Source: Deltaproteobacteria bacterium (GTDB taxonomy: Bacteria; Myxococcota_A; Polyangia; HGW-17; SLPX01). From it: DNA of 35,847 bases. The DNA is taken from positions 1-35,847 of the forward strand of contig JAGGXR010000036.1 of assembly GCA_021162935.1 (NCBI GenBank), read 5' to 3'. The notes beneath the pieces are model-generated. The model was not told the DNA's origin and did not search any database. It was given only the letters and a program-made list of their open reading frames with translations. Positions 1-35,847 of this stretch are shown here, one piece after another (the stretch's first letter is position 1; each line of letters begins with the position of its first letter). A program made the position numbers and the translations under genes.

Positions 1-516
1 CCAATGCTTGCCATGATCCGTGGATTTTCCCAAGACAATGTCCGTCTCCGGATCCACGACGCTGAGAAAAAAATCTCCATTGCCGCTCGTGCGAACCACC
101 GGATCCGACGTATCATCGCCCAACTGGGGGGCTATGGCCTGACCGAAGGTCTCTCCGCCGTCGTGTGAACTTGCAACGGCGACGCGCCGGAGAAGATCGA
201 TGGGGTACTCGAAAGAATCTTTCGACACCAAACCGAGATTGATGAAAGCAATCACCACATGCTCTCCCGACACGGCAATGGTCGGTTCGGTGCTGTGGTT
301 GAAAGGCCTATCCGGGTCATCCCCTGGCAACAGCCCCAACTCGATGGGAGTGGAAACCAAGGGCACCAGGGAGGCATCCATGGATCCGTCCGTCCCTGCA
401 TCCATTCCTCCGTCCGCCCCCGATGGAGTTCCATCTCCCGAAGAACATCCCCCAAGCAGGTTCCACGAGATCATGCTCCCCACACAGACAACCCGGACAA
501 GCATCCTCACAAGCAC
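1..516 (-). CDS. Lipoprotein, partial (C-terminal part beyond window), possible sialidase/BNR-type beta-propeller
   Basis: The reverse strand is open from 516 to the window edge, 172 codons, so the C-terminus is missing. I chose the GTG at 516 because GGAGGT (524-529) lies 7 bases upstream; an in-frame ATG at 504 is the alternative. The N-terminus is a lipoprotein signal with lipobox LLGGC (lipidated Cys24), then an Asp/Gly/Ala-rich linker. The mature part has phrases typical of BNR/sialidase-like propellers: EPTIAVSGEHVVIAF, a SSHDGGETFG Asp-box-like segment, DPVVRTSGNGDFFLSV and a second STDHGKHW near the edge. The repeated S-x-D-x-G-x-x-W/F pattern is what I see; a propeller fold and surface location are inferred. 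No enzyme activity can be assigned from the fragment. Confidence 0.75.
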   Translation of the reverse strand, partial: MLVRMLVRVVCVGSMISWNLLGGCSSGDGTPSGADGGMDAGTDGSMDASLVPLVSTPIELGLLPGDDPDRPFNHSTEPTIAVSGEHVVIAFINLGLVSKDSFEYPIDLLRRVAVASSHDGGETFGQAIAPQLGDDTSDPVVRTSGNGDFFLSVVDPETDIVLGKSTDHGKHW

Positions 517-725
517 TGCTCCCACCTCCGTGACGTTTGCCTACTTGAGAGTACCGAATTTTTTTCTACCCTGACCCTGTTTTTTTTCAATCTTGACGAA
601 GTTTCGAGCGCGCTTTGGCTTTCTACCTGTCGAACGGTGACAGATATCTTCAAGAATTTTCTAGGCTGGCGTATCCTTCGTGATGAACGATCGTCACCTC
701 AGTCCTGCGGTCGATTTTTAAGATC

Positions 726-745
726 TTGACGGGGATTGACGGGGA
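726..745. repeat. Perfect tandem duplication of the 10-mer TTGACGGGGA
   Basis: Two back-to-back identical copies of TTGACGGGGA (726-735 and 736-745) lie in the 290-base gap between two minus-strand genes (517-806). The rest of that gap holds T-rich runs near 560-590 and no convincing ORF or terminator. The repeat could be a binding site for a dimeric regulator or a chance duplication. Confidence 0.6.
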
Positions 746-806
746 TATGAGGTAAAAACAGGGGGGGCGAAATGCTGAGGCCGACAGGTCGTATTTCATG
801 TGACGT

Positions 807-1517
807 TCAGGGCTGGTCCGCGCCTTGGGCATCCCGAACCTCGGCCATGCAGGCAAGAAGGTCATGGGATCCGCTCAAGTTCGCCTGCCATGGGTCCGCA
901 TACCGTCCCATGACGTGGTAGCCGCTGGGAAGACTCAGACTGGTGGGATCGTGATCCTCCCAGAGTTTCGAGTTCGTGGGATCGTAGAGCACCCAGCCAG
1001 TCTCGTTTTGGGTCGATCCCTGTCCCCCCAGCCAGACTTCCAGGAACACGTGGCCGTGGCTGGACTCGCCCTGCAGGTAGGAGTCGTGCACCGTCTCGAC
1101 GAAGATGATGGGGTGCCCGAGCATCCTGAGAACCGATGCTGCCGTGATGGCGAGGTCGTGGCAGCCCGATGCACGTCCACTCGACCAGACGTTCCGGGCC
1201 GTCCTGGTCAGGACCAGATCTCGGTCTCGAACCAGCTTCAGGTGCGCATGGAGCACGCCATCCACGGCCCAGATTATGCGAGCGTCAGATAAACTCGTGC
1301 TGGACTTGTTCGTCGAGTCGCGGAGTTGGTCCGCCACGGTCCGAAGCTGGTCACCAGGTTCCGTGGCGGGCCCGAGGGCTTCGAATCGGCTCAGGTCGTG
1401 GAGATCCACTTCGGGCTCCGCCTGCATGGGGCAGCGTTCGTCGTCGTGGACTGCACAGCCCACATTCGAAGCATACATGAGTCCAACCACGGACCACACG
1501 AGGGTCATCCGTACCAT
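807..1517 (-). CDS. Exported transglutaminase-like cysteine protein
   Basis: 236 residues. The ATG at 1517 is preceded by AAGGAGG with a 5-base gap, a very strong ribosome site. Residues 1-20 are a short hydrophobic signal ending in VGC (Cys21); the -3 residue is Asn, so lipidation is uncertain. The core matches the transglutaminase-like fold: SGCHDLAITAASVLRMLG with candidate nucleophile Cys119, then HGHVFLEVWL with His156, then WVLYDPTN with Asp179, giving Cys-His-Asp in family order and spacing. This class acts as a protease, amidase or peptide crosslinker; which one applies here is unknown. It is divergent from the lipoprotein gene at 1918. Fold fairly sure, substrate unknown. Confidence 0.8.
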   Translation of the reverse strand: MVRMTLVWSVVGLMYASNVGCAVHDDERCPMQAEPEVDLHDLSRFEALGPATEPGDQLRTVADQLRDSTNKSSTSLSDARIIWAVDGVLHAHLKLVRDRDLVLTRTARNVWSSGRASGCHDLAITAASVLRMLGHPIIFVETVHDSYLQGESSHGHVFLEVWLGGQGSTQNETGWVLYDPTNSKLWEDHDPTSLSLPSGYHVMGRYADPWQANLSGSHDLLACMAEVRDAQGADQP

Positions 1518-1917
1518 GACGTCCTCCTTGAAGGGGGGTTCTCAATCAGATTTCGCTTGGGTTATCGGTCGGAGGACTTCAGGTGTTGCGTGCCTTTGTT
1601 CTTTTTCTTCGGGATGCCGTTCCGTTCACAATCGTGACGACAGTAGTGACAACAGTGGTTCACGATTTTCCTGCCACGACCGAGGTTTTCGCGAAACGGG
1701 CACCGGGCGCCAGCCGTTCGAACTGCGGCCGCAAGTTCGCTGTTCTTCGTGGTTTGTTGATTGATGATGCGCGAATCGAAGTCGAAGCTTGTGATCGACG
1801 GGGTAGGAGCCCCCTGGTGGCCCGAAGGTTGCTTGACTCTCCCCAAACGTTGCCACGAGTTTCATTCTGCAGAAGGATCGCGAGATGGCAGCGACGTGCG
1901 TGCAAGGAGATCCAGAG
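1518..1917. other. 400-base divergent intergenic region, no gene recognised
   Basis: This region separates two divergent exported-protein genes and should hold both promoters. Short ORFs cross it, but none has a ribosome site together with a recognisable protein. Its notable content is the dyad with an internal near-tandem repeat at 1630-1667, listed separately. Confidence 0.5.
1630..1667. promoter_or_regulatory. Perfect 8-bp inverted repeat enclosing a 12-bp near-tandem repeat
   Basis: AATCGTGA (1630-1637) and its exact reverse complement TCACGATT (1660-1667) are 22 bases apart. Overlapping the left arm and centre are two 12-mers, GTGACGACAGTA (1634-1645) and GTGACAACAGTG (1646-1657), differing at two positions. 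Its place between divergent genes suggests an operator, but no regulator gene is adjacent. Confidence 0.4.
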
Positions 1918-3750
1918 ATGACCAGACGACCAAGGTTTTCGTTGGCGGAACCATGCGTTGCAATGAAGGGAGCAGCATGTGTCGCCACGCTACTCGTGGG
2001 CGTGCTGTCCACGGCCTGTGGAGACACGACGAGTCGCAATGGGAGCGCGGACGCAGGGGACGTCGATGGCACTCTGGGCGATGCAACTTTCGATGCCACG
2101 GGTGGCGATGCAGGCAGCATCGAGGTTTCCGTGCAGGTGACGGCGCATGCCGTGGATCGATGCGGGGTCTGGCAGCCGGATCACCAGCCTGGACTGAGCT
2201 TTGAGACGCCAACGAACATTCATCTCGGAGTGACGTCCGTGGAATTGATGCAGGGCCACATGGATTCGAATCCCGTGTCTCTCCCTTTGCCGTCACATGT
2301 GGTGGTGGTCGATGCCTCGTCGGGCGAGAACATCTTGGACGCGTCTGGCCTCCAGATTCCGTCTGGAACCTACACCCACATTCGGATCGGTCTGGCATTC
2401 GCCAGGTACGAGGTCAAGGCCTCGGCCCACGTGAACGGGGCGGCCGTGGGCGGCATCTTGGAAATGGACATGACCCTCTCGGACCACGAGGACGGGGAAG
2501 GGCGCATGAGGTCCCAGGGTCAGTATACGGCCACGTTCTCTGCCTTTGGCCAGACGTCCTCCTTCTCGGGCACGACCCCGATGAACTGCACTCTGAGTGC
2601 CTGGGGCGGGATTGCAGCCACGAGCGGAGGCCAGTTCGTGGTGCGCGTACCGATTCCCGGCGGCCCGGTGGTCGTCGATTCGAATCATGCAGAGCAGGTT
2701 CGCATTGCCTTGGATTTTCCCATGGAGGACACCTTTGCCTGGCGGGACCTGGACGAGGATGGTTTCGCCCCCGGGGTCCTCGACCTCGTGCAGCCGCCCG
2801 CCGTGGCCGAGATGCCCGACACCATGGTCGAGTGTCATCTCCTCATGGCCGACCGATGTCTGGGCGAGGCGGTTGTGCCGATTCAGCCTACCTGGCCCAT
2901 GCCGGATTCGAGCATCGGTTTCTGTTCGGATGGCGCTCAAATCGCGGCTTGCCCAGACCCGGGCCAGTCCGGCTACGGCCAGGACGCCCAGTACGCCGTG
3001 AACCCGCCCGACTATGAGGTCGACGGCGACACTGTGCTCGATCGGGTTACGGGCCTCGAATGGCAGCGAGGCGTGGCCACCGAAGCCTATGATTGGTGGG
3101 ATGCCCGTGACTACTGCTCGAACCTCTCCCTGGGTGGGGCGGACGACTGGCGCCTGCCGAGCCGGATCGAACTGGTGAGCATTCTCGATTTCGGCGGCCT
3201 CGACCCGACCATTGACCACGATGCGTTTCCCGACACGCCAAGCGACTTTTTCTGGTCCAGTTCACCCGTGCCGTTCCTCAATTTGGCCTACGGCGTGCGG
3301 TTCGAACTTGGGTTCATCTACGACCACGACCCAACCGGGACCGGACACGTACGCTGCGTGCGCGGAAGCTACGAGCATCCGGATCCGCGTTTCGACTGGA
3401 CCGACGAGGTGGTCACGGACCATGGTAGCGGTCTGGAATGGCAGCGGGGCCACACCGACGCACGTCTCTGGGTGGACGCCCTTGCTGCATGCGAAGAACT
3501 CGACCTGGGCGGACACCAGGACTGGCGGCTTCCAACACTCAAGGAACTTCAAACTCTTGTGGATGGCCGGCGGCTTCAGCCCTCCATCGACGTGGTCGCG
3601 TTTCCGGACACGCCGTCCGAGTGGTTTTGGTCCTCAACGCCCATTCAGTTTCCCCCAAACGAAGGGTGGGCCACCAGCTTCACCGACGGCTACGCGAGCA
3701 TCCATGCCTTTTCCGAGTTCCATCTTGCCCGTTGCGTGCGCGATCCGTGA
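1918..3750 (+). CDS. Lipoprotein with two Lcl_C (DUF1566) domains
   Basis: 610 residues from the ATG at 1918, chosen for AAGGAG 8 bases upstream; an upstream in-frame ATG at 1885 lacks such a site. The signal ends in LSTAC (Cys34) and is followed by an Asp/Ala/Gly linker. Residues about 65-300 form a beta-rich segment with an LQIPSGTYTHIRIGL phrase resembling DUF4382-type lipoproteins (a tentative match). Two Lcl_C domains follow, about 366-484 and 491-609, each with D-x-x-T/S-GLEWQRG, a C-x-x-L-x-LGG-x-x-DWRLP core, FPDTPS-x-FWSS and a final RCVR. Lcl_C domains occur in surface and lectin-like proteins, so extracellular binding is plausible. No catalytic residues are recognisable. Confidence 0.85.
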   Translation: MTRRPRFSLAEPCVAMKGAACVATLLVGVLSTACGDTTSRNGSADAGDVDGTLGDATFDATGGDAGSIEVSVQVTAHAVDRCGVWQPDHQPGLSFETPTNIHLGVTSVELMQGHMDSNPVSLPLPSHVVVVDASSGENILDASGLQIPSGTYTHIRIGLAFARYEVKASAHVNGAAVGGILEMDMTLSDHEDGEGRMRSQGQYTATFSAFGQTSSFSGTTPMNCTLSAWGGIAATSGGQFVVRVPIPGGPVVVDSNHAEQVRIALDFPMEDTFAWRDLDEDGFAPGVLDLVQPPAVAEMPDTMVECHLLMADRCLGEAVVPIQPTWPMPDSSIGFCSDGAQIAACPDPGQSGYGQDAQYAVNPPDYEVDGDTVLDRVTGLEWQRGVATEAYDWWDARDYCSNLSLGGADDWRLPSRIELVSILDFGGLDPTIDHDAFPDTPSDFFWSSSPVPFLNLAYGVRFELGFIYDHDPTGTGHVRCVRGSYEHPDPRFDWTDEVVTDHGSGLEWQRGHTDARLWVDALAACEELDLGGHQDWRLPTLKELQTLVDGRRLQPSIDVVAFPDTPSEWFWSSTPIQFPPNEGWATSFTDGYASIHAFSEFHLARCVRDP

Positions 3751-3993
3751 CAGGACGCGCGTGGCGCCCTCTTGTGGTCTGTCATCGCGCCTGGCGTCGG
3801 TGATGGTGCTCTATGATCTCTTGAGTAGATGCACGAACGTGGCGATCGAAGGAAGTGGGGCTTGGAGTTTGATTCGTCCGGGACGGCAAGGCAGCGCAGA
3901 CAGGTCGAATGCCGGGTGTCTTGGAATCAACCAAGCATCCCAATTCCACGTTTGAATGGACCTGGCTCCAGATTTCTCCTATGCTGAATCGTC

Positions 3994-4902
3994 ATGATTC
4001 GGGTCGGCACATGTTCCTGGACAGAACGGTCCCTGGTGAAGGGGAACCTGTTCTATCCGCCTGGAGTCACCAACTCCGAGGCTCGCCTGCGGTACTACGC
4101 CGGGCGTTTTTCCACCGTGGAGGTCGACTCGACCTATTATGCGCTGCCTTCCAGGCGGAATGCGACCCTGTGGGCAGCGCGCACCGAACCCGGTTTTTTG
4201 TTTCACATCAAGGCGTACGGCGCGTTGACGGGCCACGCCGTGGCAGTGAAGAGTCTGCCGCGTGATCTGGCCGCGGCCCTGCCTCGTTCGGTTCCGGTGC
4301 AGGGAGGAAAACTGCGGATTCAGGACCAGGGCTTGGTGCGCGAGGTGGCGCGACGTTTCGTCGATGCCCTGAGCCCTCTCCACGAGGCGGATCGGCTTGG
4401 TTTCGTCCTCGTCCAGTTTTCTTCTTCGTTTCGCTATGACCGCGGGAACCTGGACCGGATTATTGCCCTGTCGAAGCTTCTGGTCGGCCTGTCGTTGGCC
4501 GTGGAGTTTCGCCATGGAAGCTGGTATCGGCCGGACGCAATCGGGCCGACGGCCCGGATGCTTCGTGATGTGGGAGCCGTGTGGGTGACGGCGGACGAAC
4601 CACAGTTTTCAAGTGAGGCGACGGTTCCGTTCCAAAGGATCGAGACGGTGGCGGGCGCTTATTTTCGATACCACGGCCGCAACAAGGAAAACTGGTTCCG
4701 CCGCGGAATCGAGACCACGGACCGATTTGACTACCTCTACGACGAGCAAGAATTGGCCGACACGGCCCCCGTCATCTTGGAGGCCGGATCGAGTGGCAAG
4801 GACGTGTTCGTTATGTTCAACAACCACCACGGCGCCCAGGCCGTGATCAACGCAGAGCAGATGAAGGATCTGTTGAGAAATCGCAGCGAAGAGGTACTCT
4901 AG
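3994..4902 (+). CDS. DUF72 (YecE-like) TIM-barrel protein
   Basis: 302 residues, near the usual DUF72 length. Family signatures: GTCSWTERSLVKGNLFYP at the N-terminus, VEVDSTYYALPS, FLFHIKAYGALTG, LAVEFRHGSWY, AYFRYHGRN near residue 225, and a C-terminal VFVMFNNHHGAQAV. DUF72 proteins fold as TIM barrels. Their function is not settled, though conserved acidic and aromatic residues suggest an enzyme or nucleic-acid-linked role. No strong ribosome site precedes the ATG at 3994. The 243 bases before it (3751-3993) hold no gene or clear terminator. Its stop is 159 bases before the next start, so it may or may not share a transcript. Confidence 0.88.
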   Translation: MIRVGTCSWTERSLVKGNLFYPPGVTNSEARLRYYAGRFSTVEVDSTYYALPSRRNATLWAARTEPGFLFHIKAYGALTGHAVAVKSLPRDLAAALPRSVPVQGGKLRIQDQGLVREVARRFVDALSPLHEADRLGFVLVQFSSSFRYDRGNLDRIIALSKLLVGLSLAVEFRHGSWYRPDAIGPTARMLRDVGAVWVTADEPQFSSEATVPFQRIETVAGAYFRYHGRNKENWFRRGIETTDRFDYLYDEQELADTAPVILEAGSSGKDVFVMFNNHHGAQAVINAEQMKDLLRNRSEEVL

Positions 4903-5061
4903 GTGGGCGTGATCGGACTGAACTCCCGTGGATCTGCACGATGGTCTTGCAGCAGGTATTTTGGGGGATCGGTTCGGACTGGTCATACCATGGGGGCCGT
5001 TCCAGGTTATGGAGAAGGGAACAATCGCGCTTCGGTCGTGGCAGTACGTTGGAGGATGACA

Positions 5062-7599
5062 ATGGTGATGCGATCAAACGGAACATTGAACACATCGTGG
5101 AACGGGTTACGTGGGGCGCTGCTGCTGCATGTGTTTCTGCTGGTGTCGGTTGGCCTGTTCGCCGGCTGCCCAACCAAGGGCGGCGGTGGGACGACACAGG
5201 ATGCGGCGGTCCGAGACGCGGACGTGACGCTGGCGCTCTATTCGGTGCGCCCCGCTTCTGGTCCGTTGGCCGGCGGAACTTCGGTGGAACTGAGTGGGGT
5301 TGGATTTGTTGATGGGATGACCGTTCGGTTCGGAGCGGTGGCGGCCACGGGCGTGACCGTTGCGGACAATGGCCATGCGAGCTGTACGACGCCTCCTGGG
5401 GCGGCCGCGGGCTCAGTGACCGTGGCCGTGGAACTTGGCAACGGAGCGTCGGCCCAGCTCGTGGGCGGCTTCGAATACAAAGACGAGCCCAAGGTGGACA
5501 TTTCGTGGTGCAATCTCCAGTATCCTCCATCGACCACGACCCAGGCTCAGGTGGCCAGTGAGTTGATCATGGGTCGGGTCTATGCCCAAGGCGTCACGGA
5601 CCAGCCGGGCCAGGGGCGGGGCATCACGAGCCAACTCGGATATGGGCCGGCAGGATCGGACCCCACCACCGACGCATCCTGGGTCTGGACCGACGCGGTG
5701 TACAACGTGGATGCTGACGAAGTGAACGACGAGTACATGGCGAATCTGACCGTTGCCCAAGCGGGGCAGTACGACTACGCCTATCGGGTGAACGGCGGCG
5801 GGGATTGGACGTATTGCGACCTGAACGGTTCGGACGACGGATACTCGACGGATCAGGCCGGGAAATTGACGGTCCAGGATCAGAGCGAGCCCATGGTGGG
5901 CTGGTGCATTCTCCAGTGGCCGGCAACGCTCGACGGCCAGATTGGCGCGGACACGGATCTGGTCTTCGGTCGAGTTTTTGCCGAGGGGGTGACCGAGGGA
6001 CCGGGGCAGGGCGACGGCGTCGAGGCCGAGGCCGGCTATGGACCTGCCGGTACCAATCCGCAGACGGACCAGGGCTGGATCTGGGTGCAGGCGGACTACA
6101 ACCAAGACGGGCCCACCGGCAACAACGACGAATACAAAACGCATTTTACTCCACAGGCAGAGGGTGCGTTCGATTATGGATATCGATTCCGACGCAACGG
6201 CGGCCCCTGGACCTACTGCGACCTGGATGGTTCTGACGACGGGTACAGCTCTTCGTTCGCAGGGAACATGACGGTGACGGGAGACGCCACGGGCCTCGTG
6301 GATTGGTGCAAACTCCAATGGCCCGCCTCGACCCAGACCACGGTTTCCAGCCCGACGGAGCTGATCTACGGACGCGTGTTCGCTCAAGGAATCACTGCTG
6401 GAGCAGGCCAGGGTGCTGGTGTGGCCGCTCAGGTCGGCTATGGACCTTCGAACACCGACCCTTCGACTGATGCGAATTGGCAGTGGTTCGATGCCGGGTA
6501 CAATACGAGCGTGGATGGTTTGACCCAGGGCGATCTGGCAAATGACGAATACATGGCCAGTCTGACCGTGGCTCAGGCAGGGACCTATTCGTATGCGTAT
6601 CGCTTTTCCAAGGACGGTGGAAATAGCTGGCTCTATTGCGATCAGGACGGTTCCGACAACGGTTTTGCCACGGACCAGGCGGGCGCCCTGGAGGTGACCA
6701 CGGACGCGACGCCTCAAATTGCGTCCATCGTGCAGCCGCGGGGCACGGTGCTCGGCGGCAGCGTGGTCACGATCAACGGCACCGGATTCGCGGCCCAACC
6801 GCAGGTCTTCTTCGACGGCCAGGCAGCCCAGATCCAATCTTCGACAGCCCAAAGCATCGTCTGCACCACCCCGAGTCACGCTGCAGGTTCCGTGGACGTC
6901 AAGGTGAGCAATGGTGGCGGCCGAGACAACACCCTCACGGACGGATTCGAATACATTTTGAATGCGAGCATTACGGTGGATGGGAGCCTGACGGATTGGG
7001 ACAGCCTGCTTCAGCAGGCCACGAACGACCAGACCACCGACGCGACTCCTGGAGCGCTGCACGTCCTGTACGTGGCGTTCGATGACGATCGTCTGTACGT
7101 GGGCGTCGAGGGAACCATGGGGGCCACCGAGTCCGTCGTGCTGTACCTGGACGTCGATGACGGCCAGTCCACGGGTGTTTCGGATATATCCACGCTCTCG
7201 GACAACTCTGGCTCCCTCGACGATGCCATCAGCGGCACGTTGACCGTATCCGCGACGGGATTCGGAGCCGAATTCGCTGCCGGCAGCATTGGGGGGGCAC
7301 AGGTGGATGAGGCCTTGGACGACGCTGCCGGGTGGCGCGGCCTCGCCAACCTGACGGATCTCGCCTGGCTGACCGGGACCGTGAAGGTGGGACAGGACGC
7401 CCTGGAATTTTCCGTGGCCAAGTCGGTGCTGTGGCCCACGGGGGTGCCAGCGGCGGGAGCCAGGGTGGCAATTGTCGTCAAGCTTCTCAAGGATGCCTAT
7501 GGCGTCGCCTATTCGAATCAGACTCTCCCGCAGGACTCAGGCGGGGCAACAGTTTCCTCGGTCGTCTCGTTTACGGTCTATCCCGCCGGGCAATACTGA
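5062..7599 (+). CDS. Large lipoprotein: IPT/TIG, three WC-type modules, IPT/TIG, DOMON/CBM9-like C-terminus
   Basis: 845 residues from the ATG at 5062, with GGAGG (5051-5055) 6 bases upstream; the frame is open back to 4903 but that part looks non-coding. The lipobox is LFAGC (Cys36), followed by a Gly-rich and QDAAVRDAD linker. An IPT/TIG domain (about 57-140) has the GPLAGGTSVELSGVGF turn. Three tandem modules of about 130 residues follow (about 145-275, 280-410, 412-545), each with WC-x-LQ-x-P, GRV-x-A-x-G-x-T, GYGP, NDEY, YR plus W-x-YCD, and GSDdG. A second IPT/TIG (about 548-632) has GGSVVTINGTGF. The last 200 residues, starting ITVDGSLTDW, resemble DOMON/CBM9-like sugar or redox-binding domains. 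Likely a surface adhesin or binding protein; ligand unknown. Confidence 0.85.
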   Translation: MVMRSNGTLNTSWNGLRGALLLHVFLLVSVGLFAGCPTKGGGGTTQDAAVRDADVTLALYSVRPASGPLAGGTSVELSGVGFVDGMTVRFGAVAATGVTVADNGHASCTTPPGAAAGSVTVAVELGNGASAQLVGGFEYKDEPKVDISWCNLQYPPSTTTQAQVASELIMGRVYAQGVTDQPGQGRGITSQLGYGPAGSDPTTDASWVWTDAVYNVDADEVNDEYMANLTVAQAGQYDYAYRVNGGGDWTYCDLNGSDDGYSTDQAGKLTVQDQSEPMVGWCILQWPATLDGQIGADTDLVFGRVFAEGVTEGPGQGDGVEAEAGYGPAGTNPQTDQGWIWVQADYNQDGPTGNNDEYKTHFTPQAEGAFDYGYRFRRNGGPWTYCDLDGSDDGYSSSFAGNMTVTGDATGLVDWCKLQWPASTQTTVSSPTELIYGRVFAQGITAGAGQGAGVAAQVGYGPSNTDPSTDANWQWFDAGYNTSVDGLTQGDLANDEYMASLTVAQAGTYSYAYRFSKDGGNSWLYCDQDGSDNGFATDQAGALEVTTDATPQIASIVQPRGTVLGGSVVTINGTGFAAQPQVFFDGQAAQIQSSTAQSIVCTTPSHAAGSVDVKVSNGGGRDNTLTDGFEYILNASITVDGSLTDWDSLLQQATNDQTTDATPGALHVLYVAFDDDRLYVGVEGTMGATESVVLYLDVDDGQSTGVSDISTLSDNSGSLDDAISGTLTVSATGFGAEFAAGSIGGAQVDEALDDAAGWRGLANLTDLAWLTGTVKVGQDALEFSVAKSVLWPTGVPAAGARVAIVVKLLKDAYGVAYSNQTLPQDSGGATVSSVVSFTVYPAGQY

Positions 7600-7662
7600 C
7601 ATCCGGGTCCATGTGCTGTTGGCCTCACGAGATCGGCGTCAGGTCGGTGGCGATCGGAAGGT

Positions 7663-7938
7663 TCATCCCAGCGTGCAGCCCGCAAAGCCGACCGCGTAGA
7701 GTAGGGCGGCCGATACGAAGCCAATGGCTGCAGTTCGTCTGAATTCAGCCGGCAGGTCGGCTGCCCAATGCGTCGCGCGCCAGGTCACGATGGCGAGGAT
7801 GACGAGACCGGCCCAGCCGATGGGCATGATCCCCAGGAACGGACTTGGAACGGATCCTGCGTGGCGAGACAGACGTACAGAGGTTTCGATTCCCTTTGGA
7901 TCCCGACCCGAAGGGCTCTGGGAGTGAACACGCCCCAT
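7663..7938 (-). CDS. Small membrane protein downstream of the STAND ATPase gene
   Basis: 91 residues from the ATG at 7938. An internal ATG (MPIGWAG) would give 54 residues and start right before the first membrane segment, and neither start has a strong ribosome site. Two hydrophobic helices are visible, around WAGLVILAIVTW and IGFVSAALLYAVGFAGC. It begins 33 bases after the stop of the large STAND gene on the same strand, so co-transcription is likely. I do not recognise a family. Being short and weak in start signals, it may be spurious, but the two helices and its position favour a real gene. Confidence 0.45.
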   Translation of the reverse strand: MGRVHSQSPSGRDPKGIETSVRLSRHAGSVPSPFLGIMPIGWAGLVILAIVTWRATHWAADLPAEFRRTAAIGFVSAALLYAVGFAGCTLG

Positions 7939-7971
7939 TCCGCTCAGGACGACCGACGAGCACAGTAGTCG

Positions 7972-10900
7972 TCAAAATAGAAATTCGTGGGCGATGAGGT
8001 CGACGAGCGGCTGCACGGGACCCTTGGGCGAAGCGGACAAGAGCGCGGCTCCTGCCAAAATCTTCGTGATGGGACGGTTCGAGCGCCGAGCCTTTTCGAG
8101 GGCCGCCCGGGCGTTTTTGCGTCGCTTTGCGTTTCCACCATTCATCTGGAACCACAAGGCGAGGGTCGCGGCAAGTCGTCTGTGTCGGTCCGCCAGGCTG
8201 CGATCCATGATGTGGGCCAGTTTCGTAGCCGACCACTTGGCCGCCCAGGCTCGGGCCACGCCCACCGTGACACGCCGTCGTACCTCGGTGGAGGAATCAT
8301 GGAGCAGCCGGGAAAGGGTCGTTCGGTATCGTTCCGGGTTCTGTGCGGCCGCTTCGGCAGCGGCCATGCGCAGGTTGAATCTCGGGTCCGCCGCCGCCCT
8401 GGACAGGGTGCGACCGACGACTTCGTGGTTGGTTTTGCAGCGGGCAAGAGCGGACAAGGCAAGCCGGCCTCGTTTGGTCAGCAGGTCGATGCGTCGTTTC
8501 AGCTTCTTGGCCAAGCCGGGATCATCCCAGGCTGGGCCACGAAGGAGGCAGGAAATGGCAACCGCTTCGAGTTTCCGATTGTCCATCAGAGTCGAGATGG
8601 CGTTCGTGATTGTCGCGCCTCCTGCCCGACAAAGGACATGCAGCGATTGAGTTGCGATTCGTTGGTCGTCCAACTTTGCGGCGGTCATCAGGACGGATGG
8701 CAAGGCCAAAGAACGGGCGGTGTGGATGACTGCCATTCGAGTCGTCTCATCGGACACGTTTGCGAGTACCTTGGAGAGCACTTGGTTCATCTTCGCGCCG
8801 GAGCCGGTCGAAGGCGGCTGGATCACGGCGAGGAGGGCCGTGGCCCTGGCCACGAATCCGGGTGAACGTGTCGTGGAAAGGACGGCCATGAGACTCGGGA
8901 ACAGGTTGGGGCCGGCGGCCTTCTGCCACATGGGCGAAACGAACGCGGACAAGGCGGCTTCGGCCACCCGAGGGTCCTTGTCGGCTACCAACTTCAATAA
9001 GGTGGTGACCGTCTGCGGCCGCAACGTCTTGTCGAACAATGGGGCGGCCTGCAGGGCGGCAAGACGAACCTGGGAATTCGAATCCCCGGCAAGACGGGTC
9101 CAAACCCGCATGGCAACGTCTGACCGGACCTTGGCGAGCATAGGGAGCGCCACTGCCGTTTTGGCTCGTTCCTGGGGGCTGGGATTTCGCGCGGCCGTCA
9201 GTACGAAATTTTGAGCCACGTCCCATTGGCGTGTATCCTTGACCAAGAGGGCGGCTGCCCGGGCAAGGTCGCCCCGCATCCCACCCGGTCCGGACTTGGC
9301 GACTCCGAACAGGAATTTGGCGATCTTGTATGGATCCACGTCGTTTCGTCGGGCACGGGCAAAGGCCGCCATCGCCTGGGCGCGAACAGTCACGGATCGA
9401 TCGGATGTGGCCCGAAGCAGCGTGGCTCCAGATGGTTTGGGCTGTCTACCAAGCCACCGGACCGCTTCGGCTCGCACCTCGGCTTCCGGGTCTTTGAGCA
9501 AAGCATTGAGCAGGTTTGCATCAGTGGACACGCTTCCTGCCAACTCGGCCAGGACGGCGGCAGCCTTGCGGCGAATGGTTGCGTCCTTCGAGGTCGCCAG
9601 TTCTGTCATTTTGGACGCGAGCGCCGCGCCCAAACCGAAGTGCAGCGCGGTTTTTGCTGCAGCTCGGGCCTCTGAGAGACCAACTCGGCCGATGGCCGTG
9701 ACAATGGGCTGCACGGTGACGCCCTTGGGTTTGTCGCCGAGACGTTTCAGAATACGCAAAAATGCTGCAGATGCATCGACCGGCGCCCCCGACGCCACGA
9801 GGGCCGAGATGACAGGGGGGGCAGCCTTTTGGCCATAGCGACTCAGGAGAGCTTCGCATACAGTGCTTGTCCAGATGTCGTGGACGGCCAGCGCTCGAGC
9901 GACAATGGGCAAGGGCAGCTTTTTTGCCTTGCCTGCAAGCACGTCGGGCAGGAGCCGGGCCGCTGTTTTGCGCGAGAGGACTCTCGCCAGGTCAGCGTTG
10001 CTCACAAATACAGAGGCGGGCAGGGTGGACATGTCCTGCTGAAGGGCGTCCGCCCAATGTGCTTTCCGCTCCAAGAGGTGGGCCGCCTTGGATGGATTTC
10101 GCATCGCGATCCAGAACGCTGCCCGCAAGGCCCGCAGCTCCAATCGATGTGATTTGAGCGCCCTATTTACTATGGCCACTTCATCAGGTTCTCCGGTGCC
10201 GACCAGCCTTACGAATTCAATGGCTCGTGCCAGCCCTTTTCCTTCGGATAGAGCGGTCAGCGCCTTCCACCCCCGCTTCGTTTTTCCGGCGAGAATCAGG
10301 AGTTCGCCCCGTCTGCTGGGATTCGTCATTTGGACGAGCTGGGAGAACCAGGATGGCACGCCGCTGTGGCTCCCTCCTCGCAGACCTCGGGCTTTATGGG
10401 CCAGGGTCTTCGACCAACGAGCCGTCAGACCAGTAGCCGGAATGCCTGTATCTTCGATGAGACTGCCTGGTGCCGGACGAATGGGCAGAAGGGCAAGATG
10501 AGAAGCAACGCTTTTTGCTCGACGGATCACGACGGTCTGTTGCGCCGGACCGGGCCCCGCCAACGCCCATTGCCTAGCGGAGCTTGCAGCGATTTGGACC
10601 CACACGAACAACCCGATGACCACGAGGAGGAGTGCTCCAGCAGCCGATCCCCACAGAACCTTGCTTTTGCGCAGCAATGCCCGTTCAGCCTCGGTGGTCG
10701 GACGGTAGGACCGTGCCTGCCACAGATGATGGAGCAGAAGCGGTCGTTCCGACGCCACTCGGCCTTTGACCAGGATGGCAGCCTGGATGCGGCGGGCTCG
10801 AATGGGGCCGTCCACACAACGAATGGTTGGGACCAATGAGCGACCGGACAAACGGCAGTCGTCGCCCTTTCTGTCGGCCAAGCCAACTTGGATGAACGAC

Positions 10901-11886
10901 GAGACGATCGCCTCGGTGTCCTGCTTGCTCGATCCCGCTTCACGGGCGATCCGTTCCAGGGAAACCCATCCGGTGCCTGCTTCGCGACGGTCTGCGAGAT
11001 AGGACAAGACATCGACGCCGCTTTTTCCTGCTTGCAATGCGAGTTTTTCAACATAGGCAGGAATGAGATGGTTCGACGCCCCTGCGGCTAGATAGTCATT
11101 ACTGGCAAGCTTTCTGGCCGCGACAGCGCCAGCCACGGCCAGTTGCATGGTGAGCGGCAGGATATCCGATTCAACGGAAAGGTCCTGAGCCATCATTTCG
11201 GGCAGGCCGGCTTCGAAATGTTGATTCGAGGCAAGTGCCGATTGTTCGAGCAGAGCCGAACAGGACGATGTATCGAATCGCTTCAGCACGAACACCATGC
11301 CCGGAGGGATCGACAGGCCGAGAAAGGCAGCAAGTTCCATGACAACCGGCAGCGTGTCGCTGCTTACGGTCACGAAAAGCGGCGGCGCCGATGCTTGGAT
11401 CGACGCTCGGGTCATTTTCTGGAGGAGCGCACGATCTCGGGCATCTGAGTGTATCACCACGTCTTCGACGTGGTCCAGAAGCACCAGGACCTGTCGGCCC
11501 AGCGCTCTGGGTAACTTGGACAGGCGCGCCAAAACATCAGATTTGGAGTCGGGGGCTTTCGTTTCGAGTTCGGCGAGTCCCGCAGCCAGACTTTCCTGGA
11601 GGCCGAGGGCGCAGTCCACATACAAAGGAAACGCGGCAGGCTTGCCTCGTTCCACCAGGCCTCGCACCAGGCCGGCTCGAAGCAGCGAGGTTTTTCCAAC
11701 GCCCGACTCTCCGGTCAGAATTCCAAAGCGAAAGTTGGCCTTCGAGACCCGGTCGAGCAGTTTGGATACCTCCCGCTCTCTGCCCATGAAAATCGAGGCA
11801 TCCGCCTCGGTGAAGGGCAGAGCACCGCGAAAGGGGCCTCGTAAGGTGTTGTGGCTTTCATTCGACAATGTGTTGCTCCCCGGCAT
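7972..11886 (-). CDS. Membrane-anchored STAND-type NTPase with HEAT-like repeat tail
   Basis: 1304 residues. MGRERE (34-39) is the usual entry to STAND/AAA modules. Walker A is GESGVGKT (59-66) and Walker B VLVLLDHVED (133-142, Asp138). A winged-helix-like stretch lies at about 290-356. A single strong transmembrane helix is at about 411-433, then about 870 residues of mostly Ala/Leu-rich helical repeats. From about 690 on many are HEAT-like, with repeated 'DPEAEVRAEAVRWLG' and 'DSNSQVRLAALQAAP' patterns. STAND NTPases are signalling switches that sense a ligand with their repeats; no N-terminal effector domain is present, only about 33 residues before the NTPase. The membrane helix puts the repeats on the opposite side from the NTPase, presumably periplasmic. 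Role unknown: envelope sensing or defence are the main options. Confidence 0.88.
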   Translation of the reverse strand: MPGSNTLSNESHNTLRGPFRGALPFTEADASIFMGREREVSKLLDRVSKANFRFGILTGESGVGKTSLLRAGLVRGLVERGKPAAFPLYVDCALGLQESLAAGLAELETKAPDSKSDVLARLSKLPRALGRQVLVLLDHVEDVVIHSDARDRALLQKMTRASIQASAPPLFVTVSSDTLPVVMELAAFLGLSIPPGMVFVLKRFDTSSCSALLEQSALASNQHFEAGLPEMMAQDLSVESDILPLTMQLAVAGAVAARKLASNDYLAAGASNHLIPAYVEKLALQAGKSGVDVLSYLADRREAGTGWVSLERIAREAGSSKQDTEAIVSSFIQVGLADRKGDDCRLSGRSLVPTIRCVDGPIRARRIQAAILVKGRVASERPLLLHHLWQARSYRPTTEAERALLRKSKVLWGSAAGALLLVVIGLFVWVQIAASSARQWALAGPGPAQQTVVIRRAKSVASHLALLPIRPAPGSLIEDTGIPATGLTARWSKTLAHKARGLRGGSHSGVPSWFSQLVQMTNPSRRGELLILAGKTKRGWKALTALSEGKGLARAIEFVRLVGTGEPDEVAIVNRALKSHRLELRALRAAFWIAMRNPSKAAHLLERKAHWADALQQDMSTLPASVFVSNADLARVLSRKTAARLLPDVLAGKAKKLPLPIVARALAVHDIWTSTVCEALLSRYGQKAAPPVISALVASGAPVDASAAFLRILKRLGDKPKGVTVQPIVTAIGRVGLSEARAAAKTALHFGLGAALASKMTELATSKDATIRRKAAAVLAELAGSVSTDANLLNALLKDPEAEVRAEAVRWLGRQPKPSGATLLRATSDRSVTVRAQAMAAFARARRNDVDPYKIAKFLFGVAKSGPGGMRGDLARAAALLVKDTRQWDVAQNFVLTAARNPSPQERAKTAVALPMLAKVRSDVAMRVWTRLAGDSNSQVRLAALQAAPLFDKTLRPQTVTTLLKLVADKDPRVAEAALSAFVSPMWQKAAGPNLFPSLMAVLSTTRSPGFVARATALLAVIQPPSTGSGAKMNQVLSKVLANVSDETTRMAVIHTARSLALPSVLMTAAKLDDQRIATQSLHVLCRAGGATITNAISTLMDNRKLEAVAISCLLRGPAWDDPGLAKKLKRRIDLLTKRGRLALSALARCKTNHEVVGRTLSRAAADPRFNLRMAAAEAAAQNPERYRTTLSRLLHDSSTEVRRRVTVGVARAWAAKWSATKLAHIMDRSLADRHRRLAATLALWFQMNGGNAKRRKNARAALEKARRSNRPITKILAGAALLSASPKGPVQPLVDLIAHEFLF

Positions 11887-12192
11887 GGCAAGGAGTCTTC
11901 CATCACCTTGAGGTTTCAGTCAAGTGGTGTGACCGTGGCCTGGAAATTCCTGATCGATCATGGTTTCTGAAAACAGCCCAACGAAGCTGCGCATGCCGGA
12001 TGGCCCGTTATCAAGCCGCCACCGGCGGAAAGGCCGTGGTGTCGCCGCGTTTTGGCTCGCTCACGAGACGGTCGCCCGATGATGCCATCTTCGGGGCCGA
12101 GATCCTTTGCCCATGGAGATATGCAATCAGACCTGATGCCAACACATGATGCAAGCTTTACAAGCGTTCAATCCTTGCCTAAGTGTTGGTAT
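11887..12192. other. 306-base divergent intergenic region
   Basis: This lies between the minus-strand STAND gene and the plus-strand nitrilase-family gene and should hold both promoters. I see no convincing -35/-10 pair, hairpin or small gene. The nitrilase frame is open back to 12052, but the extra N-terminal residues do not fit the family. Confidence 0.4.
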
Positions 12193-13011
12193 ATGCGAGT
12201 TGCCGTGATGCAGACGAGTCCTGAGTTCGGGGCGAAGGAAAAGAACCTGGCCGCAATCGAAGCTATGTTCGAGTCGGCCTGCCTCGATGGCGCCACTGGG
12301 TCGTGCCACGTCGACCTCTGGGTTCTTCCTGAACTCTGCACCACCGGGTACCAATTTCGAACCCGAGGGGAACTGGCCAGCCTGTCCGAAGCCAACGACG
12401 GTGCGACCGTGCGACGATTTTCGAATCTGGCCAAACGGCTTGAGACCGCGATCGTGTTCGGCATGGCCGAGTCAGCGGGCCATGACCTGTTCAACAGTGC
12501 AATCCTGGTTTCCCAGGACGGCCTAGTGGGCGTCTACCGCAAGGTGCACCTTTTCGATCGAGAAACCGAGCTGTTCGATCCGGGCAGGGGCGGATTCGAC
12601 GTGTTCGAGGTCCATTCGGTTCGGGTGGGCGTGATGGTTTGTTTCGACTGGCTCTTCCCAGAGTCGGCCAGGACCCTGGCGCTCAAAGGCGCCCAGGTCA
12701 TCGCACACCCGGCGAATCTCGTGTTGCCATACTGCCAGGCGGCCATGGTGACACGAGCCATCGAGAACCATGTGTTCACAGTGACGGCCAATCGGGTCGG
12801 CCGGGAGGCGCGCGTAGACGGCGAGGTTTTGGATTTTACGGGCGCAAGTCGCATCGTGTCTCCAGACGGTCGGATCCTGAGGGATGGACCGATAGGGGAG
12901 ACGTCGGTGATGTGGGAGGATATCGATCCAGACGAAGCGGACCACAAGACGATTACGCGCAGAAACGATGTCCTGGCGGACCGGAGGCCCGACTCTTATT
13001 GGTGCAAATGA
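12193..13011 (+). CDS. Carbon-nitrogen hydrolase (nitrilase superfamily amidase)
   Basis: 272 residues from the ATG at 12193, where the family's N-terminal strand MRVAVMQTSPEFGAKEKNL begins. The Glu-Lys-Cys triad is visible: Glu47 in LPELCTTGY, Lys117 in YRKVHLF and Cys150 in VMVCFDWLFPE. AHPANLVLPYC and AIENHVFTVTANRVG are also typical. The family hydrolyses amides, carbamoyl amides or nitriles in the cytoplasm. The FDW after the catalytic Cys and the short length point to an amidase of the omega-amidase or N-carbamoylputrescine-amidase type rather than a true nitrilase, but the substrate cannot be read from sequence. No strong ribosome site is present. It stands alone, with 153 bases to the next gene. 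Confidence 0.88.
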   Translation: MRVAVMQTSPEFGAKEKNLAAIEAMFESACLDGATGSCHVDLWVLPELCTTGYQFRTRGELASLSEANDGATVRRFSNLAKRLETAIVFGMAESAGHDLFNSAILVSQDGLVGVYRKVHLFDRETELFDPGRGGFDVFEVHSVRVGVMVCFDWLFPESARTLALKGAQVIAHPANLVLPYCQAAMVTRAIENHVFTVTANRVGREARVDGEVLDFTGASRIVSPDGRILRDGPIGETSVMWEDIDPDEADHKTITRRNDVLADRRPDSYWCK

Positions 13012-13057
13012 CAGGTTCCGTTGCTCACACCCAGATCCTGCTTTTCCTTCGGGCCGT

Positions 13058-13089
13058 TGTTGTGGTACAACATCACTTAGAAATATATG
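13058..13089 (+). promoter_or_regulatory. Candidate promoter with dyad upstream of the 13165 lipoprotein gene
   Basis: A dyad TGTTGT-GGT-ACAACA (13058-13072) overlaps a weak -35-like TTGTGG (13060-13065). An 18-base spacer leads to TATATG (13084-13089). The overlap would suit a repressor site. Recognised by eye only; the -35 is poor. Confidence 0.3.
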
Positions 13090-13129
13090 ATGCTTGAGGT
13101 GGCCTCATGTGGGTCGCCATAGGGCGAAG

Positions 13130-13157
13130 GGTTCGGCGTGACCGAACCGTAGGAGGG
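13130..13157 (+). promoter_or_regulatory. Leader hairpin abutting the ribosome-binding site
   Basis: GGTTCGG (13130-13136) pairs perfectly with CCGAACC (13142-13148) across the 5-base loop CGTGA. Two bases later comes the ribosome site AGGAGGG (13151-13157), 7 bases before the ATG at 13165. A 7-bp GC-rich stem this close to the site could affect ribosome access or stabilise the transcript's 5' end. It has no T-run, so it is not an intrinsic terminator. Confidence 0.5.
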
Positions 13158-13164
13158 CAGAGGC

Positions 13165-14490
13165 ATGAGACAGTGCTACCGATGGGGTCTGGCCATATTG
13201 ATGCTCGGTACGATGGCGGCTTGCGGGCCGGCCAAGTCGAACAATCACGAAGGCTGGAACGTCAACACCAATGATAATTCCAACAACGGAAACAACAGTG
13301 ACGGCGGGACGATCTATCCAGACGCCTACGTCGGACCTGCAGCGAAACTGCAGGGAACCGTGTGGGGCCCGGGCAAGCTCTTCCCCGTATCGGGCGCCAT
13401 CGTTGCGGCATACACGGCGCCGCCTGAAGCCATTCCTGACCACGTGTACTGCGAGCCCTGCGCCGAACCGGGCGTGGCCCACGTTTTTTCGAATCCCGAT
13501 GGTTCGTTCGAGCTTTCCGTGATGCCGGGCGGCCATTTCTGGTTGAGTGTCCAGAAGGGCCAATTCCGGCACGTCCAGGAGTATTCGGTTCCAGGCGGCG
13601 CTGGCACCTACGTCCTCACCGACGACTATACCACCCTTCCCAGCCGGACCGATCCGGACAAGGGAGACACAATTCCAAAGATTGCCTTGGCCACTGGATC
13701 CTACGACCACATGGAAGACATCTTTGGCAAGGTGGGTATGGGGTCTGTGGATCCTGCGGACGGAACGTTCGATTGGGGAAGCGAACAGGGAATCTTCGAC
13801 GTCTATGACAACGGCGGAGACGGTTCGGGTCCGAGTTTTAGTGACCTGCTTCATGACGTAAATAAAATGGAGCAGTACCACATCATTTTCGTTCCCTGTT
13901 CCGACGGCGTCAGCGACTACACAGATAGCGACGTGCAGGACAACATGAAGCAGTACGTGTGGGACGGCGGCAAGTGGTACATTGCCGACTGGTCCGAGGA
14001 GTGGGTGAACTCCGCCTGGCCCGAGTTTTTGGATTTCGGCAACTGCGGCAGCGACTGGGGCACGGGCGACGAACTCGATTGCGACGGGTCGCCCGAATAT
14101 GACTCGGTCCCCGGACATGCCTTGGACCCGGATCTCGCCGCCTGGCTGGCCGCCCAGGGTATTTCCCCCGACGCGCTGTCGCTCGAAGAAAACTGGGACG
14201 AGATCAGCGGCATCCACGAAGGCTTCGTCGGGTACGACCCGGAACACGGGCAGGGCCCGAATCACGAATTATATATGCTGCCGCGGGTTTGGGTAGAGGG
14301 ACCTGTGGATGGAGCCACGCGTCCTTTGACCGTGTCCTGGCCGTACAACTGCGGCCGGGTGCTCTACACCACGTACCATTCCGTGGGCGCCATGGGAGGC
14401 ACACATTCCGGTCTGCTGCCGCAAGAAGAGATTCTGTTTTACCTGGTCATGGAGATTGGCCTCTGCCAAGATGAGGTCGTGGTGCAATAA
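13165..14490 (+). CDS. Lipoprotein with carboxypeptidase-regulatory-like and GATase/ThuA-like regions
   Basis: 441 residues; AGGAGGG precedes the ATG. The lipobox is MAAC (Cys20), followed by an Asn/Asp/Gly-rich linker to about 55. Residues about 60-145 resemble a carboxypeptidase-regulatory-like beta-sandwich (KLQGTVWGPGKLFPVSGAIV, then NPDGSFELSVMPGGHFWLSV), with a YCEPC pair at Cys96/Cys99 inside it. The C-terminal two thirds contain YHIIFVPCSDG, then DNMKQYVWDGGKWYIADWS. They end with GRVLYTTYHSVG and LLPQEEILFYLVMEIGLCQ, which recall the class I glutamine-amidotransferase/ThuA-like fold. No complete catalytic triad is evident. The first region is moderately sure and the second tentative. 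Function unknown; probably surface-exposed. It may be transcribed with the cluster starting 162 bases downstream. Confidence 0.8.
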   Translation: MRQCYRWGLAILMLGTMAACGPAKSNNHEGWNVNTNDNSNNGNNSDGGTIYPDAYVGPAAKLQGTVWGPGKLFPVSGAIVAAYTAPPEAIPDHVYCEPCAEPGVAHVFSNPDGSFELSVMPGGHFWLSVQKGQFRHVQEYSVPGGAGTYVLTDDYTTLPSRTDPDKGDTIPKIALATGSYDHMEDIFGKVGMGSVDPADGTFDWGSEQGIFDVYDNGGDGSGPSFSDLLHDVNKMEQYHIIFVPCSDGVSDYTDSDVQDNMKQYVWDGGKWYIADWSEEWVNSAWPEFLDFGNCGSDWGTGDELDCDGSPEYDSVPGHALDPDLAAWLAAQGISPDALSLEENWDEISGIHEGFVGYDPEHGQGPNHELYMLPRVWVEGPVDGATRPLTVSWPYNCGRVLYTTYHSVGAMGGTHSGLLPQEEILFYLVMEIGLCQDEVVVQ

Positions 14491-14652
14491 GTCGTGGTCA
14501 TCATTTTCTTGCCTGTCGTTCGTGAGTGACTATCTCTGTGAAACGAGAGAGGATTCCACTAAGTGACGTGAGCGCTTGGCGATATGGATGTACCTTCAAG
14601 AAGCTCACGGAACGATATCGTACGTTTGATGCATTTCCCGACGAGGCACGAC

Positions 14653-15324
14653 ATGAAAAAGACAGCATTGGCAATCATGGGCTTGACCCTGGCGTCCTGC
14701 CAGTGGTCCGACCTGACGCCGGCACCGAATCAGGATCCTGTGATCAACAAGATCTTGATGGACGGAAAGGCCGTGGATGCACCTCAGGTTCGTCAGGGCC
14801 AGCAGGTGGTGTTCCAGTTGGACCTGTGGGACCCCAATGGCGACACCATCAAAAGCGAGGCGGTCCAATGGACCGTGGACCAAGGCAGCCTGGAATCCGA
14901 TACCGGGTCTTCGGTGGTCTGGAGCCCTCCCAGTGGAATGATCAATCCGAACGAGAGCGTGGCGCACGTGGCGGTGACGGTGGACGACGGGCAGGGCGGT
15001 TCGGACCAGGCGAGCCTGGATGTGGAGGTGCTGCCAGCCTGCAGGGATGACAATCAGCCTCCCGTCGTCCGCTCGGTGACTGCGGATCCAACGAGCATTC
15101 CCCTTGGCGCAAGCACGGTGGTCACGGCGGATGCCGTGGATCCGGAAGGCGATGCGTTGAGCTACCAGTGGACTGTGCCTTTTGGATACGTGGAAGGCAG
15201 CGGCCCACAGGTGACCTGGGTCACCACCGAGGTCTGTTGCCGGGAGAAGTATCCGGTTCAGGTCGTGGTCAGCGACGGCTGTGCGAGGACCTGGGCCAAG
15301 ACGGACGTGGAGGTCATCCCATGA
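14653..15324 (+). CDS. Lipoprotein with two PKD/Ig-like domains
   Basis: 223 residues from the ATG at 14653 (MKKTALAIMG, lipobox LASC, Cys16), with GAGG a few bases upstream. The upstream in-frame ATG at 14584 would put 23 residues before the signal and is rejected. Two beta-sandwich units follow, about 28-118 and 124-222. The first has DLWDPNGDTIKSEAVQWTVDQG and the second DAVDPEGDALSYQWTVP, the D-P-x-GD-x-L-x-Y-x-W pattern of PKD-like domains. Cysteines in the second unit (a Cys-Cys pair and later ones) could form disulfides. The stop codon overlaps the start of the next gene (ATGA), so the two are translationally coupled. Likely a structural or ligand-binding part of an envelope complex. 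Confidence 0.82.
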   Translation: MKKTALAIMGLTLASCQWSDLTPAPNQDPVINKILMDGKAVDAPQVRQGQQVVFQLDLWDPNGDTIKSEAVQWTVDQGSLESDTGSSVVWSPPSGMINPNESVAHVAVTVDDGQGGSDQASLDVEVLPACRDDNQPPVVRSVTADPTSIPLGASTVVTADAVDPEGDALSYQWTVPFGYVEGSGPQVTWVTTEVCCREKYPVQVVVSDGCARTWAKTDVEVIP

Positions 15325-15515
15325 AAATATTCCTCGCCATTGTCTCGATGGCCGTCGCGTCGGCCATGGGCCTGGGGGCTGGCGGCTGCGTGCATACGCA
15401 GACGCTCACATTGGAAACGAAGCCCATCGTGGCCCATTACGAGAGTTCTCGTACCCAGCTCGGCAAGAAGGAACGATCCGGTTCGGAAGGTGGTTGTCCC
15501 ACCTGTGTCTACTGA
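15321..15515 (+). CDS. Small Cys-containing lipoprotein (64 residues)
   Basis: The ATG at 15321 overlaps the previous stop (ATGA), and GGAGG (15309-15313) lies 7 bases upstream, so this short gene is well supported. Residues 1-22 are a lipoprotein signal with lipobox GAGGC (lipidated Cys23). The mature part is only 42 residues, charged and hydrophilic, and ends with a CPTC motif (Cys59, Cys62) two residues from the C-terminus. No family is recognised. The CxxC could bind a metal or form a disulfide. Tight coupling between a PKD-like lipoprotein and a beta-barrel suggests a lipoprotein partner of that barrel. Confidence 0.75.
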   Translation: MKIFLAIVSMAVASAMGLGAGGCVHTQTLTLETKPIVAHYESSRTQLGKKERSGSEGGCPTCVY

Positions 15516-15540
15516 ATCATCACCCGAGGATCTCACACAC

Positions 15541-16896
15541 ATGCGAATTTCTGAAATGAAGCAACTCGACCATCCTCTGTGTCCTGAACAAACGGAGGAC
15601 TCGATTGAAACGAAACGGCGCGGTCGACCGACTCGTCTCGTGGCGGCACGTTGGTTCGCGTTCGTGCTCCTTGGCGTTGCTATGGTTGTGCCTGGCGTTG
15701 GGCATGCAGCACCGCCCCTCGAACGAAGTCTGAGCCTGGAATTGGAAACAGGGCTGCGGTTCGACGACAACGCGTTCGTGGACCGTCGGGGCCAGTTCGG
15801 GGCCACGGCCATCCCGCATATCGTGGGGCTTTTGAGCAGCCGCACGTCGTTCGACTACGAGTTGCTTCGATGGTTGGACTTTTCCGTGGAAGGCGAGATT
15901 TCTCTCGATGAACTTCGGTTCGACCTCCAGGCGAAGAAGCGCACGAACGACCTGCGCAAGACGAGCGCACGACTGGATCCGCGCCTGGAGTTTCGTCCGT
16001 TGGAGACCCTTAAGATCGGAGTGACCCCTGGCATCCAGGTTTCTCGGGAAGCCGATCCTGTCTGGAGCTACCTCCAACTCGCTCCGAGCATTGACTTTTC
16101 ATATGACGGGCCCCTGGGCCTCGTGCTCGAAGGTTCCTATAACTTTACGGGCAAGTTCTACGACTCCAAGGCTCCCAGCGAGACGTATGCCAACATCGAC
16201 ATGAAGAGCCATCGGGTGGAACTGACCGCCAAGGTCTGGCACACGAAGTACCTGCGTAGCCGGGTCACCTCGTCGTTCGAGTACCAGAGCTATGCGCATA
16301 ACGTGGGCGATCTGCTGGGCCGGATCCTGTTCCTTCCCATTGGTCAATACGAAGATCCGGACGCGACGTACGTCGCCAAGGACCGACACGACAAGGTCTT
16401 CAAGGCGGACGCGGAATTGCTCGGCGTGCCCTTCACCTGGGGCGCCGCAGCCGTGGGGTACCAATACGAAGAGGATTGGGGCGATCTGGACACGTTCACG
16501 TATCGTGGGCATGGTCCCCGTCTGGCCATTGCCTTCAAGTACAAGGGCCACGAACTGTTCGGTCAGGCCAAAGTGACGTTCAAGAATTTCTACAAGTTTC
16601 GCTTCGACACGCGATACACGGACACGAGGAAAGACTACAAGATCGACATCTACGCCAAGTATGGCTACGTCATCAAGGACTGGGTGCGCATCGACCTCCT
16701 GTATTCTTTTTTCCGCAACGATTCGAATGATGCTGCGCATTTCGCCTTCGGTCACTCGCGCAGCTACTCGCTCTACCAGCGCAGCAAGGTGGAACTGACC
16801 GCCACCTTCATCTTCGACTTCCACAAGAGCGCCGAGCAGGCGCCCGAGGTTCCAGGCGAAGAGATGGCCGCGCTTGTCGGCCGCCCCCGCCGATAG
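15541..16896 (+). CDS. Outer-membrane beta-barrel protein
   Basis: 451 residues if started at the ATG at 15541. That gives about 36 residues before the signal helix (FAFVLLGVAMVVPGVGHA, likely cut before APP). A better-placed GGAGG lies 5 bases before an in-frame ATT at 15604, so a shorter protein from a rare ATT start is possible. After the signal comes SLELETGLRFDDNAFVD, then about 400 residues of alternating amphipathic strands with aromatic girdles (for example DYELLRWLDFSVEGEI, LVLEGSYNFTGKFY, YGYVIKDWVRIDLLYSFF), ending at ELTATFIFDF plus a 24-residue tail. This is typical of outer-membrane barrels. The closest look-alikes are export or exopolysaccharide-type barrels, not assigned further. 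It lies 25 bases after the small lipoprotein gene. Confidence 0.8.
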   Translation: MRISEMKQLDHPLCPEQTEDSIETKRRGRPTRLVAARWFAFVLLGVAMVVPGVGHAAPPLERSLSLELETGLRFDDNAFVDRRGQFGATAIPHIVGLLSSRTSFDYELLRWLDFSVEGEISLDELRFDLQAKKRTNDLRKTSARLDPRLEFRPLETLKIGVTPGIQVSREADPVWSYLQLAPSIDFSYDGPLGLVLEGSYNFTGKFYDSKAPSETYANIDMKSHRVELTAKVWHTKYLRSRVTSSFEYQSYAHNVGDLLGRILFLPIGQYEDPDATYVAKDRHDKVFKADAELLGVPFTWGAAAVGYQYEEDWGDLDTFTYRGHGPRLAIAFKYKGHELFGQAKVTFKNFYKFRFDTRYTDTRKDYKIDIYAKYGYVIKDWVRIDLLYSFFRNDSNDAAHFAFGHSRSYSLYQRSKVELTATFIFDFHKSAEQAPEVPGEEMAALVGRPRR

Positions 16897-16897
16897 T

Positions 16898-16920
16898 CAG
16901 GAGCCTTCGTCCTGGTTTTT
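16898..16920 (+). terminator. Weak intrinsic terminator after the beta-barrel gene
   Basis: CAGGA (16898-16902) pairs with TCCTG (16910-16914) across a 7-base loop and is followed by GTTTTT. The stem is only 5 bp, so the terminator is weak, but its position right after the stop and before a convergent gene is apt. Confidence 0.45.
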
Positions 16921-16946
16921 CCCAAATGTGTTTCTGAGATGGGGTT

Positions 16947-17906
16947 CTAGTTACAGGAACCGTTCGGGTCAGTGCCGCAGGCGATGGGATGACCGGCGTT
17001 TTGCCAGGCTTCGGTGCCGCCTGCGAAGTGGAAGATTTTGGCGCCGCTCAGACAGCCGATTTGCTCGGTGGCTCCAGCTTCCGCCTCGCTCACGCCGCAG
17101 CCCGGGTTGACGCAGTAGAAGATGATCGCCTTTGCGTTGCAGGTCACCACGTCGATCAAGGGCTGGCCGTCGTTTTTCCAGGTGCCATCGGCGACGTTGA
17201 ACACGTTGGTCGCATCGTCGCCGTCGATGTTGTAGGCACCAGCAATGTGGCCTTGGGCATAGGCTGTCGTGTCCATGGCGTCGATGATGTACTCATCGGT
17301 TGGAATGGGACCGTAATGGTCCGACAGGATGGCCGACATCTCGATGTCTTCATAATAATGCTTGGCGCGCCAGGCCTCCATGCCACCGTTCAGGACCCAC
17401 ACATCCGTATAGCCCAAATCGTCGATCGCCGCCTGTGCAATCGATTGGATCGTGGACTGATCCGCTGCCTTGCCATAAAAAAACAGGGGCATGTCCTCGG
17501 CGATGGTGGCATCCATCAGGAGCGACGCTGCATCGCTCGTCAGGGCTGAGCCGTCCCACAGGTCCGACAGCTTGATGTTCTTGGAGTGAGGGATGTGGCC
17601 CTGGATGAACTCGGGCGGCTCACGCAGGTCCAAGTAGGTCTGTCCCGCTCCCTGCTGGGGAAGTTGGACGTGTCGTAGGGTGGATGCGTCGATGGACTGG
17701 ACCACGGGCTTCACATAGGCATCTGGCTCCGTGGTTCCGTCCTGCACCATGGAGTCGTGCTGATTCGCGGTCGAATCCTGCACGGCAGCGTCTTTTTGTT
17801 GGTCCCCCGGGCCGCCCACCCCGCAGGCTCCCAGGATCAGGCCTAAGAGGGTGGTGGCGAGAATGGAGTACAATGGGCTCTTGGGTTGTGTCTTGGTGGT
17901 CGTCAT
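16947..17906 (-). CDS. Lipoprotein with two rhodanese domains, first lacking the catalytic cysteine
   Basis: 319 residues from the ATG at 17906: AAGGA lies 5 bases upstream, whereas the ATG at 17912 overlaps it. The lipobox is LGAC (Cys28), then a linker rich in Asp, Gln and Ala up to about 65. Rhodanese unit 1 (about 72-185) has DLREPPEFIQGHIPHSKNI and VWVLNGGMEAW. Its active loop reads FFYGKAADQST, with Gly145 where the sulfur-carrying Cys is expected. Unit 2 (about 200-306) has DAMDTTAYAQGHIAGAYNID, loop FYCVNPGCGVSE with Cys265, and FHFAGGTEAW. Two-domain rhodaneses usually keep only the second active, as here. Sulfurtransferase on the outside face of a membrane, acceptor unknown. Convergent with the barrel gene and divergent from the PDZ-thioredoxin gene. 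Confidence 0.88.
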   Translation of the reverse strand: MTTTKTQPKSPLYSILATTLLGLILGACGVGGPGDQQKDAAVQDSTANQHDSMVQDGTTEPDAYVKPVVQSIDASTLRHVQLPQQGAGQTYLDLREPPEFIQGHIPHSKNIKLSDLWDGSALTSDAASLLMDATIAEDMPLFFYGKAADQSTIQSIAQAAIDDLGYTDVWVLNGGMEAWRAKHYYEDIEMSAILSDHYGPIPTDEYIIDAMDTTAYAQGHIAGAYNIDGDDATNVFNVADGTWKNDGQPLIDVVTCNAKAIIFYCVNPGCGVSEAEAGATEQIGCLSGAKIFHFAGGTEAWQNAGHPIACGTDPNGSCN

Positions 17907-18009
17907 GGTCATCCTTAATGTCAGCAAGGGGGAAAAAGCCAATGTTCAAAAAAAATCTCCCGAAATAGGTCAGAAAATGCAAATGAAAAAAGAGTTTTTG
18001 CTTTTTGGG

Positions 18010-18036
18010 TTGTCATTGAATTTCAGCCCTTATACT
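18010..18036 (+). promoter_or_regulatory. Candidate promoter for the PDZ-thioredoxin gene
   Basis: TTGTCA (18010-18015) and TATACT (18031-18036) each match five of six consensus positions. The 15-base spacer is shorter than ideal. The leader of about 105 bases holds a small CGCGA/TCGCG hairpin (18111-18126) ahead of the ribosome site. Confidence 0.4.
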
Positions 18037-18149
18037 AAGTCTGTGCTGGTGAAGAATCAAGCGTCGGTTGTGCGGCATTCTCGCCAGCGCAACTGGCCAA
18101 TGGTTTGAGTCGCGACCCTGTTCGCGGCCATCTTAGTAAGGAGGCGGCC

Positions 18150-18995
18150 GTGCAACGGATGAATCGGACGACAACGCAGCGCGACGGGGCAACCACTGGC
18201 TGGACCGAAGTGGTGATTGGCTGGAAGGCTGTGATCGTGACTTCCCTGGCGCTTGCGATACTGCTTTCCTGGACCGGGACGGCGCAGGCGCGGGGGTGGA
18301 TGGGCTTTACGATGGGGCGGGGATCGGGAGGCGTGCGTGTCCGAAAGGTGCTTCCAACCTCGCCGGCCCAGAGGTCAGGACTCAAGGCTGGTGATCTGGT
18401 GACTGCGGTGGACGGCCACAAGGTTGCCACCCCGAGACAGGTGATCCGGGCGGCCTCGGGTAAGGGCCAGGGGCAGTCCATCACGTTATCGGTGGTTTCC
18501 AGTGGCACGACCCGATTGGTCTCTTTGCGGCTGGCAGCAGTGCCTCCGCTCCAGCAGCTCCTGCGGCTCCTGTTGGTGGGCTCCCGCGCGCCAAGCTTTT
18601 CGGTGCAAAGCACCTCTGGTCGATGGATCAGCCTGTCCGGTCTCCGGGGCAAGGTCGTGCTCGTCGAATTCTGGGGCACCTGGTGCGCGTCCTGCAAGAT
18701 TTCGTTGAAGAAGCTGGTTCGACTCCATCGTCGATTTGGCCGACGGGGCCTCGTGATCCTAGGACCGGCTCGAAACACGCTGGCCGAGGTCAAGGCCGAG
18801 GCGGCCAAGCTGCCTGTTCCCTTCGATCTCGCTGCCGACCCGGGAGCCAAGGCGGCCCGCAGGTATCATTTTTTCAAAACGCCTTCCATCGTCCTCATCG
18901 ATCGCAAAGGCGTCATCCGTCAGGTCTGGGTCGGATCATCGTACAGTCTGGCTCGCATGTCCGCCCTGGTTCGGCAACTCCTGGCTGAACGGTAG
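18150..18995 (+). CDS. PDZ domain fused to a TlpA-like thioredoxin, membrane anchored
   Basis: 281 residues. The GTG at 18150 is the start because TAAGGAGG ends 5 bases upstream, an almost ideal site. A hydrophobic helix (about 26-46, ending TAQA) is a signal peptide or N-terminal anchor. A PDZ domain (about 49-131) shows VRKVLPTSPAQRSGLKAGDLV, TAVDGHKV and QSITLSVVSSG. The thioredoxin fold follows, with FWGTWCASCK (Cys179/Cys182), a FDLAADPGAKAARRYHF segment and a cis-Pro loop KTPSIVLIDRKG. TlpA-like proteins reduce or oxidise periplasmic thiols; the PDZ part probably selects a protein C-terminus. Fusing the two is unusual. The next TlpA-like gene starts 1 base after its stop. Confidence 0.88.
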   Translation: MQRMNRTTTQRDGATTGWTEVVIGWKAVIVTSLALAILLSWTGTAQARGWMGFTMGRGSGGVRVRKVLPTSPAQRSGLKAGDLVTAVDGHKVATPRQVIRAASGKGQGQSITLSVVSSGTTRLVSLRLAAVPPLQQLLRLLLVGSRAPSFSVQSTSGRWISLSGLRGKVVLVEFWGTWCASCKISLKKLVRLHRRFGRRGLVILGPARNTLAEVKAEAAKLPVPFDLAADPGAKAARRYHFFKTPSIVLIDRKGVIRQVWVGSSYSLARMSALVRQLLAER

Positions 18996-18996
18996 C

Positions 18997-19623
18997 ATGG
19001 GCTTTCGTTCATTCGCTGGGCGGCCATGGTGGGCCCTGGCAGTCGGAGCTTTGGGCGGCCTGGCTTTGTTGGGCGTCGTGTTCCACGCCTACTTGGTCAG
19101 TGCTCGATGGGGTCGCCGGTCGGCCTGTGAGGGACTCGACCCCGAGTCGGTCACAGGGAATGCGGGCAGGGTTGAGACCGTGAGGCTTGCGGGGTTGAGG
19201 CTCGAAAAGAGCGGAACGGTCGCCGCGGGGCGTCGGCGAGGCCTGCCGCGAGACACGATCGTCGTGCTCAATTTTTGGTCGTCCACCTGTCCCCCCTGCA
19301 TCGAGGAATTGCCTTCCATGGTCGAGGCTGCTCGTCGTTCACAGAGCATGTCGCTGCGATTCGTGTTCGTGAATGTGGACACGGACTTGAAGACGTTGGG
19401 CAAATTTTGGGCGAACCATCCTGCCCTAGCCCCACAAGGGCGAGCCCTGTGGCTGTGGGACCCAGGAGGCCGATGGGCTGCTGGTTTGGGCACGACCAAG
19501 TATCCGGAAACCTATCTGGTGGGGCGGCAGGGCCGCATTCTATTCAAGATTGTGTCTTCGAAGGATTGGATGAGCCTGCCTGCTCGCCGTTGCTTGTCAT
19601 GGCTGGTCGATCGTCGACCCTGA
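18997..19623 (+). CDS. TlpA/ResA-like membrane-anchored thioredoxin
   Basis: 208 residues, starting 1 base after the preceding stop, so the two genes form an operon. A transmembrane helix at about 12-34 anchors it with the thioredoxin domain outside. The active site is FWSSTCPPCIEELPSM (Cys98/Cys101), with the CPPC plus Glu of the TlpA/ResA group, then VFVNVDTD and a cis-Pro loop TKYPETYLVGRQGRI. Family members reduce disulfides in apocytochrome c or other periplasmic proteins. With the PDZ-thioredoxin it probably forms a thiol relay. No cytochrome maturation gene is nearby, so the target is open. Confidence 0.88.
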   Translation: MGFRSFAGRPWWALAVGALGGLALLGVVFHAYLVSARWGRRSACEGLDPESVTGNAGRVETVRLAGLRLEKSGTVAAGRRRGLPRDTIVVLNFWSSTCPPCIEELPSMVEAARRSQSMSLRFVFVNVDTDLKTLGKFWANHPALAPQGRALWLWDPGGRWAAGLGTTKYPETYLVGRQGRILFKIVSSKDWMSLPARRCLSWLVDRRP

Positions 19624-19685
19624 CGGTTTTCGTCGGGACAGAGATTTTCCTCCAGGCAGGGCCCGTTACAAAGACGATGGGTGCA

Positions 19686-19708
19686 AACGGATCGGGATAC
19701 GATCCGTT
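19686..19708 (-). terminator. Hairpin at the 3' end of the Rrf2 gene
   Basis: AACGGATC (19686-19693) pairs perfectly with GATCCGTT (19701-19708) across a 7-base loop. It starts at the last base of the Rrf2 stop codon, between two convergent genes. On the minus strand only GTTTG follows, so it is a poor intrinsic terminator, but it may still end or protect the transcript. Confidence 0.4.
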
Positions 19709-20133
19709 CAGGCCAGGTCCTGCTTGTCTCGATACTCCTGTGCCAACTCGGCGATCGTGTGTCGTTCGAGAACAGCAAGCATGGCGTCTCGCAGCTCTTC
19801 CCAGACCGGCCTCGTCACGCATTCAGACGAACGGTTGCACAGGTCGGGGTGGTCGATGCAGTCGACAGGAGAAATCTCTCCTTCGAGAGCCATGATCACG
19901 TTTGCCACGGTGATCGATTCGGGGGGATGCGCCAACAGGTATCCTCCGGTCGCGCCGTGGACAGTTCTGACCAGGCCGGCAAGCCTGAGCGAGGTAAAAA
20001 TGTTGTCCAGATATTTCTTCGAAATGTCCTGATTTTCGGCGATACTTCTCGCGATGACAGGGCCCTTGCCGTTTTGGGCAGCCAACTCGACGAGTGCTCG
20101 AAGTCCGTATCTGGTTCGTGTGGATAGTTTCAT
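19708..20133 (-). CDS. Rrf2-family transcription regulator with three Fe-S-type cysteines
   Basis: 141 residues, typical Rrf2 length. MKLSTRTRYGLRALVELA begins the winged helix, ISKKYLDNIFTSLRLAGLVRTVHGATGGYLLAHP gives the recognition helix and wing, and the cysteines are Cys92, Cys99 and Cys105 (C-x6-C-x5-C). IscR, the best-known member, has the same trio at nearly the same places and binds a [2Fe-2S] cluster. A redox or Fe-S responsive repressor is therefore likely. Its targets are inferred: itself, and perhaps the neighbouring thiol-redox genes. It is divergent from the gene at 20306, with a dyad between them. Confidence 0.92.
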   Translation of the reverse strand: MKLSTRTRYGLRALVELAAQNGKGPVIARSIAENQDISKKYLDNIFTSLRLAGLVRTVHGATGGYLLAHPPESITVANVIMALEGEISPVDCIDHPDLCNRSSECVTRPVWEELRDAMLAVLERHTIAELAQEYRDKQDLA

Positions 20134-20195
20134 GGCAGCACCTGGTTTCCTTTGATTCTCATTTCAAGAACCGCCGATATACATCTCGTCCGATG

Positions 20196-20209
20196 TCAAC
20201 CATCGTTGA
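20196..20209. promoter_or_regulatory. Dyad TCAAC-N4-GTTGA upstream of the Rrf2 gene
   Basis: Perfect 5-bp arms with a 4-base centre lie in the 172-base divergent region, about 65 bases upstream of the Rrf2 start. Rrf2 regulators often control their own gene, so this is a candidate operator. The arms are short and chance is possible. Confidence 0.3.
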
Positions 20210-20236
20210 ACTATGAACATAATCCCCAAATATTTT

Positions 20237-20266
20237 TTGACAACGACTGAAGTTGACTTTTTGACG
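20237..20266 (+). promoter_or_regulatory. Three TTGAC direct repeats before the 20306 gene
   Basis: TTGACA (20237), TTGACT (20253) and TTGACG (20261) occur within 30 bases in an AT-rich stretch. Any may serve as a -35 element, but no good -10 sits 17 bases downstream of one. They may instead be repeated activator sites. Confidence 0.3.
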
Positions 20267-20305
20267 TCTTCTGGCACCGTAAAATGAATCGCTAAGGAGA
20301 AATCA

Positions 20306-21652
20306 ATGCCAGGATTAGGCCTGCTTCTCTTGCTCCTCATCATTGTGATTGTCTACGGTGTGCTCAAGGGCGCGTTTTCGAGCACAGTGAGTGGAGAGGC
20401 GATCGGCAGCCTGGCGAAGGTGGCGAGCGACCTGAACCTTGAGTTGCATTCCACCGGCCCGTCCTCCATGCAGCTCGAGGGAATGTTTCGGGGATATCGT
20501 ATCCAGTGCGATCTCTTCAACAGTCGGCATCTGGCAAAAGTGACCCTTGTGTCTCCCAACCCCATATCCGGAAGCATCCGACCCCAAACAGCGGAGACCG
20601 AACTGAAAACCACGTTTGGGGATACGACGGACCTGCTGATCGGAGTCACTGAATTGGACGACGGTCTGGAGATTGATTTTCCCGACCAGCCGGGCGTTCG
20701 GCGATTCCTGAAGGATGTGGTCGTGCGGCAGGAATTAGTCGACCTTTTGGAAGTGCCCTTCTACGAGCTGCACCTGACGCCTCGGGCCATCTCGGTCCGG
20801 TGGCACGAGCAGAACGGGGCTCCGACGGGGGAGAGTCTAAAAAAGATGATGAACCTCCTCTATCGGCTGTCGGAGCGAGCTTCGGCCGGTGCGACAGAGA
20901 TCCACGGGGATGACGCGGTGCCGCAGGCACCACCTGGGCATCCGCAGGCCTCGGAGGTTGTTCCGGCTGTCGGGCCAGCAAGGTCTCCATCGATTCCAAA
21001 GGCTGCGTCGGCCTCTTCTGTGGCGACAACAGGCGTCCATTTGTCAGTCGGATCAGGTTTGGCGGCATCTGTGGCCCCTTCGGGGCCCGAGGTGGCACAA
21101 CCCGTCATGGCTTCGAAGGCGTCGGTTGGAGGCACAGGACGCTTGGAGGCGACAGAGGGGACCGGGCAAACCCAAACTCGGGCCATGGATTTTAACTCGG
21201 GAGTCAAGGCGCTGCTGAGCGGAGCGCTGTCGCCCAAGGCCTTTGCGAGGGTATTCGAATCCCAACCGGAACGTCTGGATCAGGCGGTCGGTTTTTTGGG
21301 AGACTTTCAGTCTCGTGCTCCCATGCACAAGGCCCTGGCCGCCTTTGGTGCCGGGGCGGTGCCGGCCCTCGTGGCGCATGGGACTGATTTGCTGCTCGCC
21401 TACGAAATCCGTTCGGTGCTGCAGGATATGGGGCCCGCCGTCGGGCCAGCGCTTTTGGCCCAATTGGAGCGAGTGACCGATTCGAAACAGCTCGCTTTCG
21501 TGCTGGATATGCTGACCAAGGTATCGGTGGAAGGGGCGAAGGAGACGATCGGCCGGTTCTTGAAACACGACGATCCCTCCATTCGCCACAAAGCAGAACA
21601 GACCCTCATCGACCTGGGATGCTCTCGGAAGGAAGTGGGCAGCATGCGCTGA
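20306..21652 (+). CDS. Membrane-anchored protein with C-terminal HEAT-like repeats, unknown function
   Basis: 448 residues; AAGGAG lies 6 bases before the ATG. An N-terminal transmembrane helix (about 3-20, very Leu/Ile rich) leads to a folded domain of about 170 residues that I do not recognise (for example LNLELHSTGPSSMQLEGMF and LDDGLEIDFPDQPGVRRFL). Residues about 200-290 are a low-complexity Ala/Pro/Ser/Val linker. The last 150 residues are helical HEAT-like pairs, ending with FLKHDDPSIRHKAEQTLIDLG. The helix has few flanking charges, so orientation is unclear. It shares the anchor-plus-HEAT plan with the STAND protein but has no NTPase. Probably a scaffold. Confidence 0.75.
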   Translation: MPGLGLLLLLLIIVIVYGVLKGAFSSTVSGEAIGSLAKVASDLNLELHSTGPSSMQLEGMFRGYRIQCDLFNSRHLAKVTLVSPNPISGSIRPQTAETELKTTFGDTTDLLIGVTELDDGLEIDFPDQPGVRRFLKDVVVRQELVDLLEVPFYELHLTPRAISVRWHEQNGAPTGESLKKMMNLLYRLSERASAGATEIHGDDAVPQAPPGHPQASEVVPAVGPARSPSIPKAASASSVATTGVHLSVGSGLAASVAPSGPEVAQPVMASKASVGGTGRLEATEGTGQTQTRAMDFNSGVKALLSGALSPKAFARVFESQPERLDQAVGFLGDFQSRAPMHKALAAFGAGAVPALVAHGTDLLLAYEIRSVLQDMGPAVGPALLAQLERVTDSKQLAFVLDMLTKVSVEGAKETIGRFLKHDDPSIRHKAEQTLIDLGCSRKEVGSMR

Positions 21653-22194
21653 CTCCGCATGACTTTTTCGAAACCGCCTGGAAGTGAATGGGGACGGCTT
21701 CGCAAGAGCCAGTTTTTTTGGGACGGGCCCCACAGGACTGCGGGCCATGGCTGGCCCTCGCCGCGCATCGTTTGGGGATGCACGTGGGCTGTGCGCCTTT
21801 GCGATCGCACCGGGCTGGCCATCGGTCTGGGCGACGCATTCCTCCGTGAAATGGGAGTTGCGGGCGGCAAGGTATAGGCGGCTGGGTGGGCGTGACATCG
21901 TGGAGCATTGTGTCGCGTTGGGACGTCATGTCCCGTTTTGTTCCATATGGTTTGTTCGATGGCGTCGAAGGCCTGGCCGCGCGGTCGCCCTTGCGCCCAA
22001 CGATTTTCCCGCCTTATCGAAGGCCAAACGGGCGGCTCTTGCGTTTTGGCCGATTTCATGTCAATGGAAATGCGAACGAGGGACTGGCACGGCTCCTGCT
22101 TTGTGCCATGTTCTTCTTGAGTTTGTTTGGAAATACACGGAACTCAGCGGCGTGTCAGGGTCTTGGCCGCACGTCGAAACGAATCGGGAGAGCA
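21653..22194. other. 542-base stretch without a convincing gene
   Basis: Several overlapping frames are open on both strands here, but none combines a ribosome site with a plausible protein. The VKOR-DsbA frame is open back to 21886, and the extra 103 residues look non-coding. The stretch could hold the operon promoter, a decayed gene or an unrecognised RNA. Confidence 0.4.
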
Positions 22195-23547
22195 ATGACC
22201 ATGGCGCGGGAATGGAGCACGCGTTCAACCGACCTTCATGAAGTTGAGAGGAAACGAGAGGGGCAGGGCGGTGCGTCGTCGGACGGGGGGGACAGCAAGG
22301 GCATCGACGGGGACCGAAAAAAGCTAATTCGCACCAGACGGTTGGCCGCCATCGTGGCGCTCGTCCTGGCGTTGGCGGGCCTGGGCGTCTCGGCGGATCT
22401 GACGCGGGTCCATGTCAAGGTGCACGAGGACCCGAACTATCGGAGTTTTTGCGCCTACAGCCAGAAGGTCAACTGCGACACGGTGGCCGAAAGTCCCTAT
22501 TCGGTGGCAGCCGGGGTCCCCGTGTCGGTTTGGGGCCTGTTCGGCTATCTCCTCATGGCTGCTGCGGCCGCATGGACGCTCAAAAGGAGTGGCCGCAGCG
22601 ACGCGGACGTTCCCGCCGGCACGTTGATGGGGCTGGCCGGGGTGTCGGTGGCGGTCAGTGCGGTGATGGCCTTCATTTCCCTAACCAGAGTCCATGCCAT
22701 CTGTATCCTCTGTTTCACGTCGTACGGCCTGAATGTGCTGCTCCTGATCACCTCCGTTTGGCTTTGCTATATGGTGTGTGGTGTGCGGGATTCTATTACG
22801 AGGACGGTGGGTTTCTATTGGCAGCACAAGGCGCTGTCCGTGCTGTCCGCCGTCGTGCTGTTCGGTGGGGCCGCCGTGCTCGTCGAGGCCTATCCCAAAT
22901 ACTGGCAGGCCTCGGGCGAGGTCGGGCCACAAGGGTTGAACGTGGGACTCACCGAGTCAGGCGACCATTGGATTGGGGCGGCGAAACCCTTGGTGACCAT
23001 TGTCGAGTACAGCGACTATGAGTGCCCGTTTTGCCGGGGGCGGCACCATGACGTCCGACGGATTGTGGCTGAACACCCTGGCAAGGTACGCCTCATCCAC
23101 CGGCACTTTCCCCTGGATCAGGCCTGCAACCCCATGGTGACCCGGCCGTTCCATCGGTTTGCCTGTCGTATGGCGCTGATGGCCGCCTGTGCCGGACGCC
23201 AACATCGTTTTTGGCAGGCCAACGATCTTCTATTTCAATGGCCCAGGCGGGATCTTCCTCCGGACTTGGGACGGTTCGCCCGAAAGGCAGGCCTCGACAG
23301 GAAGCGATTTCGTGCCTGCGTGGCCCAATCGGCTGCCATGGAGGACGTACGGCGTGACATCCAGGCTGGTCTGGCACTCCATCTTCGGGGTACGCCGACT
23401 TTTTTCATTGATCGTCGGCGATTTGTCGGGCGCATCCCGAAAAAAGTGGTACGAAATTTGCTTGTGAAAAGGCTGCGTGTATCCACAGAATCCAACGGGA
23501 CGGGATCGGCCCGTCCCACCGAAAGAACGTCGCGTGGTCTCCAATAA
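22195..23547 (+). CDS. VKOR-DsbA fusion: disulfide bond-forming membrane protein
   Basis: 450 residues from the ATG at 22195 (GGAG 4 bases upstream) or the ATG at 22201. After a charged N-terminus of about 45 residues come the VKOR membrane helices. The VKOR loop cysteines are Cys86 and Cys94 (SFCAYSQKVNC), with a conserved-type Ser/Pro segment SVAAGVPVSVWG, and the active CxxC is ICILC (Cys170/Cys173). The C-terminal half is DsbA/Thioredoxin_4-like: YSDYECPFCRGRHHDV with Cys277/Cys280, HRHFPLD and a cis-Pro loop RGTPTFFID. VKOR reoxidises the thiol partner with quinone, so the fusion is a self-contained disulfide machine facing the periplasm. It overlaps the next gene. Confidence 0.92.
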   Translation: MTMAREWSTRSTDLHEVERKREGQGGASSDGGDSKGIDGDRKKLIRTRRLAAIVALVLALAGLGVSADLTRVHVKVHEDPNYRSFCAYSQKVNCDTVAESPYSVAAGVPVSVWGLFGYLLMAAAAAWTLKRSGRSDADVPAGTLMGLAGVSVAVSAVMAFISLTRVHAICILCFTSYGLNVLLLITSVWLCYMVCGVRDSITRTVGFYWQHKALSVLSAVVLFGGAAVLVEAYPKYWQASGEVGPQGLNVGLTESGDHWIGAAKPLVTIVEYSDYECPFCRGRHHDVRRIVAEHPGKVRLIHRHFPLDQACNPMVTRPFHRFACRMALMAACAGRQHRFWQANDLLFQWPRRDLPPDLGRFARKAGLDRKRFRACVAQSAAMEDVRRDIQAGLALHLRGTPTFFIDRRRFVGRIPKKVVRNLLVKRLRVSTESNGTGSARPTERTSRGLQ

Positions 23548-23956
23548 CGATGAAAATGCGCCTGGATCGGTGCAGAAAGTGGCCGTTCCCCTGTTCGGTC
23601 GGTACGTGGCGCCTCGGTTTTGTTTTGCCCAGGAGGTCCTGGTCGCCACGGTGGAGGCGGGGCAGGTGCTTTCGACCGAGGTTCGTGAGCTTCAAGGACC
23701 CGAACGTTTCGCCCGTCAGATCATGGATCTCCAGCGGCTTGGTGTTCGAGTTTTGCTCTGCGGCGGGTTCAATCGTCGTTTTATGCCCTTGGCTGAGCAG
23801 CTTGGAATGACTATCTTGTGGGGCCTGATGGGTCCGGCAGAAGACGTGGTCGAGCGATATGCGGCCGGTACGTTGCCGGTAAACGATTGGAATGGAAGGC
23901 GTCCTGGGCGTCGAGGGCGGCGTAGACGGAGACGTTACCCGAAGGAAGAGGAGTAA
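23534..23956 (+). CDS. NifX/NifB-like (dinitrogenase Fe-Mo cofactor-type) metal-cluster protein
   Basis: 140 residues from the GTG at 23534, overlapping the previous stop by 14 bases; a GTG at 23477 with AAAAGG upstream is an alternative. The core (about 15-105) shows the Nitro_FeMo-Co fold: KVAVPLFGRYVAPRFCFAQ, then LGVRVLLCGGFN and LAEQLGMTILWG-LMGPAEDVV. The tail is highly basic (a run of Arg within about 20 residues), then KEEE. Stand-alone members bind Fe-S or Mo-type clusters outside nitrogen fixation too. No nif genes are in view, so a role with the downstream Mrp-type carrier is more likely than FeMo-cofactor synthesis. The Arg-rich tail could bind nucleic acid or membranes. Confidence 0.82.
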   Translation: MVSNNDENAPGSVQKVAVPLFGRYVAPRFCFAQEVLVATVEAGQVLSTEVRELQGPERFARQIMDLQRLGVRVLLCGGFNRRFMPLAEQLGMTILWGLMGPAEDVVERYAAGTLPVNDWNGRRPGRRGRRRRRRYPKEEE

Positions 23957-23962
23957 AGGGTT

Positions 23963-25306
23963 ATGACGACAAAGAATCGAAAGGTTGAGTTTCATCTTCA
24001 GCAGAAACAGGCGCAGGACGCGGCAGCGAAGGTGGCCCATACGATTTTGGTCATGAGCGGCAAGGGTGGAGTCGGCAAGACCACTGTGGCGGTGAACCTG
24101 GCCTTTGGCCTGGCCGCGGAGGGATATCATATCGGCATTCTGGACGCGGACCTCCATGGCCCGAACGCGGCCCTCATGGCTGGGGTCGAAGGGACTCCCG
24201 CAGGTGCTGAGAACGGACGTATCCTGCCGGTGTACGCGAACCCGAAGGTACAGGTTTTGTCCATTTCGGCGTTCCTCCCCGACAAGGATACCCCTGTGAT
24301 TTGGCGAGGACCTCGCAAGGCCGGAGCCATTCAGCAATTTCTTGCCGAAGGCGACTGGTCCCATGCGGATGTCCTCGTGGTGGATTGTCCTCCTGGAACC
24401 GGGGACGAACCCCTTTCGGTGGCTCAGTTGATGCCCAATACCGATGGGGTGGTGGTGGTGACCACCCCGCAAGACGTGGCGCTTCTGGACAGCCGGAAGT
24501 CCATCAATTTCGTCCGTGAGTTGAAGCTGGAATGTCTTGGCGTGGTGGAGAACATGAGCGGCTTCATCTGCCCGCATTGCGGCGAGCACGTGGATCTGTT
24601 CAAGAAGGGGGGCGGAGAAGCTGCAGCATCCCAGATGGGCGTTCCGTTCCTGGGGCGCGTGCCCTTGACCGTGGACGTGGTTTTGTCGGGAGACAGTGGC
24701 AAGCCCATCGTGGAGAGCAAGCCCGACGACCCGGCAGCCATTGCGCTCATGGATATCGTCAGGAAGCTCGCTCGCCGGTTCGCCGACCAGGACAAGGCAA
24801 AAGGCGCAAAGACGAGCCATACCGAGGCCAAGCCAACTGCGCAGGCTGTGACTGAGACGGCCAAGGTTCCGGAACAAACGGCGGATGCGTCGGTCGCCAC
24901 CTCTGATGCCGCTCCGGGCAACGGCCACAGGATCCTTGCGGTAGCCACCAACGGCGACCAGGGATTGGATGCTCCGGTCAGTGGCCACTTCGGGCGCTGC
25001 ACCCATTACACGGTGGTGACCATGAAGGGTGAGGAAGTCGACGGTGCCCGATCCGTGGAAAATCCATTCGCTTCATCCCATGACCCAGGGGATCTTCCCG
25101 GATTCGTCAAAGAGCTTGGCGCCCATGCAATCCTGGCAGGCGGCATGGGCCCTAAGGCGGTGGACCTGTTCCGGCAGTTCGACATCGACGTCGGCGTCGG
25201 GGCCAACGGCACCGTGCGCGAGGCAGTCGTGGCCTACATGGCCCGCCAACTCTCCAGCGATGCCGACTGCGGCGATGAACCGCACGTCCATCACCACCAT
25301 CATTAG
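23963..25306 (+). CDS. mrp: Mrp/NBP35-type ATPase fused to a NifX-like domain (MrpORP-like)
   Basis: 447 residues. Mrp part (about 25-275): deviant Walker A GKGGVGKTT (33-41), DADLHGPN, VVDCPPGTGDEP, and the bridging CPHC pair (Cys203, Cys206) that binds an Fe-S cluster between subunits. An Ala/Thr/Lys linker (about 280-322) joins a Nitro_FeMo-Co domain (about 323-430): LAVATNGDQGLDAPVSGHFGRC, AILAGGMGPKAV, VGVGANGTVREAV. The protein ends in a natural run of five His after HV. The same order is known from MrpORP of Desulfovibrio relatives, in which the second part carries a mixed Mo-Cu cluster. Cytoplasmic cluster carrier; the metal here is unknown. It is the last gene of the VKOR-DsbA operon. 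Confidence 0.92.
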   Translation: MTTKNRKVEFHLQQKQAQDAAAKVAHTILVMSGKGGVGKTTVAVNLAFGLAAEGYHIGILDADLHGPNAALMAGVEGTPAGAENGRILPVYANPKVQVLSISAFLPDKDTPVIWRGPRKAGAIQQFLAEGDWSHADVLVVDCPPGTGDEPLSVAQLMPNTDGVVVVTTPQDVALLDSRKSINFVRELKLECLGVVENMSGFICPHCGEHVDLFKKGGGEAAASQMGVPFLGRVPLTVDVVLSGDSGKPIVESKPDDPAAIALMDIVRKLARRFADQDKAKGAKTSHTEAKPTAQAVTETAKVPEQTADASVATSDAAPGNGHRILAVATNGDQGLDAPVSGHFGRCTHYTVVTMKGEEVDGARSVENPFASSHDPGDLPGFVKELGAHAILAGGMGPKAVDLFRQFDIDVGVGANGTVREAVVAYMARQLSSDADCGDEPHVHHHHH

Positions 25307-25342
25307 TCCGTTATCAATCCAATCCTGCGCACGAGCAGCAGA

Positions 25343-25371
25343 CGACCGCGGGCCTTTGTGCGGTCGCTTTT
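25343..25371 (+). terminator. Intrinsic terminator after the Mrp-NifX gene
   Basis: CGACCGC (25343-25349) pairs perfectly with GCGGTCG (25360-25366) over a 10-base loop and is followed by CTTTT. It lies 37 bases after the stop, which fits the end of the three-gene operon. Confidence 0.7.
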
Positions 25372-25545
25372 CAGACGCTCATTACGAGCCAGTCTTGACG
25401 CCCACCGAAGTCGTATTGTCTTCTTATCGGCCACCGCCCTTGCTTCGTCAGTGATCAACATCGGGCTCATCCTTGTCCTGTCGTTCCTCGTTCTGGTTCG
25501 TCACCTCGTGCCGGGACATTTTTGTCTGGTCCAGGCGATCGGTTG

Positions 25546-25554
25546 TGCTATTAT
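25546..25554 (+). promoter_or_regulatory. Extended -10 element upstream of the sensor kinase
   Basis: TGCTATTAT matches TGn plus a -10 hexamer with one mismatch, about 65 bases before the kinase start. No well-spaced -35 is present, which extended -10 promoters tolerate. Confidence 0.35.
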
Positions 25555-25618
25555 CCTGCATCGATCGGCCGCATGTGCGATTGGGTTCGAGCCTGTCCGA
25601 GGAGGGTGAGGATTCCGG

Positions 25619-27985
25619 GTGGGTCGGTGCGATTGGCGGGACTCGGGGACTGGAGAATTTGCTGTGACTCAGGTGGAACTGGACGGCACAGAGCCGCGTT
25701 CAGAGGTTCTCAAGGCGGCGGTGAGCGTCTTGGCAGAGAACCTGTACAAGGTGTTCGATAGCGATTCGGTGTTACAAGGGGCCCTCGATGTCATGTTGGA
25801 CTATTCTGCCGGGTCGGTGGTGGCGCTGTACCGCCTCGACGATCAGACGCGGAGTTTTCATCCGGTCTACGTCGCGGGTTTGCCGGCGAGCATGAAAAAA
25901 TTGGGAGGCTCGGTGCCGTACGACCGAAGCCTGCAGGGGGCCTGCGTGGAACAGCGTGCCCCCATATTCTCCGAAGACTTCATGCATGATGAACGGGGCG
26001 ATGCAACCCTGCGAAAGGCGTTGGGAGATTTTGGGATTCGTTCGGCACTTTGCGTGCCGCTCCTGCACGCGGATCGTTGTGTCGGGAGCCTGTCGTTGGG
26101 TTTCAAGGATGTTCCGAGGATTCCCGATGGAGACATGGCGACCCTCGAAGCGATTTGTCGGTTCATTGCGTTGGCCATGGTGAGCAACGAACGGGCAAAA
26201 AAACTCGATGTGGAAGTGCACCGTCGCAAGGCGGCTGAGCAGGCTCTTCGACGCAGCGAAATCAAGTTTCGGACCATATTCGAATCCGCTGCGGATGCCA
26301 TCTTCACCATGAAGGAAAGCCTCTTCGTGGATGCAAACCCACGTTCGGCCGACATGTTCGGCACCACGGTGGAGCAGTTGGTTGGGTCGAGGCCGTACCA
26401 GTTTTCCCCGGAGCGTCAGCCCGATGGGCGGCTCTCTCGTGACAAGGCGCTCGAAAAGATTCGGGCGGCGTTTACGATCCCCCAGCGATTCGAGTGGACC
26501 CACAGTCGCCTCGACGGCAGCCCCTTCGACACGGAAGTGAGCCTGAATCGTGTGGACCTGGACGAAGGTCCCCTCCTGTTGGCCGTGGTGCGCGATATCA
26601 GCGCGAGGAACCGGTCTCGGAAGGCCTTGCGTCTTGCCAACCACCGACTCCGTATCCTGTCCGAGATCCTGAAAGCAATCCTGGATGCACGCTCGCCAAG
26701 GCACGTTGCCGAAGCGGCTCTCAATCGACTGGGAGAACTACTGCCCATCTCCCGTGCGTCCGTCATGGTGACCGAAGACGACTCGTCCGACTTGGTGACC
26801 CTTGCGGCGGTGGGAATAACAGGTCCCGGGCTGGGAGTTGGGGCGCGAGTTCGGATCCCGGACGAAATCCTGGAGACCTTTCGGAAGGGTGAGCACCGAT
26901 TCGTGGAGAACACGGCGGATCTCGGGGAGGGAATGGTCAAGATCGGACAGGATCTCGATGCGGCTGGCATTGCAAGAGGATTGGGGATTCCCCTGGTCGC
27001 AGACGGTCATCTCATTGGGGGGTTGACCTTTGGATTCACGGCCGAGGATTCCTTCACGAATGAGCACGTGGAAATAGGGCGTGAGGTGGCGGCCCAGCTC
27101 GCGGTCGGGTTGCATGAGTCGAGACTTCGACAAGAAGTGGAACAGCACGCTGAGGCGCTCGAAAATCGCGTTCGGGATCGAACCGCCGAGTTGCGTGTTC
27201 GGGTCGAACAGGTCGAACGTTTGAATCGAGACATGGAAACCCTGCTCGACGACCTCCTGTCAGCGAACCGGAGGCTTGAAAAGACGACCCGTCGACTCCA
27301 CAAGGCAAATGAAGAACTCGAAACATTCGCCTATTCGGTGTCCCACGATCTGCGTGCGCCTCTGCGTGGGATGCATGGGTTTGCCGAAGCACTGATACAG
27401 GATTACGAAGCCTTGCTCCCGGAACGAGGGAAAAATTATCTAGGGCGCATCGTCCAGGCCAGCCGAAGAATGGACGACATGATAAGCGCCCTGCTTACGT
27501 ACAGCCAAGTGAGCAAGGTCTCGAGCGACCTTCGCACGGTCTCTCTCGAATCAGTGGTCTCCGAGGCCCTGCGGAGTCTCGATGCCATGGTCTGCGATCG
27601 GGATGCGAAAATCACGATACGCCGACCGCTTCATTCGGTGTTCGGCCAGCCGGCGCTCATCGTCCAGATCGTGGAGAACCTGCTCAGCAACGCCATGAAG
27701 TTCGTGCCCGATGACCGGTCGCCGGATGTGATGGTGTGGTCTGAACGGGACGGACATTTCGTGCGACTGTGGGTGGAAGACAACGGTATTGGAATCGCCG
27801 AGCCGGACAGCCAGCGGATTTTCGAGGTGTTCGAACGACTCCACACCGAAGAAGAGTATCCGGGTACGGGAATCGGACTGGCTATCGTGAAGAAGGGCGT
27901 TGAACGTTTGGGCGGCCAGGTCGAGGTCTATTCGCAGCCGGGCAAGGGGGCTCGTTTTCTGGTATCCCTGCCATCGGTGGAGTAA
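25619..27985 (+). CDS. Soluble hybrid-sensor histidine kinase: GAF-PAS-GAF-HisKA-HATPase
   Basis: 788 residues from the GTG at 25619 (GAGG 7 bases upstream); a GTG at 25664 with GGAG 8 bases upstream is nearly as good. There is no signal or membrane helix, so it is cytoplasmic. GAF 1 (about 35-195) has RSALCVPLLHADRCVGSLSLGF. PAS (about 215-330) has FRTIFESAADAIFTM. GAF 2 (about 345-500) has ARGLGIPLVADGHLIGGLTFGF. A coiled coil (about 505-565) follows, then HisKA YSVSHDLRAPLRG with His576 and an ATPase domain with NLLSNAMKF, VEDNGIGI and GTGIGLAIVKKG. The kinase core resembles phytochrome-like kinases, but no bilin Cys context is recognised. No receiver; its partner may be the next gene, 95 bases on. 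Confidence 0.92.
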   Translation: MGRCDWRDSGTGEFAVTQVELDGTEPRSEVLKAAVSVLAENLYKVFDSDSVLQGALDVMLDYSAGSVVALYRLDDQTRSFHPVYVAGLPASMKKLGGSVPYDRSLQGACVEQRAPIFSEDFMHDERGDATLRKALGDFGIRSALCVPLLHADRCVGSLSLGFKDVPRIPDGDMATLEAICRFIALAMVSNERAKKLDVEVHRRKAAEQALRRSEIKFRTIFESAADAIFTMKESLFVDANPRSADMFGTTVEQLVGSRPYQFSPERQPDGRLSRDKALEKIRAAFTIPQRFEWTHSRLDGSPFDTEVSLNRVDLDEGPLLLAVVRDISARNRSRKALRLANHRLRILSEILKAILDARSPRHVAEAALNRLGELLPISRASVMVTEDDSSDLVTLAAVGITGPGLGVGARVRIPDEILETFRKGEHRFVENTADLGEGMVKIGQDLDAAGIARGLGIPLVADGHLIGGLTFGFTAEDSFTNEHVEIGREVAAQLAVGLHESRLRQEVEQHAEALENRVRDRTAELRVRVEQVERLNRDMETLLDDLLSANRRLEKTTRRLHKANEELETFAYSVSHDLRAPLRGMHGFAEALIQDYEALLPERGKNYLGRIVQASRRMDDMISALLTYSQVSKVSSDLRTVSLESVVSEALRSLDAMVCDRDAKITIRRPLHSVFGQPALIVQIVENLLSNAMKFVPDDRSPDVMVWSERDGHFVRLWVEDNGIGIAEPDSQRIFEVFERLHTEEEYPGTGIGLAIVKKGVERLGGQVEVYSQPGKGARFLVSLPSVE

Positions 27986-28080
27986 CGCAGATGTGCGGTC
28001 TGCGAGCGTGGAATGTTTTTGGCTTGCGCCGATAATGGTCTGCCGGTCCGGTCCGATATGGTGAAATTGGAGTGATTGTG

Positions 28081-30834
28081 ATGGACGAAGATGGCGCCAT
28101 CCGCGTGTTGGTCATCGATGACGATCAGAACAGTGCAGACCTGACGGTTCGTTCGGTGCGCCGAATCGCGCCTCAGGCCGTCTTGCGTCTCGCCTTGTCC
28201 GAGTCGGAGGTCCAGGAGGCACTGGAAGGCGATGCCCAGGACCTGATTGTGACCGATTGGCATCTGGGCTGGGCTGAAGGCGACACCATCATTGCCAGGT
28301 TCAAGGCCTTGTGGCCCGAGGTTCCAATCATTGTCTACACGGGCACGGGCAGTGAACGCACCGCGGTCACTGCGCTCAAGGTCGGCGCCGACGACTACGT
28401 CATCAAAACTGCGGGAAGCCATGTGCACCTTGCCATGGCGGTCCGTACCGCGTTGGACCTCCAGAAACACAAAAGGCGCGTGCGGCAGGTCGAATTTCAG
28501 TATCGCGACATGTTCGACGAACTGCCCGTCGGGCTGTTCCGCACGACCCCGGAAGGTAAAATCCTGGAGGTGAATTGGGCCGCCGCTGCTTTGTTGGGAT
28601 ACGATGATCCTGCAAAGCTCAAGGACAGCCCCGTGGTTGAGACCTACCGCCACGCATCCGATCGAGAGTCGTTCGTGGAACAGATGATGCGCGACGGCCA
28701 GGTCCTGGATTTTGAGGTCGAACTGCGTCGTGCCTCGGGTGAGTCGTTTTGGGCCAGGGTGGATGTGCGGGCGATTCGAGCCGAGCATGGCTCCATTCGG
28801 TACTTCGAAGGGATCATGATGGACGTCACGGAAGCGGTCCGGGGGCGCATCGCAATCGAAGAAGAACTCCACCGTCAGGCAGCCGTGAACGATCTCCTTT
28901 CCCAAGGCCTGGATGCCGTAGACGTCAGTCGAATCGACCAGGATGCGCTTCGGATTCTGAAACAATGGACCCATGCGGATCGGTTCGAGTTTTTGCGCGT
29001 CGCCTCGGACGGTATGACCGTGCGCATCGGCGACATGCTGGCCCAATCCCGGTTCTTGGAACAGAACCGAGGCGTCATTGGAGACCTCCTCGTGGTTCAG
29101 GACGCAGAACTCTCGAATTCGTCGCCCGTCGTTCGGGGATTGGCTTCGGCCTTAAACGATGAGGGCCTTCGTTTCGGCCTTGCGGGAGAATTCAATCTGC
29201 CTGGGGGTGCGACTGGCCTGTTCCTCGTGGCCGATACCGAACCAGATGGCTGGTCGGACGAGCGTATCCTGCTGGTGCGCAATCTGGTTCAGCGGATCTT
29301 TGTATCGGTGGAGCGGATCCGGCTCCTGGACGAATCGCGTCGCCGTGCGGACATTCTGTTCCGGGGCATCGAGGTCCTGCCCATTGGATTGTTGATCCTC
29401 GACGAGAATCAACGACTGATCATAGCCAACGATGAGGCTCGTAAGCATCTGACGACCATTGCGCCCCAGGGCTGGAATGAAACAGCACCTCTGAAGAGCA
29501 TTGGAAACATTCCTCTGACGCAACTTCCCGTACCCACGTCGTGCGGCTGGCCATCCATCGAGATCGTCGAACAAGGTGACAACAAGCATGTGTTCGAATT
29601 GGCAGCGACCCACCTTGGCCAGGAAGACGACTTGGGCGTGGTGGTGGTCATCAGAGACGTGACCGAGCAGGTCCAGATCGAGCAGCGGGCGGCGACTCAA
29701 GGACGTCTTGCAGCCGTGGGGCAATTGGCTGCCGGCATTGCCCATGACTTCAACAATCTTCTGACGAGCATGATTGGGTACGCGGAACTGCACGTTCGCG
29801 ACGAGCATCTGCCCCGAGACGTTCTCGAAAGTCTGGATGTCATCATCGACCAGGGCCACAAGGCGGCCGGGCTCGTGCGCCAGATCCTGGATTTCGGCCG
29901 CAAGTCCCTCATCTTTCGTAGCACCCAGGACGTGGGGGCGTTGGTTGGAGGCATGGTGGGTGTCCTTCGCAGGACCATCGCCGAGAGCGTCATTCTGGAG
30001 TTGGACCTGCCTCCGCAGCCCTGCTACGCGGACGTGGACGTTTCGAGCGTGGAGCAGATACTGACCAACTTGGTGGTGAATGCCCGGGACGCCATGGAGG
30101 GCAGCGGCCGTTGCACGGTGCGTCTCGAAACGATCATTCTGGAGCAACAGCAAGCCAATGGGCGTGGCGTTCCACGTGGAAAATGGATCCTTTTGAGCGT
30201 CGAAGACATGGGCCCCGGTATTCCAGAAAATCTACGATCCCACGTGTTCGAGCCCTTCTATACGACCAAGGAAGTGGGCAAGGGAACCGGCCTTGGGCTG
30301 TCACAGGTCTACGGACTCGTTCGGCAGCACGGTGGATTCATCGAGGTGGGTGAGAGTCCATCCGGTGGGGCTGCGTTTTTCGTCTACTTTCCTGAAAGCG
30401 ACAAGGCACCTCATCTTTCGGACGAAAATGGAAGACATGCCTATCCCCAGGGAAGGGGAGAGACCATCATGGTGGTCGAAGACGAACCGTCGGTTTTGCT
30501 GGCGGTGAGCCGCATGCTCTCCAATATCGGGTACGAGGTCGTGGCGGCCCCCACGGCGGACGACGCAATGGAATTGGCCATGGATCATCAGATCCTGGAC
30601 CTGGTGGTGAGCGATGTGGTCATGCCCGGGACGAGTGGTCTGGACCTGGTAGAAAATCTGAACCGGCATCGCCCGGGATTGCCGATTATTCTGATGACCG
30701 GATACCCAATACGCATGGATGACGCAGACCTGCGTCGCTTGAAGGGTGTGGCCGCCGTCTTGGAGAAGCCTCTCGACATGCGGGTCCTTGCCTCGACGAT
30801 CGAGAGAACTCTGGGGCAAGGCAAAAAGGGATGA
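28081..30834 (+). CDS. Hybrid histidine kinase: REC-PAS-GAF-PAS-HisKA-HATPase-REC
   Basis: 917 residues. The ATG at 28081 is chosen for GGAG 8 bases upstream; a GTG at 28072 overlaps that site. Receiver 1 (about 7-125) has acidic residues DDD (13-15), phosphoacceptor Asp59 in VTDWHLG, IVYTGTGS and the Lys in YVIKTAGS. PAS follows (about 135-255), then a GAF-like domain (about 270-410), PAS 2 (about 420-540) and HisKA GIAHDFNNLLTSM with His555 (NtrB-like). The ATPase has NLVVNARDAM, VEDMGPGI and GTGLGLSQVYGL. Receiver 2 has Asp845 in VVSDVVMPGTSG, LMTGYP and LEKP. Both receivers look complete. No DNA-binding output is present, so the phosphate must go to another protein. Soluble. It could take phosphate from the upstream kinase. 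Confidence 0.93.
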   Translation: MDEDGAIRVLVIDDDQNSADLTVRSVRRIAPQAVLRLALSESEVQEALEGDAQDLIVTDWHLGWAEGDTIIARFKALWPEVPIIVYTGTGSERTAVTALKVGADDYVIKTAGSHVHLAMAVRTALDLQKHKRRVRQVEFQYRDMFDELPVGLFRTTPEGKILEVNWAAAALLGYDDPAKLKDSPVVETYRHASDRESFVEQMMRDGQVLDFEVELRRASGESFWARVDVRAIRAEHGSIRYFEGIMMDVTEAVRGRIAIEEELHRQAAVNDLLSQGLDAVDVSRIDQDALRILKQWTHADRFEFLRVASDGMTVRIGDMLAQSRFLEQNRGVIGDLLVVQDAELSNSSPVVRGLASALNDEGLRFGLAGEFNLPGGATGLFLVADTEPDGWSDERILLVRNLVQRIFVSVERIRLLDESRRRADILFRGIEVLPIGLLILDENQRLIIANDEARKHLTTIAPQGWNETAPLKSIGNIPLTQLPVPTSCGWPSIEIVEQGDNKHVFELAATHLGQEDDLGVVVVIRDVTEQVQIEQRAATQGRLAAVGQLAAGIAHDFNNLLTSMIGYAELHVRDEHLPRDVLESLDVIIDQGHKAAGLVRQILDFGRKSLIFRSTQDVGALVGGMVGVLRRTIAESVILELDLPPQPCYADVDVSSVEQILTNLVVNARDAMEGSGRCTVRLETIILEQQQANGRGVPRGKWILLSVEDMGPGIPENLRSHVFEPFYTTKEVGKGTGLGLSQVYGLVRQHGGFIEVGESPSGGAAFFVYFPESDKAPHLSDENGRHAYPQGRGETIMVVEDEPSVLLAVSRMLSNIGYEVVAAPTADDAMELAMDHQILDLVVSDVVMPGTSGLDLVENLNRHRPGLPIILMTGYPIRMDDADLRRLKGVAAVLEKPLDMRVLASTIERTLGQGKKG

Positions 30835-30914
30835 CTGGTCCGTCCAAGAAAAAACCAAAATGAGAAGGGGACAGGCGGGGAGGGGAGCGAACGCAGGTCT
30901 GTCGTCAGTCTGTC

Positions 30915-31394
30915 TCAGTCACAGGTATCCGATTCGCAGGTGGTGGTTTCCGTGCCGCATTTTTCCGTACGGCAATCGTTGCAGGCCGAGCTGTTCGGAT
31001 CGCTCATGCATTCAGTGATGCAATTTGTCACGACGCACTGCTGCAGGGCATCGAAGTCGTCCTTGCTCTTCTGACAGCCATGGCTCTTGCACTCGTTGAT
31101 GCAGCTCATGTCCGTCCCGCAGTCCCCAGCGCAAGCACCGATTTGAGAGCAGTTCCAGTTGGTGTCCCCGCCGTCCTGCTCGGTCGTGCCATCCTGCTCG
31201 GTCGTGCCGTCCTGCTGGGTCGTGCCGTCCTGCTCGGTCGTGCCGTCCTGCTGGGTCGTGCCATCCTGTTGGACCGCAGCGTCCTGCTGCCCATTATTCT
31301 GGTTGTTTTGATTCCCACCATTGTCGTCGTCCGAGCAGGCGGCCAGGGCGAACATGGCCACGAACGTCATTGCAGCAATCGAAAGCCGTTTCAT
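30915..31394 (-). CDS. Cys-rich lipoprotein with a hexapeptide repeat linker
   Basis: 159 residues from the ATG at 31394, with GGAGG 7 bases upstream. The lipobox is LAAC (Cys20), then an Asn/Gln/Asp-rich stretch and five copies of [QE]QDGTT (42-71) plus a partial sixth. The C-terminal 80 residues hold 15 cysteines, with C-x3-C and C-x2-C spacings (CAGDC, CVVTNCITEC, CNDCRTEKC), which suggests a compact disulfide-bonded domain exposed outside the cell. No family is named with confidence, although such short Cys-rich lipoproteins are common in Myxococcota-type genomes. Convergent with the hybrid kinase gene, divergent from the CoA-transferase pair. Confidence 0.82.
   Translation of the reverse strand: MKRLSIAAMTFVAMFALAACSDDDNGGNQNNQNNGQQDAAVQQDGTTQQDGTTEQDGTTQQDGTTEQDGTTEQDGGDTNWNCSQIGACAGDCGTDMSCINECKSHGCQKSKDDFDALQQCVVTNCITECMSDPNSSACNDCRTEKCGTETTTCESDTCD
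31170..31271 (-). repeat. 18-bp coding tandem repeat ([QE]QDGTT), 5 full units plus a partial
   Basis: Five full 18-bp units (31182-31271) and a partial one encode the hexapeptide linker of the Cys-rich lipoprotein. Units differ mainly at the first codon (CAG against GAG). In-frame unit length means copy number can change without breaking the gene. Confidence 0.85.
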
Positions 31395-31537
31395 TCTCTT
31401 TCCTCCATCAAGAATCGTCCGGCGGGTCCATCCCTTTCCAGACGTGGTTTTCCGTAGCGTTGTCACACCACGGATGCAATTACAAACGCGCTTCTGAAAA
31501 GAAGCATCATATTCACGAGACACTTTCGCGTGTAGCG

Positions 31538-31640
31538 CTCAATCGTTGTCTTGTAAAGAATGTTTTTACCGTAGCATCATTCGTTGGTTTTTCCACCCCT
31601 TGCAACGAAGCTGCGAGGGCGGTACTGTCGCACGATTGAG
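31538..31640. promoter_or_regulatory. Widely spaced 9-bp inverted repeat in the divergent region
   Basis: CTCAATCGT (31538-31546) and ACGATTGAG (31632-31640) are exact reverse complements 85 bases apart. They sit in the 289-base region between the Cys-rich lipoprotein and CoA-transferase genes. Paired sites for a looping regulator are possible, as is chance. Confidence 0.3.
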
Positions 31641-31683
31641 ACGAAAATCCGTTGATTCTGGTGGTGGAATGCGAGGCAAGCAC

Positions 31684-33273
31684 ATGGACGGGAAGGGACG
31701 CGTGGCGATCATTTCGGCCCAACAGGCGGCGGAATTGGTCCAGGAGAGCCAGACGTTGGTGACATCGGGCTACATCGGAGCTGGGTTCCCCGAGGACCTT
31801 GTTTGGAACCTGGCACGACGTTTCGAAGAGTCCGGCTATCCGGGGGACTTGACTTTGGTGCACGCGGCGGGGCAGGGGAACTGGCGAGACCGTGGACTCG
31901 GGGTCCTGGCCAGGCCGGGACTGCTCAGAAAGGTGATCGCCGGATACTATGCCACGTCGCCCGAAATCTGTGACCTCGTGGCCGAGGATTTGATCGAGGC
32001 CTACACCTTTCCACAAGGGGTGATCACTCAGCTCTTTCGCAACACGGCGGCCGGCAAGCCAGGGCTGTTCACCCACATTGGACTCGGGACCTTCGTGGAC
32101 CCGAGAATCGAAGGCGGGAAGCTCAATCGAGTCACCACGAACGACCTAGTGGAACTGGCGGAACTCGGTGGCCGGCAGCTTCTGTTCTATCCGGCGTTTC
32201 ATCTCGATGTCGCCTTCATTCGAGGCACGACCGCCGACCTGAATGGCAACGTGTCTATGGAAAAGGAGGCGGCGACCCTCGAACATCTGGCCATCGCCCA
32301 GGCGACGCGCCATTGCGGCGGGGTTGTGGTGGCACAGGTGGAACGGTTGGCGCAGGTGGGTTCCCTGGATCCGCAGCGGGTCAAAATTCCCGGAAACCTG
32401 GTCGATTACGTGGTGGTGGCCGAACCGAATCGTCATTGGCAGACCTTTGACCAACCATTCGATCCGGCCCTGACGGGAGACGTGAAGTCGGTTTTGGATG
32501 GACGGGAGCCAATGGCTCTGACTGCGGACAAAGTGATGGCCCGACGGGCGGCCTTCGAAATGCGCCCTGGAGACGTGGTGAACATGTACCACGGCGAGTC
32601 GGAAGCGCTTGCCCGAGTGGCCCTCGAAGAAGGCCTGCTGGATCGCATCCATCTGACCGTGGCCGCTGGAGCCGCGGGAGGCATGCCGGCCGGAGGCCTT
32701 TCCTACGGCCTGGCATACAACCCGGAGGCCATTCTGGATCAGGCGTCCATGTTCGATTTTTATCATGGAGGCGGTCTCGATCTGGCGGTGATGCCCATGG
32801 TGCAGGTGGACCGACAGGGAAACGTGAATGTGACGCGCTACGGGCGGACCATCAAGGGGTGTGGCAGCTTCGTAGACGTTTCCCAAAGTGCTCGGCGCGT
32901 GGTGTTCGTGGGCAGTCACACCATTGGGTCGCACGTCAACGTGGGATATGGCCGCGTGATCATTCGCAGAGAGGGGCGTCCGCGTCGTTTCGTGGATCGG
33001 GTAGAACAGATGAGCTTCAGTGCAGACGAGGCCCGACGTCGGGGCCAGCAGGTCCTTTACGTGACGGAGCGAGCCCTGTACGAACTGGGCACCAACGGAC
33101 TCGTCCTTCGCGAGGTGGCCCCGGGCGTGGACCTGGAGCGAGATGTGCTCGGGGTGATGGCCTTCCGTCCCGAGGTGCCGGACTCGATTCGTCCCATGGA
33201 CGAGGCTCTGTTTCGTCTCGAAGCCATGGGGTTGATCGATCGCATGCAGATGACGCCAGGAGGTGTGGCATGA
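31684..33273 (+). CDS. Family I CoA-transferase paralog lacking the catalytic glutamate
   Basis: 529 residues from the ATG at 31684 (GAGG 7 bases upstream); an ATG at 31669 is possible. The fold is the fused alpha-beta CoA-transferase of the YdiF/propionate CoA-transferase group: SGYIGAGFPED near the N-terminus, the GLGTFVDPR oxyanion-type loop, FIRGTTADLNGN and RYGRTIKGCGSFVDVSQ. In active members a Glu in an (S/T)VExG motif forms the CoA thioester. Here the motif reads TVAAGAAGG with Ala327, and the nearby GIGMPEG-type loop is altered to NMYHGES. It is therefore probably not a CoA-transferase by itself. It overlaps the intact paralog by four bases and may be its regulatory or structural partner. 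Confidence 0.85.
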   Translation: MDGKGRVAIISAQQAAELVQESQTLVTSGYIGAGFPEDLVWNLARRFEESGYPGDLTLVHAAGQGNWRDRGLGVLARPGLLRKVIAGYYATSPEICDLVAEDLIEAYTFPQGVITQLFRNTAAGKPGLFTHIGLGTFVDPRIEGGKLNRVTTNDLVELAELGGRQLLFYPAFHLDVAFIRGTTADLNGNVSMEKEAATLEHLAIAQATRHCGGVVVAQVERLAQVGSLDPQRVKIPGNLVDYVVVAEPNRHWQTFDQPFDPALTGDVKSVLDGREPMALTADKVMARRAAFEMRPGDVVNMYHGESEALARVALEEGLLDRIHLTVAAGAAGGMPAGGLSYGLAYNPEAILDQASMFDFYHGGGLDLAVMPMVQVDRQGNVNVTRYGRTIKGCGSFVDVSQSARRVVFVGSHTIGSHVNVGYGRVIIRREGRPRRFVDRVEQMSFSADEARRRGQQVLYVTERALYELGTNGLVLREVAPGVDLERDVLGVMAFRPEVPDSIRPMDEALFRLEAMGLIDRMQMTPGGVA

Positions 33274-34859
33274 CGACGCCCAAAGGCCGTATGGACGGAA
33301 AACTGCGCAGACAGGATCGACCCGAGGTGATCACTGCCCGACAGGCGGCTGCACTCGTGCCCGACGGGGCCATCCTGGGCATCAGCGGCTTCGTGGGCGC
33401 CGGAGTGGCCGAGGCTTTGGCCATGGGGCTCGAAGATGAGTTCGTGGAGACCGGCCGACCGTCGGGATTGACCCTCTTGTTCTGTGCCGGCATCGGCGAC
33501 GGCAAGGATCGTGGGCTGAACCGCTTTGCCCACGAAGGCATGGTGTCCCGAATTATCGGAGGCCACGTGGGGTTAACGCCGAAACTCGGCAGGGCCATCC
33601 TGGACAACCAAATCGCCTTCTACAATCTGCCCCAAGGCGTGGTGACCCACCTGCTTCGGGACATGGCGGCAGGTCTGCCGGGCACGCTCCATCACGTGGG
33701 CTTGGGCACCTACGTGGACCCGCGCGAAGAGGGTGGCAAGGCGAACCACCTTTGCAAGGAAGACCTCGTGGAACTCTTGGAATTCCATGGGGAGTCGTAT
33801 CTGTTCTATCGATCCCCTGGGTCCATCGATGTGGCTTTCATCCGTGGCACCACGGCCGACGAGGCGGGCAATATCACCATGGAGGACGAGGCCCTGTTCC
33901 TGGAGCATCTCCAGATGGCCATGGCGGCTCATAACAGTGGCGGCGTGGTCGTGGCTCAGGTCAAGCGCATCGCCCAGGCGGATTCGTTGGATCCCCGGGA
34001 TGTGCGTGTGCCCGGCTTCCTGGTGGATTACGTGGTGGTGGCTCCCCCCGAACTCAACGAGCAGACGTATGGCGAGGATCACAACCCTGCGTACCTCGGG
34101 CAGATCAAGATTCCACTGTCGAGCATCGAGCCACTCGCCATGAGTGAACGAAAGGTGATCGCGCGGCGTGCTCTCCTCGATATCCCCAAAGGGGCGGTGA
34201 CCAATCTCGGAATCGGCATGCCCGAAGGGGTCGCCAAGACAGCCAACGAAGAAGGAGTGCTCGAAGACCTGATCCTCTCGGTCGAAGCAGGTCCCACTGG
34301 AGGGATTCCTGCGTCCGGTTTGAGCTTCGGGGCTGCTTCGAATCCTTGGTGCATCACGGACCAGCCGAGCCAGTTCGACTTCTACGACGGCGGGGGCCTG
34401 GACGTCTCCTGTTTGGGCGCCGCCGAGATCGATGCAGAGGGCAACGTCAACGTCAGTAGGTACGGTCCGAAGCTACCTGGTTGCGGCGGGTTCATCGACA
34501 TCTCCCAGAACGCCAAGCGGCTCCTTTTCCTCGGCACCATGACGGCCGGATCCAAACTTTCGGTCGAAAACGGCGGGCTCGTCATCGAACGGGAAGGTCG
34601 CTTCAAGAAATTCGTCCGCAAGGTGGGCCAAAAGACCTTCAGCGCCGCCTTGGCGGTGAAGCGGAAACAACCGGTTTTTTACATCACCGAGCGCTGTGTT
34701 CTGAAACTCACCGAGGAAGGTCTGGTCCTGGCCGAGATTGCGCCCGGTCTCGATCTCGAGCAAGATATCCTGTCCCAGATGGAGTTTCGGCCGAAGATTG
34801 CCGAGCCGTTGGCCACCATGGACCCACGTTGTTTCAATGAGGCACCCATGGGGCTCTGA
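33270..34859 (+). CDS. Family I CoA-transferase (acyl-CoA:acetate/3-ketoacid type)
   Basis: 529 residues. The ATG overlaps the previous stop (ATGA), with AGGAGG 6 bases upstream, so the pair is translationally coupled. Sequence features match the preceding protein throughout: SGFVGAG, HVGLGTYVDPREEGGKAN, FIRGTTADEAGN, RYGPKLPGCGGFIDISQ. Here the active residues are kept: GIGMPEGVA and SVEAGPTGGIPASG, with catalytic Glu339 expected to form the gamma-glutamyl-CoA intermediate. These enzymes move CoA between short-chain acids such as acetate, propionate, butyrate or 3-oxoacids in fermentation or acid activation. No pathway gene is adjacent, so the acid pair is unknown. No terminator is clear in the 164 bases after it. 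Confidence 0.92.
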   Translation: MTTPKGRMDGKLRRQDRPEVITARQAAALVPDGAILGISGFVGAGVAEALAMGLEDEFVETGRPSGLTLLFCAGIGDGKDRGLNRFAHEGMVSRIIGGHVGLTPKLGRAILDNQIAFYNLPQGVVTHLLRDMAAGLPGTLHHVGLGTYVDPREEGGKANHLCKEDLVELLEFHGESYLFYRSPGSIDVAFIRGTTADEAGNITMEDEALFLEHLQMAMAAHNSGGVVVAQVKRIAQADSLDPRDVRVPGFLVDYVVVAPPELNEQTYGEDHNPAYLGQIKIPLSSIEPLAMSERKVIARRALLDIPKGAVTNLGIGMPEGVAKTANEEGVLEDLILSVEAGPTGGIPASGLSFGAASNPWCITDQPSQFDFYDGGGLDVSCLGAAEIDAEGNVNVSRYGPKLPGCGGFIDISQNAKRLLFLGTMTAGSKLSVENGGLVIEREGRFKKFVRKVGQKTFSAALAVKRKQPVFYITERCVLKLTEEGLVLAEIAPGLDLEQDILSQMEFRPKIAEPLATMDPRCFNEAPMGL

Positions 34860-35023
34860 GACATTCCTGTCGTAGGTCGTTTCAGTTTGGGATTTGAGCG
34901 CCTTTGGTGAGCCACCGATCGACTGTGACGGGATGCTGGATCTTTGTCTCAATTTTTCCTATCGTGGTCCGGCCTGATTGCAAGGGCGAACCGTGTCGCA
35001 AGGAATCCAGTCTGGAGGAACAG

Positions 35024-35847
35024 ATGGAAGGAAAACGAGTCCTATTTTATGATCCCGATCGGAAGGCTTGCCGAATCGCCGAGCGGGCCATTGCCGCCAC
35101 GGGCAGCAGCATCGAGATGACCTGGAAAGAGTCTGCTCTGCTGGAGCGAGACGATCTGTCCGAGTTCGACCTTCTCATTTGGCATTTCGATCCATTGTCT
35201 TGTCAGACGACGGAATGGCAGTCTTTGATGGATCGGGCAGGAGCCTCGTTTCCCAAGACCAAACTCCTGCTGCACGTGTCCGCGCCGATTTCCGACTACA
35301 TCGACGTTCTGGCAGAACGTCCTTTTTTACGGAACCTCATTGCCAAAGCGGCAAAGCCTTTGGACACGGAAGAACTCATTACTACGACCGAGAAGATCCT
35401 GCGCAACGACCTGTTCGGTGTGGAAAAGTATCTCATGTGGGGAGTGCATCCCGAAACTCTTCTGATTCAGGATTCTCGGGACAAACCAGCGTACGTGGCA
35501 CAGGTGGCGAGCTTCGCCGCACGTCTGGGTTGTGCTCCGCGCGTGATCGAGATGGTCGAAACCGTGGTGGACGAGTTGGTGACGAACGCCATCTACAACG
35601 CTCCGCACGATGCGAAGGGAAAGCCCAAGTACGCGCATTTGAGCCGACGTCACCCTGTTGAACTTTCTTCGGAGGAAGCGGCCCACCTGTCCTACGCATC
35701 CGATGGGCGTTACTTCTGTGTCGCCCAGAGTGACCGTTTCGGCATGCTGACTCGGGATACGGTCATTTCGTATCTGGCGCGCTGTCTGAAGAAGGGCCCC
35801 AGCCAAATCATGTATGACGGGGGAGGCGCCGGTCTGGGACTGTTCCG
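35024..35847 (+). CDS. Degenerate receiver plus GHKL ATPase-domain protein, partial at 3' end
   Basis: The frame is open from the ATG at 35024 to the window edge, 274 complete codons. GGAGG (35014-35018) lies 5 bases upstream. Residues 1-125 follow a receiver fold (VLFYDPDRKAC, then FDLLIWHF), but the usual phosphoacceptor Asp is absent (His54 and neighbours), while KPLD at the end resembles the conserved Lys-Pro. Residues about 150-274 are a histidine-kinase-like/anti-sigma-type ATPase with N-box VVDELVTNAIYNAP (Asn188) and a late DGGGAGLGLF glycine loop at the edge. There is no HisKA dimerisation domain, so it resembles RsbW-like switch kinases or ATP-binding regulators rather than a sensor kinase. 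Its partner may lie beyond the window. Confidence 0.8.
   Translation, partial: MEGKRVLFYDPDRKACRIAERAIAATGSSIEMTWKESALLERDDLSEFDLLIWHFDPLSCQTTEWQSLMDRAGASFPKTKLLLHVSAPISDYIDVLAERPFLRNLIAKAAKPLDTEELITTTEKILRNDLFGVEKYLMWGVHPETLLIQDSRDKPAYVAQVASFAARLGCAPRVIEMVETVVDELVTNAIYNAPHDAKGKPKYAHLSRRHPVELSSEEAAHLSYASDGRYFCVAQSDRFGMLTRDTVISYLARCLKKGPSQIMYDGGGAGLGLF

Follow-up and report, generated by a model that had tools for sequence, protein, structure and literature searches.

A Glu-less YdiF-type CoA-transferase copy encoded in overlap with a catalytic twin: a candidate two-part enzyme in a Myxococcota lineage

Class I CoA-transferases and relatives without the glutamate

Class I CoA-transferases are single-type or alpha/beta enzymes. 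For both proteins described here the best solved relative is Escherichia coli YdiF (2ahu, 2ahv and 2ahw), a class I acyl-CoA transferase that likewise unites its A and B domains in a single chain and that has Glu333 and a Gly-Val-Gly gate. In RipA the corresponding Gly-Val227-Gly loop gates the CoA cleft and adjoins the catalytic glutamate (PMC3180442), while in AarC a mobile loop around Val270 shuts the active site (PMC4876117); by analogy, the latter would be the same gate loop as in RipA and in gene 1 below. In the class I enzyme CtfAB, Gln98 hydrogen-bonds the catalytic glutamate, and replacement of this glutamate by Ala or Ser abolishes activity (PMC12400318).

Some members of the fold manage without this residue. 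In IpdAB, the COCHEA-CoA hydrolase of steroid-degrading actinobacteria, a class I fold has Gly57 in place of the glutamate (PMC5380842). The 3-methylglutaconyl-CoA decarboxylase AibA/AibB of Myxococcus xanthus has Cys56 at this site, and its Ala variant is still active (PMC7756340). Gly238 replaces the glutamate in the intramolecular CoA-transferase ThnP, for which a substrate-internal anhydride has been proposed by its authors (PMC11659651), and MdcA operates through a ternary complex without a covalent adduct (PMC5534430). Because such Glu-less members are active, lack of the glutamate should be read as no standard CoA transfer and not as no chemistry.

Pairing of an active with an inactive subunit is known from another protein family in an acyl-CoA pathway: going by the title of a FEBS J 2021 paper cited in PMC10818641, BbsCD is a heterotetrameric short-chain alcohol dehydrogenase with inactive pseudoenzyme subunits. 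In principle the gene pair described here resembles it, but as far as that title tells the BbsCD architecture is experimental, whereas ours is deduced from gene sequences. A literature search, largely confined to papers outside subscription, found no class I CoA-transferase pseudoenzyme.

The gene pair and its active sites

The window (the whole stretch of 35,847 nucleotides that was analysed) contains two YdiF-type genes, for which the coordinates, the ATGA overlap and the length of 529 residues per protein agree with an earlier note on this DNA. The features of the pair are as follows.

31684..33273, + strand: gene 1, Glu-less YdiF-type class I CoA-transferase paralogue, 529 aa (PF01144, E 1.3e-35; YdiF 2ahu, E 2e-122)
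32587..32595, + strand: gene 1 codons 302-304, Tyr-His-Gly at the gate loop (column counts; RipA gate described in PMC3180442)
32662..32664, + strand: gene 1 codon 327, GCC (Ala) at the catalytic glutamate position, equivalent to YdiF Glu333 (alignment)
33258..33273, + strand: AGGAGG ribosome-binding site at 33258-33263, within the 3' end of gene 1, together with the start/stop overlap of the next line (direct sequence reading)
33270-33273, + strand: ATGA start/stop overlap of gene 1 and gene 2 (direct sequence reading)
33270..34859, + strand: gene 2, catalytic-type YdiF-like CoA-transferase, 529 aa (PF01144, E 1.9e-37; YdiF 2ahu, E 1e-141)
34209..34217, + strand: gene 2 codons 314-316, Gly-Ile-Gly, intact gate loop (alignment)
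34284..34286, + strand: gene 2 codon 339, GAA, the catalytic glutamate (alignment)

The AGGAGG motif is spaced six bases from the ATG of gene 2. Scans for promoters and terminators gave no signal over chance, and no further YdiF-type gene was found in the source genome beyond the pair. The two proteins are 48% identical to each other. Both score far over the Pfam cut-off for the PF01144 CoA-transferase domain, and each is matched over its full length by YdiF, with 40% identity for gene 1 and 45% for gene 2.

In the alignment YdiF Glu333 pairs with Glu339 of gene 2 and with Ala327 of gene 1, where the motif reads TVAAGAAGG compared with TVETGPIGG in YdiF. Codons and alignment thus bear out the assignment of these two residues in the earlier note, and the alignment to YdiF leaves no other glutamate that could fill the catalytic site of gene 1. 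The loss of the GIGMPEG-type loop from gene 1 is equally clear: gene 2 has TNLGIGMPEGV in this region and gene 1 has VNMYHGESEAL, such that the Gly-x-Gly gate (GIG in gene 2) has become YHG. All 86 other aligned sequences (gene 2 and its counterpart in the second genome, YdiF and 83 further homologues) have both the catalytic glutamate and the Gly-x-Gly gate loop, the first gate glycine being likewise invariant; many of these rows are closely related, and 50 are left at under 90% identity. With Ala327 at the glutamate position, gene 1 is not counted here among the working class I transferases. Judging from the mechanism of the class and from the CtfAB mutants, we infer that its product would be without CoA-transfer activity.

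Other parts of the site are retained in gene 1, namely the conserved residues of the N-terminal domain, the GGG motif and Gln111 of the PQG motif, which aligns with CtfAB Gln98. The Gln111 column also varies in homologues that keep the glutamate: Ala is found there in 14 Acidobacteriota-type homologues (L087, L089-L093, L096, L097, L100, L101, L103 and L110-L112) and Met in four from Clostridia (L114-L117).

The AlphaFold2 model of gene 1 has a mean pLDDT of 93.5 and a pTM of 0.92. It superimposes on the YdiF-CoA thioester structure (2ahv) with a Z-score of 52.8 and an r.m.s.d. of 1.2 Å over 504 residues, and on SCOT with a Z-score of about 36. The fold of gene 1 is thus predicted to be intact and not decayed.

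Gene 1 differs from YdiF by its Ala, by Tyr-His-Gly and by a catalytic twin that is either separate or fused. It shares with IpdAB a class I fold without the catalytic glutamate, but IpdAB consists of two short glutaconate-CoA-transferase-type subunits and lacks a full-length twin that carries the glutamate. The match of IpdA is limited to the first half of gene 1, at 22-24% identity. AibA/AibB, which comes from the same phylum, also has the fold without the glutamate, but its alpha and beta chains are halves of a single active site and not two full copies. AibA, too, matches gene 1 in the first half only and is distant in sequence (22-23% over the first domain). IpdAB and AibAB are each built from an alpha and a separate beta subunit, unlike gene 1, a YdiF-type protein with a single chain. 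ThnP, a class I relative in which the glutamate is also replaced, is Cat1-type, and a twin is not described for it. The full-length model for MdcA, a family II ACP transferase, is not matched (TIGR01110, 30 bits against a cut-off of 789), and PF16957 covers only residues 174-250 of gene 1. With 400 and 411 bits against a curated cut-off of 750 for the staphylococcal FadX equivalog NF052271, the pair belongs to the same broad family without being that equivalog.

A natural fusion, constraint and distribution

The metagenome-assembled genome GMC8, which comes from the same order as the source genome and from a different family, has the same pair in the same gene order on contig JAOZUO010000062. 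Here the copies are fused head to tail into a single uninterrupted frame of 1041 codons (L038:10038-13163) that opens with ATG and is preceded by AAGGAG. The first copy, at 68% identity to gene 1, has VNMYHG and TVASGAAGG, with Tyr302-His303 of gene 1 identical, while the second is 72% identical to gene 2 and has VEAGPTGG. Ala327 and YHG are not chance or a sequencing oddity, because both recur in a copy that is only 68% identical. The Ala is therefore not confined to one genome with signs of decay, which the earlier note had named as grounds for giving up its reading. Its proposal that the Glu-less copy is translated in step with the live one is upheld by the ATGA overlap in the window and by the gene fusion in GMC8. 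An assembly frameshift is an unlikely source of this fusion, as the halves are both complete and no stop or in-frame ATG is present at their junction. The structure model of the fusion (pTM 0.55) is good in its second half only; the aligner had put all single-length rows on that half.

A tree built from 50 homologues unites the two Glu-less copies with 100/100 support, and likewise the two live copies. Each copy thus groups with its counterpart, and the duplication is older than the split of the two families. By NG86, dN/dS is 0.154 between the Glu-less copies and 0.183 between the live ones, values that are rough since dS is above 1. On these estimates the Glu-less copy is constrained as much as the live copy, in line with purifying selection. 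Together with the GMC8 counterpart and the tree, this supports the claim of the earlier note that the Glu-less copy is conserved. Of 62 columns with a conservation of at least 97% across 84 sequences, six carry replacements common to the two Glu-less copies (G302Y, E327A, F341Y, G371P, G395S and K435R). All six fall within the C-terminal catalytic domain, the N-terminal domain being free of them, and the live copies have no common replacement across the same columns.

The pair is seen in two genomes only, both of them fragmented assemblies, and both copies are absent from 10 of the order's 13 genomes. In a third genome, which shares its genus with GMC8, a gene-2-like fragment extends past the end of its contig. 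Contigs of GTDB r220 were scanned with the patterns DVVNMYH and MFDFY[HQ]G and 80 loci were kept; GMC8 is the only Glu-less one among them, although differently worded variants in distant phyla may escape these patterns. One of these loci (L119) has its reading frame split in two with the glutamate still visible. Strong matches outside the two genomes all keep the glutamate, both in 318 genomes belonging to the class and in 379 that were drawn from the phylum, and viral contigs yielded no relative.

Plasmid-borne relatives keep the glutamate in six of the six that were read. Plasmids NZ_CP086114.1 (L131) and NZ_CP067227.1 (L133) encode YdiF-type CoA-transferases with the catalytic glutamate (TTEPG and TAEPG) and a C-terminal extension; their label 'malonate decarboxylase subunit alpha' is probably a misannotation. 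A Clostridiales metagenome-assembled genome (L109) carries two YdiF-type genes on the same strand, 1.4 kb apart (5986-7548 and 8959-10515), both with the glutamate and the second very divergent.

Role of the Glu-less copy and genomic context

The pair has the composition expected of pseudoenzyme pairs, a conserved paralogue without the catalytic residue being co-encoded with an active copy. That the two copies function as a unit is well supported by the fusion, the coupling and their joint retention. Because gene 1 is kept, constrained, translated in step and fused in a relative, we see it as the partner half of one enzyme. Our preferred reading, which we consider probable on the sequence evidence, is a heteromeric CoA-transferase with one catalytic half and one non-transferase half. 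The interpretation given in the earlier note is upheld in part and gains strength from the natural fusion. The GMC8 fusion points to a putative physical heteromer of the proteins of gene 1 and gene 2.

In such a two-part YdiF-type enzyme, gene 2 would be the working half. Its Glu339 would attack an acyl-CoA to give an acyl-glutamyl anhydride and then a glutamyl-CoA thioester, from which CoA would pass to a second acid. Gene 1 is an old duplicate that has kept its predicted fold and the conserved N-terminal residues while losing the nucleophilic glutamate and the Gly-x-Gly gate. Most likely it would replace one subunit of the dimer and there stabilize the catalytic half, shape substrate choice or sense CoA or acyl-CoA. 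A regulatory or structural role of this kind is something that we infer, as are the substrates of the locus.

The main rival is that gene 1 is itself an active enzyme, acting on an acyl-CoA without the glutamate through hydrolysis, decarboxylation, retro-aldol cleavage or direct intramolecular transfer, so that the pair carries out successive or linked reactions. We consider this rather unlikely, even though IpdAB, AibA/AibB, ThnP and MdcA are active Glu-less members of the fold and gene 1 retains its N-terminal conserved residues, Gln111 and the GGG motif. The new Tyr302-His303, identical in both genomes, could equally signal a new catalytic role. However, none of these four systems is YdiF-type and a same-length catalytic twin is absent from their cited descriptions. 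CtfAB is inactive once its glutamate is changed to Ala or Ser, and the CoA cleft of gene 1 may be constricted by the bulky tyrosine of its gate loop.

That the two products are separate enzymes of one operon, making no physical contact, is improbable. Overlaps of the ATGA type are common in bacterial operons and could reflect ordinary compaction, but compaction would leave the in-frame fusion in GMC8 and the order and co-occurrence preserved across two families to be explained. A pseudogene or sequencing error, suggested by the lost invariant residues, is contradicted by the second genome, with identical replacements at 68% identity, by the open frame with a dN/dS of 0.15 and by the high-confidence predicted fold, and can be given almost no weight.

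Beyond the heteromeric enzyme with one catalytic half, it is conceivable, and put forward tentatively, that a class I CoA-transferase became asymmetric in this Myxococcota lineage, the Glu-less YHG copy having turned into a half devoted to acyl-CoA binding or to a different catalysis, coupled to its live twin and fused to it in one branch. If true, the enzyme would be bifunctional or under allosteric regulation, a type of CoA-transferase for which we found no description. A full-length pseudo-copy that is conserved and either coupled or fused to a live one would demonstrate that asymmetric enzymes can arise within this family. The natural Glu-to-Ala variant, with its accompanying changes, offers a probe of what the remaining active site can do or sense, and the GMC8 fusion is a natural one-to-one construct suited to structure determination and half-by-half mutagenesis.

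The genes neighbouring the pair are not conserved and are signalling or surface genes. Just upstream in the window are two consecutive sensor histidine kinases with GAF/PAS domains (25619-27985 and 28072-30834), the second with receiver domains. The GMC8 contig stops directly after the fusion, and in the third genome the genes beside the gene-2-like fragment differ from those of the source genome; for these reasons no pathway is named by context. A lipoprotein-like ORF with a Cys-rich C-terminus and no Pfam match lies on the opposite strand at 30915-31523 (-) and contains an 18 bp tandem repeat (31170-31268, 5.5 copies) that encodes a QDGTTE-type peptide. Further away, also on the minus strand, 7972-11886 encodes a 1304-residue nSTAND1 NTPase with HEAT repeats, an architecture of signalling or defence-like character.
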